From positions 1,736,001 through 1,800,000 of the forward strand of contig NZ_LT907842.1 of the NCBI RefSeq assembly GCF_900215245.1: a DNA stretch of 64,000 nt, given 5' to 3'. This DNA is from Pseudomonas fluorescens (GTDB lineage: Bacteria > Pseudomonadota > Gammaproteobacteria > Pseudomonadales > Pseudomonadaceae). The notes below the pieces were generated by a model. The model did not search any database, was not told where the DNA came from, and worked only from the letters and a program-made list of their open reading frames with translations. A program made the translations under genes and the position numbers. This document shows positions 1 through 64,000 of the stretch, piece by piece (position 1 is the first letter of the stretch; each line of letters opens with the position of its first letter).

Positions 1-5
1 CAAAC

Positions 6-593
6 ATGCTCGGAATCAATGACGCTGCCATTTTCATCATCCAGACCTTGGGCAGCCTGTACCTGCTGATCGTGCTGATGCGTTTTATCCTGCAACTGGT
101 GCGGGCGAACTTCTACAACCCGCTGTGCCAGTTCGTGGTGAAGGCCACTCAACCGCTGCTCAAGCCCCTGCGCCGAGTGATCCCGAGCCTGTTCGGCCTG
201 GACATGTCGTCGCTGGTGCTGGCGCTGTTGCTGCAGATTTTGCTGTTTGTGGTGATCCTGATGCTCAACGGCTACCAGGCCTTCACCGTGCTGCTGTTGC
301 CATGGGGCCTGATCGGGATCTTCTCGCTGTTTTTGAAGATCATATTCTGGTCGATGATCATCAGCGTGATCCTGTCGTGGGTCGCACCCGGCAGCCGCAG
401 CCCAGGTGCTGAGCTGGTTGCCCAGATTACCGAGCCCGTGCTGGCACCGTTCCGTCGGTTGATACCCAACCTGGGCGGCCTGGATATCTCGCCGATCTTC
501 GCGTTCATCGCGATCCAGCTGCTGCAAAGCTGGGTGATTCCGCGCCTGGCCTACTACGCGTTCATGCCAAAAGAACTGTTTGGCCTGATCTGA
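6..593 (+). CDS. YggT family membrane protein
   Basis: A 195-residue, very hydrophobic protein with two similar halves. Each half pairs a membrane hairpin with an amphipathic P-F/L-R-R-L/V-I-P segment (around residues 55-62 and 150-156), which is the duplicated YGGT architecture. Known YggT proteins are inner-membrane proteins of poorly defined role, linked to osmotic tolerance and often encoded next to proC. The start lies only five bases inside the window, so the ribosome-binding site and upstream neighbour are not visible. metX follows on the same strand after a REPIN. The family is clear; the function is not established. Confidence 0.9.
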   Translation: MLGINDAAIFIIQTLGSLYLLIVLMRFILQLVRANFYNPLCQFVVKATQPLLKPLRRVIPSLFGLDMSSLVLALLLQILLFVVILMLNGYQAFTVLLLPWGLIGIFSLFLKIIFWSMIISVILSWVAPGSRSPGAELVAQITEPVLAPFRRLIPNLGGLDISPIFAFIAIQLLQSWVIPRLAYYAFMPKELFGLI

Positions 594-607
594 GTGCGCT
601 AAAAAAT

Positions 608-697
608 CTGCGAGGGGGCTTGCTCCCGATAGCGGTGGGTCAGTCAAACAGATGTCGACTGCCACGCCGTCATCGGGAGCAAGCCCCCTCCCACATT
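608..697. repeat. REPIN (GGGGGCTTGCTCCCGAT class)
   Basis: Two inverted REP arms, about 611-630 and 672-694, flank a non-palindromic spacer between yggT and metX. The arm core GGGGGCTTGCTCCCGAT differs from the commoner AGCGGGCTTGCTCGCGAA core in this window. The copy at 5170-5259 belongs to the same subclass. Confidence 0.85.
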
Positions 698-784
698 TGT
701 ATCTTTGTACGGGTGCAGGCCTTTGCTTGCCGCTAGGTGCAGCGGTCTTTAGACTTACGCCTCATTTAAACGAGAGCAGGGTCG

Positions 785-1924
785 ATGCCAGCTGCCTTCC
801 CCCCCGATTCTGTTGGACTGGTCGTGCCCCAATTGGCGCACTTCAGCGAGCCGCTGGCCTTGGCCTGTGGCCGTTCGCTGCCGGCCTATGACCTGATCTA
901 CGAAACCTACGGCCAGTTGAATGCCACGGCGAGCAACGCCGTGCTGATCTGCCACGCCCTGTCCGGCCACCATCACGCCGCCGGTTTCCACAGTGCCGAC
1001 GAGCGCAAGCCCGGCTGGTGGGACAGCTGCATCGGCCCCGGCAAGCCCATCGACACCAACAAGTTCTTTGTGGTCAGCCTCAACAACCTCGGCGGCTGCA
1101 ACGGCTCCACCGGCCCGAGCAGCCTCAACCCGGAAACCGGCAAGCCGTTCGGCGCGGACTTCCCGGTACTGACCGTGGAAGACTGGGTACACAGCCAGGC
1201 CCGCCTCGCCGACCGGCTGGGCATCAAACAATGGGCCGCGGTGATCGGCGGCAGCCTGGGCGGCATGCAGGCGTTGCAGTGGACCATCACCTACCCGGAT
1301 CGCGTGCGCCATTGCCTGGCAATCGCCTCGGCGCCAAAACTGTCGGCGCAGAACATCGCGTTCAACGAAGTGGCGCGCCAAGCCATCCTCACCGACCCCG
1401 AGTTCCACGGGGGTTCGTTCCAGGAAGCAGGTGTGATTCCCAAGCGCGGCTTGATGCTGGCGCGGATGGTCGGGCACATCACGTATCTTTCCGATGACTC
1501 CATGGGCGAAAAATTCGGCCGTGGGCTCAAGAGCGAGAAGCTCAACTACGACTTCCACAGCGTCGAGTTCCAGGTGGAAAGCTACCTGCGTTATCAGGGT
1601 GAGGAGTTCTCGGGGCGTTTCGACGCCAACACCTACCTGCTGATGACCAAGGCCTTGGATTACTTCGACCCGGCCGCGAACCATGACGACGACCTGGCGA
1701 AAACCTTCGAGGGCGCCACGGCCAAGTTCTGCGTGATGTCGTTTACCACCGACTGGCGCTTCTCGCCGGCCCGCTCCCGGGAGTTGGTGGATGCCTTGAT
1801 GGCCGCCCGCAAAGACGTCTGCTACCTGGAGATCGATGCACCGCAAGGCCACGACGCCTTCCTGATTCCGATCCCGCGTTACCTGCAGGCCTTCAGCAAC
1901 TACATGAACCGAATAGCACTGTGA
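785..1924 (+). CDS. metX: Homoserine O-acyltransferase MetX
   Basis: This 379-residue alpha/beta hydrolase acylates the hydroxyl of L-homoserine, the first committed step of methionine synthesis in the cytoplasm. The nucleophile elbow G-G-S-L-G-G places Ser157; the Asp of TTDWRF and His356 in the QGHDAF motif complete the triad. The [13 protein letters not shown] stretch (about 101-113) is typical of MetX. Pseudomonas MetX proteins are reported to use succinyl-CoA despite their sequence class, so succinyltransferase is my preferred activity, but acyl-CoA choice cannot be read here with certainty. metW follows after 7 bases, the conserved metXW arrangement. The ATG has an AGCAGGG-like ribosome-binding site. 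Confidence 0.95.
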
Positions 1925-1931
1925 GAACGCC

Positions 1932-2552
1932 ATGAGAGCCGACCTGGAAATCATCCAAGACTGGATCCCCGCCGGCAGCCGCGTGCTCGACCTTGGCTGC
2001 GGCGATGGCGAACTGCTGAGCTGGCTGCGCGACAACAAGCAAGTCACCGGCTATGGCCTGGAAAACGACCCGGACAACATCGCCCAGTGCGTGGCCAAGG
2101 GCATCAACGTGATCGAGCAGGACCTGGACAAGGGCCTGGGCAACTTTGCCAGCAACAGCTTCGACATTGTGGTGATGACTCAGGCGCTGCAAGCGGTGCA
2201 CTACCCGGACCGTATCCTCGACGAAATGCTGCGTGTAGGCCGCCAGTGCATCATCACCTTCCCCAACTTCGGCCATTGGCGCTGCCGGTGGTACCTGGCC
2301 ACCAAGGGCCGGATGCCGGTGTCGGACTTCCTGCCGTACACGTGGTACAACACCCCAAACATCCACTTCTGCACATTCGAAGACTTCGAAGCCTTGTGCG
2401 GCGAGCGTGAAGCCAAGGTGATCAACCGCCTTGCCGTCGATCAACAGCACCGCCACGGCTGGGCGAGTAAGCTATGGCCCAATCTGTTGGGCGAAATCGG
2501 TATCTACCGAGTCAGCAGCCCTGGCCTGACAGACCATCAAATCGCCGTCTAA
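1932..2552 (+). CDS. metW: Methionine biosynthesis protein MetW
   Basis: A 206-residue class I methyltransferase-fold protein with the SAM-binding motif VLDLGCGDGELLSWL near residues 19-33. MetW is encoded directly after metX in many proteobacteria and is needed for, or enhances, MetX-dependent homoserine acylation. A methyl-transfer reaction has not been firmly established. The 7-base gap to metX implies co-transcription and probably translational coupling. Confidence 0.95.
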   Translation: MRADLEIIQDWIPAGSRVLDLGCGDGELLSWLRDNKQVTGYGLENDPDNIAQCVAKGINVIEQDLDKGLGNFASNSFDIVVMTQALQAVHYPDRILDEMLRVGRQCIITFPNFGHWRCRWYLATKGRMPVSDFLPYTWYNTPNIHFCTFEDFEALCGEREAKVINRLAVDQQHRHGWASKLWPNLLGEIGIYRVSSPGLTDHQIAV

Positions 2553-2573
2553 CCATTTTCAAGGAGGACGAAC

Positions 2574-3008
2574 ATGAGTCGTTTGGCTATTTTTCTACTC
2601 ACCGCCTGCCTGGGCACCAGTGCCATGGCAGCCGACGCTATCGACAGCAACCGCCTGAAGGAATTTGGTGATATCACCGTGCGTTACAACACCTTCACAT
2701 CCACCTTCTTGCAGCCGGAACAGGCCCAGCAACTGGAAGTGGTACGCGACAAAAAGGTCGGCATGATCAACGTGTTCGTGCAAAAGGGCGTGACGCCGAT
2801 CGATGCCACCGTCACCGGCACGGTCAAAGACCTCGGCGGCAAAAGCGAGATGCTGACGTTCAAGAAGGTCACCGAGAACGGCAGCACCAACTACATCGCC
2901 CAATACCCGGTGCCACAGCAGGAAACCAAGATTTTCACCATCAATGTTGAAACCGGCGGCAAGGCTCACGGTTTCAGTTTCAACCAGGAACTGTTCCCGG
3001 CGCCATGA
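2574..3008 (+). CDS. DUF4426 periplasmic protein
   Basis: A 144-residue protein with an N-terminal Sec signal peptide ([19 protein letters not shown], cleavage probably after residue 19 or 20) and a beta-rich body rich in Thr, Lys and Val. It matches my memory of the DUF4426 family found between metW and rdgB in Pseudomonas. It has a strong ribosome-binding site (AAGGAGGA), and its stop overlaps the rdgB start, so it probably belongs to the metX-hemW run. No function is known; the sequence supports only a small secreted or periplasmic beta protein. Confidence 0.8.
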
Positions 3009-3601
3009 TGAACCTTACCCAACTGGTACTCGCCAGCCATAACGCAGGCAAACTCAAAGAACTCCAGGCCATGCTCGGTGAGTCCGTGCAACTGCGCTCG
3101 ATTGGCGAGTTCAGCCAGGTCGAGCCGGAAGAAACCGGCCTGTCGTTTGTCGAGAACGCGATCCTCAAGGCACGCAATGCCGCGCGTATCTCCGGGCTGC
3201 CAGCCTTGGCCGATGACTCGGGCCTGGCGGTGGATTACCTCGGCGGCGCCCCTGGCATCTACTCGGCGCGCTATGCCGACGGCAAGGGCGATGCGGCCAA
3301 CAACGCCAAGCTGCTGGACGCCCTCAAGGAGGTGCCGGACGCGATGCGTGGCGCGCAGTTCGTCTGTGTGCTGGCGCTGGTGCGGCATGCCGATGACCCG
3401 CTGCCGATCCTCTGCGAAGGCCTGTGGCACGGGCGCATCCTGCATGCCGCCAGCGGCGAACATGGGTTTGGCTATGACCCGCTGTTCTGGGTGCCGGAGC
3501 GCAATGTCTCCAGCGCCGAACTGAGCCCGGCCGACAAGAACCAGATCAGCCACCGCGCCCGCGCAATGGATTTGCTGCGCCAACGCTTGAGCCTGAAATG
3601 A
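3005..3601 (+). CDS. rdgB: dITP/XTP pyrophosphatase (RdgB/HAM1)
   Basis: The 198-residue Ham1-family enzyme hydrolyses dITP, ITP and XTP to monophosphate plus pyrophosphate, clearing deaminated purines from the nucleotide pool. The N-terminal [10 protein letters not shown] substrate motif, the [22 protein letters not shown] core and the C-terminal SHRARA motif are all present. The start overlaps the preceding stop (ATGATGA), and an immediately following second ATG is possible. The stop overlaps the hemW ATG by four bases, indicating coupling. Confidence 0.96.
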
Positions 3602-4800
3602 CCCAGAACACCTCTGCGCAGCCGCTGATCCACGGCGGCGCGCAAACACCTCGGGCGGCCCTGCCCCACCTGCCGCCCCTGGCGCTGTACATCCACATTC
3701 CGTGGTGCGTGCGCAAATGCCCGTATTGCGACTTCAACTCCCACACGGCCAGCAACGTGCTGCCGGAAGAAGAGTATGTGGACGCGCTGCTGGCCGACCT
3801 TGATCAAGACCTGCAGGCGGTTTACGGCCGCGAACTGAGTTCGATCTTCTTCGGCGGCGGTACGCCAAGCCTGTTCAGCGCCGCGGCCCTGGGTCGCCTG
3901 CTCACAGGCGTGGAAGCGCGCATTGCGTTTGCCGGCGATATCGAAATCACCCTGGAAGCCAACCCCGGGACCTTCGAGCAAGAGAAGTTCGTGGCGTACC
4001 GCAAGCTGGGGATCAATCGCCTGTCCATCGGTATCCAGAGCTTTCAGCAGGAAAAACTTGAGGCCCTGGGCCGCATCCACAATGGCGATGAAGCCGTACG
4101 CGCCGCCGGCATGGCACGCCAGGCCGGGTTCGATAACTTCAACCTGGACCTGATGCACGGGCTGCCCGACCAATCCCTGGACGATGCGCTGAGCGACTTG
4201 CGCCAGGCCATCGCACTGAAGCCAACGCACTTGTCCTGGTATCAGCTGACGCTGGAGCCCAACACCGTGTTCTGGAACCAGCCACCCGCGCTGCCGGAAG
4301 ACGACACGCTGTGGGACATTCAGGAAGCTGGCCAGGCGCTGCTGGCCGAGCACGGTTACGCGCAATATGAAGTGTCGGCGTATGCCCAACCAGGGCGCCC
4401 GGCGCGGCATAACCTGAATTACTGGAGCTTCGGCGACTTTATCGGCATCGGCGCAGGCGCCCACGGCAAGCTCAGCCATCCGGACGGGCGCATCGTGCGC
4501 ACCTGGAAGACCCGAGCGCCGAAGGACTATCTGAACCCGGCCAAAAGCTTCCAGGCTGGCGCGAAAGAATTGACCAATGAAGAACTGCCGTTCGAATTCC
4601 TGATGAACGCGTTGCGGCTCACCGAAGGCGTTGAATCCAGGCTGTACGCCGAGCGCACCGGCCTCGACTTGGCCAGCCTCGACGAAGGCCGCCGTGAGGC
4701 AGAACAAAGTGGCTTAATGCAGGTCGAACCGTCACGCCTGGCGGCGACTGACCGCGGGCAACTCTTTCTCAATGACCTGTTGCAGAAGTTTTTGAGCTGA
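3598..4800 (+). CDS. hemW: Radical SAM heme chaperone HemW
   Basis: A 400-residue radical SAM protein related to coproporphyrinogen dehydrogenase HemN. The 4Fe-4S/SAM motif is C37-V-R-K-C41-P-Y-C44 within an HIPWC context, followed by the GGGTPS motif. Length and the C-terminal HemN_C region fit HemW, a heme-binding chaperone that delivers heme to respiratory proteins, rather than the longer HemN. Databases often label these oxygen-independent coproporphyrinogen oxidase-like. It overlaps rdgB by four bases. Confidence 0.93.
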
Positions 4801-4817
4801 CGCTCTAAGGAAATCGA

Positions 4818-5141
4818 ATGGATTTGGTACTCGACCTGCTCGCCACCGTATCCCGCTGGAGCCGCAGCAACCTCTCGGAAATCTCCCTGGCTCTTGTCGG
4901 CTGTTTGCTGGTGCTGTTTGGCGCTGATATCAAAGGCTGGATCGAAGGCCGCCTGGGCAGTATCGCGGGTGCGCTGCGTGTACCGTTGATGGCGTTGGTG
5001 TGCATGATCGGCAGCGGCGCGGCATTGCTGTATGCCACACCGTGGATAGTGCGCGGGCTGAGCCAGTTCAATAACTACAGCCTGGCGCCGGTGTTGGTGG
5101 TGGTGCTGGTGTTGATTGGCGTTGTGGCAGACCGCCGCTGA
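4818..5141 (+). CDS. DUF3392 small membrane protein
   Basis: A 107-residue protein with about three hydrophobic segments (roughly residues 22-38, 53-75 and 87-103) and the central GADIKGWIEGR loop, as in DUF3392 proteins located downstream of hemW in Pseudomonas. It starts 17 bases after hemW behind an AAGGAA ribosome-binding site and is the last gene of the + strand run. Function unknown. Confidence 0.8.
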   Translation: MDLVLDLLATVSRWSRSNLSEISLALVGCLLVLFGADIKGWIEGRLGSIAGALRVPLMALVCMIGSGAALLYATPWIVRGLSQFNNYSLAPVLVVVLVLIGVVADRR

Positions 5142-5169
5142 CCCCAAACCCAACACACAGATACAAATG

Positions 5170-5259
5170 CGCGAGGGGGCTTGCTCCCGATAGCTGAGTG
5201 TCAGTCGACATCAAGAGGACTGATCCACCGCTATCGGGAGCAAGCCCCCTCCCACATTT
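5170..5259. repeat. REPIN (GGGGGCTTGCTCCCGAT class)
   Basis: Inverted arms at about 5171-5192 and 5231-5256 fill the gap between the converging DUF3392 and trmB genes. A hairpin at both 3' ends is the only terminator-like structure visible here. Confidence 0.85.
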
Positions 5260-5286
5260 TTGACTGCATTCCACGCTAATGACGTG

Positions 5287-6015
5287 TCAGTCGACCTTCT
5301 CGAACTTCAAATCCCAAACCCCATGCCCCAGACGCTCGCCGCGGCGTTCGAACTTGGTGATCGGGCGCTCGGCCGGGCGTGGCACGCATTTGCCGTCTTC
5401 GGCCAGGTTGCGATAGCCAGGCGCTACGTCCATCACTTCCAGCATGTATTCCGCGTACGGTTCCCAGTCGGTGGCCATGTGCAGGATGCCGCCCACTTTC
5501 AGCTTGCTGCGTACCAGTTCGGCAAACGAAGCCTGGACGATGCGACGCTTGTGGTGGCGGGACTTGTGCCACGGGTCCGGGAAAAACAGCATCAGGCGGT
5601 CGAGGCTGTTGTCGGCGATGCAGCGGTTGAGCACTTCGATCGCGTCGCAGTCGTAGACCCGCAGGTTGGTCAGGCCTTGGGTCAGCACGCCGTTAAGCAG
5701 CGCGCCGACACCCGGGCGGTGTACTTCGACACCGATGAAGTCCTGTTCCGGCGCGGCTGCGGCCATTTCCAGCAGGGAGTGGCCCATGCCGAAGCCGATT
5801 TCCAGGGAGCGTGGGGCCGAACGACCGAATACCTGGTCGTAGTCCACCGGCGCGTCAGCCAATGGCAGTACGAACAGCGGCGTACCTTGTTCCAGGCCCT
5901 TTTGCTGGCCTTCGGTCATGCGACCGGCGCGCATCACAAAACTCTTGATGCGGCGGTGCTTGGACTCGTCGCCTTCTTCCACGGTGTTCGGCGTTTCGTT
6001 TGATTCAGTCATCAA
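5287..6015 (-). CDS. trmB: tRNA (guanine-N7)-methyltransferase
   Basis: The 242-residue TrmB enzyme transfers a methyl group from SAM to N7 of guanine 46 in the tRNA variable loop. Diagnostic motifs are [14 protein letters not shown] (SAM binding), the EVHRPGVG acidic loop, [18 protein letters not shown] and the C-terminal [17 protein letters not shown]. The N-terminal 30 residues are polar and variable. It follows thiG by six bases on the same strand, so thiS-thiG-trmB read as one operon. Confidence 0.96.
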
Positions 6016-6021
6016 TGGCTC

Positions 6022-6816
6022 TTACTTGATCAGACCATCCAGCGGCGAGGAAGCGCTGGCGTAAAGTTTTTTCGGCATGCGCCCGGCGAGATAGGCCAGG
6101 CGACCGGCGACGATTGCGTGTTGCATGGCTTGGGCCATCATGACCGGCTGCTGGGCATGGGCGATAGCCGAGTTCATCAGCACCGCATCGCAGCCCAGCT
6201 CCATGGCGATGGTGGCGTCGGAGGCAGTGCCCACGCCCGCGTCCACCAGCACAGGGATCTTGGCTTCTTCGAGGATGATCTGCAGGTTGTAAGGGTTGCA
6301 GATACCCAACCCGGAACCGATCAGACCGGCCAGCGGCATCACCGCGATGCAGCCGATTTCCGCCAATTGACGGGCAATAATCGGGTCATCACTGGTGTAG
6401 ACCATGACGTCAAAGCCTTCCTTGACCAGCGTTTCGGCGGCCTTGAGGGTTTCGATTACGTTGGGGAACAGGGTTTTCTGGTCGGCCAACACTTCCAGCT
6501 TCACCAGGTTGTGGCCGTCGAGCAGCTCACGGGCCAGGCGGCAGGTGCGCACGGCTTCGATGGCGTCGTAGCAACCGGCAGTGTTCGGCAGGAAAGTGTA
6601 GCGATCCGGCGACAGCACTTGGAGCAGGTTCGGCTCCCCTTCGATCTGGCCAAGGTTGGTGCGGCGCACGGCAAAGGTGACGATCTCTGCACCCGAGGCT
6701 TCGATGGCCAGGCGGGTTTCTTCCATGTCGCGGTACTTGCCGGTGCCGACCAGCAAACGGGACTGGTAGGTACGACCGGCCAGGACGAAGGGCTTGTCGC
6801 TACGAACGATGCTCAT
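6022..6816 (-). CDS. thiG: Thiazole synthase ThiG
   Basis: The 264-residue TIM-barrel enzyme condenses deoxyxylulose 5-phosphate, dehydroglycine and the ThiS thiocarboxylate into the thiazole phosphate of thiamine. The N-terminal [16 protein letters not shown], central [17 protein letters not shown] (candidate Schiff-base lysine) and C-terminal [17 protein letters not shown] (phosphate binding) are present. It sits directly downstream of thiS. No TPP riboswitch is visible upstream of the pair. Confidence 0.96.
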
Positions 6817-6881
6817 GGGAAATCCTCGAAATGGGGTGAGGTTCTGCAGAATTCGGGATGGCGCCGTTGAGCGCCGAACGG

Positions 6882-7082
6882 CTAACCGCCGCCGATGGCG
6901 TGAACCACTTCGACCTGGTCGCCTTCGGTGAGCGCGGTGTCGGCGTGCTGGCTACGCGGGACGATATCCAGGTTGAGCTCCACTGCGACGCGACGCCCGG
7001 TCAAGTCCAGACGGGTCAGCAGGGCCGCAACGGTTTCACCGTCGGGCAGTTCAAAGGATTCGCCGTTCAACTGAATGCGCAT
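6882..7082 (-). CDS. thiS: Sulfur carrier protein ThiS
   Basis: A 66-residue ubiquitin-like sulfur carrier. I chose the internal ATG at 7082 ([13 protein letters not shown]) because the fold begins there; the upstream in-frame extension is Pro/Gly-rich and unlike the family. The protein ends in AIGGG, whose C-terminal Gly is adenylated and converted to a thiocarboxylate for ThiG. Sixty-five bases separate it from thiG. Confidence 0.93.
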
Positions 7083-7153
7083 GCCACGGGCCGCCATCGT
7101 TTTTAGGGGCCAGCATTCTAGCCCGATTGGCATTGCTGGCCCAAGCCCCTCGG

Positions 7154-7531
7154 TCAGATGACCTGCAGGCGCCACGCGGTCAAGCCGAGGAAGAACCAGC
7201 CCAACAGGAACGCCAGCCCACCGAACGGGGTGATGATGCCAAGCTTGCTGATGCCGGTCAGGGTCAGCGCATACAAGCTGCCGGAGAACAGCAGGATACC
7301 CACGGCAAAGGAGATGCCCGCCCAGCTGACCAGTCGGCCCGGAATATGCGCTGCCAGCAATGCGACGCCGAACAACGCCAGGGCATGTACCAGTTGGTAG
7401 GTCACGCCGGTGTGGAAGATCGCCAGGTATTCGGCGCTCAGGCGGTTTTTCAGGCCGTGGGCAGCAAAGGCCCCGAGGGCGACACCGGTAAAGCCGAAAA
7501 AGGCAGCCAGCATCAGAAAGCTACGCAGCAT
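7154..7531 (-). CDS. DUF423 family membrane protein
   Basis: A 125-residue protein with four predicted membrane segments. It shows the DUF423 signature of AAFFGFTGVALGAFAAHGLK near the N terminus and FHTGVTYQLVHALALFG in the middle. It is a small inner-membrane protein of unknown function conserved next to thiS and mtgA in Pseudomonas. It is divergent from mtgA. Confidence 0.88.
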   Translation of the reverse strand: MLRSFLMLAAFFGFTGVALGAFAAHGLKNRLSAEYLAIFHTGVTYQLVHALALFGVALLAAHIPGRLVSWAGISFAVGILLFSGSLYALTLTGISKLGIITPFGGLAFLLGWFFLGLTAWRLQVI

Positions 7532-7543
7532 GAGGAACTCCAG

Positions 7544-7572
7544 TCAGACTCAAAGGGCGGTGTCTGTATAAT
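7544..7572 (+). promoter_or_regulatory. Candidate mtgA promoter
   Basis: A perfect TATAAT (7567-7572) lies 34 bases before the mtgA start in the DUF423/mtgA divergent gap. The matching -35 position (7544-7549, TCAGAC) is poor, so only the -10 element is convincing. Confidence 0.4.
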
Positions 7573-7605
7573 GGCCCGCTCAACGGGTTCGGCCAAGCCA
7601 TCTCT

Positions 7606-8328
7606 ATGCTGCGTCTCCTCTTCAAACGTTTTCTCAAAGTCGTGAAATGGTTCGCCATCGGCAGTGTGCTGCTGGTGCTGCTGTTTCGTGTCGTCCCGCC
7701 ACCGTTCACCGCGCTGATGGTAGAGCGCAAGGTCGAGTCCTGGGTCGACGGCGAACCGATTGACCTGCAACGCACGTGGGTGGCGTGGGATGAAATCTCC
7801 GACGACCTTAAGGTGGCGGTGATGGCCGGCGAAGATCAGCGTTTTCCCCAGCATTGGGGTTTTGACTTTGGCGCGATTCAGGCGGCACTGGCGCACAACG
7901 AGCGCGGCGGTTCGATTCGCGGCGCCAGCACCTTGAGCCAGCAAGTGTCGAAAAACCTGTTTCTGTGGACCGGCCGCAGTTATGTGCGCAAAGGCCTGGA
8001 GGCCTGGTTTACCGGATTGATCGAGGTGTTATGGCCCAAGCAGCGGATTCTTGAGGTGTACCTCAACAGCGTGGAATGGGATGAAGGCGTGTTTGGCGCA
8101 GAGGCCGCCGCGCGGCATCACTTTGGCGTGAGTGCCAAAGCGCTTTCCCGTCAGCAGGCCAGCTATCTGGCGGCGGTTTTGCCCAACCCTCGAGTGTGGA
8201 GTGCCAGCCATCCAACAGCCTATGTGGCACGGCGAGCGGCATGGATTCGGCAGCAGATGAGCCAGTTGGGTGGGGATGGTTACTTGGTGGAATTGAATAA
8301 CTCCCGCAAAGCCCCGTGGTCCGACTGA
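7606..8328 (+). CDS. mtgA: Monofunctional peptidoglycan glycosyltransferase
   Basis: A 240-residue GT51 enzyme that polymerises lipid II into glycan strands without a transpeptidase domain. One membrane anchor lies near residues 14-32. The family motifs AGEDQRFPQHWGFD (catalytic Glu) and GASTLSQQVSKNLFLW are intact, as are the EVYLNSVEWDEGVFGAEAAARHHF and RQQASYLAAVLPNP motifs. It is a single gene facing rpoH and separated from it by a REPIN and a bidirectional terminator. Confidence 0.95.
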   Translation: MLRLLFKRFLKVVKWFAIGSVLLVLLFRVVPPPFTALMVERKVESWVDGEPIDLQRTWVAWDEISDDLKVAVMAGEDQRFPQHWGFDFGAIQAALAHNERGGSIRGASTLSQQVSKNLFLWTGRSYVRKGLEAWFTGLIEVLWPKQRILEVYLNSVEWDEGVFGAEAAARHHFGVSAKALSRQQASYLAAVLPNPRVWSASHPTAYVARRAAWIRQQMSQLGGDGYLVELNNSRKAPWSD

Positions 8329-8344
8329 CACACTGCACTACCCA

Positions 8345-8435
8345 TGTGGGAGCTGGCTTGCCTGCGATAGCGGTGGGTCAAACTACCCATGTGTTAGCTG
8401 ATACTGCCTCATCGCAGGCAAGCCAGCTCCCACAG
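8345..8435. repeat. REPIN (AGCTGGCTTGCCTGCGAT class)
   Basis: Inverted arms GTGGGAGCTGGCTTGCCTGC (from 8346) and its complement ending near 8435 lie between the converging mtgA and rpoH genes. This is a third arm variant in the window. Confidence 0.85.
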
Positions 8436-8471
8436 TGGACCGAGTTGAGCTTGAGATTTTCGACTGCAAAC

Positions 8472-8507
8472 AAAAATGCCCCTATCTTTCGATCGGGGCA
8501 TTTTTTT
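8472..8507. terminator. Bidirectional intrinsic terminator (mtgA/rpoH)
   Basis: The inverted repeat AAAAATGCCCC / GGGGCATTTTT has a 10-12 base loop and is followed by a T-run on the + strand; the complementary A-run gives a T-run on the - strand. It lies 17 bases past the rpoH stop and about 145 bases past mtgA, so it can terminate both genes. Confidence 0.9.
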
Positions 8508-8523
8508 GTCTTATCGCAGCGTT

Positions 8524-9378
8524 TTAAGCGGCGATCGACAACTTCAGCTTGTTCATCGCGCTTTTCTCAAGCTGACGAATGCGCTCGGCCGACACGTTGT
8601 ACTTCTGTGCCAGGTCGTGCAGCGTGGCTTTTTCTTCCGCCAGCCAACGCTGGTAGAGGATGTCACGGCTGCGGTCGTCCAACACTTCCAGCGCTTCGTG
8701 CAGGTTGTGGTTGGAGTTGTCGCTCCAGTCGGCGTCTTCCAGTTGACGCGCCGGGTCGTACCGGTGGTCTTCCAGGTAGTTGGCCGGCGATTGGAATGCG
8801 CTGTCGTCATCCGCTTCGGCGGCTGGGTCGAAGGCCATGTCATGGCCGGTCAGGCGGCTTTCCATCTCGCGCACTTCACGCGGCTCCACACCGAGGCTTT
8901 CGGCCACGCGGTGGACTTCTTCGTTGTTCAGCCACGCCAGGCGCTTCTTCTGGCTGCGCAGGTTGAAAAACAGTTTGCGCTGGGCCTTGGTGGTCGCGAC
9001 TTTCACGATCCGCCAGTTGCGCAGGATGAACTCGTGGATTTCCGCCTTGATCCAGTGCACAGCAAACGACACCAGGCGCACACCCATTTCCGGGTTGAAG
9101 CGCTTTACAGCCTTCATCAGGCCGACGTTGCCTTCCTGAATCAGGTCAGCCTGGGCCAGACCGTAGCCGCTATAGCTACGGGCGATATGTACGACAAAAC
9201 GCAGGTGGGCGAGCACCATCTGCCGAGCCGCCCCCAAATCCTGCTCATAGTAGAGACTCTCGGCCAGTTCACGCTCCTGCTCCGGTGTCAGCAATGGAAT
9301 GCTGTTGACCGTGTGCACATAGGCCTCAAGGTTCGCACCCGGGACCAAAGCATAAGCAGGTTGCAAAGAAGTGGTCAT
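8524..9378 (-). CDS. rpoH: RNA polymerase sigma-32 factor RpoH
   Basis: The 284-residue heat-shock sigma factor directs RNA polymerase to chaperone and protease promoters. Visible parts are sigma region 2 ([27 protein letters not shown], then [21 protein letters not shown]), the sigma-32-specific RpoH box QRKLFFNLR, and region 4 with helix-turn-helix ([28 protein letters not shown]). I chose the ATG at 9378 because a strong GGAGG site precedes it; the longer frame start has none. It lies downstream of ftsYEX, as in most gammaproteobacteria, with its own promoter region. Confidence 0.97.
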
Positions 9379-9427
9379 ACGAAAAAACCTCCGACTCACA
9401 TAACTCGTGCAGTTCAGCACTGCGAAA

Positions 9428-9454
9428 ATTGACCGGGAACCGTAGGACAAGTTC
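9428..9454 (-). promoter_or_regulatory. Candidate AlgU/sigma-E-type promoter of rpoH
   Basis: On the - strand, GAACTT (9449-9454) is followed after exactly 16 bases by TCAAT (9428-9432). The extracytoplasmic sigma-factor consensus is GAACTT-N16/17-TCtga, so the -35 is perfect and the -10 partial. AlgU control of rpoH is described in P. aeruginosa. The predicted start would leave a 5' leader of about 40 bases. Confidence 0.5.
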
Positions 9455-9507
9455 CCTAAACCACCAATACGGTCAATACAAACGAAACCACATTAATCTG
9501 ACATTAA

Positions 9508-10530
9508 CTACTTCGGCGCCAGCTCACGTAAATGACGAGCGACTGCAATCCACGCACCGATATACCCCAACAATACCGCGCCAAGCAAGAGTGACAGCCC
9601 ATCGGCGACCGGCACGCCAGCCAAGGCGAAATCGCTGCCATACAAGCCGGCAAGCCCGACTACCGCGTCGTTCAGCCAATCAAGGCCAAACGCCAGCACG
9701 CCCCAGGACAAAATCCCCGCACCAAAACCATAAAGCGCGCCCATGTACAGAAATGGACGACGCACATAGCTGTCTGTGCCGCCGACCAGTTTAATCACTT
9801 CTATCTCGGTGCGACGGTTTTCAATATGAAGACGAATGGTATTACCTATCACCAAAAGTAATGCAGACACCAACAACACCGTCAGGCCAAACACAAAGCG
9901 GTCGCCCAGCTTGAGGATCGCGGCCAGGCGCTCCACCCAGACTAGATCAAGTTGTGCCTGTTGCACCTTGGGCATCTCTGCGAGTTTTTGCCGCAGGGCT
10001 TCAAGGGCCGGCTTGTCGACTTCATTCGGCGTTACCAGCACCACGCCTGGCAGCGGGTTCTGCGGCAATTCCTTGAGCGCCTCGCCCAGGCCGGATTGCT
10101 GCTGGAACTCCTCAAGGGCCTGGTCGCGGCTGATGTACTCGGCATCCGCAACACCCGGCAGGTGCTTGATGTCATCGCGCAAACTCTCGCCTTCCTTGGT
10201 ACTGGCGTCGAGGTTCAAGTACAGCGAAATCTGCGCCGCGCGCTGCCAGGACCCGCCCAGACGCTCGACGTTATTAAGCAGCAGCGACAACCCCATCGGC
10301 AGGCTCAGGGCCACAGCCATCACCAGGCAGGTGAAAAAGCTGCCAATCGGCTGTTTGCCCAGGCGGCGCAGGCTGTCGAGCAGGCTGGCGCGATGGCTTT
10401 CGATCCAGGCGCGCAGCAGCGTGCCGAAATCCGGGCCATCGTCATCGTCGCGTTTTTTCTTCTGCGGTTGCGGGTCGGCGGCTTTGGGCGCCACGCGCTC
10501 GGAAACTTTAGGGCTGCGTGTCGCACTCAT
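9508..10530 (-). CDS. ftsX: Cell division protein FtsX
   Basis: A 340-residue FtsX-type permease with a basic cytoplasmic N terminus, a first membrane segment near residues 65-87, a periplasmic domain (about 90-210) and three C-terminal membrane segments. With FtsE it forms the divisome ABC-type complex that controls septal peptidoglycan hydrolases through the periplasmic domain. Its start overlaps the ftsE stop by four bases. Confidence 0.95.
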   Translation of the reverse strand: MSATRSPKVSERVAPKAADPQPQKKKRDDDDGPDFGTLLRAWIESHRASLLDSLRRLGKQPIGSFFTCLVMAVALSLPMGLSLLLNNVERLGGSWQRAAQISLYLNLDASTKEGESLRDDIKHLPGVADAEYISRDQALEEFQQQSGLGEALKELPQNPLPGVVLVTPNEVDKPALEALRQKLAEMPKVQQAQLDLVWVERLAAILKLGDRFVFGLTVLLVSALLLVIGNTIRLHIENRRTEIEVIKLVGGTDSYVRRPFLYMGALYGFGAGILSWGVLAFGLDWLNDAVVGLAGLYGSDFALAGVPVADGLSLLLGAVLLGYIGAWIAVARHLRELAPK

Positions 10531-11198
10531 ACGCCGGCCTCCCCGTCACCGATCAGGCGGCCACGTTGCAGAGTGAGCATGCGGTGGCGCATACGGGCGA
10601 TCAGGGCCAGGTCGTGACTGGCGATCAGCACGCTGGTGCCCAGACGGTTGATGTCTTCGAACACGCCCATGATCTCGGCCGCCAGGCGCGGGTCTAGGTT
10701 ACCGGTGGGTTCGTCCGCCAGCAGCAAGGCCGGGCGGTGGACAATGGCGCGCGCGATACCGACGCGTTGTTGCTGGCCGGTGGACAGGTCGCCCGGGTAC
10801 AGGTCGGTCTTGTCCGACAGCGCCACACGCTCCAGTGCCGAATCCACGCGCTTGACGATCTCAGCCTTGGACAGCCCGAGGATCTGCAACGGCAAGGCAA
10901 TGTTGTTGAACACCGTACGATCAAACAGCAACTGATGGTTCTGGAACACCACACCGATCTGACGGCGCAGGAAAGGAATCTGCGCATTGCTGATGGTGGC
11001 CAGGTCCTGGCCCGCCAGCAGCAACTTGCCGGTAGTAGGACGCTCCATCGCCAGCAACAGGCGTAACAATGTACTTTTGCCGGCACCCGAGTGGCCGGTC
11101 ACAAACAAGAACTCGCCGCGACGCACTCGAAAGCTCAGCTCATGCAAGCCCACATGCCCGTTGGCGTAGCGTTTACCGACCTGTTCGAATCGAATCAT
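10527..11198 (-). CDS. ftsE: Cell division ATP-binding protein FtsE
   Basis: The 223-residue ABC ATPase partners FtsX. It has Walker A (GHSGAGKSTL), the signature region (LSTGQQQRVGIARAIV, with STGQQ instead of the usual SGGQQ), Walker B (LLLADEPTGNLD) and the H-loop ASHD. It overlaps both ftsY and ftsX by four bases, so ftsY-ftsE-ftsX is translationally coupled. Confidence 0.97.
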   Translation of the reverse strand: MIRFEQVGKRYANGHVGLHELSFRVRRGEFLFVTGHSGAGKSTLLRLLLAMERPTTGKLLLAGQDLATISNAQIPFLRRQIGVVFQNHQLLFDRTVFNNIALPLQILGLSKAEIVKRVDSALERVALSDKTDLYPGDLSTGQQQRVGIARAIVHRPALLLADEPTGNLDPRLAAEIMGVFEDINRLGTSVLIASHDLALIARMRHRMLTLQRGRLIGDGEAGV

Positions 11199-12631
11199 GG
11201 ACGCTCCCGCTCGGCGAAAAGTGCCTGTACAAAGGGTTCGGCTTCAAAGGTGCGCAGGTCATCGATGCCTTCACCGACGCCGATATAACGAATCGGCAAG
11301 CCGAACTGTTTAGCCAGGGCGAAGATCACGCCGCCCTTGGCCGTGCCGTCGAGCTTAGTCAATGCCAGGCCGGTCAGTTGCACCGTCTGGTTGAATTGTT
11401 TGGCCTGGCTGATGGCGTTCTGGCCTGTGCCGGCATCGAGCACCAGCAACACTTCGTGTGGCGCTTCGCCGTCGAGCTTGCCGATGACACGGCGCACTTT
11501 CTTCAGCTCTTCCATCAAATTGTCCTTGGTGTGCAGGCGACCGGCGGTATCGGCGATCAACACATCAATATTGCGGGCCTTGGCAGCCTGCACCGCATCG
11601 AAAATCACCGAGGCGGAGTCGGCGCCGGTGTGCTGGGCGATGACTGGAATCTTGTTGCGCTCACCCCAGACTTGCAGCTGCTCCACGGCAGCAGCGCGGA
11701 AGGTGTCGCCGGCGGCAAGCATGACCTTCTTGCCTTCCGACTGCAGCTTCTTGGCCAGCTTGCCGATGGTGGTGGTTTTGCCGGCACCGTTGACGCCGAC
11801 CACCAGAATTACGAACGGCTTCTTCGGGGTGATGACCAGTGGCGCTTCCACAGGTTTGAGCATCGCGGCCAGCTCGGCCTGCAGGGATTTATAGAGCGCA
11901 TCGGCGTCGGTCAACTGCTTGCGCGCGACCTTCTGGGTCAGGCTCTGGATGATCACCGCAGTGGCTTCGACGCCCACGTCGGCGGTCAGCAGGCGGGTTT
12001 CGATGTCTTCCAGCAGCTCATCATCAATAACCTTCTTGCCCAGGAACAGGCTGGCCATGCCTTCGCCAATGCTGGCGCTGGTCTTGCTCAGGCCTTGCTT
12101 GAGACGGGCGAAGAAACCGGTCTTACTGGTTTCAGCAGGCACGACGACCGGCTCCGGTGCGACCGGCGGCTCGATAACGGCAGGCGCGGCAACCACCACA
12201 GGTGCCGGCGCGGGCTCCACAACCACCGGCGCAGGCGCTTCGATCAATGGCGGCGCTTCGACCACAACCGCCACCGGCTCAACCACGACCGGAATCGGCG
12301 GCGTCACGTGCTCAGCCTGCACGTCTTCAACCAGCGCCACAGGCTCTTCGGCCACCGGCAGTTCCAGCCACGGCTTGTGCTCTGGCTCTGGCTCTGGCGC
12401 TGGCTCAACCTGTGCCGCTGGCTGCAATACGGGCTCAGCCATCGGCAACACTACCGGCGCCGGGGTTTCAGCGACCGGTTCGGCTTCTAATACAGGCTCT
12501 GGGATAGGCTCAGGTTGAACCTGTGACTGTTCGACGACGGTTTCCTGCGGCTTTTTGCGCAGCCATCCGAACAGGCCTTTTTTCTCGCCAGCCGCAGCTG
12601 GGCTCTTCTTGTCGTCGTTGGAACCAAACAT
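11195..12631 (-). CDS. ftsY: Signal recognition particle receptor FtsY
   Basis: This 478-residue SRP-receptor GTPase docks ribosome-nascent-chain complexes at the inner membrane. Residues about 30-165 are an acidic Pro/Val/Ala/Glu-rich low-complexity A domain; the NG domain follows with VGVNGAGKTTTIGKLA (G1), DTFRAAAVEQL (G2), DTAGRL (G3), TKLDGTAKGG (G4) and the closing GVGEGIDDL. The extended A domain is longer than the conserved core but normal for Pseudomonas. First gene of the ftsYEX operon. Confidence 0.97.
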   Translation of the reverse strand: MFGSNDDKKSPAAAGEKKGLFGWLRKKPQETVVEQSQVQPEPIPEPVLEAEPVAETPAPVVLPMAEPVLQPAAQVEPAPEPEPEHKPWLELPVAEEPVALVEDVQAEHVTPPIPVVVEPVAVVVEAPPLIEAPAPVVVEPAPAPVVVAAPAVIEPPVAPEPVVVPAETSKTGFFARLKQGLSKTSASIGEGMASLFLGKKVIDDELLEDIETRLLTADVGVEATAVIIQSLTQKVARKQLTDADALYKSLQAELAAMLKPVEAPLVITPKKPFVILVVGVNGAGKTTTIGKLAKKLQSEGKKVMLAAGDTFRAAAVEQLQVWGERNKIPVIAQHTGADSASVIFDAVQAAKARNIDVLIADTAGRLHTKDNLMEELKKVRRVIGKLDGEAPHEVLLVLDAGTGQNAISQAKQFNQTVQLTGLALTKLDGTAKGGVIFALAKQFGLPIRYIGVGEGIDDLRTFEAEPFVQALFAERERP

Positions 12632-12969
12632 GGAGGACGGCTATCTCAAAGTAGCGATGCGCCAGGGCGCCTCGGTAAATAAATTCGATGCAGAACAGAC
12701 TGCGTTAACGCTCGCTTGTTCATGCGCAACATTTTGTAAGGCGTAAATAAAGGCCTCAACAAATCGTTTCAATAAAGGACTGAAGCGATAAAATCGGCGA
12801 AAAGTGGAAGATCGTCGGGGAAACCCACCATCTACTCCAACATTCCTACGACTGGATCCGGGACAAGATGACCGCCGCAGTGGCCGTGTCCAAATCGGAT
12901 CAGTATCCTAGCACCTCCTCGCCCGCCGACGCTAAGACCAAGCGGGCAACCCAACAGGTTTAAAAACGA
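12632..12969. other. 338-base intergenic region between ftsY and the M16 genes
   Basis: A divergent promoter region with visibly lower GC near ftsY. A frame on + is open from 12784 to a TAA at 12963 (60 codons) and reads as an amphipathic, Trp- and Lys-containing peptide in its first half. Its only canonical start is the ATG at 12868, which would give 31 residues. No convincing -35/-10 pair, REP element or terminator was recognised here. Confidence 0.45.
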
Positions 12970-14325
12970 ATGAATGCTCTAGCCCGCCGCGCCGCTGGCC
13001 TGCTGCTCGGCACAGTTTGCCTGCCCCTTTCAGCCTTGGCTGCCGACCCACAACCCACCCATGAATTCACCCTGGATAACGGCCTTAAAGTGGTCGTGCG
13101 CGAAGATCATCGTGCACCGGTGGTGGTTTCCCAGGTCTGGTACAAGGTGGGTTCGAGCTATGAAACGCCGGGCCAGACCGGTTTGTCCCATGCCCTGGAG
13201 CACATGATGTTCAAGGGCAGCGCCAAGGTCGGGCCAGGCGAAGCCTCGTTGATCCTGCGCGACCTGGGCGCCGAAGAAAACGCCTTCACCAGCGACGACT
13301 ACACCGCCTACTACCAGGTACTGGCCCGTGATCGCCTGGGCGTCGCCTTCGAACTCGAAGCCGACCGCATGGCCAGCCTGCGCCTGCCGGCCGATGAGTT
13401 CAGCCGCGAGATCGAGGTCATCAAGGAAGAGCGCCGCCTGCGCACCGACGACAACCCAATGTCCAAGGCCTACGAGCGCTTCAAGGCCATGGCTTACCCG
13501 GCCAGCGGCTACCACACGCCGACCATCGGCTGGATGGCCGACCTTGAGCGCATGAAAGTCGAAGAGCTGCGCCATTGGTATCAGTCCTGGTACGTGCCGA
13601 ACAACGCCACGCTGGTAGTGGTCGGCGACGTGACTCCGGACCAGGTGAAGAGCCTGGCCCAGCGCTACTTCGGCCCAATCCCAAAACGTGACGTGCCACC
13701 CGCGAAGATCCCGCTGGAGCTCGCCGAACCCGGCGAGCGCCTGCTGACCATGCATGTGCAGACCCAGCTGCCGAGCGTCATTCTCGGTTTCAACGTACCG
13801 GGCCTGGCCACCGCCGAAGACAAACGCTCGGTACAAGCCCTGCGCCTGCTCTCGGCCCTGCTGGATGGCGGCTACAGCGCGCGTATCTCGGAGCAATTGG
13901 AGCGCGGTGAAGAGTTGGTTTCCGCCGCCTCCACCAGCTACGACGCCTACACCCGGGGCGACAGCCTGTTCACCCTGACGGCCACTCCGAACCAGCAGAA
14001 GAAAAAAACCATTGCCCAGGCCGAAGCCGGCCTGTGGCGCCTGCTGGACGAATTGAAAGCCAAACCGCCGACGGCGGAAGAACTGGAGCGTATCCGCGCC
14101 CAGGTGATTGCCGGCGTGGTTTACCAACGTGACTCCATTACCAGCCAGGCCACGGCCATCGGCTCGCTGGAAACCGTTGGCCTGTCCTGGAAACTCATGG
14201 ACACCGAACTGGCCGACCTGCAAAGCGTGACCCCGGAAGACATCCAGAAGGCCGCGCGCACCTATTTCACCCGCGAGCGTTTGAGCGTCGCCCATGTTTT
14301 GCCTGAGGAGACCGCTCATGAGTGA
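12970..14325 (+). CDS. M16 family zinc metallopeptidase (active subunit)
   Basis: A 451-residue insulinase/pitrilysin-family peptidase with a Sec signal peptide (about residues 1-25, ending ALA-A). The inverted zinc motif HXXEH is intact as H74-A-L-E77-H78, with downstream Glu in the IKEERR segment (153/154) as third ligand candidate. This is a one-repeat-pair M16B subunit that needs a partner to form the closed chamber. The next gene, overlapping by eight bases, is the partner. Substrate unknown; periplasmic location inferred from the signal. Confidence 0.9.
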   Translation: MNALARRAAGLLLGTVCLPLSALAADPQPTHEFTLDNGLKVVVREDHRAPVVVSQVWYKVGSSYETPGQTGLSHALEHMMFKGSAKVGPGEASLILRDLGAEENAFTSDDYTAYYQVLARDRLGVAFELEADRMASLRLPADEFSREIEVIKEERRLRTDDNPMSKAYERFKAMAYPASGYHTPTIGWMADLERMKVEELRHWYQSWYVPNNATLVVVGDVTPDQVKSLAQRYFGPIPKRDVPPAKIPLELAEPGERLLTMHVQTQLPSVILGFNVPGLATAEDKRSVQALRLLSALLDGGYSARISEQLERGEELVSAASTSYDAYTRGDSLFTLTATPNQQKKKTIAQAEAGLWRLLDELKAKPPTAEELERIRAQVIAGVVYQRDSITSQATAIGSLETVGLSWKLMDTELADLQSVTPEDIQKAARTYFTRERLSVAHVLPEETAHE

Positions 14326-15808
14326 TCGCAAAAGCAGCCGCCTGATCTTTCCTGGCCTGGTCGTCGTCACCCTGATTGCAGCCAGTGCCGTGTACTTCCT
14401 GCGCCCGAGCGAGTCCGTAGCCAGCCAGGCATTGGACAAGGCTCAATCGGCCAACAAACTGCAATCCCTCGCGGAGCTGGACGGCAAGGCGCCGACCAAC
14501 CGCAAGCTTGACGTGCAAACCTGGACCACCGCCGAGGGCGCCAAGGTGCTGTTCGTCGAAGCGCATGAACTGCCGATGTTCGACATGCGCATCCTGTTCG
14601 CCGCCGGCAGCAGCCAGGATGGCAGCAGCCCCGGTGTGGCATTGCTGACCAACGCCATGCTTAACGAAGGCGTGCCGGGCAAGGATGTCAGCCAGATTGC
14701 CAGCGGCTTTGAAGGCCTGGGCGCCGACTTCGGCAATGGCGCCTATCGCGACATGGCGCTGGTGTCGCTGCGCAGCCTGAGCGACAGCGACAAGCGCGAG
14801 GCGGCCCTGGCACTGTTTGACGACGTGATCGGCAAGCCGACCTTCCCGGCCGATTCCCTGGCGCGGATCAAGAACCAGATCCTCGCCGGTTTTGAGTACC
14901 AGAAGCAGAACCCGGCCAAGCTGGCCAGCCTTGAACTGTTCAAGCGCCTGTACGGCGACCACCCTTACGCGCACCCGAGCGAAGGCACACCCGACAGCAT
15001 CCCGAAAATTACCCTCGCGCAGTTGCAGGCGTTCCACGCCAAGGCTTACGCGGCGGGCAACGCGGTCATTGCAGTGGTCGGCGACTTGACCCGCGCCGAG
15101 GCCGAAGCCATGACTGCCAAGGTCTCCGCCTCATTGCCCAAAGGTCCGGCCCTGGCGAAGATCGCCCAGCCAACCGAACCGAAGGCCGGCCTGAGCCACA
15201 TTGAGTTCCCGTCCAAGCAGACGCACCTGTTGTTCGCGCAACTGGGCATCGACCGCGCCGACCCGGATTACGCCGCGTTGTCCCTGGGCAACCAGATCCT
15301 CGGCGGCGGCGGCTTCGGCACCCGTTTGATGAGCGAAGTGCGCGAAAAGCGCGGCCTGACCTACGGCGTATATTCCGGCTTCTCACCGATGCAGGTGCGC
15401 GGCCCGTTCATGATCAACCTGCAAACCCGCGCCGAAATGAGCGGCGGCACCTTGCGCCTGGTTGAAGACGTGTTGGCCGACTACCTCAAGACCGGCCCGA
15501 CGCAGAAGGAACTGGATGACGCCAAGCGCGAGCTGGCCGGCAGCTTCCCGCTGTCCACCGCGAGCAATGCCGATATCGTCGGGCAACTGGGCGCCATGGG
15601 TTTCTACAACCTGCCGCTGAGCTATCTGGAAGATTTCATGAAACAATCCCAGGCCCTGACCGTAGAACAGGTGAAGGCTGCGATGAATAAACACTTGAGC
15701 GCCGACAAGATGGTCATCGTGACCGCCGGCCCGACGATTGCGCAAAAGCCACTACCGCCCCCCACTGATAAACCTGCCGAGCAGCCGCTCGGGGTTCCGG
15801 AGCATTAA
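14318..15808 (+). CDS. M16 family peptidase, catalytically inactive partner
   Basis: A 496-residue M16 protein anchored by one N-terminal membrane segment (residues about 10-29). The region equivalent to HXXEH reads LLTNAMLNEG and has no zinc ligands, whereas the C-terminal substrate-binding R/Y motif is present (FGTRLMSEVREKRGLTYGVYSGFSP). This pattern is known for M16B heterodimers with one catalytic and one binding subunit. I chose the ATG at 14318, which overlaps the preceding gene by eight bases. Its stop shares one base with the rsmD start. Confidence 0.9.
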   Translation: MSDRKSSRLIFPGLVVVTLIAASAVYFLRPSESVASQALDKAQSANKLQSLAELDGKAPTNRKLDVQTWTTAEGAKVLFVEAHELPMFDMRILFAAGSSQDGSSPGVALLTNAMLNEGVPGKDVSQIASGFEGLGADFGNGAYRDMALVSLRSLSDSDKREAALALFDDVIGKPTFPADSLARIKNQILAGFEYQKQNPAKLASLELFKRLYGDHPYAHPSEGTPDSIPKITLAQLQAFHAKAYAAGNAVIAVVGDLTRAEAEAMTAKVSASLPKGPALAKIAQPTEPKAGLSHIEFPSKQTHLLFAQLGIDRADPDYAALSLGNQILGGGGFGTRLMSEVREKRGLTYGVYSGFSPMQVRGPFMINLQTRAEMSGGTLRLVEDVLADYLKTGPTQKELDDAKRELAGSFPLSTASNADIVGQLGAMGFYNLPLSYLEDFMKQSQALTVEQVKAAMNKHLSADKMVIVTAGPTIAQKPLPPPTDKPAEQPLGVPEH

Positions 15809-16425
15809 TGGCCAGTTCATCTCGCCCGAAAAAACCCGTCCACAACGTCCATAACGGTGTGGGCCAACTGCGCATCATTGGTGGCGAATGGGGCAGCCGC
15901 AAGCTGAGCTTCCCCGACGTCGTCGGCCTGCGTCCAACCCCGGATCGCGTGCGTGAAACCCTGTTCAACTGGCTCGCGCCGTACATCGGCGGCGCCAAGG
16001 TGCTGGACCCGTTTGCCGGCAGCGGCGCGCTGTTCCTCGAAGCGCTGTCCCGTGGCGCGGCGCAAGGCCAGGCGCTGGATGCCAGCAATGTGGCCGTCTC
16101 CAGCCTCAAGGAACACCTGGGCACCCTGCGCTGCACCACCGGCCAGGTTCAGACCGCCGACGCGTTGCGCTACCTGGAAACCCAGCCGGCCACCGAGTAC
16201 GACGTGGTGTTCCTCGACCCGCCGTTCAACCAGAACCTGCTGCCGACAGTGTGTGCGTTGCTGGAAGAGCGCCAATGGCTGGCACCGGATGCATGGATCT
16301 ACACTGAAAGCGAGACCGCACCGTCGACCCTCGGCCTGCCGGGTAGCTGGCGCCTGCACCGGGAGCAGAAGTCCGGTCGGGTGTATTACGCGTTGTGGCA
16401 CCGTTTGGTGGAAAGCGCTGCCTGA
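15808..16425 (+). CDS. rsmD: 16S rRNA (guanine966-N2)-methyltransferase
   Basis: A 205-residue enzyme that methylates N2 of G966 in 16S rRNA. The N-terminal motif RIIGGEWGSRKLSFPD-RPTPDRVRETLFNWL, the SAM motif LDPFAGSGALFLEALSRGA and the catalytic DPPF tetrapeptide are all present. It follows the M16 pair with a one-base overlap (TAATG). Confidence 0.96.
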   Translation: MASSSRPKKPVHNVHNGVGQLRIIGGEWGSRKLSFPDVVGLRPTPDRVRETLFNWLAPYIGGAKVLDPFAGSGALFLEALSRGAAQGQALDASNVAVSSLKEHLGTLRCTTGQVQTADALRYLETQPATEYDVVFLDPPFNQNLLPTVCALLEERQWLAPDAWIYTESETAPSTLGLPGSWRLHREQKSGRVYYALWHRLVESAA

Positions 16426-16432
16426 TTTATGG

Positions 16433-16455
16433 CGAGCGGGCTGGCCCCGCTCGCC
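16433..16455. repeat. Short palindrome between rsmD and the hydrolase gene
   Basis: GCGAGCGGG-CTGG-CCCCGCTCGC-type hairpin eight bases past the rsmD stop, with no T-run. It may stabilise the rsmD 3' end while allowing read-through. Confidence 0.5.
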
Positions 16456-16485
16456 ACAACAAGCTCGCTCGCTACAGAGATATCC

Positions 16486-17484
16486 ATGATCCCTTCCGTC
16501 GACCTGTTCAAACCCGCCTTCGGCCTCGGCAACCCGCACCTGCAAACGCTTTGGGGGCCATTGTGGCGCCCTACCACCCATATCGAACGCCAGCGCGAGC
16601 GCCTATGGTTGGACGACGGCGACTTTCTCGACCTCGACTGGCATGGCCCCCATGACGCGCAAGCGCCGTTGGTGCTGGTGCTGCATGGGCTGACGGGGTC
16701 GTCCAATTCGCCCTACGTGGCCGGCCTGCAAAAAGCCCTCGCGTCCCAAGGCTGGGCCAGCGCAGCGTTGAACTGGCGCGGGTGCTCGGGCGAACCCAAC
16801 CTCTTGGCGCGCAGCTATCACTCGGGCGCCAGCGAGGACCTGGCGGCCGCGATTGCCCATCTGCGCACCCAGCGGCCGTTGGCTCCGCTGTACGCCGTGG
16901 GTTATTCGCTGGGGGGCAATGTGCTGCTCAAGCACCTGGGAGAAACCGGCGAAGCCTCCGGGCTGCAAGGCGCGGCGGCAGTGTCGGTGCCGTTTCGGCT
17001 GGATCAATGTGCAGATCGCATCGGGTTGGGCTTTTCGCGGGTTTATCAAAAGCATTTCATGCGCGAGATGTTGGCGTATATCCGCCTCAAACAGAGCCGG
17101 TTTCTACAGGATGGTCGGGCTGACGGGCTAAAAACCCTGGAAGCACTGGGCTCTCTGGAGAAGATGCGCACATTCTGGGACTTCGACGGGCGGGTAACCG
17201 CGCCGCTGCATGGGTTCCTCAGTGCAGAAGACTATTACCGCCGCGCATCGAGCCGTTACTACCTGGGCGAAATCCGTACCCCCACCCTGATCATCCAGGC
17301 CGCCGATGACCCCTTCGTGTTCGCCCACAGCCTGCCCGAGGCCAGCGAACTGTCGGACTGCACCGAGTTCGAGTTGCTGGCCAAGGGTGGGCATGTGGGG
17401 TTTGTCGAGGGTTCGCTGAAGCACCCCAGCTACTACCTGGAGCGCCGCATCCCGCAATGGTTGCGGGAGGAGCACGCTAAATAA
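16486..17484 (+). CDS. YheT-type alpha/beta hydrolase
   Basis: A 332-residue hydrolase of the YheT/ABHD1-3 group. The oxyanion region LHGLTGSSNSPY, the nucleophile elbow GYSLGGN (Ser) and the C-terminal Asp (AADDPFV) and His (KGGHVGFVEG) complete the triad. I chose the ATG at 16486 (MIPSVDLFKPAFGLGN), where family homology begins. The natural ester substrate is not known. Confidence 0.9.
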   Translation: MIPSVDLFKPAFGLGNPHLQTLWGPLWRPTTHIERQRERLWLDDGDFLDLDWHGPHDAQAPLVLVLHGLTGSSNSPYVAGLQKALASQGWASAALNWRGCSGEPNLLARSYHSGASEDLAAAIAHLRTQRPLAPLYAVGYSLGGNVLLKHLGETGEASGLQGAAAVSVPFRLDQCADRIGLGFSRVYQKHFMREMLAYIRLKQSRFLQDGRADGLKTLEALGSLEKMRTFWDFDGRVTAPLHGFLSAEDYYRRASSRYYLGEIRTPTLIIQAADDPFVFAHSLPEASELSDCTEFELLAKGGHVGFVEGSLKHPSYYLERRIPQWLREEHAK

Positions 17485-17487
17485 TGA

Positions 17488-17514
17488 GGCAGCGGGCTTG
17501 CCCGCTCCCACATT
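17488..17514. repeat. Solo REP-like hairpin
   Basis: AGCGGGCTTGCCCGCTCCCAC, a shortened single REP arm, lies between the converging hydrolase and sulfurtransferase genes and could act as a 3' hairpin. Confidence 0.6.
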
Positions 17515-17540
17515 TCGATTGGGTTTACACACCAGGCAAA

Positions 17541-18395
17541 TCAGTCGCCGGTTACAACTTCCCGCGCCGGATCAGTAATCCACTCGCTCCACGACCCTGC
17601 ATACAACTTGCCCAACGGATAACCCGCCAAACTCAGGGCAAACAGGTTGTGACACGCCGTCACGCCCGAACCGCAATACGCCACCAGTGCATCCGGCGAA
17701 CGCCCCTGCAACTGCGCGGCGAAGCGCTGTTTGAGCTGCTCAGCCGGCAGGAAGCGCCCATCGCTGCCCAGGTTTTCATTGAATGCCGCACATTGCGCGC
17801 CGGGAATGTGCCCGGCGATCGGGTCGATCGGCTCCACGTCGCCACGAAACCGTGGTTGGGCACGGGCATCGATCAAGGTCATGCCCGGTTCGCCCAGGCG
17901 CTTTTGCAGGTGTTGCGCATCCAATACCAGCTGATTATCCGGCGTACCGGCAAATGTTCCCGGCTCAACCACAGGTGCGTCCAGGCTCAGCGGGAAACCT
18001 GCCGTGTGCCAGGCCTTGAGGCCACCGTCCAGAATAAACACGCCATCACGCTTGCCCAGCCAGGCCAGCAGCCACCAGGCGCGGGCGGCATAGGCGCCGG
18101 GGCCGTCGTCATACAGCACGATATCGGTGTCGGCGTTGATGCCCCAGGCCCGCAGTTGCACAACCAACGTATCCGCTGCCGGTAGCGGGTGGCGACCGGT
18201 CACGCCCTTGGTCACCTGCCCGCTGAGGTGGCGCTCCAGGTCGGCGTATTGCGCGCCTTCGATATGCCCTTCGGCGTAGCTGCAAAGCCCATAATCCGGG
18301 TCTTCCAGGGCGAAGCGGCAATCCAGGATCACCAGCCCGCCGCGCGGTTGGCGCTCGGCCAATTGCTGGGGGCTGATCAGTTGGGCAAGCGGCAT
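17541..18395 (-). CDS. sseA: 3-mercaptopyruvate/thiosulfate sulfurtransferase
   Basis: A 284-residue tandem rhodanese protein. The C-terminal active loop is C241-G-S-G-V-T, the version found in 3-mercaptopyruvate sulfurtransferases rather than the CRKGVT of thiosulfate sulfurtransferases. The N-terminal rhodanese domain (about 1-135) lacks the catalytic Cys loop, as usual. Likely role: persulfide transfer in cysteine and cyanide metabolism. Confidence 0.88.
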   Translation of the reverse strand: MPLAQLISPQQLAERQPRGGLVILDCRFALEDPDYGLCSYAEGHIEGAQYADLERHLSGQVTKGVTGRHPLPAADTLVVQLRAWGINADTDIVLYDDGPGAYAARAWWLLAWLGKRDGVFILDGGLKAWHTAGFPLSLDAPVVEPGTFAGTPDNQLVLDAQHLQKRLGEPGMTLIDARAQPRFRGDVEPIDPIAGHIPGAQCAAFNENLGSDGRFLPAEQLKQRFAAQLQGRSPDALVAYCGSGVTACHNLFALSLAGYPLGKLYAGSWSEWITDPAREVVTGD

Positions 18396-18429
18396 GACAG
18401 GACTCCTGTGAACAGATTCGAGAAAGGGC

Positions 18430-19101
18430 CTACTTCACTTCTTCCAGTGCCTGATTCAACGGCACGTAAAACTCTTTGAACAAGGCATCCACTGCGTCTT
18501 TCGCCTCGGCGGTAACAAACCCCGCCTCCAGCACCAGCACCTGATACACACCGCGCTTGATCGCTTCGGCGCTCAAGTGAGCGGAGTTTTCATTGGTGGT
18601 GCACAGAAAGCGCACCCAAGAGGTGAGGATGATCCAGGCATTCAGGGTTAGCGCTTCGGTTTGCACCGGGTCCATATTGAGGATGCCCGCCTCGACAAAC
18701 CCCTGATAAATGGCGCTGCCCTGGATCAGGCAGCGCTGGGAAAACCGCCGGTAGCCGGTGGCAAGTTCCGGGTCGCTTTCCAGCAGATGTTCAAGGTCAC
18801 GGTGCAGGAAACGGTAGCGCCACATGCCGGCCAGCACGGCCTGCAGGTAGAAACGTTTGTCTTCGACGGTCACGGCGCGGCCTTGGGGCGGGCGCAAAAA
18901 ACTGTCTACCAGGGCTTCGTATTCACGAAACAACACGGCGATGATCGCCTGCTTATTGGGGAAGTGGTAGTACAGGTTGCCCGGGGAAATTTCCATATGG
19001 GCGGCGATATGGTTGGTGCTGACACTGCGTTCACCCTGCTGGTTAAAAAGCTCCAGGCTGGTTTGCACAATGCGCTCGCTGGTCTTTACTCGTGGTGCCA
19101 T
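18430..19101 (-). CDS. TetR/AcrR family transcriptional regulator
   Basis: A 223-residue repressor with an N-terminal TetR helix-turn-helix (IVQTSLELFNQQGERSVSTNHIAAHMEISPGNLYYHFPNKQAI, residues about 10-52) and an all-helical ligand domain. It is divergent from the aldehyde dehydrogenase cluster, whose promoter carries two perfect palindromes, so local repression is the obvious prediction. The inducer is unknown; an aldehyde or fatty substrate of the neighbours is plausible. Confidence 0.92.
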   Translation of the reverse strand: MAPRVKTSERIVQTSLELFNQQGERSVSTNHIAAHMEISPGNLYYHFPNKQAIIAVLFREYEALVDSFLRPPQGRAVTVEDKRFYLQAVLAGMWRYRFLHRDLEHLLESDPELATGYRRFSQRCLIQGSAIYQGFVEAGILNMDPVQTEALTLNAWIILTSWVRFLCTTNENSAHLSAEAIKRGVYQVLVLEAGFVTAEAKDAVDALFKEFYVPLNQALEEVK

Positions 19102-19143
19102 AGGGGATCAGCTTCTGAACACGTGATGAAGCATCTTACGGCC

Positions 19144-19159
19144 TATCCTGCTCAGGATA
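19144..19159. promoter_or_regulatory. Perfect palindrome 1, candidate regulator site
   Basis: TATCCTG-CT-CAGGATA is a perfect 16-base inverted repeat in the TetR/aldehyde dehydrogenase gap, about 45 bases upstream of the TetR start codon. Confidence 0.5.
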
Positions 19160-19184
19160 AATCCGCATGTTGCTGCAATGTTAT

Positions 19185-19213
19185 TTGACATTTTAGAGTA
19201 ATGACTCTAATAA
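19185..19213 (+). promoter_or_regulatory. Aldehyde dehydrogenase promoter with embedded palindrome
   Basis: A perfect TTGACA (19185-19190) is followed after 17 bases by TAATAA (19208-19213). The spacer holds the perfect palindrome TTAGAGT-AATG-ACTCTAA (19193-19210), placed where a TetR dimer would block RNA polymerase. Confidence 0.6.
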
Positions 19214-19247
19214 ATGATGCATTCCAATAACAATCGGGAACTGCGCC

Positions 19248-20675
19248 ATGCCTGCCAACGTTGCCTACCTGCAAGACGCCCAGGCGCTGGATCAACTCCA
19301 GGGCTTGTTCGACGCCCAGCGTTTCGCCTATGCGGCCAACCCGATGCCGCCCGCCGAGCAACGCCAGCAATGGCTCAAGGCATTGCGCGACTTGCTCAGC
19401 GACGAACGCGAGGCGCTGATCAAGGCGATCAGCCAGGACTTCAGCCACCGCAGTGCCGACGAAACCCTGTTCGCCGAACTGATGCCCAGCCTGCACGGCA
19501 TTCACTACGCCAGCAAACACCTCAAAGGCTGGATGAAACCTTCCCGTCGCGCTGTGGGCATTGCCTTCCAACCTGCTTCAGCCAAAGTCATCTACCAGCC
19601 GCTCGGTGTGGTGGGCGTAATCGTGCCCTGGAACTACCCGCTGTATTTGGCCATTGGCCCGTTGGTGGGTGCTTTGGCAGCAGGTAACCGGGTGATGCTC
19701 AAACTCAGCGAGTCCACCCCGGCCACCGGTGAACTGCTCAAGGCACTACTGGGGAAAATCTTCCCTGAGGATCTGGTGTGCGTGGTGCTGGGCGAGGCCG
19801 ACGTGGGTATGGCGTTTTCCAAACTGCGCTTCGATCACTTGTTGTTCACCGGCGCCACCAGCATCGGCAAGCATGTGATGCGCGCGGCTGCCGAGCACCT
19901 CACGCCGGTCACGCTGGAGCTGGGCGGCAAGTCGCCCGCGATCGTCTCGGCCGACGTGCCACTCAAGGACGCCGCCGAGCGCATCGCCTTCGGCAAATGC
20001 CTGAATGCCGGGCAAACCTGCGTGGCGCCGGACTACGTGTTGGTACCGGAAGACCGCGTCGAAGGGTTCATCGAGGCCTACTCCAAGGCAGTCCGCGGGT
20101 TTTATCCGACGTTGGCCGACAACCCGGACTACACCGCCATCATTAACGAGCGGCAACAGGCCCGGCTCAACGCCTACGTCAAAGACGCCACCGACAAAGG
20201 CGCCACCCTGATTCCGCTTTACGAGCAAGGCCAGGCTCGGCGCATGGCCCATAGCCTGTTGCTGAATGTCAGCGATGACATGACTGTGATGCAGGACGAA
20301 ATCTTCGGCCCGGTGCTGCCGATCGTGCCTTATCGCGGCATCGACCAGGCGTTTGCCTACATCAACCACCGTCCTCGCCCGTTGGCCCTGTATTACTTCG
20401 GCTACAACAAGAGCGAGCAGAACCGTGTGCTCCACGAGACTCACTCTGGCGGTGTATGCCTGAATGACACGCTGCTGCATGTGGCTCAGGACGACATGCC
20501 TTTTGGCGGCATCGGCCCATCGGGTATGGGCCACTACCACGGCCATGAAGGCTTCCTCACGTTCAGCAAGGCCAAGGGTGTGCTGGTCAAGCAGCGCCTG
20601 AACGCGGCGAAGTTGATCTACCCGCCCTATGGCAAGTCGATCCAGACGTTGATTCAGAAGCTGTTTATCCGTTGA
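19248..20675 (+). CDS. calB: Coniferyl-aldehyde-type dehydrogenase
   Basis: A 475-residue NAD(P)-dependent aldehyde dehydrogenase. The catalytic Glu224 (LELGGKSP) and Cys258 (GKCLNAGQTCVAPDY) are present, together with the PWNYPLYLAIGPLVGALAAGNRV cofactor region. The sequence most resembles Pseudomonas coniferyl aldehyde dehydrogenase and a P. aeruginosa paralogue at the same locus; true substrates may be other aromatic or medium-chain aldehydes. It forms a cluster with the Tat lipoprotein and the GMC oxidoreductase downstream, suggesting alcohol-to-aldehyde-to-acid oxidation. Confidence 0.85.
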   Translation: MPANVAYLQDAQALDQLQGLFDAQRFAYAANPMPPAEQRQQWLKALRDLLSDEREALIKAISQDFSHRSADETLFAELMPSLHGIHYASKHLKGWMKPSRRAVGIAFQPASAKVIYQPLGVVGVIVPWNYPLYLAIGPLVGALAAGNRVMLKLSESTPATGELLKALLGKIFPEDLVCVVLGEADVGMAFSKLRFDHLLFTGATSIGKHVMRAAAEHLTPVTLELGGKSPAIVSADVPLKDAAERIAFGKCLNAGQTCVAPDYVLVPEDRVEGFIEAYSKAVRGFYPTLADNPDYTAIINERQQARLNAYVKDATDKGATLIPLYEQGQARRMAHSLLLNVSDDMTVMQDEIFGPVLPIVPYRGIDQAFAYINHRPRPLALYYFGYNKSEQNRVLHETHSGGVCLNDTLLHVAQDDMPFGGIGPSGMGHYHGHEGFLTFSKAKGVLVKQRLNAAKLIYPPYGKSIQTLIQKLFIR

Positions 20676-20702
20676 TAACACACCCTCGGGATAACAATAA
20701 CA

Positions 20703-21248
20703 ATGAACCCTAGCCTGACTGATTCACCCGCGCTGTCACGGCGCGGCGTATTGAAAATCGGCCTGTGCGCCAGCGCGTTCCTGGCCACTGCCGGGCTCGG
20801 CGCCAGCCTCAGCGGCTGCTCCAGCAGCACCCCGGCCAGCGGCTTTGCCATGCTGCGCAGCAGTGATTTGCCGTTCCTGCGCGCGGTCATACCGGTGCTG
20901 CTCGAAGGCGCGGCCAGCGCCCAGGACGTGGTCGCCGGGATCGAAGACACCCTGAAAAAACTCGACTACAGCCTGCAACACTTGTCGCCGGAGATGTTCA
21001 AGCTCACCCAGCAACTGTTCGACGTACTGGGTATGGGTATCACCCGCGGTCCGTTGACCGGGATCTGGGGCAGCTGGGAAAACGCCAGCAGCGAGCAAAT
21101 TCGCAACTTCCTGCACCGCTGGGAAAACAGCTACCTCAACCTGCTGCGCATGGGCCAGGGCTCACTGCTCAAGCTGGTGATCATGGCCTGGTACTTCCGC
21201 CCGCAATCCTGGGCCCATTGCGGTTACCCCGGCCCGCCGAAGATCTAA
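20703..21248 (+). CDS. Tat-exported small lipoprotein, oxidoreductase partner
   Basis: A 181-residue protein with a twin-arginine signal (S12-R13-R14-G-V-L-K) and a possible lipobox (LSGC, Cys39), followed by a helical domain of about 140 residues. It starts 27 bases after the aldehyde dehydrogenase and precedes a GMC oxidoreductase without a signal peptide. That arrangement resembles gluconate 2-dehydrogenase-type enzymes, in which a small Tat subunit carries the flavoprotein across the membrane. The partner role is inference. Confidence 0.75.
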   Translation: MNPSLTDSPALSRRGVLKIGLCASAFLATAGLGASLSGCSSSTPASGFAMLRSSDLPFLRAVIPVLLEGAASAQDVVAGIEDTLKKLDYSLQHLSPEMFKLTQQLFDVLGMGITRGPLTGIWGSWENASSEQIRNFLHRWENSYLNLLRMGQGSLLKLVIMAWYFRPQSWAHCGYPGPPKI

Positions 21249-21270
21249 CCCTGATAACCCGATCAGAAAA

Positions 21271-21360
21271 TATGGGAGCGGGCCTGCTCGCGAAAGCGGT
21301 GGGCCAGTCAATAAATTCTTAACTGATAGACCGTATTCGCGAGCAAGCCAGCTCCCACAT
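21271..21360. repeat. REPIN inside the calB / Tat protein / GMC cluster
   Basis: Arms GGGAGCGGGCCTGCTCGCGAA and its near-complement ending CCCACAT lie between two genes expected to be co-expressed, so it may attenuate or process the transcript. Confidence 0.85.
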
Positions 21361-21409
21361 TGACCGCAACTTCGTAGCGTTTAACTCATAAGAACAAGAG
21401 TGCACTTCT

Positions 21410-23005
21410 ATGCCCGTACCCGATCTGTTCCGCGACGGCCTGGCCCGTGGCTGGAAAACCCACAATGGCGCCGCCTTAGGCAGCGATCTGACCCTGGAAG
21501 CCGATGTGGCGATTATCGGCAGCGGCGCCGGGGGTGGCACCACCGCCGAGATCCTCAGCGCAGCCGGCTACAAGGTGTTGCTGATCGAGGAAGGCCCGCT
21601 CAAAACCAGCAGCGATTTCAAACTGCTGGAAGACGAGGCCTACGCCAGCCTGTACCAGGAAGGCATCGGCCGCATGAGCAAAGACGGCGCGATCACCATC
21701 CTGCAGGGCCGGGCGGTGGGCGGCACCACGCTGATCAACTGGACGTCGAGCTTTCGTACGCCCGACGCCACCCTCGCCCACTGGGCCAGCGAATACGCGG
21801 TAACCGGCCACAGCAGCGCCGAGATGGCGCCGTGGTTCGAGAAGATGGAACAGCGCCTGGGTATCGCGCCGTGGGCCATCCCCCCGAATGCCAACAACGA
21901 TGTGATTCGCAAAGGCTGCGAAAAACTCGGTTACAGCTGGCACGTGATTCCACGCAACGTGCGCGGCTGCTTCAACCTGGGGTATTGCGGCATGGGCTGC
22001 CCGGTCAACGCCAAGCAGTCGATGCTGGTCACCACCATTCCGTCCACCCTGGAAAAAGGCGGCGAGCTGCTCTACCTGGCCCGCGCCGAGCAGCTCAAAT
22101 ACAGCGGCGACACGATCAGCAGCCTGGAATGCGTCGCCATGGATGAACGCTGCGTGGCCCCCACCGGGCGCAAGATCACGGTCAAGGCCAAGCATTACGT
22201 CCTGTCCGGTGGTGGCATCAACAGCCCGGCGCTGCTGATGCGTTCAAACGCACCCGACCCGCATTCGCGGCTGGGCAAACGGACCTTTCTGCACTTGGTG
22301 AACTTCTCCGCCGGGCTGTTCGACGAGGTCATCAACCCGTTCTACGGTGCGCCACAGTCGATCTATTCCGACCACTTCCAATGGCAGGACGGCACGACCG
22401 GCAAAATGTCCTACAAGCTGGAAGCTCCGCCCTTACATCCGGGCTTGGCCAGCACCCTGTTCGGCGGCTACGGCACACAAAACGCCTTGGACATGAGCCA
22501 ACTGCCGCATACCCACGCCATGCTCGCGCTGTTGCGTGACGGCTTTCATCCCGACAGCCCGGGCGGTACCGTGGAATTGCGCAGTGACGGCACGCCGGTG
22601 CTCGATTATCAGGTATCGGATTACGCCTGGGACGGCCTGCGCCGGGCGTTCCATACCATGGCCGAGATTCAGTTCGCGGCGGGCGCCAAGTCGGTGAAGC
22701 CGCTGCACCACGATGCACGCTACGTGAACTCCTTGGCCGAGGCACGCAGCCTGATTGATGGCCTGAGCCTGGAATTGCACCGAACCACACTGGGCAGCGC
22801 TCACGTAATGGGCGGTTGCGCGATGGGCGAAGACCCGAAAAACGCGGTGGCCGACAGCCTCGGCCGGCATCACCAATTGCGCAACCTGTCGATCCACGAT
22901 GGCTCTCTATTCCCCACCAGCATTGGGGCTAACCCGCAATTATCGGTGTACGGATTGACGGCGCAACTGGCGACAGCATTGGCCGAACGTCTGAAAACGG
23001 CATGA
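21410..23005 (+). CDS. GMC family FAD-dependent oxidoreductase
   Basis: A 531-residue flavoprotein. The N-terminal dinucleotide motif IIGSGAGGGTTAEILSAAGYKVLLIEEG (about 27-54), the GRAVGGTTLINW loop and the C-terminal DGSLFPTSIGANPQLSVYGLTAQLA segment define the glucose-methanol-choline family. A Cys-rich stretch (CFNLGYCGMGCPVNAK) is typical of the long-chain-alcohol-oxidase-like branch. It has no export signal of its own. Likely role: oxidation of an alcohol to the aldehyde handled by the neighbouring dehydrogenase. Confidence 0.88.
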   Translation: MPVPDLFRDGLARGWKTHNGAALGSDLTLEADVAIIGSGAGGGTTAEILSAAGYKVLLIEEGPLKTSSDFKLLEDEAYASLYQEGIGRMSKDGAITILQGRAVGGTTLINWTSSFRTPDATLAHWASEYAVTGHSSAEMAPWFEKMEQRLGIAPWAIPPNANNDVIRKGCEKLGYSWHVIPRNVRGCFNLGYCGMGCPVNAKQSMLVTTIPSTLEKGGELLYLARAEQLKYSGDTISSLECVAMDERCVAPTGRKITVKAKHYVLSGGGINSPALLMRSNAPDPHSRLGKRTFLHLVNFSAGLFDEVINPFYGAPQSIYSDHFQWQDGTTGKMSYKLEAPPLHPGLASTLFGGYGTQNALDMSQLPHTHAMLALLRDGFHPDSPGGTVELRSDGTPVLDYQVSDYAWDGLRRAFHTMAEIQFAAGAKSVKPLHHDARYVNSLAEARSLIDGLSLELHRTTLGSAHVMGGCAMGEDPKNAVADSLGRHHQLRNLSIHDGSLFPTSIGANPQLSVYGLTAQLATALAERLKTA

Positions 23006-23050
23006 AAAAACACGGTATTCGTGCTGTCTATAGTGCTTTCTTCTGCATAA

Positions 23051-23599
<549 letters not shown>

Positions 23600-23638
23600 T
23601 TTCTGACCAGCGGGCTTGTCTGTGGCCAGTGGGCTTGA

Positions 23639-24022
<384 letters not shown>

Positions 24023-24044
24023 GGTTCTTCAGCGTCTGTACCGG

Positions 24045-24135
24045 CCTCTTCGCGAGCAAGCCGGCCCCACGTTTAAGCGTATTTCGTCAGAACGAACGCG
24101 TTCTAATGTGGGAGCGGGCTTGCTCGCGAAGGCGG
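24045..24135. repeat. Inverted REP pair, outward order
   Basis: CCTCTTCGCGAGCAAGCCGG (from 24045) and GTGGGAGCGGGCTTGCTCGC (from 24108) are inverted about a 37-base spacer, in the reverse order to most REPINs here. It lies between the converging ferredoxin and mutM genes. Confidence 0.8.
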
Positions 24136-24154
24136 CATCCGCCATCACACAGCG

Positions 24155-24967
24155 TCAGCTCTGGCACTTAGGGCAAAACACACTCGCGCGCTGCCCCAAC
24201 ACCACATTGCGCAGCTCGCTGCCGCACACCTTGCACGCCTCGCCGCCACGGCCATAGACGAACAGTTCCTGCTGGAAATACCCCGGCTGCCCATCGCCGC
24301 CGATAAAGTCCCGCAGCGTGGTGCCGCCCCGTTCGATCGCAGCCGCCAGCACACGCTTGATCTCAATCGCCAGCTTCAGATAGCGCCCGCGTGAAATACC
24401 GCCCGCGGCGCGACGCGGATCAATCCCCGCCGCAAACAACGCTTCCGTCGCATAAATATTGCCAACCCCCACCACCACGGCGTTGTCCATGATGAACGGC
24501 TTCACCGCCACTGACTTGCCACGGGACAGCTGAAACAGCCGCTCGCCGTCAAACAGTTCGGTCAACGGCTCCGGCCCCAGGCGCATCAGCAACGCGTGGT
24601 TGTGCGGGTCCTGACTCCAGAGCATTGCGCCGAAACGCCGTGGGTCGGTGTAGCGCAGGGCCAGGCCGGATTCGAGTTCGATGTCCACATGCTCATGTTT
24701 GAGTGCCGGCAAACCGACTTCCACCAGGCGCAGGTTGCCCGACATACCTAAGTGGCTGATCAAGGTGCCCAGTTCGGCATTGATCAACAGGTACTTGGCC
24801 CGCCGCTCCACCAAGACGATGCGCTGCCCTGAGAGACGCACATCGAGGTCTTCCGGGATCGGCCAGCGCAGGCGCCGCTCACGCACCACCACGCGACTGA
24901 CCCGCTGGCCTTCCAGGTGTGGCGCAATTCCGCGCCGGGTGGTTTCGACTTCTGGTAACTCGGGCAT
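24155..24967 (-). CDS. mutM: Formamidopyrimidine-DNA glycosylase
   Basis: A 270-residue bifunctional glycosylase/AP lyase that removes 8-oxoguanine and formamidopyrimidines. The mature N terminus [13 protein letters not shown] carries the catalytic Pro and Glu. The beta-hairpin Lys (RRAKYLL), helix-two-turn-helix ([18 protein letters not shown]) and C-terminal zinc finger (CKVCG ... CPKCQ) are intact. It is 21 bases downstream of the HDOD gene. Confidence 0.97.
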
Positions 24968-24988
24968 GTGTACCTCTGGAAAAAAGGG

Positions 24989-25855
24989 TCAGTGCGCGCC
25001 CAACTCGCGGATCGACAACTTCATGCTTTCAAAGTCGTAGTCCGACAGGCCCACGTAATCCAGCACCAGGTGGCCGATAGCATTCCACTCATGGTCCTCA
25101 GCCTGGCTGCCCAGCACCCGGTAAGACGAGCAAATGTGCTCGGCCATTTTCAGGATCGCCAGCAGGTTTTTCAGTTGCGGAGTGCGCGATGACTCATCGC
25201 TGAAAATCGCCAGGGCGTTGTGGTGGTTGGCGATGGCGTCGGTCACATGCTCCGGCAGGCGCCAGGATTTGGCGGTGTAATAACCGACGACTGCATGGTT
25301 GGTGTTGAACGCGTTGTTCTCGGTGTCGACCACGCGGCAGTCGGGGCCGGCGTTGGCGTAGGCCTCTTCCAGCACCGCCATGTAGTTGGGGAAACGCTTG
25401 AACATCAACGGTACGCCGCAATCGTGGAACAGGCCCAGAGCATAGGCCTCGTCGACGGTTTGCGAACCGGTGCGCTTGGCCAGGGTCAGGCACGTCATGG
25501 CCACATCCTGGGCGGTGTCCCAGAAGCGGTTGAGGGTGACGATGGTGTCGTCGCTCATCTCGCCCTTGATCGACTGGGCATTGATCAGGTTAATGATCGA
25601 GCGGCTGCCCAGCAGGTTCACTGCGCGCTGGATCGAGGCGATCTTGTTGCTCAGCCCGTAATAGGGCGAGTTGACGATCTTCAGCAGCGCGCCGGACAAG
25701 CCTGGGTCTTGGGAGATCAACCGCGCGATCACTTCCAGGTCCGGGTCGGGCATGTACTGCTCCATCTGCAAATCCACCATGATTTGCGGTTGAGGCGGCA
25801 CGCTGATGCCTTGCAGGGCCTGTTGGATCTGCTCGGCGGAAAGCTCTTGGGACAT
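24989..25855 (-). CDS. HDOD domain protein
   Basis: A 288-residue protein whose residues about 18-215 form an HDOD domain (LISQDPGLSGALLKIVNSPYYGL; LFHDCGVPLMFKRFPNY; NTNHAVVGYYTAKSWRLPEHVTDAIANHH). HDOD proteins are HD-fold relatives that usually lack full metal-ligand sets and act in signalling. Here it is encoded upstream of mutM on the same strand. Specific function unknown. Confidence 0.88.
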   Translation of the reverse strand: MSQELSAEQIQQALQGISVPPQPQIMVDLQMEQYMPDPDLEVIARLISQDPGLSGALLKIVNSPYYGLSNKIASIQRAVNLLGSRSIINLINAQSIKGEMSDDTIVTLNRFWDTAQDVAMTCLTLAKRTGSQTVDEAYALGLFHDCGVPLMFKRFPNYMAVLEEAYANAGPDCRVVDTENNAFNTNHAVVGYYTAKSWRLPEHVTDAIANHHNALAIFSDESSRTPQLKNLLAILKMAEHICSSYRVLGSQAEDHEWNAIGHLVLDYVGLSDYDFESMKLSIRELGAH

Positions 25856-25939
25856 AAGTACACACTCTGGGCTAGGCGAGGATTCTAACCCTTATGAAGA
25901 CTTGACCGACACCCAAATGCCGAACTGAAACCGGATCAA

Positions 25940-26032
25940 ATGTGGGAGCGGGCTTGCTCGCGAAAGCGCGGTGTCAGTCACCGAATACAGTGGCTGATCC
26001 ACCGCTTTCGCGAGCAAGCCCGCTCCCACATG
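25940..26032. repeat. REPIN in the HDOD/rlmI divergent gap
   Basis: Canonical arms TGTGGGAGCGGGCTTGCTCG (25940 on) and the complement ending near 26032. One of the few copies in a divergent promoter region; it ends just before the candidate rlmI -10 element. Confidence 0.88.
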
Positions 26033-26065
26033 TCCGGCGGCGCCGCGAATTCATGCACAACACGG

Positions 26066-26071
26066 TATACT
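26066..26071 (+). promoter_or_regulatory. Candidate -10 element of rlmI
   Basis: TATACT lies 27 bases before the start codon. No good -35 hexamer stands at the right distance; the position would fall just beyond the REPIN. Confidence 0.35.
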
Positions 26072-26097
26072 CCCGCTCTTTTTTCCGGAGCGACGTC

Positions 26098-27294
26098 ATG
26101 TCCCTGCCAAGCCTGCGTCTCAAAGCCAACGCCGATCGTCGTTTGCGCAACGGCCACCTGTGGGTCTACAGCAACGAAATCGACGTGGCCGCCACACCTC
26201 TTCACGGCTTCCAGGCAGGCGACCAGGCCATCCTGGAAGCGGCCGGCGGCAAGACCCTGGGCATCGTGGCCATGAGCCCGAACAACCTGATCTGCGCACG
26301 CCTGTTGTCGCGCGACATCAAGTTGCCCCTGGACAAGTCGCTGCTGGTACACCGCATCAACGTCGCCCTGTCGCTGCGTGACCGCCTGTTCGACAAGCCG
26401 TTCTACCGCCTGGTCTACGGCGATTCCGACCTGTTGCCAGGCCTGGTCGTCGACCGTTTCGGCGACATCCTGGTGGTGCAGATCGCTTCGGCGACCATGG
26501 AAGCCCACAAAGCAGACGTGATCGCGGCGCTGACCCAAGTGCTCAAGCCGAGCGGCATCCTGTTCAAGAACGACTCCGCCGCACGCGACGCTGAAGGCCT
26601 CAACCGCTACGTTGAAACCGTGTTCGGCCTGGTGCCGGAGTGGGTAGCGCTGGAAGAAAATGGCGTCAAGTTCGAAGCGCCGGTCATCCAGGGCCAGAAA
26701 ACCGGCTGGTTCTACGACCACCGCATGAACCGCGCGCGCCTGGCCCCGTATGCCAAAGGCAAACGTGTGCTGGACCTGTACAGCTACATCGGCGGCTGGG
26801 GCGTGCAAGCTGCAGCCTTCGGCGCCAGTGAAGTGTTCTGCGTCGACGCTTCCGCTTTCGCCCTCGACGGCGTTGAGCGTAACGCCGCGCTGAACGGCGT
26901 CGCCGAGAAAATGACCTGCATCGAAGGCGACGTCTTCGAAGCCCTCAAAGAGCTGAAAGCCAGCGAAGAACGTTTCGACGTGATCGTCGCCGACCCGCCG
27001 GCCTTCATCAAACGCAAAAAAGACATGAAAAACGGCGAAGGCGCCTACCGCCGCCTGAACGAGCAAGCCATGCGCCTGCTCAGCAAGGACGGCATCCTGG
27101 TCAGCGCCTCGTGCTCGATGCACCTGCCGGAAGACGACCTGCAAAACATCCTGCTGACCAGCGCCCGCCACCTGGACCGCAATATCCAGATGCTCGAACG
27201 CGGCGGCCAGGGCCCGGACCACCCGGTGCACCCGGCAATTGCCGAGACGCGCTACATCAAGAGCATTACCTGCCGGTTGTTGCCTAACAGCTAA
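26098..27294 (+). CDS. rlmI: 23S rRNA (cytosine1962-C5)-methyltransferase RlmI-like
   Basis: A 398-residue protein with an N-terminal PUA domain (RLKANADRRLRNGHLWVYSNEI, residues about 5-80) and a C-terminal Rossmann methyltransferase domain (GKRVLDLYSYIGGWGVQAAAFGASEVFCVDAS, then VIVADPPAFIK). Length and order equal RlmI of E. coli (about 396 residues), which makes m5C1962 in 23S rRNA. The ATG at 26098 follows CCGGAG. Confidence 0.88.
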   Translation: MSLPSLRLKANADRRLRNGHLWVYSNEIDVAATPLHGFQAGDQAILEAAGGKTLGIVAMSPNNLICARLLSRDIKLPLDKSLLVHRINVALSLRDRLFDKPFYRLVYGDSDLLPGLVVDRFGDILVVQIASATMEAHKADVIAALTQVLKPSGILFKNDSAARDAEGLNRYVETVFGLVPEWVALEENGVKFEAPVIQGQKTGWFYDHRMNRARLAPYAKGKRVLDLYSYIGGWGVQAAAFGASEVFCVDASAFALDGVERNAALNGVAEKMTCIEGDVFEALKELKASEERFDVIVADPPAFIKRKKDMKNGEGAYRRLNEQAMRLLSKDGILVSASCSMHLPEDDLQNILLTSARHLDRNIQMLERGGQGPDHPVHPAIAETRYIKSITCRLLPNS

Positions 27295-27326
27295 GGTAGG
27301 CCGCGCTCTGCGATAGAGCGCGGATC

Positions 27327-27359
27327 AAAATGTGGGAGCACACCAGCTCCCACATTTTT
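27327..27359. terminator. Intrinsic terminator after rlmI
   Basis: AAAATGTGGGAGC-ACACCA-GCTCCCACATTTTT forms a 13-pair hairpin with a terminal T-run, built from REP arm sequence. A second small hairpin (CCGCGCTCTGCGATAGAGCGCGG, one arm to each side of 27311) precedes it. Confidence 0.8.
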
Positions 27360-27477
27360 CGCTGTGTCAGAAACATTGCCACACAGGTCCCTACGCGCAT
27401 CCCACAACGTTTTTGATTGAATTTCGCAGGTCGCAGACTAGTATCGGTTGCTGGTTTCACTCCGGAAAACAAAAACA

Positions 27478-28677
27478 ATGTCTGAGTCCACCTGCTCGCT
27501 CCCGCTCAGTGGCGGCGCCAAGCATCAACAACGCTCGCGCTTCATCCTCATCACCTGCATTTCACTGATCAGCTTCTTTCCGATCAACATTCTCCTGCCC
27601 TCATTTCCCGCGCTGGCTACCCGGTTCGACATGCCGACGGCAGACATCGCACTGTCCATCAGCCTGTTCACCCTGGTCTTTTCCATCTCGCAACTGGTCG
27701 CCGGCCCGCTGTCGGATAAATGGGGCCGCAAGGAAGTCCTGCTCGGCTGCATCACCTTGTCGATCCTGGGCGCGATTGGCTGCGCGCTGGCCGCGGACTA
27801 CCTGACCTTCTTGCTGTTTCGCTCTGTACAGGCGATGGGCTGTGGTTTCTTCGTGCTGGGCCACGCCCTGGTGGAAGACCTGTTCGAGGAACAGGATCGA
27901 GCCCGGGTACGCCTCTATTACATGACCCTGAGTGGTTCGTTTGTCGCGCTGTCACCCCTGATAGGCTCCTGGCTGCAAACCACCTTCGACTGGCAAGGCA
28001 GCTTCTACGGATTCGCGCTGATGGCGCTGGGCATGTTGATCCATGCGTTCTGCATCCTGCCGTCCAAATCCGCCAGCCCCCACCGCGCGCCGGTTTCGAT
28101 CATCGGTACGCTGAAAGCCGTCGCAAGCAATCGAGACTTCCTGCGTTACTGGTGGATCGCCGCGCTGGTGTTTGCCTGTTATTTCGCGCTGATCAGCGTG
28201 ACGCCGCTGATTTTCATGGATGCACTGAAACTGTCCGAATACCAGTACGCCCTGGTGCTGATGGTATACGGCGTGGCCTATCTGCTCGGCGGCGTCGCGG
28301 CGTCGTATTTGCAAAAGCGCATCCCGCTGTCCCGGCAAATCAACTTCGGCCTCGGCTTGCTGCTTGTCGCCGGTGTGCTGTTGACACTGATCGTCAGCTT
28401 TGAGGCCATCACCACCGTCACCCTGCTGATTCCGATGCTGATCAGCGCCCTGGCCGTTACCCTGGTTCGGCCTGCCGCGATTTCTGCGGCGATGTTGCTG
28501 TTCTCCAGCAGTGCCGGCACCGCAGCATCGGCAGGCAACAGCATCATGTTCCTCACTGCCGCCGTCAGCAGCGCCGCCCTAGCGCAAACCGGAACGCATT
28601 TGCTGATGACCATTGCTGTCAGCTTCATCCTTTTCAGCTTGTGGGGTTGGTTGACGAATGCGCGGGTCGGGCGCTGA
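27478..28677 (+). CDS. MFS drug-efflux transporter, Bcr/CflA type
   Basis: A 399-residue major facilitator with about 12 membrane segments and the inter-helix 2-3 loop motif GPLSDKWGRKEVLLG. The short N terminus and loop pattern resemble the Bcr/CflA drug:proton antiporters. I chose the ATG at 27478 (MSESTCSLPLSG); an in-frame upstream start would add ten residues. Substrate not predictable. Confidence 0.85.
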   Translation: MSESTCSLPLSGGAKHQQRSRFILITCISLISFFPINILLPSFPALATRFDMPTADIALSISLFTLVFSISQLVAGPLSDKWGRKEVLLGCITLSILGAIGCALAADYLTFLLFRSVQAMGCGFFVLGHALVEDLFEEQDRARVRLYYMTLSGSFVALSPLIGSWLQTTFDWQGSFYGFALMALGMLIHAFCILPSKSASPHRAPVSIIGTLKAVASNRDFLRYWWIAALVFACYFALISVTPLIFMDALKLSEYQYALVLMVYGVAYLLGGVAASYLQKRIPLSRQINFGLGLLLVAGVLLTLIVSFEAITTVTLLIPMLISALAVTLVRPAAISAAMLLFSSSAGTAASAGNSIMFLTAAVSSAALAQTGTHLLMTIAVSFILFSLWGWLTNARVGR

Positions 28678-28693
28678 CGCCCCGCCACACGTC

Positions 28694-28720
28694 CCGTAAG
28701 CGCTGTCTGCACGCTTACGG
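28694..28720. terminator. Hairpin after the MFS gene
   Basis: CCGTAAGCG (28694-28702) and CGCTTACGG (28712-28720) form a perfect nine-pair stem 17 bases past the stop. No T-run follows, so it may be a processing or rho-assisted end. Confidence 0.45.
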
Positions 28721-28858
28721 CCATTCCCTCCAGCCGCCAGCGGTGTAGAATCGGGTCTATTCATCGCCAGTCATCCCCCGGCGGGTTTATGAGCTCAAGG
28801 CCCAAGCACGCGGCGATCCCGCGACGCGAGTGGCAACTTTTGGACACACGGCCATTTT

Positions 28859-28942
28859 CGGAGTGCTCCAGACGTCAATAGAAGCTCTCTCCCCAGTAGT
28901 ACCTGATTAGTAGTTACCTGATTAGCCGCCCGGAGTGCTCCA
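28859..28942 (+). promoter_or_regulatory. ilvD leader with duplicated motifs
   Basis: CGGAGTGCTCCA occurs exactly twice, at 28859-28870 and 28931-28942; the second copy contains the ilvD ribosome-binding site and abuts the ATG. Between them the near-identical units TAGTACCTGATTAG (28897-28910) and TAGTTACCTGATTAG (28911-28925) stand in tandem. No function is established. Confidence 0.5.
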
Positions 28943-30784
28943 ATGCCTGATTACCGCTCGAAAACATCCACCCACGGCCGCAACATGGCCGGCGCCCGCG
29001 CACTGTGGCGTGCCACGGGGATGAAAGATGACGACTTCAAAAAGCCGATCATCGCGATTGCCAACTCGTTCACCCAATTCGTACCCGGCCACGTCCACCT
29101 CAAGGACCTGGGCCAGCTGGTCGCCCGCGAGATCGAACGCGCCGGCGGTGTCGCCAAAGAATTCAACACCATCGCCGTGGATGACGGCATCGCCATGGGC
29201 CATGACGGCATGCTGTATTCGCTGCCGAGCCGCGAGATCATCGCCGACTCCGTGGAATACATGGTCAACGCCCACTGCGCCGACGCCATCGTGTGCATCT
29301 CCAACTGCGACAAGATCACCCCCGGCATGCTGATGGCCTCCCTGCGCCTGAACATCCCGGTGATCTTCGTCTCCGGCGGCCCGATGGAAGCCGGCAAGAC
29401 CAAGCTCGCCTCCCACGGCCTCGACCTGGTCGATGCCATGGTCATCGCCGCCGATTCCAGCGCCTCTGACGAGAAGGTCGCGGAATACGAGCGCAGCGCG
29501 TGCCCAACCTGTGGTTCGTGCTCCGGCATGTTCACCGCCAACTCGATGAATTGCCTGGTGGAAGCCCTGGGCCTGGCGTTGCCGGGTAACGGTTCGACCC
29601 TGGCCACCCACAGCGACCGCGAGCAACTGTTCCTGCAAGCCGGCCGCACCATCGTCGAGCTGTGCAAGCGTTACTACACCGAGAACGATGAGTCGGTGTT
29701 GCCGCGTAACATCGCCAACTTCAAGGCGTTCGAAAACGCCATGACTCTGGATATCGCCATGGGCGGTTCCACCAACACCATCCTGCACTTGCTGGCCGCC
29801 GCCCAGGAAGCCGAGATCGATTTCGACCTGCGCGACATCGACCGTCTGTCCCGCCACGTGCCGCAACTGTGCAAAGTCGCGCCGAACATCCAGAAATACC
29901 ACATGGAAGACGTGCACCGCGCCGGCGGGATCTTCTCGATCCTCGGTTCCCTGGCCCGCGGCGGCCTGCTGCACACCGACCTGCCGACCGTGCACAGCAA
30001 ATCCCTGGCCGAAGGCATCGCCAAATGGGACATCACCCAGACGGACGACGAAGCCGTGCACACCTTCTTCAAGGCAGGCCCGGCGGGCATCCCGACGCAA
30101 ACTGCGTTCAGCCAGTCGACCCGTTGGGACACCCTGGACGACGACCGTGAAAACGGCTGCATCCGCAGTGTCGAGCACGCCTACTCGCAAGAAGGCGGCC
30201 TGGCCGTGCTGTACGGCAACATCGCCCTTGACGGCTGCGTAGTGAAAACCGCTGGCGTGGACGAGTCGATCCACGTGTTCGAAGGCCGCGCCAAGATCTA
30301 CGAAAGCCAGGACAGCTCGGTACGTGGCATCCTCGCCGACGAAGTCAAAGAAGGCGACATCGTCATCATCCGTTACGAAGGCCCGAAAGGCGGCCCGGGC
30401 ATGCAAGAGATGCTCTACCCGACGTCGTACCTCAAATCCAAAGGCCTGGGCAAAGCCTGCGCCCTGTTGACCGACGGCCGTTTCTCCGGCGGCACCTCGG
30501 GCCTGTCGATCGGCCACGCTTCGCCAGAAGCCGCTGCCGGTGGCGCGATTGGCCTGGTGCAGGATGGCGACAAAGTGCTGATCGACATTCCGAACCGCTC
30601 GATCAACCTGTTGATCAGCGATGAAGAGCTGGCTGCACGCCGGGTCGAACAGGACAAGAAAGGCTGGAAACCGGTTGAGAAACGTCCACGTAAAGTGACG
30701 ACCGCGTTGAAAGCGTATGCCCTGCTGGCCACCAGTGCCGACAAGGGTGCGGTACGTAACAAGGCGATGCTCGACGGCCTGTAA
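28943..30784 (+). CDS. ilvD: Dihydroxy-acid dehydratase
   Basis: A 613-residue Fe-S enzyme that dehydrates 2,3-dihydroxy-isovalerate and -methylvalerate in valine and isoleucine synthesis. The Fe-S cysteine motifs [15 protein letters not shown] and [17 protein letters not shown], the catalytic region [12 protein letters not shown] and the C-terminal [24 protein letters not shown] are intact. It is monocistronic, with a repeat-bearing leader and a strong terminator. Confidence 0.98.
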
Positions 30785-30794
30785 GCCTCGCCCA

Positions 30795-30828
30795 TAAAAA
30801 TGCCCCGCCAAGTGCGGGGCATTTTTTT
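30795..30828 (+). terminator. Intrinsic terminator of ilvD
   Basis: AAAAATGCCCCGC / GCGGGGCATTTTTTT forms an 11-13 pair hairpin with a seven-base T-run, ten bases after the stop. Confidence 0.92.
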
Positions 30829-30863
30829 GCCTGCAGAAAACTCCCCAGACATAGAAGACCAAC

Positions 30864-30957
30864 TGTGGGAGCTGGCTTGCCTGCGAAAGCGGTGGGCCAG
30901 CCGACTCATGTATGGCCTGACACACCGCCTTCGCGAGCAAGCCCGCTCCCACATTCG
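30864..30957. repeat. REPIN after ilvD
   Basis: Mixed arms: the left is of the AGCTGGCTTGCCTGCGAA type and the right of the TTCGCGAGCAAGCCCGCTCC type, indicating a hybrid REPIN. It lies between converging ilvD and pchP. Confidence 0.85.
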
Positions 30958-31030
30958 ACCGCATTCCTATGCTGGAACTCGGTCAAGTGTGGTCGACCGC
31001 ATTCCTGTGCTGGAACTCGGTCAAATGTGG
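30955..31030. repeat. 38-base tandem duplication beside REP elements
   Basis: Two adjacent 38-base units (30955-30992 and 30993-31030) match at 36 positions; each begins TCGACCGCATTCC and ends in GTGTGG or ATGTGG. The same sequence occurs once each between inverted REP arms near 33792-33830 and 43013-43050. Confidence 0.85.
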
Positions 31031-31053
31031 GAGCGGGCTTGCTCGCGAAGCAG
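31025..31053. repeat. Solo REP arm downstream of pchP
   Basis: ATGTGGGAGCGGGCTTGCTC followed by GCGAAG lies just beyond the pchP stop (31065 on the - strand). Confidence 0.75.
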
Positions 31054-31064
31054 GCGCCTGGGTC

Positions 31065-32123
31065 TTACTGAATCTCGTCAGGCTTAACGATCACCCAGTT
31101 CTTGTCCGCCGTCACCGGCAACCCTTCCTTGGCTTGTGCGGCCGCGTGCTTGGCCATCATGCCGTTGAGCTGGGTCATGTATTTGTCTTTGCGGTTGACC
31201 CACAGGTGGATGCCACCTTTAGCCACGTCCACATCGTGGAACAGCATGTAGCCGTCGCTGGTCGGCGTGTCACCCCCAACGATCACCGGCTTTTTCCACT
31301 CGTCGATGTAGGTCAGGATGGCGGCGTGTTTGCCGGCCATCCAGGTTGCCGGCGTCCACAGATAAGGGGTCAGTTCCAGGCCAAGGTTGGCCTTCTCGTC
31401 ATATTTGCCGGCAGCGATTTGTTTGCGTGCGGTGGTCAGCTCGCCGGTCTTGCGGTCCTTGAGCAGGGTGCTCACGCCGATGACGTTCTCGGGTTTGACG
31501 TTGTAGCCGTACTTCGGATCGGCAGCGACCATGCGCACCAGTTCCTCGGACGCGGCGGTCATCACGTAGACCTCAATGCCGTTTTCCATCAGCTTGTTGT
31601 AGAGCTCAGCCTGGCCGGTGAAGACTTTTGGTGGCTGGACGTCCATGTTCTTGACCACGTCACCGTCGTAGTACGTGACCGGGACGGGCTTGCCGGAAGC
31701 CATCATCTCATCGACGTAGCCTTTGAGCTCCTTGAGGGTGAAGCCGGAGAAAATCTGCGCCACCCACGGGTAGCAGACCATGTCGTCGACTTCGCAAAGG
31801 CGGTAGTAGTAGCTGAACAGGCTTTCCTTGTGTTCAGCGGTGTCCTTGAAGGGGATCAGCTTCAGGGACGGGTCCATGGTGTCGCGGGTGATCAAGCCCT
31901 TGTTTTCCAGGTACGGCAGCAAGGACTCTTCAAGGTCATAGCGGTAGCTGGTGTTGTCCATGTCGAACACCGCGAAGTTACCCTTGTTGGCGTTGGCGGC
32001 AATCATCTTGTTCAGTTGCTCGGCGGCGGGCGCCGGCCAGTGCTTCAACTCGGTGGCGGCAAATGCCTGGCTGGCGAGGCCGAAGCAGAAGGCGGCGGCA
32101 AGTAGTGTTGGCGCGAGCTTCAT
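31065..32123 (-). CDS. pchP: Phosphorylcholine phosphatase, HAD superfamily
   Basis: A 352-residue periplasmic phosphatase with a signal peptide ([22 protein letters not shown]). HAD motif I is D54-M-D56-N-T58 and the C-terminal acidic motif is [11 protein letters not shown]. These match P. aeruginosa PchP, whose motif I is DMDNT; it releases choline from phosphorylcholine produced by phospholipase C. It supports use of host or plant phospholipid-derived choline. Choline/betaine regulation is expected from the family, but I could not identify a regulator site. Confidence 0.85.
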
Positions 32124-32251
32124 AAGCGTTTTCTCCCTGAGTGAAAGACATCGACGCTAACAAATCTGTGTGACAGTTATCGCCCGAGCGCGACCGCTTA
32201 CATCGTGATTGCGCCAAGGGCATGTGCCTGAACGTCACCCGCTTATTCCAA

Positions 32252-32300
32252 AAACGACAGTCAACATTCCATATCGGTATTAAATCAATATATTTCAAGC
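32252..32300. promoter_or_regulatory. AT-rich island upstream of tcyP
   Basis: The stretch containing CATTCCATATCGGTATTAAAT and CAATATATTTCAAG is much more AT-rich than its surroundings, in the pchP/tcyP divergent gap. It is a plausible promoter and sulfur-regulator (CysB-type) region, but no exact consensus was matched. Confidence 0.35.
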
Positions 32301-32364
32301 TGTTAGCATTTCCGGTTCGCAATCGCAGGCTCACGCGATTGGCTGCCTTCTCAACGGAGCTTCA

Positions 32365-33756
32365 ATGAATCTGCCCCTGATTCTCAACTTACTGGTGTTC
32401 GTGGCCCTGTTGCTGGGCCTGGCACAAACTCGCCACACGCACTGGAGCCTCGCCAAGAAGGTCCTGTTCGCCCTGGCCCTCGGCGTGGTGTTCGGTACGG
32501 CATTGCACGCCATTTATGGCGACGGTAACCCGGTGCTCAAAGCGTCCATCGGTTGGTTCGACCTGGTCGGTAACGGCTACGTGCAACTGCTGCAAATGAT
32601 CGTGATCCCGTTGGTATTCGCTTCGATCCTCAGCGCAGTGGCCCGTCTGCATAATGCCTCGTCCCTGGGCAAGATCAGCTTTCTGACCATCGGCACGCTG
32701 CTGTTCACCACGGCGATTGCGGCGCTGATCGGCATCGGCCTGACCAACCTGTTCGGCCTCACCGCCGAAGGCCTGGTGGCCGGCACCCAGGAAATGGCGC
32801 GCCTGCAAGTGATCCAGAGTGATTACGCCGGCAAGGTCGCCGACCTGAATATCCCGCAGTTGCTGCTGTCGTTCGTGCCGGCGAACCCGTTCGCCGACCT
32901 GGCGCGCGCCAAACCGACGTCGATCATCAGTGTGGTTATTTTCGCTGCATTCCTGGGGGTTGCCGCGCTGCAACTGCTCAAGGATGACGTGGAAAAAGGC
33001 CAGAAAGTGCTCAACGCCATCGATACCCTGCAAGCCTGGGTGATGCGCCTGGTGCGCCTGGTGATGAAGCTGACGCCGTACGGCGTGCTGGCGCTGATGA
33101 CCAAAGTGGTCGCTGGCTCCAACCTGCAAGACATCATCAAGCTCGGCAGTTTTGTGGTGGTGTCGTACCTGGCGCTGGGCCTGATGTTTGTGGTGCACGG
33201 CCTGCTGCTGTCCCTGGCCGGGATCAACCCGCTGCGGTTCTTCCGCAAAGTCTGGCCGGTGCTGACCTTCGCGTTCACCAGTCGCTCCAGTGCGGCGGCC
33301 ATTCCGCTGAGCATTGAAGCGCAGACGCGCCGCCTGGGCATTCCACAATCCATCGCCGGTTTTGCCGCCTCGTTTGGCGCCACCATCGGCCAGAACGGTT
33401 GCGCAGGCCTCTACCCGGCGATGTTGGCCGTGATGGTTGCACCGACGGTCGGCATCAACCCGCTGGACCCGCTGTGGATCGCGACCCTGGTAGCGATTGT
33501 GACCTTGAGTTCGGCGGGTGTGGCCGGCGTAGGCGGTGGTGCGACGTTTGCCGCGCTGATCGTGCTGCCGGCGATGGGCTTGCCGGTGTCACTGGTGGCG
33601 CTGCTGATTTCCGTGGAGCCGCTGATCGACATGGGCCGCACGGCGTTGAACGTGAACGGGTCGATGACCGCGGGCGCGATTACCAGCCAGGTCATGAAGC
33701 AGACGGATAAAGCGCTGTTGAATGCCGATGAGCATGCTGAGTTAGCGCAGGCCTGA
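32365..33756 (+). CDS. tcyP: L-cystine:cation symporter, TcyP/YdjN-like
   Basis: A 463-residue dicarboxylate/amino acid:cation symporter with about eight membrane helices and re-entrant loops. The region [25 protein letters not shown] and the following [18 protein letters not shown] carry the substrate-site signature. Length and N-terminal sequence closely match the YdjN/TcyP cystine transporters rather than GltP. It imports cystine as a sulfur source. Confidence 0.85.
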
Positions 33757-33764
33757 CGGAGCGC

Positions 33765-33847
33765 TGTCGCAAGCAAGCCAGCTCGCACATTTTGACCGCA
33801 TTCTCATGTAGGAACTCGGTCAAGTGTGGGAGCTGGCTTGCCAGCAA
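33765..33847. repeat. Inverted REP pair with composite spacer
   Basis: TCGCAAGCAAGCCAGCTCGC and GTGTGGGAGCTGGCTTGCCA flank the spacer TTTTGACCGCATTCTCATG + (T/C)-GGAACTCGGTCAA, the shared composite unit. It lies between converging tcyP and folA. Confidence 0.8.
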
Positions 33848-33852
33848 TGTGC

Positions 33853-34365
33853 TTAGGCTTTTTCCCAGACTTCAAAGTTGTACGCCGGCTTATCACCTTC
33901 AGCCGGGTTCTCGACATTCGACACCAGCGTCCACTGGTTCAGATCAAACTCGGGAAACCACGCATCCCCTGGCGGGCTCAACGCAACCCGCGTCAGGTAC
34001 AGGCGATCCGCCTGTTCCAGCCCTTGCGCATACAGCTGCGCACCGCCGATCAGCATCAGCTCATCCACGCCCTGCGCCAGCGCCCAGGACTCAGCCCGCT
34101 CAACCGCGGCGTCGAGCGACGGAAAAACTTCCGCACCTTCGAGCACCAAATCGGTCTGACGGCTGACCACGATATTCAAGCGCCCCGGCAACGGCCGGCC
34201 CAGCGAATCCCAGGTCTTGCGCCCCATAATGATCGGCTTGCCGAAGGTGGTGGCCTTGAAGTATTTGAAATCCCCCGGCAAATGCCAGGGCATGCTGTTG
34301 TCGACGCCGATCACACGGTTTTCACCGAGGGCTGCGATCAGGCTTAGAGGGAGAGTGTTTTTCAT
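33853..34365 (-). CDS. folA: Dihydrofolate reductase
   Basis: A 170-residue enzyme that reduces dihydrofolate with NADPH. It shows the substrate loop (GENRVIGVDNSMPWHLPGD), the acidic active-site region, IIMGRKTWDSLGRPLPGR for NADPH binding and MLIGGAQLY. I chose the ATG at 34365 (MKNTLPLSLIAALGE); the longer frame adds ten non-family residues. Confidence 0.97.
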   Translation of the reverse strand: MKNTLPLSLIAALGENRVIGVDNSMPWHLPGDFKYFKATTFGKPIIMGRKTWDSLGRPLPGRLNIVVSRQTDLVLEGAEVFPSLDAAVERAESWALAQGVDELMLIGGAQLYAQGLEQADRLYLTRVALSPPGDAWFPEFDLNQWTLVSNVENPAEGDKPAYNFEVWEKA

Positions 34366-34462
34366 GCCGACGAGAATACCAGAGCCCCCAGCCACGCGCA
34401 GCGTGCACTAAACAGCCCCGGAGCGGTTATGCTCCAGGCTCACGAACACAACAGGACCGCGC

Positions 34463-35842
34463 GTGACTGCACTGAACCCCCTGCACAAACTCTGGCTGAC
34501 GGAAACCGTGCGCTTGCGTGAAGAACACGCCGGCCCGCTGGAAGACCTGGAAGCCAACCGCCTGGCCCGCGCGGCCGGCGGCGACCTGCCGACGCGCATC
34601 CAGCAGCGCGCCCTGCACTTGGCCGAGCGCGATGGCTTGACCGCCGCCCTCACCCGCTGGCTGCAAGGTGCCCGTTTGGCGCTGGTGCTGTTGGCCGTGG
34701 TCGCGGTAGTCAGTGGCGCCGGGCTGGCGTTTGCTGCATTGGGCAATGGCGTGACGCCCGTGAATGTGTTCTGGGCCCTGGGCAGCCTGCTCGGCTTGAA
34801 TCTGATCCTGTTAATCAGCTGGGCCCTGGGCCTGCTGTTTGCCGGCGAACACAGCGCCAGCCTCGGCCGCCTGTGGTTGTGGCTCAGCGAGAAACTCGCG
34901 CGTGATGCCAAGGCCGCGCAACTGGCCCCGGCGTTGCTGCTGTTGTTACAGCGCCAGAAACTCAATCGCTGGGCGGTCGGCATGCTGGTCAACAGCCTGT
35001 GGTTGCTGGCCTTGCTCAGTGCCATGCTGATTTTGCTGACACTGCTCGCCACCCGACGCTATGGTTTTGTGTGGGAAACCACCATCCTCGGCGCCGACAC
35101 CTTTGTCGCCGTGACCCAAGCCCTGGGCCGCCTTCCCGCATTGCTGGGCTTCAACGTGCCAACGGTCGAGATGATCCGCGCCAGCGGCGATTCCGCCCTG
35201 AACATCGAAAGCGCTCGCCAAGCCTGGGCCGCCTGGCTGGTCGGCGTGTTGCTGGTGTACGGCCTGCTGCCCCGACTGATCCTCGCGTTGCTCTGCCTGT
35301 GGCGCTGGAAACGCGGGCGCGCCGCCTTGCGCCTGGACCTCAACCTGCCCGGCTACAGCCAACTGCGCGAACGCCTGATGCCCAGCAGTGAACGGCTGGG
35401 CGTCAACGACGCCGCGCCCGAACAGCTGCACCACGTCACCGGTGGCGTCAGTGAGCTGGAGAGCGACGGCGCGCTGCTGGTCGCCATCGAACTGGACGAT
35501 CAGCACCCCTGGCCGCCCAAACTGCCGGCCAGCGTGAAAAACGCCGGCATCCTCGACAGCCGTGAATCGCGCAACAAACTGCTGGAACAACTCACCCGCT
35601 TCCCGCCCGCGCGCCTGGCCATCGCCTGCGACCCACGGCGCTCGCCCGACCGTGGCAGCCTGGCGCTGGTCGCCGAGCTGGCACGCAGCGCCGCCGCCAC
35701 CCGCGTATGGCTGCTGCAAGCCCCGCCCGGCCAGGCACTGGACGCCGAGCGCCTGGGCGATTGGCACGCAGCGCTGCAACAATTAGAGCTGCCCTTCGCC
35801 GACTGCGCGCCGCTGAACTGGCTGGAGACCGGTCATGACTAA
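34463..35842 (+). CDS. DUF2868 membrane protein
   Basis: A 459-residue protein starting with GTG. It has two membrane helices near residues 70-95 and 105-130, another pair near 175-195 and 250-285, and a C-terminal soluble domain of about 170 residues. It matches the DUF2868 family as I remember it, always paired with a DUF3482 GTPase. It overlaps the downstream gene by eight bases, so translation is probably coupled. Function unknown; a membrane-bound GTPase partner is the natural inference. Confidence 0.82.
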   Translation: MTALNPLHKLWLTETVRLREEHAGPLEDLEANRLARAAGGDLPTRIQQRALHLAERDGLTAALTRWLQGARLALVLLAVVAVVSGAGLAFAALGNGVTPVNVFWALGSLLGLNLILLISWALGLLFAGEHSASLGRLWLWLSEKLARDAKAAQLAPALLLLLQRQKLNRWAVGMLVNSLWLLALLSAMLILLTLLATRRYGFVWETTILGADTFVAVTQALGRLPALLGFNVPTVEMIRASGDSALNIESARQAWAAWLVGVLLVYGLLPRLILALLCLWRWKRGRAALRLDLNLPGYSQLRERLMPSSERLGVNDAAPEQLHHVTGGVSELESDGALLVAIELDDQHPWPPKLPASVKNAGILDSRESRNKLLEQLTRFPPARLAIACDPRRSPDRGSLALVAELARSAAATRVWLLQAPPGQALDAERLGDWHAALQQLELPFADCAPLNWLETGHD

Positions 35843-37202
35843 ACCGCTGAAACTCGCCGTGGTCGGCCACACCAATGTCGGCAAGACCTCGCTGCTGCGC
35901 ACCCTGACCCGCGATGTCGGGTTTGGCGAAGTGTCCCATCGGCCCAGCACCACGCGGCATGTCGAAGGCGCGCGGTTATCGGTGGATGGCGAGGCCTTGC
36001 TGGAGCTATACGACACGCCCGGCCTGGAAGATGCCATCGCCCTGCTCGACTATCTGGAACGCCTGGATCGCCCCGGCGAACGCCTCGACGGCCCGGCCCG
36101 TCTGGCGCGCTTCCTGGAAGGCAGCGAAGCGCGCCAGCGGTTTGAACAGGAAGCCAAGGTGCTGCGCCAATTGCTGGCCTGCGACGCCGGCCTGTATGTG
36201 ATCGACGCCCGCGAGCCGGTGCTGGCCAAGTACCGCGATGAACTGCAAGTGCTGGCCAGTTGCGGCAAGCCGTTGCTGCCGGTGCTCAATTTCGTCAGCA
36301 GCAGCGACCACCGCGAGCCGGACTGGCGCGAAGCCCTGGCCCGCCTTGGCCTGCATGCGCTGGTGCGTTTCGACAGCGTGGCGCCACCGGAAGATGGCGA
36401 GCGTCGTCTTTATGAAAGCCTGGCCCTGCTTCTGGAGAATTCGCGGGGGCCGTTGGAGCGGCTGATTCTCGACCAACAAGCCCAACGCGAGGCGCGCCAG
36501 CAAAGCGCCGCACGGCTGATCGCCGAGCTGCTGATCGACTGCGCCGCCTGCCGGCGCAGCGTTTTGACTGCCGATGAACAGCAAGCCATCAGTGATCTGC
36601 GCAAAGCCGTGCGCCAACGCGAACAGAAATGCGTGGAAGCCCTGCTCAAACTGTTCGGTTTCCGCCCACAAGATGCCGCCGCCAGCGACTTGCCGTTACT
36701 CGACGGCCGCTGGGGCGATGACCTGTTCAACCCGGAAACCCTCAAGCAACTCGGCGTGCGCGTCGGTGGCGGAATCGCCGCAGGGGCGGCTGCCGGGGCA
36801 GGTGTGGACCTGCTGGTCGGTGGCTTGACGCTTGGCGCCGCCGCCATTGCCGGGGCGATTGCCGGGGGCGCCCTGCAAACGGCGCGTAGCTACGGCAGCC
36901 GCCTGCTGGGCAAGATCAAGGGCCAACGCGAATTGACCGTGGACGACAGCGTGCTGCGCCTGCTCGCCCTGCGCCAGCGCCAGTTGCTCAAGGCCCTGAG
37001 CCTGCGCGGCCATGCGGCGATGCACAGCATCAAGGTCGACACGCCTCAGGATAAAACCTGGCGTGAAGGCAAGTTACCGGACGCGCTGCACAAGGCCCGC
37101 GCTCATCCGCAATGGTCGTCCCTGAACCCTCATCCCAAGCTGAGTCAGGCAGAGCGCCAGGAACACATCCAAGCCCTGGCCCAGCGTCTGGATGAAACCT
37201 AA
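35835..37202 (+). CDS. DUF3482 GTPase
   Basis: A 455-residue Era/TrmE-like GTPase. The P-loop is G11-H-T-N-V-G-K-T-S, switch II is YDTPGLEDA, and a TRHVEG segment stands near switch I. An NKXD motif is not obvious: the expected strand reads LPVLNFVSSS. A Gly/Ala-rich hydrophobic segment at about residues 310-348 may insert in or bend along the membrane. It is coupled to the DUF2868 membrane protein. Cellular role unknown. Confidence 0.85.
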   Translation: MTKPLKLAVVGHTNVGKTSLLRTLTRDVGFGEVSHRPSTTRHVEGARLSVDGEALLELYDTPGLEDAIALLDYLERLDRPGERLDGPARLARFLEGSEARQRFEQEAKVLRQLLACDAGLYVIDAREPVLAKYRDELQVLASCGKPLLPVLNFVSSSDHREPDWREALARLGLHALVRFDSVAPPEDGERRLYESLALLLENSRGPLERLILDQQAQREARQQSAARLIAELLIDCAACRRSVLTADEQQAISDLRKAVRQREQKCVEALLKLFGFRPQDAAASDLPLLDGRWGDDLFNPETLKQLGVRVGGGIAAGAAAGAGVDLLVGGLTLGAAAIAGAIAGGALQTARSYGSRLLGKIKGQRELTVDDSVLRLLALRQRQLLKALSLRGHAAMHSIKVDTPQDKTWREGKLPDALHKARAHPQWSSLNPHPKLSQAERQEHIQALAQRLDET

Positions 37203-37753
37203 GCCGCGAGCAGGTGCCGAGCTTTGGCCTTGAGCACTTCAAGATCAAGCACCGGTATGGATACATGCTTGGCCTGTTCATCCCAATGGCGCATGCGCAA
37301 ACTAACCGCACACAGCGGGTCCTGTTCGAAGGCCTGGGCTTCTTCGACGCTCATCATGCCGCCCTGGTACGCCAAAGTGCGGCGGCTGGCTTCGCTCAGG
37401 CGGGCGTAATAGCCCGGCTGGCTGAAGGTCAGGTAACGCTTGGCCTGCACGTGATATTCCACCAACCTGGCCATGCGCTCACTGAAGCCCGCCCGGCGCA
37501 AGTAATCTGCGCCCAGCCGCTCATGGCTGACCACACCATAACTGCCCATGTTTTCACCCCCCTGGCCGCACAAGTGCCCGATGTCGTGGAAAAACGCCGC
37601 CAGCACCACTTCATCATCAAACCCCTCGGCCATCGCCTGTTGCGCGGTTTGGGACATGTGTTCGATCTGCGACACCGGCTCGCCGATGTAATCCGCCATG
37701 CCGTGCTGCTCGTACACGCCAAAGACTTCGGCAATCGCCTGCTCCGGGCTCAT
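37199..37753 (-). CDS. PhnZ-like HD-domain phosphonate oxygenase
   Basis: A 184-residue HD-domain protein at the end of a phosphonate-type operon. Tyr22, Glu25, His32, His56-Asp57, His60, His77, His101, Lys105, Arg155 and Asp158 stand at spacings that match the di-iron and substrate residues I recall for PhnZ, which cleaves (R)-2-amino-1-hydroxyethylphosphonate to glycine and phosphate. I chose the ATG at 37753, which overlaps the preceding stop by one base (TGATG); a GTG 15 bases upstream is possible. Its stop overlaps the DUF3482 stop by four bases on the other strand. Confidence 0.82.
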   Translation of the reverse strand: MSPEQAIAEVFGVYEQHGMADYIGEPVSQIEHMSQTAQQAMAEGFDDEVVLAAFFHDIGHLCGQGGENMGSYGVVSHERLGADYLRRAGFSERMARLVEYHVQAKRYLTFSQPGYYARLSEASRRTLAYQGGMMSVEEAQAFEQDPLCAVSLRMRHWDEQAKHVSIPVLDLEVLKAKARHLLAA

Positions 37754-38886
37754 CACGCGGCCCCCCACAGGGTTGTGATATTTCGCTCGGCCATGGCCGG
37801 CCCCACGCTCATGCCCACGCCGGTGTGCATCAGTGCCGCGCTCACGCCGGGCGCTACGCGCAGGAACGAAAACGGCGCCGGCCCGCGCGAGCCGTAGACG
37901 CCCTGCCAGCGCTCGACCACTTGGACCTTGCAGCCCAACGTTTGCTCGGCCAGCTCGATCAGCCAGTCATCAACCTGCTCGGCGTTGAACGGCGAGGCGT
38001 CGCTGCCGTAGTCATGGGAGTCGCCGATGATCAGTTCGCCATGGGGCGTCGGGCTGATCAACAAGTGAATCCCGTGCGCGTGCAAATGCGCGGCTTCGCG
38101 CAGGATCTGCGCCTGAACCGGCGCAGCCTCGGGCAGGTCGGCGAAGGCGCCGTAATGCACGCAACTCAACCCTGTGAGCAACGCGTGTTGCAGGTTGAGG
38201 TTGGCCGCAGGCCGGGCACGCAGCATTTGCAGGCGGCAGATACTCGGGTTGAGTTCGGCGATCGGTTCCGCCAGCAAGGTTTGGTAGTCGTGGCCGGAGC
38301 ACACGATGACCTGCTCGCCGCGAAAGCTGCCTAAGGTGGTGTGCACCTGGCCGGGCTCCACGTCACGCACCAGGGTGGAGAAATGAAACTCCACGCTCAA
38401 TTGCTGGCTCAAGTAGTTGATCAGCGCCGGAATCGCCTCGCGGGAATACAACTGCTGATCGTCTTTACCATGCAGCGCTGCGCGGTGATGGCGAAACTGA
38501 CCGCCATATAGGTCCTTCATCGCCGCGCCTTGCAGCAGTTCGACGTTATAGCCGTGTTCGTGTGCGCGACCGGCGCAGAAGGCTTCCAACAGATGCTCTT
38601 CGGCTTCGGTGCGGGCAAACAGGTACGAGCCGTTGCGCTTGAGCTGCACACCCGCCACTTGTGCCCATTGCCCCCAGATGCCGCGACTTTCCCGGGCCAG
38701 GTCAAGCATCGGCCCCGGTGGTTGGCCGGTGACCAGCGCCTGGCCGAAGTTGCGCACCGAGGCACCCAACGGTGTGGCGCTGCGCTCGAACACCTTGACC
38801 TTGAGGCCGCGCCTGGCCGCCGCATAAGCGTGGGACAGGCCGAGGATGCCGGCGCCGATGATCAGCAGATCGCTGTGGTGTGTCAT
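37753..38886 (-). CDS. FAD-dependent oxidoreductase of phosphonate operons (DAO family)
   Basis: A 377-residue D-amino-acid-oxidase-fold flavoprotein. The FAD motif is IIGAGILGLSHAYAAARRGLKVKVFER (about 9-35), and the C-terminal GVGMSVGPAMAE is typical. It corresponds to the family annotated as a phosphonate-locus FAD oxidoreductase. Such enzymes are reported to deaminate or demethylate aminoethylphosphonates; activity here is inferred. The ATG at 38886 was chosen because the upstream extension is translated REP sequence. Confidence 0.85.
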   Translation of the reverse strand: MTHHSDLLIIGAGILGLSHAYAAARRGLKVKVFERSATPLGASVRNFGQALVTGQPPGPMLDLARESRGIWGQWAQVAGVQLKRNGSYLFARTEAEEHLLEAFCAGRAHEHGYNVELLQGAAMKDLYGGQFRHHRAALHGKDDQQLYSREAIPALINYLSQQLSVEFHFSTLVRDVEPGQVHTTLGSFRGEQVIVCSGHDYQTLLAEPIAELNPSICRLQMLRARPAANLNLQHALLTGLSCVHYGAFADLPEAAPVQAQILREAAHLHAHGIHLLISPTPHGELIIGDSHDYGSDASPFNAEQVDDWLIELAEQTLGCKVQVVERWQGVYGSRGPAPFSFLRVAPGVSAALMHTGVGMSVGPAMAERNITTLWGAA

Positions 38887-38910
38887 TACATGATGTCCTG
38901 AATTCGAAGC

Positions 38911-38990
38911 CGCCTGCGCGAGCAAGCCCGCTCCTACATGTTGATGTGCGAACACGTTCAAATGTGGGAGCGGGCTTGCCTGCGAAGAGG
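38911..38990. repeat. Inverted REP pair inside the phosphonate operon
   Basis: CCTGCGCGAGCAAGCCCGCTCC and GTGGGAGCGGGCTTGCCTGC flank a 26-base spacer between the binding-protein and oxidoreductase genes. It may stabilise the abundant upstream transporter mRNA. Confidence 0.8.
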
Positions 38991-39011
38991 CCATAAGCCC
39001 TAACGAAAACC

Positions 39012-40037
39012 TTACTGACCCGCGACCTTTTCCGACTTGCCGTCATAGCGCTTGCGCCACTCGGTCAGGATGCTGTCGCGGTTTTTCGAGGCCCAGGCGA
39101 AGTCGTTCTTGATCAGGCGTTGCTCGTAGTCAGCGGGCAATTCGGTCTGCGGCTTGGCGATGCCAGGCTGGGCGAGGACAGCGAAGTTGTCTTTGTACAA
39201 GTCCATCGCCGCAGCGCTGGCGGAGAAGTCAGCGAGCTTTTTAGCCGCCTCGGCGTGCGCGGTGCCTTTGATCACGGCAGTCGCTTCGATGTCCCAGCCC
39301 AGGCCTTCTTTGGGCAGGATGATGTCCAGCGGCGCGCCTTGGCGTTTCAGCTGGACGGCCGGGTATTCGAAGGAAATGCCAATCGGGAACTCACCCGAAG
39401 CCGCCAGTTTGCACGGCTTGGACCCGGAGTGAACGTACTGGCCGATGTTCTGGTGCAGGTCGTCCATGTACTGCCAGCCCTGTTTCTCGCCAAAGGTCTG
39501 CAACCAGGCACTCACATCCAGGAAGCCGGTGCCGGACGAGGCCGGGTTAGGCATCACGATCTTGCCCTTGTACTCAGGCTTGGTCAGGTCCTGCCAGCTC
39601 ACCGGTTTGGTCAAGCCTTGTTTCTCGGCTTCGACGGTGTTGAAGCAGATGGTCGCAGCCCACACGTCCATGCCGACCCAGGCCGGTGGGTTGGCGGCGT
39701 CGCGGTAGTTTTTACCGATCTTGTCCAAGTCCTTGGGCGCGTAGTTAGTCAGCATGCCTTGCTGGTCAAGGATCGCCAGGCTCGACGCGGCCAGGCCCCA
39801 CACCACGTCGGCTTGCGGGCGGTCTTTCTCGGCCAGCAGCTTGGCGGTGATGATGCCGGTGGAGTCGCGTACCCATTTGATCTCGACGTCCGGGTTGGCT
39901 TTTTCAAAGGCCTGCTTGTAAGTCTTCAACTGCTCGGCTTCGAGCGCCGTGTACACCGTCAACTCGGTTTTGGCAGCAAAGGCATTCAGGCTGAATGCGC
40001 TGAGTAAAGCAGCGGCCAGGGCCAGGGGCTTGAACAT
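39012..40037 (-). CDS. ABC transporter substrate-binding protein, 2-aminoethylphosphonate type
   Basis: A 341-residue periplasmic binding protein with a signal peptide (MFKPLALAAALLSAFSLNAFA) and an iron/2-AEP-type fold (TELTVYTALEAEQLKTYKQAFEK; WVRDSTGIITAKLLAEKDRPQADVVWGL). Without context it could be an iron-binding FbpA-like protein. The flanking PhnZ-like and FAD oxidoreductase genes and LysR regulator favour phosphonate uptake. Confidence 0.82.
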   Translation of the reverse strand: MFKPLALAAALLSAFSLNAFAAKTELTVYTALEAEQLKTYKQAFEKANPDVEIKWVRDSTGIITAKLLAEKDRPQADVVWGLAASSLAILDQQGMLTNYAPKDLDKIGKNYRDAANPPAWVGMDVWAATICFNTVEAEKQGLTKPVSWQDLTKPEYKGKIVMPNPASSGTGFLDVSAWLQTFGEKQGWQYMDDLHQNIGQYVHSGSKPCKLAASGEFPIGISFEYPAVQLKRQGAPLDIILPKEGLGWDIEATAVIKGTAHAEAAKKLADFSASAAAMDLYKDNFAVLAQPGIAKPQTELPADYEQRLIKNDFAWASKNRDSILTEWRKRYDGKSEKVAGQ

Positions 40038-40056
40038 GGAACACCTCCTTCAGGGA

Positions 40057-41781
40057 TTATTGGCCGGGCGCGGTCTGGCGCCAGGCTTGGGAGCGGCGCA
40101 ACGCGCCACGTGAAGCCCACGCCAGCAGCAGCGAGACGCCGCCTGAGGTGAACAGAATCAGGGTGGACATGGCCGCGGCGCCGCCTACGTTGCCGGCGTC
40201 GTCCATGTTCAACACGGCGACAGCGGCGAGGAGGGTATCGGGGCTGTAGAGGAAGATCGCGGCGGACACGGTGGTCATCGCCGACACAAACAAGTAGCGC
40301 ACGATGTCCAGCAGCGCCGGCAAGCAGATCGGTACGGTGACGCGCAAATAGTGGCGGTACAGCGGCGCCTTGAGCGACAGCGCGGCGGCTTCAAACTCAC
40401 TGTCCAGCTGACGCAACGCCGTGGTCGCGGTCATCTGCGCAGTGGTCAAATAGTGCGCAATGGTGCACACCACCAGCAGGGTCATGGTCCCGTAGAACAC
40501 ATGCAGCGGGTTGCCGTTGAGGTTGAAAAAGAACACGTAGCCCAGGCCGAGCACCAGGCCTGGCACGGCCATCGGCACAAAACTGAGCATGCGCAGCGCC
40601 AGGTTCAGGCCTTTCTGGCCCTTGGTCTTTTCCATCAGGTAGGCGCCCGTGAAGATCAATACGCTACCGATCAGCGCCGTGCACAGGGCCATGGTCAGGC
40701 TGTTGCGATAGGCCAGCCAACCGCCACCGGCCGTGTCTTCGAATTGGTAGTGGTTGAGCGACAGCGACAGGTTGTACGGCCAGAATTTAACCAGGGAGGA
40801 ATACACCGCCATGCCGAACACCAGCAGCAACACCGCGCAAATCAGCAGCACAATGGCCAGGTAGCACCCATCGCGGCGCGCCGAGGGCGCCGGCTGGAAC
40901 ACCTGGGCACGGCCACTCATGGCGTCACCCTGCCGACGGCGCAACCAGGCGTCGACCGCAAAGCTGAACAGCGCCGGCAACAGCAACACCATGCCAATCA
41001 ATGCACCGCGACCGAACTGCTGCTGGCCGACCACCGCCTTGTAGGCCTCCAGCGCCAGCACCTGATAATCGCCGCCGACCACCACGGGCACGCCGAAGTC
41101 GGTGATGGTCAGGGTGAATACCAGGCAAAACGCAGCGAACACCGCCTGGCGCGTGGCCGGCCAAGTGATGCTGCGAAACGCCCGGGCTGGACTTGCCCCC
41201 ATGCTCGACGCCGCGTCGAACAAACGCGCATCTGCCAGCGACAGTGCCGACAGCAGGATCATTAACGCGTGTGGGAAGGTGTAGATCACTTCGCCGAGGA
41301 CAATGCCCCAGAAACCGTAGATATTCTCCGAAAGCAGCCCGCGCAACATGCCCTGGTTGCCGAACAGATACACCAGCGCAATCCCCGGCAGCATTGACGG
41401 CGCCATCAACGGCAGCAGCGATATACCCCGCCAGACTGCCTTGCCGGGAATCAGTGTGCGCTGCAATGCGTAAGCAAACAGATAGGCCAACGGTACGACG
41501 ATGGCCGCTACGCTGAGGGAAACCTTCAGGCTATTGCCCAGCAGCCAGTGGAAGTTGTCGCTGGTGACCAGCTCGCGCGCCGCGACCCACCCACCGCCCT
41601 GCCCGGCTTCACTGCTGAAGCCGCGCCAGAAGATCGCCAGTAATGGCATCAGTACCGCCACGCCCAACAGGCACAACCAGAGCACTTTGCCACCGAGCAC
41701 AAAAATGCGGTCGCCCAGTTCGGCGCGGGACACCTGACGAGCCAGGTTGTCGGGAATCGGCAGTGTCATATCTTCGGCCAT
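40057..41781 (-). CDS. ABC transporter permease, 2-aminoethylphosphonate type (fused)
   Basis: A 574-residue protein with two fused transport permease domains, about 12 membrane helices in total and an EAA-like loop in each half (DAASSMGASPARAFRSITWP and the EFEAAALSLKAPLYRHYLRVTVP segment). This fusion is typical of the Fbp and 2-AEP transporter families. I chose the ATG at 41781, one base after the ATPase stop; an ATG at 41769 is an alternative. Confidence 0.82.
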   Translation of the reverse strand: MAEDMTLPIPDNLARQVSRAELGDRIFVLGGKVLWLCLLGVAVLMPLLAIFWRGFSSEAGQGGGWVAARELVTSDNFHWLLGNSLKVSLSVAAIVVPLAYLFAYALQRTLIPGKAVWRGISLLPLMAPSMLPGIALVYLFGNQGMLRGLLSENIYGFWGIVLGEVIYTFPHALMILLSALSLADARLFDAASSMGASPARAFRSITWPATRQAVFAAFCLVFTLTITDFGVPVVVGGDYQVLALEAYKAVVGQQQFGRGALIGMVLLLPALFSFAVDAWLRRRQGDAMSGRAQVFQPAPSARRDGCYLAIVLLICAVLLLVFGMAVYSSLVKFWPYNLSLSLNHYQFEDTAGGGWLAYRNSLTMALCTALIGSVLIFTGAYLMEKTKGQKGLNLALRMLSFVPMAVPGLVLGLGYVFFFNLNGNPLHVFYGTMTLLVVCTIAHYLTTAQMTATTALRQLDSEFEAAALSLKAPLYRHYLRVTVPICLPALLDIVRYLFVSAMTTVSAAIFLYSPDTLLAAVAVLNMDDAGNVGGAAAMSTLILFTSGGVSLLLAWASRGALRRSQAWRQTAPGQ

Positions 41782-41782
41782 C

Positions 41783-42847
41783 TCAGGCAAACACCTGCAG
41801 GCTGCGCGGCGGCAAGGCAACCCAGATGTCCTGGGCACCGAGGCGTGGCATGGCTTCGGGGGCCAGTTCGGCCAGCAGCGGATGGCCGGGCAATTGTTCC
41901 AGCTCAAAGCTCATGCGGCAGCGGTTGCCGAGAAAGGTGATTTCGCGGACCTTCGCCGGGAACAGGTTTTCTTCATGCACCGGCGGGTTGACGCTGATGG
42001 CTTCCGGGCGGCAGAACAAACGGCCGGACCTGGCCTTGCTGGCGTTATCGTCCAGGCGCATGTTCATACCGCCGACCTGGGCATGGCTGTCGCTGTTGCG
42101 GCTGAACGGCAGCCAATTGCCCTGGCCGACGAACTCCGCCACGAACGGCGTGGCCGGTCGGTCGTAGATTTCCTGGGGCGTGGCATATTGCTCGACCTTG
42201 CCGTTGTTCATCACGGCGATGCGGTCCGCCATCAACATGGCTTCGTCCTGGTTATGGGTGACCATCAGGGTGGTAATCCCCAGGCGTCGTTGCAGTTGGC
42301 GCAACTCGGTGCACAAGTGCTCGCGGACACGGGCGTCGAGCGCCGACATCGGTTCGTCCAACAGCAGCAAAGAAGGGGCTGGCGCCAGAGCACGGGCCAG
42401 AGCGACGCGTTGTTGTTGGCCGCCAGAGAGTTGGCCGGGGTATTTCTTTTCACTGCCCAGCAGGCCGACCAGTTCGAGCATCTGGCCGACACGCTTGCGC
42501 ACTTCATCGCGGCCGCTGCCGGTGAGGCCGTAGCCGATATTCGCTTCAACGGTCAGGTTGGGAAACAGCGCGTAGGACTGGAACAAAATCCCGTAGTCCC
42601 GTGCCTGTGGTGGCAGCAAGGAAACATCCCGTTGGCCAAGGTAAAGTTCGCCGCTGTCCTGGCGCTCCAGACCGGCGATACACCGCAGCAAAGTGGTCTT
42701 GCCGCAACCGGACGGGCCCAGCAGGCACACCAGCTCACCGGCCGCGACGTCCAGCGACACATTGTCCAGCGCAGTAAAGGCGCCGAAGCGTTTCTGGATA
42801 CCGCGCACCTTCATCGGCGCGCCGGGGTTGGTCAGGGCTGTGTTCAT
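41783..42847 (-). CDS. ABC transporter ATPase, 2-aminoethylphosphonate type
   Basis: A 354-residue ATPase: Walker A GPSGCGKTTL, signature LSGGQQQRVALARAL, Walker B LLLLDEPMSALD, H-loop MVTHNQDEA, and a C-terminal TOBE-like region (about 240-350). It is the first gene of the operon and has a GAGG ribosome-binding site next to a small hairpin. Confidence 0.85.
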   Translation of the reverse strand: MNTALTNPGAPMKVRGIQKRFGAFTALDNVSLDVAAGELVCLLGPSGCGKTTLLRCIAGLERQDSGELYLGQRDVSLLPPQARDYGILFQSYALFPNLTVEANIGYGLTGSGRDEVRKRVGQMLELVGLLGSEKKYPGQLSGGQQQRVALARALAPAPSLLLLDEPMSALDARVREHLCTELRQLQRRLGITTLMVTHNQDEAMLMADRIAVMNNGKVEQYATPQEIYDRPATPFVAEFVGQGNWLPFSRNSDSHAQVGGMNMRLDDNASKARSGRLFCRPEAISVNPPVHEENLFPAKVREITFLGNRCRMSFELEQLPGHPLLAELAPEAMPRLGAQDIWVALPPRSLQVFA

Positions 42848-42856
42848 GGAGGCACC

Positions 42857-42871
42857 TCATCAAACTGATGA
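42857..42871. promoter_or_regulatory. Hairpin at the operon's first ribosome-binding site
   Basis: TCATCA-AAC-TGATGA is a perfect 15-base inverted repeat ending ten bases before the ATPase start codon and touching its Shine-Dalgarno sequence. A second palindrome, GTAGT-A-ACTAC (42950-42960), lies farther upstream and is a candidate LysR site. Confidence 0.4.
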
Positions 42872-42983
42872 AGGCCATGCTAGAGGGGCAATGCGTCCCT
42901 GATGTGGCAGGAAGGCAAAAGGGAGTGATAGTGGTATTGGTGGATTTGGGTAGTAACTACAGAGATGTGTTGTTTGGGATCCC

Positions 42984-43075
42984 GCTTTCGCGAGCAAGCC
43001 CGCTCCCACATTTTGACCGCATTCTCATGCTGGAACTCGGTCGAAGGTGGGAGCGGGCTTGCCCGCGATGGCGAT
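42984..43075. repeat. Inverted REP pair with composite spacer
   Basis: TTTCGCGAGCAAGCCCGCTCC and GGTGGGAGCGGGCTTGCCCG flank the spacer TTTTGACCGCATTCTCATG + CTGGAACTCGGTCGA, the same unit as at 33787-33830. It separates the LysR gene from the transporter operon. Confidence 0.85.
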
Positions 43076-43095
43076 CCAAAGGCCAGCACAAAACC

Positions 43096-43959
43096 TCAGA
43101 GCGGCGACATTTCCTGCGCCAACCCGAGAAAGGCAGCAGGCAGGCGAGCCCCTTTTCTTTCCTTGAGGCAGTACAAATACTCCGGAATCTGCGGCGAGTT
43201 CTCGATGGTCAGCACGCGCAACTGCGGGTCATGGGGCACTTCCTGGCGGGCGATGATGCTGATACCGATATTGCGCAGCACGGCCTCGCGAATCGACTCA
43301 CGGCTGCCGATTTCCAGCAGTGGCCCGTAATTCACACCCGCGCCTTGTAACAATTCTTCGGTCAACCTGCGCGTGGTCGAACCCGCCTCACGCATCAACA
43401 GCGTGTGCCCGGCCAACGCACTGAGCGGTACATGCTCGAGGGTGGCCAACGGGTGATTGCGATGCACCGCCAGCACCAACGGATCGGTGCCCAGTACGCG
43501 CCGGATCAGACGAGGGTCTTCCAGCAGTTGCGAGGACGCGGCGACATCGACGCGGTAATCGTCCAAGGCTTCGAGCACCTGCTGGGAGTTGCCGATTTCC
43601 ACCGACACCTCCACGTGGGGCAGGCGTTCACGAAAAGCTTTGACCAGGTCGAGAATGTAATACGGCGCCGTTGCGGCAATCCTCAAGGCACCCTGGACAT
43701 GGCCGCTGTTACGCAGGAAAAACTCGATATCGGCTTCCTGCTGCAACAGCGTCTTGACCATTGGCAGCAGCCGCGCACCTTCGTCGCTGACGGTAAGGCG
43801 GCGGCCGCCCCGGTAGAACAGCTCAACGCCGTACTGGCTTTCCAGGTTGCGAATCTGCGTGGTGACGGTGGGCTGGCTCAGGCCGAGTTTTTTCGCCGCC
43901 TGGGTAATGCTGCCCAGGCGGGCGACCATAAAAAACGCCTTCAACTCGGCACTCAGCAC
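43096..43959 (-). CDS. LysR-type regulator of the phosphonate operon
   Basis: A 287-residue LysR protein with an N-terminal winged helix (LKAFFMVARLGSITQAAKKLGLSQPTVTTQIRNLESQYGVELFYR) and a periplasmic-binding-like effector domain. It starts with GTG behind GAGAGGG. It lies upstream of, and on the same strand as, the transporter operon, and only 16 bases after the cadA stop. It is the probable aminoethylphosphonate-responsive activator. Confidence 0.85.
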   Translation of the reverse strand: MLSAELKAFFMVARLGSITQAAKKLGLSQPTVTTQIRNLESQYGVELFYRGGRRLTVSDEGARLLPMVKTLLQQEADIEFFLRNSGHVQGALRIAATAPYYILDLVKAFRERLPHVEVSVEIGNSQQVLEALDDYRVDVAASSQLLEDPRLIRRVLGTDPLVLAVHRNHPLATLEHVPLSALAGHTLLMREAGSTTRRLTEELLQGAGVNYGPLLEIGSRESIREAVLRNIGISIIARQEVPHDPQLRVLTIENSPQIPEYLYCLKERKGARLPAAFLGLAQEMSPL

Positions 43960-43975
43960 GCCACCCTCTCATCGT

Positions 43976-46276
43976 CTATTTGCGCAACAGGCGCAGGCCA
44001 TTGAACACCACCAGCAGGCTCACGCCCATGTCGGCGAACACCGCCATCCACATGGTGGCCATGCCGAGGAAAGTGACCGCGAGGAAGATCGCCTTGATCA
44101 CCAACGCCAGGGCGATGTTCTGCTTGAGGATACGCGACGTTTGCCTGGAGAGCCGAATGAAAGCCGGGATCTTGCGCAAATCATCGTCCATCAGCGCCAC
44201 GTCGGCGGTCTCAATGGCGGTGTCGGTGCCGGCTGCGGCCATGGCAAAACCGATCTCGGCACGGGCCAGGGCCGGCGCGTCGTTGATGCCGTCGCCGACC
44301 ATGCCCACCCGGCGGCCTTGGCCGTAGAGGGTTTCGATGGCGTGCAGTTTGTCGGTGGGCAACAGGTCGCCCTGAGCCTGGTCGATACCGACCTGGGCCG
44401 CAATCGCCTGGGCGGTGTGGGTGTTGTCGCCGGTAAGCATCAAGGTCTTGATGCCCAGGTCGTGCAACTGCTGGATGGCTTCGCGGCTGCTGTCTTTAAC
44501 GGTGTCGGCCACCGCGAACAACGCCAGCGGGCCGGATTTATCGAGCAACAGCACCACCGACTTGCCTTGTTTTTCCAAGGCGAAGAGCTTTTCTTCCAGC
44601 GCAGGCGAGCACAGGCCCAAGTCTTCCACCAAGCGGTGGTTGCCCAGGTGGTAGGTTTCGCCGTTGATGTCGCCGCGTACACCGCGACCGGCCAAGGCCT
44701 CAAAGTTATCCACAGCGTGGCTCGGCAGGTTTTTATCCACAGCTGCGTTGGCAATCGCCAGCGACACCGGGTGGTCGGACCGCCCGGCCAGGCTGGCAGC
44801 CAGGGCCGGCGCGCTGTCCGCGACGTTGGGGAACAGCGGCAAATAGTCGGTTTGCACCGGTTTACCGTGGGTGATGGTGCCAGTCTTGTCGAGGGCCAGG
44901 TAATCGAGCTTGTAACCACCCTCCAGGTACACGCCGCCTTTGATCAGGATGCCTTTGCGCGCCGCCGCCGCCAGGCCGCTGACGATGGTCACCGGGGTGG
45001 AGATCACCAAGGCACAAGGGCAGGCAACCACCAGCAGGACCAACGCACGGTAGATCCAGTCGAACCACACGCCCGCCATGAACAGCGGTGGAATCACCGC
45101 CACGCCCAAGGCAAACAGGAACACGGCCGGGGTGTAGACCTTGGCGAAGCTGTCGACAAAGCGCTGGGTCGGTGCCCGCGCGCCTTGCGCTTGTTCTACG
45201 GCGTGAATGATGCGCGCCAGGGTGGAATTGTTGGCGGCTGCGGTGACCTTGTATTCCAGAGAGCCGGCTTGGTTGATGGTGCCGGCGAAGACTTTATCGC
45301 CCACGGTCTTTTCAATCGGCAGGCTTTCACCGGTGATCGGTGCCTGGTCGATGGTGGATTGGCCAGCGGTGACTTCGCCGTCCAGGCCAATGCGCTCGCC
45401 GGGTTTTACTCGTACGATGGCACCAAGATCGATGCTTTTGACTTCTTGTTCCAACCACGAGCCGTCAGCCTGTTGAACCGTGGCCTGTTCCGGGGTCATC
45501 TGCATCAAGCCGCTGATGGCATTGCGCGCACGGTCCAGGGACTTGGCTTCGATCAACTCAGCCACAGTAAACAGGAACATCACCATCGCGGCTTCGGGCC
45601 ACTGGCCGATCAGGATCGCGCCCGTCACGGCGATGCTCATCAGCGCGTTGATGTTCAGGTTGAGGTTTTTCAGGGCGATCCAGCCCTTTTTGTAGGTGGT
45701 GAGGCCGCCGCTGAGGATCGACACCAACGCCACCAGAGCAATCACCCAGGTCGGTGCGACACCGGTGAAATGCAGCACCTCGGCACCCAGCGCGCCGACG
45801 CCAGACACTGCAAGCGGCCACCCGTGTTTCTTGGCCGGCGGCGCAGCGGCCGGGGTGCCTTCTTCAATAGGATCGGCTTGCATACCGAGGGACTTGATGG
45901 CGTCGACGATCGGCGCCGTGCTCGGCAAGTCATGGGTGACGCCGAGCATGCGGTTGATCAGGTTGAATTCCAGCTGCTGCACACCCGCGAGCTTGCCCAG
46001 TTTGTTCTGGATCAGCGTCTGCTCGGTTGGGCAGTCCATGGCTTCGATGCGAAAGGTGCTCAGGCGCGAGCCGGCGGTCGGCGCTTCGCTCAGCGTGACC
46101 ACGGCAGGCGCGGCCTTGCTTGCACAGCAGGAGCCGGCATGGCTGGCGTGGTCGTGCTTTTTGACGGGCGTCAGTTTGGCGCCGTGATCGTGATCGTGAT
46201 CGTGGGCATGATCGTGCTTAAGATCATGATCATGCGGGTGACCATGCTTTTTGGGGGTGTGGATGGAGTCGCTCAT
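43976..46276 (-). CDS. cadA: Cd2+/Zn2+/Pb2+-translocating P-type ATPase
   Basis: A 766-residue P1B-ATPase exporting soft divalent metals. Residues 1-46 hold 14 His, mostly in HD/HG alternations, then Cys50-Cys51. An HMA domain follows with D-C-P-T-E (81-85) in place of CXXC. Catalytic motifs are the membrane CPC (VACPCALVISTP), DKTGTIT, the SDHPVSLAIA HP motif and MVGDGINDAPAL. I chose the ATG at 46276 because the longer frame would run across the metal-responsive promoter and cadR start. Divergent from cadR. Confidence 0.93.
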   Translation of the reverse strand: MSDSIHTPKKHGHPHDHDLKHDHAHDHDHDHGAKLTPVKKHDHASHAGSCCASKAAPAVVTLSEAPTAGSRLSTFRIEAMDCPTEQTLIQNKLGKLAGVQQLEFNLINRMLGVTHDLPSTAPIVDAIKSLGMQADPIEEGTPAAAPPAKKHGWPLAVSGVGALGAEVLHFTGVAPTWVIALVALVSILSGGLTTYKKGWIALKNLNLNINALMSIAVTGAILIGQWPEAAMVMFLFTVAELIEAKSLDRARNAISGLMQMTPEQATVQQADGSWLEQEVKSIDLGAIVRVKPGERIGLDGEVTAGQSTIDQAPITGESLPIEKTVGDKVFAGTINQAGSLEYKVTAAANNSTLARIIHAVEQAQGARAPTQRFVDSFAKVYTPAVFLFALGVAVIPPLFMAGVWFDWIYRALVLLVVACPCALVISTPVTIVSGLAAAARKGILIKGGVYLEGGYKLDYLALDKTGTITHGKPVQTDYLPLFPNVADSAPALAASLAGRSDHPVSLAIANAAVDKNLPSHAVDNFEALAGRGVRGDINGETYHLGNHRLVEDLGLCSPALEEKLFALEKQGKSVVLLLDKSGPLALFAVADTVKDSSREAIQQLHDLGIKTLMLTGDNTHTAQAIAAQVGIDQAQGDLLPTDKLHAIETLYGQGRRVGMVGDGINDAPALARAEIGFAMAAAGTDTAIETADVALMDDDLRKIPAFIRLSRQTSRILKQNIALALVIKAIFLAVTFLGMATMWMAVFADMGVSLLVVFNGLRLLRK

Positions 46277-46306
46277 TCTGTCGCGTCCGTAAAGGTGCCT
46301 GTTGCC

Positions 46307-46338
46307 AAGTAAAGACCCTGTAGCCACTATAGGGTCAA
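46307..46338 (-). promoter_or_regulatory. CadR-responsive cadA promoter
   Basis: On the - strand TTGACC (46333-46338) and TTTACT/TTACTT (46307-46313) are separated by an overlong 19-20 base spacer. That spacer holds most of the dyad ACCCTATAGTGGCTACAGGGT (46315-46335). The long spacer with a central dyad is the hallmark of MerR-family activation by DNA distortion. Confidence 0.85.
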
Positions 46339-46361
46339 GCACCCATTTGGAGATTGCTGCG

Positions 46362-46811
46362 ATGAAGATCGGCGAACTGGCCAAACTGACCGACTGTCAG
46401 GTGGAAACCATCCGGTATTACGAGAAAGAAGGCCTGCTGCCGCCTCCGGCACGCACCGACGCCAATTATCGTGTGTACACCCAGGCGCACACCGAACGGC
46501 TGATCTTTATCCGCAATTGCCGCAGCCTGGACATGACGCTCGAGGAAATCCGCAGCCTGCTGGGGCTACGCGACAGCCCCCAGGACCAGTGCGAAAGCGT
46601 GAATGCCTTGATTGACGAGCATATCCACCACGTAAAGGCACGGATCGACGGGCTGCTGGCGTTGCAGGTGCAATTGCTGGACCTGCGCCAACGCTGCGGC
46701 GGTGGGCCGGATCTGGATCAGTGCGGGATTTTGCAGCGGCTGGAAGTCAGCGGGAGTGTCGCGGCCAGCGAGGCAGAGCCTTCGCACGTGGGCAGAAGCC
46801 ACGGGCACTGA
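46362..46811 (+). CDS. cadR: Cd(II)/Pb(II)-responsive MerR regulator
   Basis: A 149-residue MerR protein: helix-turn-helix MKIGELAKLTDCQVETIRYYEKEGLLPPP, a dimer helix, and metal-site cysteines in the loop DSPQDQCESVNALIDEH and near the C terminus (RCGGGPDLDQCGIL), plus a His-containing tail (SHVGRSHGH) seen in Pseudomonas CadR. The ATG at 46362 starts the family domain. It regulates cadA from the divergent promoter. Confidence 0.92.
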   Translation: MKIGELAKLTDCQVETIRYYEKEGLLPPPARTDANYRVYTQAHTERLIFIRNCRSLDMTLEEIRSLLGLRDSPQDQCESVNALIDEHIHHVKARIDGLLALQVQLLDLRQRCGGGPDLDQCGILQRLEVSGSVAASEAEPSHVGRSHGH

Positions 46812-46830
46812 ATCAAGTCAACACGGACCC

Positions 46831-46924
46831 AATGTGGGAGCGGGCTTGCTCGCGAATGCGATAGATCAGTCGATATTTCCAGCGACTGACCCACCACTTT
46901 CGCGAGCAAGCCCGCTCCCACAGT
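46831..46924. repeat. REPIN between cadR and thyA
   Basis: Canonical arms ATGTGGGAGCGGGCTTGCTC and the complement ending CCCACAG fill the gap between these converging genes. Confidence 0.88.
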
Positions 46925-46926
46925 GA

Positions 46927-47760
46927 TCAGATAGCCACGTCAGCCTTGATGCTCGGGTCGGCGTCGTAGCCAACGATTTCAAAGTCTTCAAACTTGTAAT
47001 CGTAGATCGACGCAGGTTTACGCTTGATCACCAGTTCCGGCAGCTTTTTCGGCGTACGCGCCAGCTGGGTGCGGATCTGTTCCATGTGGTTGCTGTAAGC
47101 ATGGGTGTCGCCGGTGGTGACGATGATCTCGTGAGGGATCAGGTCGCATTGCTGAGCCAGCATGTGAGTCAGCAAGGCCAACGCGGCGGTGTTGTACGGC
47201 AGGCCGAGGAAGACGTCGGAGCTGCGGATATACAACTGCATCGACAGATGCCCGTCATGCACGAACGCCTGGTACAACAGATGGCACGGCGGCAAGGCTT
47301 GCTTGCCGTTGCGCGCGTTCTCCTGCGGGCTCTTGGTTTCGTCCGGCAGGTACTCGACGTTCCAGCCATGAAACAGGATGCGGCGGCTGTTGGGGTTGGT
47401 TTTGAGGGTGTGGACCATGTAGTCGATCTGGTTGATCTTGCCGCCGTCCTTGGTCGGCCAGGCGGTCCATTGCTCGCCGTACACCGGGCCCAGGTCGCCG
47501 TCTTCGGTGGCCCACTCGTCCCAGATTTTCACGCCATTTTCGTTGAGCCACTTGATGTTGGTGTTGCCGCTCAACATCCAGATCAACTCGTTGGCGATAC
47601 TTTTGAAATGAAGCTTCTTGGTGGTCAGCAGCGGGAAGCCGTCGGCCAAGTTATGCCGATACTGACGGGCAAATACGGCTTTGGTGCCGGTGCCGGTGCG
47701 ATCGCCCTTGGTCAATCCATTGGTCACGACGTCGTTCAGTAGTTCGAGATATTGCTTCAT
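46927..47760 (-). CDS. thyA: Thymidylate synthase
   Basis: A 277-residue enzyme methylating dUMP with methylene-tetrahydrofolate. The catalytic Cys159 lies in [10 protein letters not shown]; the GDRTGTGT phosphate loop, [17 protein letters not shown] region and C-terminal ending [12 protein letters not shown] (closing over the active site) are intact. It is 65 bases downstream of lgt on the same strand, a conserved lgt-thyA pair, and folA lies 13 kb away. Confidence 0.97.
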
Positions 47761-47825
47761 GTTATTACCCGTATCGTTGAAGCCGAGGAGGCTGATCCTT
47801 CACGGAAGAGCCTCGGCATTCGAAT

Positions 47826-48638
47826 TTAAAGCGCGGTGTTCTTGATGCCTTGCGGACGGTTGTACGCCCACCACAGCAGGCCCAGGCCAGCCAGGATCAT
47901 CGGCATGCTGAGGATCTGGCCCATGGTCAGCCAGCCCCACGCCAGGTAGCCCAGTTGGGCATCCGGCACGCGCACGAATTCGACGATGAAACGGAAGATC
48001 CCGTAGAACAAGGCGAACATCCCCGACACAGCCATGGTTGGACGTGGCTTGCGCGAGAAGATGTACAGAATGAGGAACAGTGCCACACCTTCCAGGGCGA
48101 ACTGGTAGAGCTGCGACGGGTGGCGCGGCAATTGCGCCGGGTCGCTGAACGGCGGGAACACCATAGCCCACGGCACGTCGGTCGGCTTGCCCCACAACTC
48201 GGCGTTGATGAAGTTACCGATACGCCCGGCGCCCAGGCCGATCGGCACGAACGGCGCGACGAAGTCCATCAGCTGGAAGAATGACTTGCCGTTGCGTCGA
48301 CCGAACCACCAGGCAGCGATCATTACGCCGACAAAGCCGCCGTGGAACGCCATGCCGCCCTTCCACACTTCGAAAATCAGCGTCGGGTTGGCGATATAGG
48401 CCGGCAGATCGTAGAACAGCACATACCCGAGGCGTCCGCCGACAATCACCCCCATCGACATCCAGAACACCATGTCGGAGAGTTTCTCTTTGGTCCAGGT
48501 GGGGTCGAAACGGTTCAGGCGCCGGGAAGCCAGCAGCCAGGCACCGCCGATGCCGATCAGGTACATCAACCCGTACCAGTGGATTTTCAGCGGACCGATG
48601 GCCAAGGCCACCGGGTCGATCTGCGGGTAAGGCAGCAT
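47826..48638 (-). CDS. lgt: Prolipoprotein diacylglyceryl transferase
   Basis: A 270-residue inner-membrane enzyme with about seven membrane helices that transfers diacylglycerol to the lipobox Cys of prolipoproteins. The family signature [27 protein letters not shown] and the catalytic-region MAFHGG are present. Confidence 0.97.
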
Positions 48639-48850
48639 TGCGACTCCTCGTTAAATCATTAGTCATGGCGCACCGGACCATGCCGGTGTGCGATTAAGCC
48701 TGCGTTACAGCCGCAATTTCAAATTAAGAAGTTCGCACATACTGAACAGCCTGGCATGTTAACGGATGGAAGGCGTGCGACCCAACTTCGATACGATGGA
48801 ACGCCCGCCGTTGTGTGGGTAGAGTGGGCAAAACACACAGGGAATGCCTT

Positions 48851-49597
48851 ATGTGCCTGATCGTTTTCGCCTGGCGGCCGGGCCACGCCCAGCCGCTGAT
48901 CGTCGCGGCCAACCGTGACGAGTTCTACGCCCGGCCCAGTCTGCCGCTGGGCCAATGGCCCGATGCGCCTGACATCTATGCCGGTCGCGACCAGGAAGCG
49001 GGTGGCACCTGGCTTGGGGTCAACGCCGACGGGCGTTTTGCCGCCCTGACCAATATCCGCGATCCGCACCAGCCCCCGGCGCGTAAATCGCGCGGCGAAC
49101 TGGTGGCCCGCTTTTTAAGCGGTTCGCTGCCAATAGATCAGTATTTGGCCGACGTTAACGGCCGTTCGATTGAATATGCCGGTTTTAATCTATTGGTGGG
49201 TACACGGGACGAGTTGTGGCATTACAACGCCAATGAGACCGAAGCGACGCAGTTGAAGGCTGGGGTTTATGGCTTATCCAATGCCGGGCTGGATACGCCA
49301 TGGCCGAAGTTGATCAAGGCCAGGGCGGCGCTGAGTGAGTTACTGGACAACCCCGAGCCGCAAGCCTTGCTGGGGATTCTGAGTGACCCGCAGACCGCGC
49401 CATTTGCTGACTTGCCGGATACCGGCGTGGGGTTGGCGACGGAGAGTCTGTTGTCGAGCGTGTTTATCGCCAGCCCCAGTTATGGAACACGGGCGAGTAC
49501 GGCGTTGATTGTGAATGCCGATGGCACACGGCGGATGCTGGAACGCAGTTTCGGGCCGCACGGTGGCCGGTTGGGCGAGGTGGAACTCAATATGTGA
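48851..49597 (+). CDS. NRDE/TANGO2 family protein
   Basis: A 248-residue protein starting MCLIVFAWRP with the namesake N-R-D-E motif (AANRDEFYARP, about 22-32) and GGTWLGVNADGRFAALTNIRDP. The free N-terminal Cys2 suggests an Ntn-hydrolase-like fold. TANGO2 relatives are linked to heme or lipid handling in eukaryotes; the bacterial role is unsettled. ATG at 48851 chosen to expose the conserved MCL start. Confidence 0.88.
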   Translation: MCLIVFAWRPGHAQPLIVAANRDEFYARPSLPLGQWPDAPDIYAGRDQEAGGTWLGVNADGRFAALTNIRDPHQPPARKSRGELVARFLSGSLPIDQYLADVNGRSIEYAGFNLLVGTRDELWHYNANETEATQLKAGVYGLSNAGLDTPWPKLIKARAALSELLDNPEPQALLGILSDPQTAPFADLPDTGVGLATESLLSSVFIASPSYGTRASTALIVNADGTRRMLERSFGPHGGRLGEVELNM

Positions 49598-49610
49598 GGG
49601 TGCCTGGGCC

Positions 49611-49684
49611 GACGCCATCGCAGACAGGCCAGCTCCCACAGTTGGATGCATTCTTCTGTGGGAGACGGGCTTGCCGGCGACGGC
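49611..49684. repeat. Inverted REP-like pair between the NRDE gene and ptsP
   Basis: ATCGCAGACAGGCCAGCTCCC and GTGGGAGACGGGCTTGCCGG are diverged arms around a short spacer at the convergent ends. Confidence 0.65.
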
Positions 49685-49695
49685 CGCACCTCGGC

Positions 49696-51975
49696 TTAGA
49701 GGGTTTTTGCCGAGGCCGGGTTGATCATCCGCGTCAGCCCCAAATTCTTCAGCGCCAGCTGAAGCGAGCTGTGGATAACTTGCGGGTTGTCGATGGTCAT
49801 CAACTCGGCCAGCAACTCCTTGGCCATGCTCAGGTTTACCTGGCGCAGCAACCACTTCACCTTCGGCAAGTTGGTGGCGTTCATCGACAGGCTGTCAAAG
49901 CCCATCGCCATCAGCAGCACCGCTGCCGCCGGGTCACCGGCCATTTCACCGCAAATGCTCACCGGCTTGCCTTCGGCATGGGCGTCACGCACCACGTGCT
50001 GCAGGGCTTGCAGGACCGCCGGGTGCAGGTAGTCGTAGAGGTCGGCCACCCTTGGGTTGTTGCGGTCCACGGCCAGCAGGTACTGGGTCAGGTCGTTGGA
50101 ACCGACCGACAGGAAGTCCACTTGCCGCGCCAGCTCTTTAGCCTGGTACACCGCCGCCGGGATTTCGATCATCACGCCAATCGGCGGCATCGGTACGTCG
50201 GCGCCTTCGTCACGGACTTCGCCCCAGGCTCGGTGGATCAGGTGCAGTGCTTCTTCCAGCTCATGGGTGCCGGAGATCATCGGCAACAGAATGCGCAGGT
50301 TGTTCAGGCCTTCGCTGGCCTTGAGCATGGCGCGAGTCTGGACGAGGAAAATTTCAGGGTGGTCGAGGGTGACACGAATACCGCGCCAGCCAAGGAAGGG
50401 GTTGTCTTCCTTGATCGGGAAATACGACAGTGACTTATCGCCGCCGATGTCCAGGCTGCGCATGGTCACCGGTAACGGGTGGAAGGCGGACAGTTGCTCG
50501 CGATAGATCGCGAGCTGCTCCTTCTCACTCGGGAAACGCTGGTTGATCATGAACGGCACTTCGGTGCGGTACAGCCCCACCCCTTCGGCGCCGCGTTGTT
50601 GCGCACGGGCGACATCGGCGAGCAGGCCGGTATTGACCAGCAGCGGCACACGGTGACCATCGAGGGTTACGCAAGGCAGTTCGCGTAACGAATCGAGGCC
50701 CAGCGCCAGTTGTTTCTCTTCTTCCACCACCTCGGCGTACTGCTTGCGCATCAGCTCGCTGGGGTTGGTGAAGACTTCGCCACGATGGCCATCGACGATC
50801 ATGTCGATGCCGTCGACCTTGGAGTACGGCAGGTCCACCAGGCCCATCACCGTCGGGATGCCCATGGCCCGCGCCAGGATCGCAACGTGGGAGTTACCCG
50901 AACCCAACACCGAGACCAGGCCCACCAGTTTGCCTTCTGGCACTTCGCCGAGCATCGTGGCGGTCAGTTCTTCACTGATCAAGATGGTGTTGTCGGGGTA
51001 CACCAGGTTGGTGGTGCGGTCTTCCTGCAGGTAGGCGAGCAGACGGCGACCGAGGTCGCGCACATCCGAGGCACGCTCGCGCAGGTAGGCGTCGTCCATC
51101 AATTCGAAACGGTTGACGTGATCGGTGACCACCTGGCGCAACGCGCCCTGGGCCCACTGGCCGGTCTTGATGACGGTTTTGACTTCGTTACCCAGCGACG
51201 CGTCGTCGAGCATCATCTGGTACACGTCGAACAGCGCGCGCTCTTCGGGGCGCAGTTGCGTGGCCAGTTTGGTCGACAGGTTGCGCATGTCGGCGCGCAC
51301 GCCTTCCAGGGCGGTCTTGAACAGTTTGATTTCAGCGTCAATGTCATTGACGGTCTTGTCCGGCACCACATCGAGGTCGGCCGGTGGCAACATGACCACC
51401 GCCGTGCCGACGGCAGCGCCCGGCGAACCCGGTACGCCGACGAACTTGGCTTCCTGGATGCCCTTGCCCTGGCGACCCAGGCCGCGAATCGAGCCAGTGG
51501 CTTCGGCATGGGCGATAACCCCGGCCAACTGCGCGCTCATGGTCACGAGGAAGGCTTCTTCACCTTCGTCGAACTGGCGGCGCTCTTTTTGCTGAATGAC
51601 CAACACGCCGACCACGCGGCGGTGGTGAATGATCGGTGCGCCGAGGAACGAGGCGTAGCGCTCTTCACCGGTTTCGGCAAAGTAGCGATAACGCGGGTGA
51701 TCGGCCGCGTTTTCGAGGTTGAGGGGTTCTTCACGCGTCCCCACCAGGCCCACCAGACCTTCATTGGGCGCCATGCTGACTTTGCCGATGGAGCGCTTGT
51801 TCAAGCCCTCCGTGGCCATCAGCACAAAACGGTTGGTCTCGGGGTCCAGCAGGTAAACCGAGCAGACCTGGCTGCCCATGGCTTCCTTGACGCGCAACAC
51901 AATAATCCCCAACGCCGCCTTGAGATCCTTGGCGGAGTTAACTTCCTGGACGATCTTGCGCAGCGTATTGAGCAT
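49696..51975 (-). CDS. ptsP: PEP-protein phosphotransferase PtsP (enzyme I-Ntr)
   Basis: A 759-residue enzyme of the nitrogen PTS. Residues about 1-160 form a GAF domain that senses glutamine/2-oxoglutarate status in relatives; the rest is enzyme I with the phospho-His363 in LGSGNSHVAILARAMG and PEP-binding FRTEVPFMINQRFPSE/EIPAAVYQAKELA/GSNDLTQYLLAVDR-type segments. It phosphorylates NPr. The start ATG at 51975 was chosen at the GAF domain beginning. It is 22 bases after rppH, the conserved rppH-ptsP operon. Confidence 0.97.
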   Translation of the reverse strand: MLNTLRKIVQEVNSAKDLKAALGIIVLRVKEAMGSQVCSVYLLDPETNRFVLMATEGLNKRSIGKVSMAPNEGLVGLVGTREEPLNLENAADHPRYRYFAETGEERYASFLGAPIIHHRRVVGVLVIQQKERRQFDEGEEAFLVTMSAQLAGVIAHAEATGSIRGLGRQGKGIQEAKFVGVPGSPGAAVGTAVVMLPPADLDVVPDKTVNDIDAEIKLFKTALEGVRADMRNLSTKLATQLRPEERALFDVYQMMLDDASLGNEVKTVIKTGQWAQGALRQVVTDHVNRFELMDDAYLRERASDVRDLGRRLLAYLQEDRTTNLVYPDNTILISEELTATMLGEVPEGKLVGLVSVLGSGNSHVAILARAMGIPTVMGLVDLPYSKVDGIDMIVDGHRGEVFTNPSELMRKQYAEVVEEEKQLALGLDSLRELPCVTLDGHRVPLLVNTGLLADVARAQQRGAEGVGLYRTEVPFMINQRFPSEKEQLAIYREQLSAFHPLPVTMRSLDIGGDKSLSYFPIKEDNPFLGWRGIRVTLDHPEIFLVQTRAMLKASEGLNNLRILLPMISGTHELEEALHLIHRAWGEVRDEGADVPMPPIGVMIEIPAAVYQAKELARQVDFLSVGSNDLTQYLLAVDRNNPRVADLYDYLHPAVLQALQHVVRDAHAEGKPVSICGEMAGDPAAAVLLMAMGFDSLSMNATNLPKVKWLLRQVNLSMAKELLAELMTIDNPQVIHSSLQLALKNLGLTRMINPASAKTL

Positions 51976-51997
51976 GGCTCGGGGTCGAACTCCGTCG

Positions 51998-52477
51998 TCA
52001 GTCGCGCGATAAAAGGCGCGGGGCAAGCTCTTTGAGAGCGCGACGATAAACCTCGCGCTTGAATGTCACCACCTGGCCCAACGGGTACCAATAGCTGACC
52101 CAGCGCCAGCCATCGAACTCCGGTTTACCGGTCAAATCCATCCGCACCCGCTGCTCGTTGGAGATCAGGCGCAGGAGAAACCATTTCTGCTTCTGGCCGA
52201 TGCACAGCGGTTGGCTGTGCGTACGCACCAGGCGTTGCGGCAAACGATAGCGCAACCAGCCGCGAGTACAGGCCAGAATTTGCACATCTTCGCGCTCAAG
52301 GCCGACTTCTTCATTCAACTCACGGTACAAGGCGTCTTCAGGGGTTTCGTCGGGGTTGATTCCGCCTTGAGGAAACTGCCAGGCATCTTGGTTGATTCGG
52401 CGAGCCCATAGCACCTGTCCGGCATCATTCGTAAGAATAATCCCGACATTAGGACGGAAACCATCGGGGTCGATCAC
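51998..52477 (-). CDS. rppH: RNA 5'-pyrophosphohydrolase
   Basis: A 159-residue Nudix hydrolase that removes pyrophosphate from mRNA 5' ends and triggers decay. The Nudix box is G-(5)-E-(7)-REL-EE-G within [21 protein letters not shown] chose the GTG at 52477 (reading [10 protein letters not shown]), the conserved start of the family; the upstream frame is unrelated. Confidence 0.95.
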
Positions 52478-52554
52478 GGCAACAACCTCGCAAACGCATG
52501 TCGCCGCATTGTTCCACAAAGGTTGTTCCAGCGGCAACGAGGCTTCTTACCTTA

Positions 52555-52583
52555 TGTGCACTCTTGTGAAAAGACCGTATTCT
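52555..52583 (+). promoter_or_regulatory. Candidate promoter of the HAD hydrolase gene
   Basis: TGTGCA (52555-52560) and TATTCT (52578-52583) are 17 bases apart, about 38 bases before the start codon. Confidence 0.4.
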
Positions 52584-52620
52584 GGACGCCTTTTTACAGA
52601 CTTTTCAGCGAGTAACTGCA

Positions 52621-53277
52621 ATGCGCCTGGCTTTATTCGACTTGGACAACACGCTTCTGGGCGGTGACAGCGATCACGCCTGGGGCGATTACCTCTGCGA
52701 ACGCGGAATTCTCGATGCGGTGGCCTACAAGGCGCGCAACGATGAGTTTTACCAGGATTACCTGGCCGGCAAGCTGGATAACGCCGCTTACCTTAATTTC
52801 TGCCTGGAAATCCTCGGCCGCACCGAGATGGCCCAGTTGGACGAATGGCACAACGACTACATGCGTGACTGCATCGAGCCGATCATGCTGCCGCAGGCCA
52901 TGGAACTGCTGGCCAAGCACCGTGCCGCCGGCGACAAGCTGGTGATCATCACCGCGACCAACCGCTTCGTCACCGCACCGATTGCCGCGCGCCTGGGGGT
53001 TGAAACCCTGATCGCCACCGAGTGCGAGATGGAAAATGGCCGCTACACCGGGCGCAGCACCGATGTGCCGTGCTTCCGCGAAGGCAAGGTCACGCGTTTG
53101 AATCGCTGGCTCGAAGAAACCGGGCACAGCCTGGAAGACAGCTACTTCTACAGCGATTCGATGAATGACTTGCCGCTGTTGGAGCAGGTGACGCATGCGG
53201 TAGCCGTGGACCCGGACCCGAATCTGCGGGCTGAAGCCCAGAAGCGTGGCTGGCCGGTGATTAGTCTGCGCGGCTGA
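52621..53277 (+). CDS. HAD-IB family hydrolase (SerB-like)
   Basis: A 218-residue haloacid dehalogenase-superfamily phosphatase. Motif I is [12 protein letters not shown], motif II is IITATNRFV, and motif III is [37 protein letters not shown]. It belongs to the HAD-IB group with phosphoserine phosphatases; substrate unknown. Conserved opposite rppH in Pseudomonas. Confidence 0.88.
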
Positions 53278-53280
53278 TAA

Positions 53281-53373
53281 CGCCTTCGCGAGCACGCCCG
53301 CGCGCACATTTTGACCGCGCTCCCTCTGAAGGAACCGGCTCGAATGTGGGAGCGGGCTTGCTCGCGAATGAAG
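53281..53373. repeat. Inverted REP pair with diverged composite spacer
   Basis: CGCCTTCGCGAGCACGCCCG and ATGTGGGAGCGGGCTTGCTC flank TTTTGACCGCGCTCCCTCTG + AAGGAACCGGCTCGA, a diverged copy of the 33787/43010 spacer. Between converging genes. Confidence 0.78.
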
Positions 53374-53391
53374 TCGACTGGGCCCCAAGCC

Positions 53392-53859
53392 TTACATCGG
53401 CTTCGCCACCATCAAATAGAAAATCGCCACAAACGCCAGAAACGCCGGCCAGCCCAGACCAAACCACCAGCGCATATAGGTTGTCGCCTTGATCGGCATC
53501 GCCGTGCCCTCGCGCAACGCCTGCTCGGCCATCGTGTGCACACGAATCTGTAACCACACCACCGGTAGCCAACAGATCCCGGCCAGGCAATACAGGCCGA
53601 TGGTCCATTGCAGCCAGCTTTGCTGCATCGACCAACCCGCCAAGTGCATCAAGCCGACTCCGCTCAAGGGCTGGAACACCGCCGTGGTCGCGGTAAACGC
53701 CCAGTCGGCGAACACCAGGTGTTTGAAGGTCACGGCGATCACTTCAACCTTGCCGCTGCGCCAGGCGCGCAAGGCGTAGTAAGCCGAGCCCGCACCCAAC
53801 CCGAACAGAATGGTCGACGACAGGATATGCAGGGTTTTCAGCAGCAGGTAAGCGCTCAT
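53392..53859 (-). CDS. DUF2269 family membrane protein (a)
   Basis: A 155-residue protein with four hydrophobic segments and the conserved N-terminal LLLKTLHILSSTILFGLGAGSAYYALRAWR. It overlaps the epimerase gene by four bases. A paralogue lies at the other end of the same three-gene cluster (55116-55529). Function unknown. Confidence 0.8.
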   Translation of the reverse strand: MSAYLLLKTLHILSSTILFGLGAGSAYYALRAWRSGKVEVIAVTFKHLVFADWAFTATTAVFQPLSGVGLMHLAGWSMQQSWLQWTIGLYCLAGICWLPVVWLQIRVHTMAEQALREGTAMPIKATTYMRWWFGLGWPAFLAFVAIFYLMVAKPM

Positions 53860-55106
53860 CGCCGGGGTTCAGTCCAAAGAAGCCAAAGAGTAGCCACCAT
53901 GAGTACCAGGTTTTTGGCGACCGCCGCGTAGGGATCAAACCAGTAATGGGGCAGGATTATGCTGATAACCACGGTATAACCGGCCATCAGCAGCAGTTGC
54001 AGGATCAGGGTCTGCCTGCGCCAACGCGCGACCAGCAGCCCCAAGCCCAACAGGCCATCACACACGGCCCCGGCGATCACCGCCAGCGTCGCCCAAGCGC
54101 CTTGCACGCCCGCTTCGGCCAGGATGCGCAGGCCCCAGTCATAACCCGGGCCGACGCAGACCACTGCGGTGCCCAGCCAGATCAGCACCATCACCGCCAG
54201 CATCAGCGGGCGGACAGTGCGTTGGCTACTCACTGTTGCCGTCGGCCAATCCCGCAGCCGCGTGGCCAGCGGTGCGGCCGTATAGCCGCACACCGAAGCC
54301 AGCACCTCGGGGTCGGCCACATTGTCCTGTTGCGCCAGTGCGATACTTTGTCGATTCAACGCCCGCCAACCCAAGTGGTCTCCCAGCCAACCGCCCAACC
54401 CCAGCAACGGCACTTGCCGGTAGCGGCCCGCGCCCCAGCCTTGAGCGGCACGCAGGTGGTCAATGACCTTGGACAGTGGCATCGGCTCAGGGCCCACCAA
54501 CGGCAGCACCATTGATTCGGCCGGCCACTGCCGCAACAGCGCCAGTACCGCACCGACCACGTCGTCGATATGCACGGGTTGCAGGTGGGCCTTGAGGTTC
54601 AGCAACGGAATCAACGGCCAAGGCGAAAGCCCGGCCAACCACGCACTGCTGGCACCGCCAGCACCCACCACCAATGAAGGCCGCAGCACCACGCACGCTT
54701 TGCCCAGGCCGAGCAAGTAATCATCCGCCGAGCCTTTGCTGGCCAGGAATGGCACGTCGGAGTGCGCCGAAGCCCCCAGGGCAGAAATCTGCAACACCCG
54801 CGCACCGTGCCGGGCCGCCAGATCAAACAGCACGCGGGCGCCCTGATCCTGGACACGGCTCAACTGCGCCGCATCCACGCTCAGCAGGCCCGCCGCATTG
54901 ATCAATAAATCAACAGAGTCAGGAAAAACAAAGCACTCGGGGTCGATCGCCAACCGGCTCAAATCCAGTGACCGCCACTCTACCCCTGGCCAGTTCTGAC
55001 TTCGAGGCTCGCGACACGTAGCGATCACGCGGTGCCCCGCTTGCTGCAAGGCACGCAACAGGTGGCCGCCTACAAACCCTGTGGCGCCGACCAAAAGAAT
55101 ATTCAT
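53856..55106 (-). CDS. NAD(P)-binding epimerase-like / DoxX-like membrane fusion
   Basis: A 416-residue two-domain protein. Residues 1-290 are an atypical short-chain dehydrogenase fold with LLVGATGFVGGHLLRALQQAGH as nucleotide motif; residues about 295-416 hold four membrane helices resembling a DoxX-like domain. A canonical YxxxK catalytic pair is not evident, as in complex-I-assembly-type atypical SDRs. It is flanked by two DUF2269 genes. Function unknown; membrane redox or lipid modification are possibilities only. Confidence 0.8.
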   Translation of the reverse strand: MNILLVGATGFVGGHLLRALQQAGHRVIATCREPRSQNWPGVEWRSLDLSRLAIDPECFVFPDSVDLLINAAGLLSVDAAQLSRVQDQGARVLFDLAARHGARVLQISALGASAHSDVPFLASKGSADDYLLGLGKACVVLRPSLVVGAGGASSAWLAGLSPWPLIPLLNLKAHLQPVHIDDVVGAVLALLRQWPAESMVLPLVGPEPMPLSKVIDHLRAAQGWGAGRYRQVPLLGLGGWLGDHLGWRALNRQSIALAQQDNVADPEVLASVCGYTAAPLATRLRDWPTATVSSQRTVRPLMLAVMVLIWLGTAVVCVGPGYDWGLRILAEAGVQGAWATLAVIAGAVCDGLLGLGLLVARWRRQTLILQLLLMAGYTVVISIILPHYWFDPYAAVAKNLVLMVATLWLLWTEPRR

Positions 55107-55115
55107 GAAGATCCT

Positions 55116-55529
55116 TTAGACCGGTTTGGCGCCCATCAAGCCGGCAATCGCCACAAACCCCACCAGGCTGACCACCGCCAGCACCAGGGTGAAATTCAGG
55201 TTGCCGCCTTCGCCTTTGCGCAGGCGATTAAGCCGTGCCACCAGCCAGAACCAGGCCAGCGCGGCCACGGTATAGAGGAGGCTGGAGCCCAGAATCCAGG
55301 TTTGCCCCAGCGGCCAGCCGACCAAGTGCACCAGCCACCAGCCGGTGAACGGCATGCTGACAAGGCTTATCCCCATCAACAACCACACGAACACCCATGG
55401 GCGTTGCACGGTGACGGCCGGGCCGGCGCTGCGTTTGCGCCAGGCCAGGACCGCCAGGCCGAGGCCGCTGAGCAGCAGCAACACGGTGGCGGTGATGTGA
55501 ATAACCTTGAGGGTGGTCAGCGTTTCCAT
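55116..55529 (-). CDS. DUF2269 family membrane protein (b)
   Basis: A 137-residue protein with four hydrophobic segments (LTTLKVIHITATVLLLLSGLGLAVLAW at the N terminus). It is the first gene of the three-gene cluster, nine bases before the epimerase fusion. Weakly similar in layout to the 53392-53859 product (conserved lead His in the first helix, and a GWWLVHLVGWPLGQTWILGS-like middle). Function unknown. Confidence 0.78.
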   Translation of the reverse strand: METLTTLKVIHITATVLLLLSGLGLAVLAWRKRSAGPAVTVQRPWVFVWLLMGISLVSMPFTGWWLVHLVGWPLGQTWILGSSLLYTVAALAWFWLVARLNRLRKGEGGNLNFTLVLAVVSLVGFVAIAGLMGAKPV

Positions 55530-55569
55530 GGTCTCGATTCCTTATAGGCCGCTCAGTCAGCGTAGTCGC

Positions 55570-57084
55570 TCAACCGAGGAACAGCTGGTAGGCCGGGTTT
55601 TCGCTTTCATCCCAATACGGGTAGCCGATTTGTGCCAACGCGGCCGGCACCAGGTGACGCTCGTCTGCCGGTACTTGCAGGCCCGCGACCACACGTCCGT
55701 CGGCCGCGCCGTGGTTGCGATAGTGGAACATCGAGATGTTCCAGCGCCCGCCCAATTTGTTAAGGAAGTTGAACAGTGCGCCCGGGCGCTCCGGGAACTC
55801 GAAACGAAACACCAGCTCATCGCTGACTTTAGCCGCGTGGCCACCCACCATATGGCGGATGTGCAACTTGGCCAGTTCGTTCTCGGTAAGGTCCAGTACC
55901 GGGAAGCCCTGGCTGGTAAGGCTGGCGATCAGCGCGCTGCGCGGGTCGTTTTCGGGGTGCGTCTGCACGCCGACGAAGATGTGCGCCTCACGCCCGGAGT
56001 GGTAGCGGTAGTTGAATTCGGTGATCTGGCGCTTGCCCACTGCTTCGCAGAACGCCTTGAAGCTGCCCGGCTTCTCGGGGATGGTCACGGCGATGATGGC
56101 CTCGCGGCCTTCACCCAGCTCGGCGCGCTCGGCGACGTGACGCAGGCGGTCGAAGTTGACGTTGGCGCCGGAGTCGATGGCCACCAGGGTTTGCCCGGTC
56201 ACGCCACGGGTCTCCACGTATTTCTTGATCCCCGCCACACCCAATGCGCCCGCCGGCTCGGTGATGGAGCGGGTGTCGTCGTAGATGTCCTTGATCGCCG
56301 CGCAGATTTCATCGGTGCTGACGGTAATCACTTCATCCACATAGTCTTTGCAGATGTCGAACGTGTGCTGGCCGATCTGTGCCACCGCCACGCCATCGGC
56401 AAAAATGCCGACGGTCGGCAAGATCACGCGCTCACCCGCGGCCATCGCGGCTTGCAGGCAGTTGGAATCGTCCGGCTCGACGCCGATGATCTTGATCTCC
56501 GGGCGCAGGTATTTCACGTACGCCGCGATACCCGCGATCAGCCCGCCGCCGCCGACCGGCACAAAAATCGCGTCCAGAGGCCCCGGGTGCTGGCGCAGGA
56601 TTTCCATCGCCACGGTGCCCTGCCCGGCAATGGTGTGCGGATCATCGTAGGGGTGAATGTAAACGTAGCCTTTTTCGTCGACCAGCTTCAGCGAGTAGGC
56701 CAGGGCTTCCGGGAAGGAATCACCGTGCAGCACCACTTTGCCGCCACGCGAGCGCACGCCTTCGACCTTGATCTCCGGCGTGGTCTTGGGCATCACGATG
56801 GTGGCCTTGACCCCCAGCACCTTGGCCGCCAGGGCCAGGCCCTGGGCGTGGTTGCCCGCAGAAGCCGTGACCACACCGCGCGCGCGTTCTTCGGCGCTCA
56901 GTTGGGTCAGCTTGTTGTAGGCGCCGCGAATCTTGAACGAGAACACCGGCTGCAAGTCTTCACGCTTGAGCCAGACCTTGTTGCCCAGCCGCTCGGAGAG
57001 CTGGCGAGCGGTCTGCAATGGGGTTTCTACGGCAACGTCATAAACGCGCGAGGTGAGGATCTTTTTGACGTACTGTTCAAGCAT
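55570..57084 (-). CDS. ilvA: Threonine ammonia-lyase, biosynthetic
   Basis: A 504-residue PLP enzyme converting threonine to 2-oxobutanoate for isoleucine synthesis. The PLP Lys51 is in FSFKIRGAYNKL; GGGGLIAGIA binds phosphate. Two C-terminal ACT-like regulatory domains (about 325-500) give isoleucine feedback inhibition in this long form. Divergent from rpiA, as in other Pseudomonas. Confidence 0.96.
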   Translation of the reverse strand: MLEQYVKKILTSRVYDVAVETPLQTARQLSERLGNKVWLKREDLQPVFSFKIRGAYNKLTQLSAEERARGVVTASAGNHAQGLALAAKVLGVKATIVMPKTTPEIKVEGVRSRGGKVVLHGDSFPEALAYSLKLVDEKGYVYIHPYDDPHTIAGQGTVAMEILRQHPGPLDAIFVPVGGGGLIAGIAAYVKYLRPEIKIIGVEPDDSNCLQAAMAAGERVILPTVGIFADGVAVAQIGQHTFDICKDYVDEVITVSTDEICAAIKDIYDDTRSITEPAGALGVAGIKKYVETRGVTGQTLVAIDSGANVNFDRLRHVAERAELGEGREAIIAVTIPEKPGSFKAFCEAVGKRQITEFNYRYHSGREAHIFVGVQTHPENDPRSALIASLTSQGFPVLDLTENELAKLHIRHMVGGHAAKVSDELVFRFEFPERPGALFNFLNKLGGRWNISMFHYRNHGAADGRVVAGLQVPADERHLVPAALAQIGYPYWDESENPAYQLFLG

Positions 57085-57221
57085 CGGCAGGCATCACTGA
57101 GCGGGTTGGGCAGGGCCAAGGAGTCTAACCCGGCTTTTGGCCGGGCGACCACACGAATCCCGAGGTTTTGTTGGGTTATACTCGCCGCCCTCGATAACTC
57201 CCCGCCCGTTCCGGAGCCCGC

Positions 57222-57893
57222 ATGACCCAGGATCAACTCAAACAGGCAGTGGCCCAGGCCGCCGTCGATTTAATCCTTCCTAAACTCGACGACAAAAGCA
57301 TCGTCGGTGTCGGCACCGGCTCCACCGCCAACTGCTTTATCGATGCACTGGCCCAGCACAAGGGCGCGTTCGACGGCACCGTGGCCAGCTCCGAAGCCAC
57401 CGCCGCGCGCCTCAAGGGCCATGGCATTCCGGTGTACGAGCTCAACACCGTGAGCGACCTGGAGTTCTACGTAGACGGCGCCGATGAAAGCGACGAACAC
57501 CTGAACCTGATCAAAGGCGGCGGCGCCGCCCTGACCCGCGAGAAGATCGTCGCGGCCGTGGCCAAGACCTTTATCTGCATCGCCGACGCCAGCAAGCTGG
57601 TGCCGGTACTCGGTGCGTTCCCGCTGCCGGTCGAAGTCATCCCGATGGCCCGCAGCCACGTGGCCCGTGAACTGGTGAAACTGGGCGGCGACCCGGTGTA
57701 CCGCGAAGGCGTGTTGACCGACAACGGCAACATCATCATCGACGTGTACAACATGCAGATCACCAACCCGGTGGAACTGGAAACCCAGATCAATGCGATC
57801 GTCGGCGTGGTCACCAACGGTTTGTTCGCCGCGCGCCCGGCGGATGTGCTGCTGCTGGGTACGCCTGAAGGCGTGAAAACCCTTAAGGCCTGA
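57222..57893 (+). CDS. rpiA: Ribose-5-phosphate isomerase A
   Basis: A 223-residue enzyme interconverting ribose 5-phosphate and ribulose 5-phosphate. [56 protein letters not shown] (catalytic Asp/Glu/Lys) and [11 protein letters not shown] are all family motifs. A TATACT (57177-57182) stands 40 bases upstream. Confidence 0.97.
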
Positions 57894-58260
57894 AGCTCAG
57901 CGCTGATTTCCTGTGGAGACAGGGCTTGTGTGGGAGCGGGCTTGCGCGCGAATGCGGTGTGTCAATCAACTGATCTGGCGACTGAGACACCGCATTCGCG
58001 AGCAAGCCCGCTCCCACATTTAATGTGTGCTGACCTGGATAACTGTGTAACAAAACCGCTACTTTTCGCAGCACCTACGCTCAAAAACCGTGCGCATGTC
58101 ACGGCATTCCACGCCTCTCTTAGTATCAAATCCGTTACAAATTACACCCAGGCGACCCACGCGTTTAACAATGCGCCACTTCGCACACGCCCATGGAATG
58201 AGGCGCGCATTGTGCAATGGGTCTGGGCTTTGAAACCCCCATCACCTCAAGGACGACCTT
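57894..58260. other. 367-base intergenic region between rpiA and aaaA
   Basis: Holds a REPIN (57928-58022) and then about 238 bases of comparatively AT-richer sequence leading to aaaA. No terminator with a T-run, RNA gene or clear promoter hexamers were recognised. A ribosome-binding site AAGGACG precedes the GTG start. Confidence 0.6.
57928..58022. repeat. REPIN downstream of rpiA
   Basis: Arms GTGTGGGAGCGGGCTTGCGC and the canonical complement ending CCCACATT. Confidence 0.88.
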
Positions 58261-60207
58261 GTGATAAAGCCTCTTGCCCTCGCTATCAGCGTTGTCGGCA
58301 CTCTGCTGTCGACGCAAACCCAGGCCTACGATTACGGCCAGCACGCCAATACCACCCTGGAAAAGCTGATCAACGACTACCCCGGCCGTTATCGCGGCAC
58401 GGCCAATTTCGCCGGCGCGGCAGATTGGATGCAAAGCCAGATGGGTTCGGCCTACAACCTCAGTCGCCAGAACTTCACCTGGAACAACGGCACTCGCGCT
58501 TCGCAAAACGTGGTGGCCTATGCTGCAGGCACTAAACCGCAGTACGTGGTGATTGGCGCGCACTTCGACACCTACTTCGGCCGCCCCACCCTGCAAGGCC
58601 TGGACGATAACGGCTCCGGCGCCAGCGTGCTGACCGAAGTGGCCAGGAACCTCGGCGGCCTGCCGCTGGAGAACGGCTTGCAGGTCGTCGGCTTCGGCGC
58701 CGAAGAAGAAGGCCTGCGCGGCTCCAAGGCCTTCGTCGACTCACTGAGCGCCAGCCAACGCGCGAACATGCTGGCGATGATCAACCTCGACAGCCTGATC
58801 ACCGGCGACATGATGTACGCCCACGCCGGCCAGAACAGCACGGCCAACCCCGCCCTGGCGTCGCTGCGCGAGCACACCTTGCAAATCGCCAAGGAGCTGA
58901 ACATCCCGCTGTTCACCAACCCGGGCCTGGACCCGCAGTACCCCAAGGGCACCGGCTGCTGCAGTGATGGCGAGCCGTTCGAACCGCTGAAGATCCCGAT
59001 TCTGTATATCGAAGCCACCAACTGGGAGCTGGGCGATCTGGACGGTTACACCCAAACCAATAACCCAAAAATTCCCGGCGGCTCCACCTGGCACGACCCG
59101 GCAGAAGACAACAAGGCCGTGCTGACCAATGCCTTTGGCCAGGAACGCATCGACCAGCGCCTGCGCGACTATTCACGCCTGCTCAGCCGCCTGGTGCTGG
59201 AGCTGACCAACGCCGACTTGCTGGCCTCCACCACGTCGGGCGGCGCCGTTGCGCGCAACCTGCAGGACAACCTGCAACGCCAGCATCAGGCTATGGTGCG
59301 TCTGCATGATCGCCGTTGGTTGACCTTACAAGCGGCCAGCCGCGAGGTCGGAAGCGTAGACGGCGAAATCGGCGTGGACGGCGAATACACCCCGGACAGC
59401 GGCTTCGACAGCCCGCTCAACCGTGACACCCGACGCCTGGGCGTACACGCCTTGGGCGACTATCAGCTCACCTCCAGCCTGAATATCGGCGCCAGCCTCA
59501 GTTACCTCAATGGCCGCGACACGCTGGAGCAGCGCGGCAAACTGGACAGCGACACCTGGCAGGCCGCGGCCTATGCCTTGCTCAACGATGGCGGGCCAAG
59601 CTGGCTGGCCGGCGACCTGAGCGTCGGCCACACGCGTTTTGATTCCAAGCGTAACCTGCTGATCCAGGCCAATGGCGGCCCGGTGCTGCTCGACCAGCAC
59701 CTGACCGGCAACACCGACGCCTTGTCGTTGGGCGCGCGCGTATTGGGCGGTTATGACTTTGATTTCGGTGCGATCAAGAGCGGGCCATTTGCCGGCCTGG
59801 ATTACAGCCACTCGCGCATTGATAAATTCCACGAAAAACAGAACCTGCGCACGGCGCTGGAATACGAACAACAGTCTTTCGACTCCCTGGAAGCCAGCCT
59901 CGGTTGGCGCGTGCGCGGTGCCGTTGCCCTGCCCTATGGCATGAGCCTGCTGCCTTACGGCGACATCGCCTGGGTCAACGAATTGGCTGACGGCCGCCTC
60001 GAAGACCTGCAATTGACCGCCCGCGCCGACGGCCAGGCGCGCACCGCCAACCTTGGTTCAGTGGACAAGCGCTTTGGCCGCGCCCAGGTCGGCAGCCAGT
60101 TGGCGATTACCCCGCAACTGGGTGTGTATGCCGAAGTGAACAGCCGCCTTGGGCATACGGAAGGCAGCCAGACCGGCTATTCATTGGGCGTGCAATGGAT
60201 GTTTTGA
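58261..60207 (+). CDS. aaaA: Autotransporter aminopeptidase AaaA
   Basis: A 648-residue outer-surface enzyme starting with GTG. Signal peptide about 1-22; M28 zinc peptidase domain about 23-310 with candidate ligands H101-x-D103, D115/D116 (DDNGSGAS), E148/E149 (GAEEEG), D177 and H277; then a C-terminal beta-barrel (about 385-648) ending in the outer-membrane-type VQWMF. P. aeruginosa AaaA is an arginine-specific aminopeptidase displayed at the surface. Its stop directly abuts the stop of the converging gene (TGATCA). Confidence 0.9.
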   Translation: MIKPLALAISVVGTLLSTQTQAYDYGQHANTTLEKLINDYPGRYRGTANFAGAADWMQSQMGSAYNLSRQNFTWNNGTRASQNVVAYAAGTKPQYVVIGAHFDTYFGRPTLQGLDDNGSGASVLTEVARNLGGLPLENGLQVVGFGAEEEGLRGSKAFVDSLSASQRANMLAMINLDSLITGDMMYAHAGQNSTANPALASLREHTLQIAKELNIPLFTNPGLDPQYPKGTGCCSDGEPFEPLKIPILYIEATNWELGDLDGYTQTNNPKIPGGSTWHDPAEDNKAVLTNAFGQERIDQRLRDYSRLLSRLVLELTNADLLASTTSGGAVARNLQDNLQRQHQAMVRLHDRRWLTLQAASREVGSVDGEIGVDGEYTPDSGFDSPLNRDTRRLGVHALGDYQLTSSLNIGASLSYLNGRDTLEQRGKLDSDTWQAAAYALLNDGGPSWLAGDLSVGHTRFDSKRNLLIQANGGPVLLDQHLTGNTDALSLGARVLGGYDFDFGAIKSGPFAGLDYSHSRIDKFHEKQNLRTALEYEQQSFDSLEASLGWRVRGAVALPYGMSLLPYGDIAWVNELADGRLEDLQLTARADGQARTANLGSVDKRFGRAQVGSQLAITPQLGVYAEVNSRLGHTEGSQTGYSLGVQWMF

Positions 60208-61116
60208 TCAGGGCTTTTTGAACACGTAGAACAGGTTCGGCTCGCTGACCACATACAACGAGCCTTCGTCATCCATGGCGATCCCTTCGGCCTGCGGCAC
60301 ACGCTTTTCAAGGCCATGGCGCCCGTTGAGCAAAGAAAGACTGCTCAACGGGCGACCATCAAGGCCCAGCTCCAGCACCAGGAACGATTCATCCGACAGC
60401 GCCAGCAGGTGGCCGCTGCGCTCGTCGTATTGCAGGCTCGAGAGGTCGCGCACAAACAGCCCGGCATCGCGCTTGGGGTTGTTGATCACGTGCACGGAGT
60501 AGGTTTTTTCCGGTTTGAAATGGGGAAACCCGTGAACCTCGTAAATCAGCATCGGGTCGCGTTCCTTGGCCACAAACAGGCGCTTGCCCACCGAGTCGTA
60601 CGCCAGGCCCTCGAAGCCGTTGTTACCACCGATGTGCACGCCCAACGTCATCTGCTCAGCATCCGCAGCATCGAGAAATTGGGTGTCGTCATTCACATGC
60701 ACCTTGATCAGTCGTTGCTGGCTCTCATCGCTGATCACGTAGATGTTGTCGCTGATGAACTCCACCGCCTCCGCATCGCCAAACCCCACCAGAGGAATCC
60801 GCCGCAGGATCTTGCCGTCCAGGGACAGCTCGATCAGCTCGGCGTTTTTATTGGTGACCGTAAACAGGCTTTTGCGCACCGGGTCGTAGGTAAGGGCCGA
60901 GACGTTGTCGTCGAGACCGTCGATGACCACGGCTTGCAGGCTGACGCGGTAATCCCCCAGGCCAATGGAGCGCTCATCGGCAGGATGGCGCCATGTCTGG
61001 AAATTGAACCAGCCACGCTCAAACAGGCGAAAGTGCTGTGCGACCACTCCGGCGGCGACCAGAGTGAGCAGCATCACGATAAAGAACGCGGGTTTGGGGC
61101 GGGCAAGTCGACGCAT
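60208..61116 (-). CDS. SdiA-regulated domain protein (a)
   Basis: A 302-residue protein with an N-terminal membrane segment (FIVMLLTLVAAGVVAQHF, about 12-29) and a beta-propeller-like body (YDPVRKSLFTVTNKNAELIELSLDGKILRRIPLVGFGDAEAVEF). It ends EGIAMDDEGSLYVVSEPNLFYVFKKP, the SdiA-regulated signature. Likely membrane-anchored in the periplasm. Function unknown; a close paralogue lies immediately upstream. Confidence 0.85.
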   Translation of the reverse strand: MRRLARPKPAFFIVMLLTLVAAGVVAQHFRLFERGWFNFQTWRHPADERSIGLGDYRVSLQAVVIDGLDDNVSALTYDPVRKSLFTVTNKNAELIELSLDGKILRRIPLVGFGDAEAVEFISDNIYVISDESQQRLIKVHVNDDTQFLDAADAEQMTLGVHIGGNNGFEGLAYDSVGKRLFVAKERDPMLIYEVHGFPHFKPEKTYSVHVINNPKRDAGLFVRDLSSLQYDERSGHLLALSDESFLVLELGLDGRPLSSLSLLNGRHGLEKRVPQAEGIAMDDEGSLYVVSEPNLFYVFKKP

Positions 61117-61217
61117 CAGGCAAGCTCAAAGACAAAAAGTGGCGAATAAATATCACGCCGTTCTGAATTTAAACTTAAACGCTGCCGAGTGCCTGGTGAA
61201 TGCCGCTTATAGAGCGG

Positions 61218-61239
61218 TAACCGACGCAATCGTCGGTTA
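61218..61239. terminator. Hairpin at the 3' end of SdiA-regulated (b)
   Basis: TAACCGACG-CAAT-CGTCGGTTA is a perfect nine-pair inverted repeat including the stop codon of the - strand gene; an immediately adjacent GCCGCTTATAGAGCGG-like hairpin follows. No strong T-run on the - strand. Confidence 0.5.
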
Positions 61240-62160
61240 TTTCTGTTTTTCGAAGCGATAGAACAGGTTCGGCTCACTGACCATATACAACGTGCCGTTC
61301 TCGTCCATGGTCACGCCTTCCGCCCGGGGAATGGTGTGCTTGAGACCATTGAAGCCGCCAAGCAGGGTGATGAAGCTGACTTGCTCGCCCTTCTCATCCA
61401 ACTCCAGCAGCAGGTGGGAGTCGGCCGACAACACCAGCAAGTGCCCGGTACGCGGGTCGACGGCCAGGGCCGAGATGTTGCGCACGTCCAGCGCGGTGCT
61501 GGCGATCTTTTGCTTGTCGCCGGTCAGCGTGCTGCCATCGCTTTTCCAGGTGAACAGCGCCGGCGGGCGCTCTTCGCCGAGTACGATGTGCTGGTTGCGT
61601 TTGTCCCAGGTCACGCCTTCAAAGGCTTTGTTCTGATCCTTGGACGGGCCCAGGTCGTAAGTCTTGAAGTCCGCGAAATTCAGTTGCTGGGTGCTGGCGT
61701 CAACGCTGACCACGGTCAGGGTGTGCATGCGTTCATCGACAATGGCCATCTGGCCGTTCTCCATGACTGTCACACCTTCCGGGTTATTCCAGCCGTTGAG
61801 CGGCATTTTGCGCAGCACGTCGCCTTGCAGGCTCAGCTCCACGAGGAACGGGTTTTTGCCCATCACAGAAAACAGGGTTTTGGTCTGCGGGTTATAGGAA
61901 ACGTCCGAAGCCTCGTCCTTCTCCATACCGGGCAGCAATTTGGCGTCGATAACCGCACGGTAATCCGGCAGCCACACGCTCGCTTGTCGCTCAGCCGGCG
62001 TTTCAAAACGCTCCGCCACCCACAATACGCCGCGATCATCCCAATGCATCGCCCAGGCAACGCCATACACAATTACCGCGACCAGGAACAGCCAGGAATA
62101 CCAGCGCAGGGCAAAACGTGAACGGGGTTTGGATTTAACGGAAGGCAAGAGCACGGCCAT
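61237..62160 (-). CDS. SdiA-regulated domain protein (b)
   Basis: A 307-residue paralogue of the neighbouring protein, with one N-terminal membrane segment (WYSWLFLVAVIVYGVAWAM) and the same propeller repeats and C-terminal EGVTMDENGTLYMVSEPNLFYRFEKQK. I chose the ATG at 62160 because the 46-residue upstream extension lacks family similarity. Function unknown. Confidence 0.82.
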   Translation of the reverse strand: MAVLLPSVKSKPRSRFALRWYSWLFLVAVIVYGVAWAMHWDDRGVLWVAERFETPAERQASVWLPDYRAVIDAKLLPGMEKDEASDVSYNPQTKTLFSVMGKNPFLVELSLQGDVLRKMPLNGWNNPEGVTVMENGQMAIVDERMHTLTVVSVDASTQQLNFADFKTYDLGPSKDQNKAFEGVTWDKRNQHIVLGEERPPALFTWKSDGSTLTGDKQKIASTALDVRNISALAVDPRTGHLLVLSADSHLLLELDEKGEQVSFITLLGGFNGLKHTIPRAEGVTMDENGTLYMVSEPNLFYRFEKQK

Positions 62161-62298
62161 TGAGCGCTTTTCCAGAAAGTCAGCTTTAGGTGATAGCACA
62201 GGATCGACGGGCCCGCGCGCAGGAGCCTGCGGATTATCCGGATGGCGTGTGAAAAAAATGCAAAACCCTTCGATTCTGCTAATGATGTACGCAATCAA

Positions 62299-62390
62299 AT
62301 GGGAGCGGGCTTGCTCGCGAATGCAGCGTGTCAGTCACCGAATGTGTTGACTGGTACACCGCATTCGCGAGCAAGCCCGCTCGCACATTT
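62299..62390. repeat. REPIN upstream of SdiA-regulated (b)
   Basis: Arms ATGGGAGCGGGCTTGCTCGC and the complement ending GCTCGCACATT, between two - strand genes. Confidence 0.88.
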
Positions 62391-62412
62391 TTGACCGCGT
62401 TTGGCCGGGTTC

Positions 62413-63078
62413 TTAGCGAACGCTGCTTTCGAAGCGGCTCACGCCCGCCAGCTCCAACACCAGCTCATCGCCCACATTCAACGGGCCCACACCGGCCGGG
62501 GTGCCGGTGAGAATCACGTCACCCGCCTGCAGCGAGAAGCAGCCGGCCATGTGCTGGATCATCGGGATGATCGGGTTGAGCATCTGCGCGCTGTTGCCGT
62601 CCTGGCGCACTTCGCCGTTGATGGTCAGGCGAATGCCGATGTCGGTCACGTCCGCAAAGGTGCTGCTCACCACAAACGGTGCGATCACCGCCGCGCCGTC
62701 GAACGACTTGGCGATTTCCCACGGCAGGCCTTTGGCTTTCAATTCGGCCTGCTTGTCGCGCAGGGTCAAATCCAGCGCCGGGGCGAAGCCGGAGATGGCG
62801 TCCAGCACTTCTTCACGGCTCGGCTTGGCCGACAACGGTTTGCCGATCAGTACCGCGATTTCCGCTTCGTAGTGCACCGAGCCGCGCTCGGTAGGGATGG
62901 CAAAACCACCTTCCAGTGCTACCACGCAACTGCCCGGCTTGATGAACAGCAGGGGCTCGGTCGGGACCGGGTTGTCCAGTTCCTTGGCATGTTCGGCGTA
63001 GTTACGCCCGATGCACACCACTTTACCCAGGGGAAAGTGGATGTTGGTGCCGTCGATGTACTTGTGCTGGTAGCTCAT
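62413..63078 (-). CDS. Fumarylacetoacetate hydrolase family protein
   Basis: A 221-residue FAH-fold enzyme: CIGRNYAEHAKELDN at the N terminus, metal-binding HYEAEIAVLIG (His-x-Glu-x-Glu) and GDVILTGTPAGVGPL. Relatives hydrolyse acylpyruvates or decarboxylate oxaloacetate. Encoded 22 bases after an FAD-linked dehydrogenase; the pair is conserved beside serA in other Pseudomonas. Confidence 0.9.
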   Translation of the reverse strand: MSYQHKYIDGTNIHFPLGKVVCIGRNYAEHAKELDNPVPTEPLLFIKPGSCVVALEGGFAIPTERGSVHYEAEIAVLIGKPLSAKPSREEVLDAISGFAPALDLTLRDKQAELKAKGLPWEIAKSFDGAAVIAPFVVSSTFADVTDIGIRLTINGEVRQDGNSAQMLNPIIPMIQHMAGCFSLQAGDVILTGTPAGVGPLNVGDELVLELAGVSRFESSVR

Positions 63079-63100
63079 GAAACGACTCCTTCAGGGACGG

Positions 63101-64000
63101 TTAAACAGCGAAGATCTTGCCAGGGTTCATGATCCCGTTAGGGTCGAACACCGCTTTGACTGCCTTCATGTATTCAATTTCAACCGGCGAGCGGCTGTAG
63201 GTCAGGTAATCGCGCTTGGTCATGCCCACGCCGTGTTCGGCGGAGATCGAGCCGTTGTACTTCTCGACGGTCTCGAACACCCACTTGTTGACGGTGGCGC
63301 ACTTGGCGAAGAACTCGTCCTTGCTCAGGTTTTCCGGCTTGAGGATGTTCAGGTGCAGGTTGCCGTCGCCGATGTGGCCGAACCAGACAATTTCGAAGTC
63401 CGGGTAATGCTCACCGACGATCGCGTCAATTTCCTTCAAGAACGCCGGGACTTTGGAAACGGTCACGGAGATGTCGTTCTTGTAGGGCGTCCAGTGGGAA
63501 ATAGTCTCGGAGATGTACTCGCGCAGTTTCCACAGGTTGTGCAGTTGGGTTTCGCTCTGGCTCATCACGCCGTCCAGCACCCAGCCCTGCTCAACGCAGT
63601 GCTCGAAGGTTTCCAGGGCGTGGTTGGCGACTTCTTCGGTGGTGGCTTCGAATTCCAGCAGCGCGTAGAACGGGCATTCGGTTTCGAACGGTGCCGGTAC
63701 GTCGCCACGGCCCATGACTTTGGCCAGGGCCTTGTCGGAGAAGAATTCGAAGGCGGTCAGGTCCAGCTTGCTCTGGAACGCGTGCAGCACCGGCATGATC
63801 GAGTCGAAGTCAGTGGTGCCAAGCACCATGGCAGTGAGGTTTTTCGGCGCCCGGTCCAGGCGCATGGTGGCTTCCACCACAAAACCCAACGTACCTTCGG
63901 CACCGATAAACAGCTGGCGCATGTCATAACCGGTGGCGTTCTTGATCAGGTCGCGGTTCAGCTCCAGTACGTCACCTTTGCCGGTGACGACTTTCATGCC
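63101..64000 (-). CDS. FAD-linked 2-hydroxyacid dehydrogenase (3' part)
   Basis: The C-terminal 299 residues of a protein cut by the window edge (the family is about 460 residues). It covers the end of the FAD-binding domain (LNRDLIKNATGYDMRQLFIGAEGTLGFV) and the FAD-oxidase C-terminal domain with the metal-binding HIGDGNLHLNI and EHGVGMTKRDYL. Best guess is D-2-hydroxyglutarate dehydrogenase, which in Pseudomonas recycles the by-product of SerA; a D-lactate dehydrogenase is possible. Confidence 0.85.
   Translation of the reverse strand, partial: GMKVVTGKGDVLELNRDLIKNATGYDMRQLFIGAEGTLGFVVEATMRLDRAPKNLTAMVLGTTDFDSIMPVLHAFQSKLDLTAFEFFSDKALAKVMGRGDVPAPFETECPFYALLEFEATTEEVANHALETFEHCVEQGWVLDGVMSQSETQLHNLWKLREYISETISHWTPYKNDISVTVSKVPAFLKEIDAIVGEHYPDFEIVWFGHIGDGNLHLNILKPENLSKDEFFAKCATVNKWVFETVEKYNGSISAEHGVGMTKRDYLTYSRSPVEIEYMKAVKAVFDPNGIMNPGKIFAV

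Follow-up and report, generated by a model that had tools for sequence, protein, structure and literature searches.

An operon of Pseudomonas fluorescens encodes a LysR-type regulator, an ABC importer of the 2-aminoethylphosphonate (AEP) type, the FAD-dependent amine oxidoreductase HpnW and an HD-domain oxygenase of the PhnZ clade. The operon is a combination of already known parts. It probably serves to extend the substrate range, with one importer and two independent accessory enzymes that act on different aminophosphonates. The gene identities, the presence of phnWX elsewhere, the linkage pattern, the clade and the conserved residues behind this reading were computed here. We infer both reactions, both substrates, uptake by the importer and LysR control from characterised relatives.

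In the favoured scheme, the LysR protein would control the importer operon, and the common importer would supply both HpnW and the HD enzyme. HpnW, a PbfD-type FAD oxidase, would deaminate N-methyl-AEP, and AEP more slowly, to give phosphonoacetaldehyde, methylamine and H2O2. The phosphonoacetaldehyde would then be cleaved by PhnX from a distant phnWX locus. The HD enzyme would use O2 to split (R)-hydroxy-AEP, once imported, into glycine and phosphate, filling the position held by PbfA in other clusters. Since the HD substrate would be imported from the environment, no PhnY* would be required.

Organisation of the operon

The DNA analysed, hereafter the window, is a stretch of 64 kb. Genes were identified by comparing NCBIfam curated-model scores with family cut-offs. 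The operon is present where the initial annotation placed it, between positions 37199 and 43959, with all genes on the minus strand and every family above its curated cut-off. The features are as follows.

43096 to 43959, minus strand: LysR-type regulator of a phosphonate-associated subfamily, first gene upstream of the operon (TIGR03339, 422.7 bits, cut-off 341.1)
42983 to 43073, no strand: pair of REP-like inverted repeats between the LysR and ATPase genes (30-nt arms, 87% complementary)
41783 to 42847, minus strand: AEP-type ABC importer, ATPase subunit PhnT2 (TIGR03265, 520 bits, cut-off 457.7)
40057 to about 41781, minus strand: AEP-type importer, fused permease PhnU2 (TIGR03262, 746.7 bits, cut-off 593.25)
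39012 to 40037, minus strand: AEP-type importer, periplasmic binding protein PhnS2 (TIGR03261, 538.3 bits, cut-off 392.75)
38914 to 38987, no strand: pair of REP-like inverted repeats lying between hpnW and the gene of the binding protein (35-nt arms, 77% complementary)
37753 to about 38886, minus strand: HpnW, a PbfD-type FAD amine oxidoreductase (TIGR03364, 454.2 bits, cut-off 285.1)
37199 to 37753, minus strand: HD-domain oxygenase of the PhnZ clade (TIGR03276, 224.9 bits, cut-off 214.6)

The PhnU2 start was set at 41781, and not at the end of a longer frame reaching 41907, because TIGR03262 matches the long frame only from residue 76 onwards. For HpnW, a start near 38886 was preferred to 38994 since the 120 homologues listed have 374–379 amino acids. 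Similarly, the HD start was placed at 37753 rather than 37768 because most of the 120 homologues listed have 184 amino acids. The one-base overlap of hpnW and the HD gene, noticed earlier, was borne out: the TGA at 37755–37753 and the ATG at 37753–37751 have base 37753 in common. All three importer subunits pass the curated scores for PhnS2-T2-U2, and the transporter is predicted, by analogy, to import AEP or a derivative. In Stappia, AepX is said to have high specificity for AEP (PMC8316502), and we count this against parallel branches.

The window contains 21 REP-like elements, compared with 0.01 expected. Promoter and terminator scans stayed at chance level. A Pho box search gave a single match in the window, with 3 mismatches and away from the operon; chance alone would give 3.76 matches.

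HpnW and the phosphonoacetaldehyde route

PbfD1 is a member of TIGR03364, and together with PbfD2 it is reported to oxidise N-methyl-AEP to phosphonoacetaldehyde; PbfD2 oxidises AEP 4-fold less efficiently than N-methyl-AEP (PMC10590968). When PbfC, PbfD1 and PbfD2 were assayed with N-methyl-AEP, formaldehyde was not found, and NMR identified methylamine and phosphonoacetaldehyde (PMC10590968). The initial annotation had offered N-demethylation by the flavoprotein as an example; these assays, which excluded demethylation by the three enzymes, disfavour it. By analogy, HpnW would convert N-methyl-AEP, and some AEP, to phosphonoacetaldehyde. The likeness is at the family level: HpnW shares with PbfD1 membership of TIGR03364, and with the PbfD enzymes an association with phosphonoacetaldehyde-consuming genes (PMC10590968). 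HpnW proteins outside the clade of the window HpnW are 31–38% identical to it. A structure model of HpnW had a mean pLDDT of 34.8 and was discarded.

Searches of the 64 kb window by tblastn (E 1e-15) found no relatives of PhnW, PhnX, PhnA or TmpA. One match, at 30%, was to a generic aldehyde dehydrogenase. Thus, the earlier remark that PhnW, PhnX and PhnA are missing holds within the window. Genome-wide it holds for phnA, which had no match in the source genome at E 1e-20, and fails for PhnW and PhnX. Adjoining phnW (566 bits) and phnX (332 bits, at 6332308) genes lie at 6331157–6333060 of the same genome. By contig coordinates they are 4.6 Mb from the operon, or 1.95 Mb in the opposite direction should the contig be circular. 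An organism without PhnW or PhnX is therefore ruled out, and HpnW shares its genome with a phosphonoacetaldehyde-consuming enzyme, the context associated with the PbfD/TIGR03364 family. The genome also contains the C-P lyase gene phnJ, at 4266392.

The same context recurs in other genomes. We found hpnW in 27 of 398 Pseudomonadota genomes; 21 of the 27 have PhnX and 4 have PhnA, so that 25 have one or the other. The remaining 2 carry only a PhnX-like protein, for which the best model was TIGR03351, at 208.8 and 212.7 bits and below the cut-off of 218.9; this is a point against parallel branches. We searched for PhnX in 54 genomes from the set of 398: 37 that carry Phn-HD, 10 others that carry hpnW, and 7 from the same family that carry neither. 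PhnX was found in 0 of the last 7. Searches for PhnA and PhnJ covered 16 genomes.

Linkage of hpnW and the HD gene

Neighbouring genes were labelled by tblastn with one representative per family. Among the 80 named hpnW loci, which are the best 80 of at least 586 confirmed relatives, the HD gene is present in 51, all of them Pseudomonas records. Because the loci are the best matches, this proportion should not be generalised. Of the 29 HD-less loci in this set, 25 have the transporter and hpnW; for one of these, L142, the contig ends inside hpnW and the locus is uninformative on HD. Across the 27 hpnW genomes, the HD gene is missing from 10; in a further 8 it is either unlinked or at a distance of 9 kb. 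In the other 9 it lies no more than one gene from hpnW, on the same strand in 7, all from the genus of the window. The HD gene is an optional add-on to hpnW operons. PbfA was found beside hpnW in two genomes, G194 and G197. None of the 80 best loci gave a match to PbfA, so it is not substituting for the missing HD enzyme there; this also weighs against parallel branches.

In one of its two alternatives, the initial annotation had the flavoprotein make the HD substrate. In such a sequence, HpnW would use an aminophosphonate that is hydroxylated and possibly also N-methylated. Its product, either 1-hydroxy-phosphonoacetaldehyde or (R)-hydroxy-AEP, would pass to the HD enzyme for release of phosphate with glycine or glyoxylate. 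The arrangement of the genes is what commends it. With the start nearest the hpnW stop, the two frames share 1 or 4 bases in 45 of the 51 HD-containing loci of the best 80, a tighter coupling than unrelated branches need and thus a point against parallel branches; the close pairing in 9 of 27 genomes points the same way. Furthermore, the TIGR03364 description, as quoted in PMC10590968, proposed hydroxy-AEP as a substrate, and HpnW has been named as a possible substrate source for PhnHD (PMC11203657). Against this stand the HD-less hpnW operons, both among the 80 loci and among the 27 genomes, the PhnX or PhnA of 25 hpnW genomes, and the exclusion of N-methyl-AEP demethylation for PbfC, PbfD1 and PbfD2. 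In addition, the text of PMC10590968, in the sections covered, gives no activity on hydroxylated forms. Because hpnW tracks genes of the phosphonoacetaldehyde route and the HD gene is optional, a sequential route is unneeded; we consider it unlikely, and the earlier proposal unsupported. We are similarly doubtful of a version in which HpnW makes 1-hydroxy-phosphonoacetaldehyde by oxidising a hydroxylated, perhaps N-methylated, aminoethylphosphonate taken up from outside, and the HD enzyme splits it to phosphate and glyoxylate independently of PhnX, the HD-less hpnW operons being a different use of the oxidase.

Substrate of the HD enzyme and relation to known systems

The genome search proposed for phnY, phnW and phnX recovered phnW and phnX; for a PhnY*-type enzyme it gave only one remote PF05721 gene. 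We take PhnY* to be a member of the PF05721 family. The sole PF05721 protein of the genome is encoded at 81746, 1.7 Mb from the operon. None of 38 HD loci has a PF05721 gene at a distance of 13 kb or less, which rules out a PhnY* partner nearby. An improbable alternative is that plain AEP is the main substrate of HpnW, which would then duplicate PhnW, and that the HD enzyme is a PhnZ receiving hydroxy-AEP from a PhnY*-type enzyme encoded elsewhere, for example the protein at 81746. In its favour, that protein exists, and PbfD2 prefers N-methyl-AEP over AEP only 4-fold. Conversely, phnW is already in the genome. The PF05721 gene adjoins amino-acid-type ABC transporter genes, no phosphonate genes were found near it, and its product has no NCBIfam match at 1e-20. 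Moreover, three congeners with the whole operon (G130, G237 and G310) have no PF05721 match at E <= 1e-10. Direct uptake of hydroxylated AEP, followed by HD cleavage, had also been suggested; it fits both these congeners and the PhnZ clade.

In a tree of 36 of 37 HD loci (L029 was omitted for a badly extracted frame) with the window protein, PhnZ and TmpB, the window HD enzyme groups with genuine PhnZ, apart from TmpB, at 99/97, PhnZ being a long branch (1.92). The H...HD...H...H...D diiron motif and YxxE loop of PhnZ-type oxygenases (PMC8177086) are all present, and the residues align to PhnZ Y24, E27, H34, H58-D59, H80, H104 and D161. Curated score, clade and fold all place the protein with PhnZ. 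By analogy, it would convert (R)-1-hydroxy-2-aminoethylphosphonate to glycine and phosphate. That it instead resembles TmpB and oxygenates hydroxy-AEP in trimethylated or otherwise N-methylated form is very improbable, and the TmpB assignment is contradicted by its grouping with PhnZ, by a score of 125.5 bits against the cut-off of 300 for the TmpB model NF049941, and by the window lacking TmpA, a relative of which lies beside the HD gene in 14 other HD loci. Eight HD loci of the 38, from eight genomes, showed no phosphonate gene, and it may be that not every TIGR03276-like protein uses phosphonates; we count this too against parallel branches.

Like the PhnY*-PhnZ pathway of oxidative AEP breakdown, the operon has an oxygenase of the PhnZ clade, and the two agree in conserved residues and fold; unlike that pathway, no PhnY* partner was found and the operon has a PbfD-type oxidase. 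PbfA, in phnWX and phnWAY clusters, is likewise an accessory hydroxy-AEP enzyme in an AEP gene cluster; whereas PbfA yields phosphonoacetaldehyde, the HD enzyme would free phosphate directly and depend on O2 (PMC8154272). In the phosphonatase operons of Achromobacter, LysR, phnSTU, TIGR03364 HpnW and TIGR03276 PhnHD genes are also clustered and phnW is elsewhere; phnX is inside the cluster there but distant, adjoining phnW, in P. fluorescens (PMC11203657). That 2024 paper describes a very similar cluster, with the functions of HpnW and PhnHD left open in its text, and mentions pseudomonads that have PhnW, PhnX and TIGR03276 proteins while lacking PhnY* (PMC11203657).

The hpnW-HD pair is frequent in Pseudomonas, as seen in the nearest named hpnW loci. 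If the parallel-branch reading is true, such PhnZ genes would be scavengers of environmental hydroxy-AEP rather than markers of PhnY*Z AEP oxidation, and the question of HpnW and PhnHD function in Achromobacter would become testable.

The phosphonate operon and its genome

A profile search placed six minus-strand genes of the window (37199–43959) above their curated family cut-offs:

First in gene order, minus strand: LysR regulator, phosphonate subfamily (TIGR03339)
After LysR, minus strand: PhnT2, PhnU2 and PhnS2, an importer of the 2-aminoethylphosphonate (AEP) type (curated family matches over cut-off)
Start about 38886, minus strand, after the importer: HpnW, FAD oxidoreductase (TIGR03364)
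Start 37753, minus strand, after HpnW: HD oxygenase (TIGR03276)

The starts of hpnW and the HD gene were fixed from homologue lengths. The one-base overlap between them, noticed in the initial annotation, is confirmed; the junction reads TGATG. The window has 21 REP-like elements (GGAGCGGGCTTGCTCGCG, ≤2 mismatches), where 0.01 would be expected by chance. Two gaps of the operon (38914–38987 and 42983–43073) contain such elements in pairs, and there are 17 further sites in the window.

PhnW, PhnX and PhnA had been described as absent. This holds for the operon, but for PhnW and PhnX not for the genome, a single 6.51 Mb contig, where phnW and phnX lie side by side (6331157–6333060; both confirmed by NCBIfam); phnA was not found in a genome search. 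Hence, the organism can consume phosphonoacetaldehyde. The phnW-phnX locus (L054, 7615–13112; 6.33 Mb) has two further TIGR03339 LysR genes upstream. An MFS transporter at the same locus best matches models of the PgtP/GlpT kind, all below cut-off, and may be AepP-like; AepP of P. putida BIRD-1, of a GlpT-related kind, is described in PMC8316502. The phnJ gene is at 4266392. The genome has one PF05721 dioxygenase (L016, 1300–2172; 81.7 kb), which had no NCBIfam match at 1e-20. Its gene adjoins an ABC permease-ATPase and binding protein; amino-acid transporter models match best, below cut-off, and the binding protein has its top match in a kinase model that contains a binding-protein-like domain.

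Association of HpnW with phosphonoacetaldehyde genes

HpnW goes with phosphonoacetaldehyde genes. Among 398 Pseudomonadota genomes, 27 encode TIGR03364 (E ≤ 1e-60), and 25 of these carry a known marker, PhnX or PhnA. PhnX is above cut-off in 21 and PhnA is present in four (G249, G194, G197 and G095). G249, G194 and G197 have it ≤8 kb from hpnW, together with PhnW and a relative of phosphonoacetaldehyde dehydrogenase (822 bits to TIGR03250 in G194); in G095, PhnA is away from hpnW. The remaining two genomes (G090 and G393; loci L066 and L068) have a PhnX-like gene ~1.4 kb from hpnW, with best model TIGR03351 at 208.8 and 212.7 bits, slightly below the cut-off of 218.9. One 431-aa frame separates the two genes at both loci; in L066 it had no NCBIfam match at 1e-20.

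The 37 Phn-HD genomes comprise 17 with hpnW and 20 without. PhnX is present in 15 of the former vs 3 of the latter, a contrast that is weaker when compared genus by genus (p 0.01). PhnA lies near HD in five further genomes without hpnW, counting HD surroundings only.

According to PMC10590968, PbfD1, a stated TIGR03364 member, and PbfD2 convert N-methyl-AEP to phosphonoacetaldehyde and methylamine, and formaldehyde was not found. Thus, these enzymes do not demethylate N-methyl-AEP. PbfA (NF049939, 665 bits) adjoins hpnW in G194; G197 has a copy of 93% identity, also beside hpnW. PbfA had no match in the best 80 of at least 586 confirmed hpnW relatives (hereafter the named loci), with or without HD.

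Settings of the HD gene

The HD gene is separable from hpnW and occurs in several settings. Across 38 HD loci, window included, a TmpA relative adjoins HD in 14. In nine, hpnW is adjacent or one gene off (same strand in seven, all of the window's genus). Seven have clusters with PhnWX or PhnA and no adjacent hpnW, which in L018 is 9 kb away. No phosphonate genes were recognised around HD in eight loci from eight genomes (L021, L022, L023, L027, L030, L033, L035 and L052). In another genus of the family, three genomes (L056–L058) have a T2-U2-S2-HpnW operon without HD, with LysR in two; their HD genes sit elsewhere (L021–L023), in another clade of the tree.

Among the named loci (best 80 of at least 586), HD is present in 51 and absent from 29, namely 25 transporter plus hpnW arrangements and four PhnA/PhnW clusters. 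PhnX is within the operon in ten, three of them also with HD. In P. fluorescens PfR 37, hpnW is the last operon gene, and the GTPase gene found after HD in the window is preceded there by an unrelated frame.

Relatives of TIGR03329 ('putative aminophosphonate oxidoreductase') occur at L019, L025 and L032, beside HD in two and in a PhnW-PhnX-HD cluster in the third; HD is therefore also accompanied by a FAD enzyme other than HpnW. One cluster (L034, 3854–10318) combines PhnW, PhnA and a phosphonoacetaldehyde dehydrogenase relative with TmpA-HD; its HD falls outside the TmpB group. G351 has two HD genes (L051 and L052): one adjoins PhnX and HpnW, and the other, lacking the YxxE glutamate, adjoins a LysR-like gene.

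In PMC8154272, homologues of phnZ are reported from 15 of 1,186 phnWX and 24 of 75 phnWAY clusters, never with pbfA. According to that paper, PhnW-PhnX do not process (R)-hydroxy-AEP properly, and a soil amoeba is one source of this compound. Two Achromobacter strains carry LysR, phnSTU, phnX, HpnW and PhnHD, the last two assigned no settled function there (PMC11203657). No published assay of an HD protein from such an operon was found among the literature matches listed, a search with subscription journals mostly outside it.

Probable reading: one importer and two enzymes

The initial annotation proposed, as one of two alternatives, that the flavoprotein makes the HD substrate. We consider this sequential route unlikely. 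Its probability is kept from being lower by the conserved hpnW/HD overlap, the strongest point against independent enzymes: taking the in-frame HD start closest to the hpnW stop, 27 of the 51 named loci having both genes show a 1-base overlap and 18 a 4-base overlap, with gaps of 10 bases in five and 226 bases in one. Our analysis is most simply read as a single importer alongside two accessory enzymes that act independently, one on N-methyl-AEP and the other on (R)-hydroxy-AEP. The importer would serve both, feeding an N-methyl-AEP branch and an (R)-hydroxy-AEP branch. The operon combines known modules in an unremarkable way.
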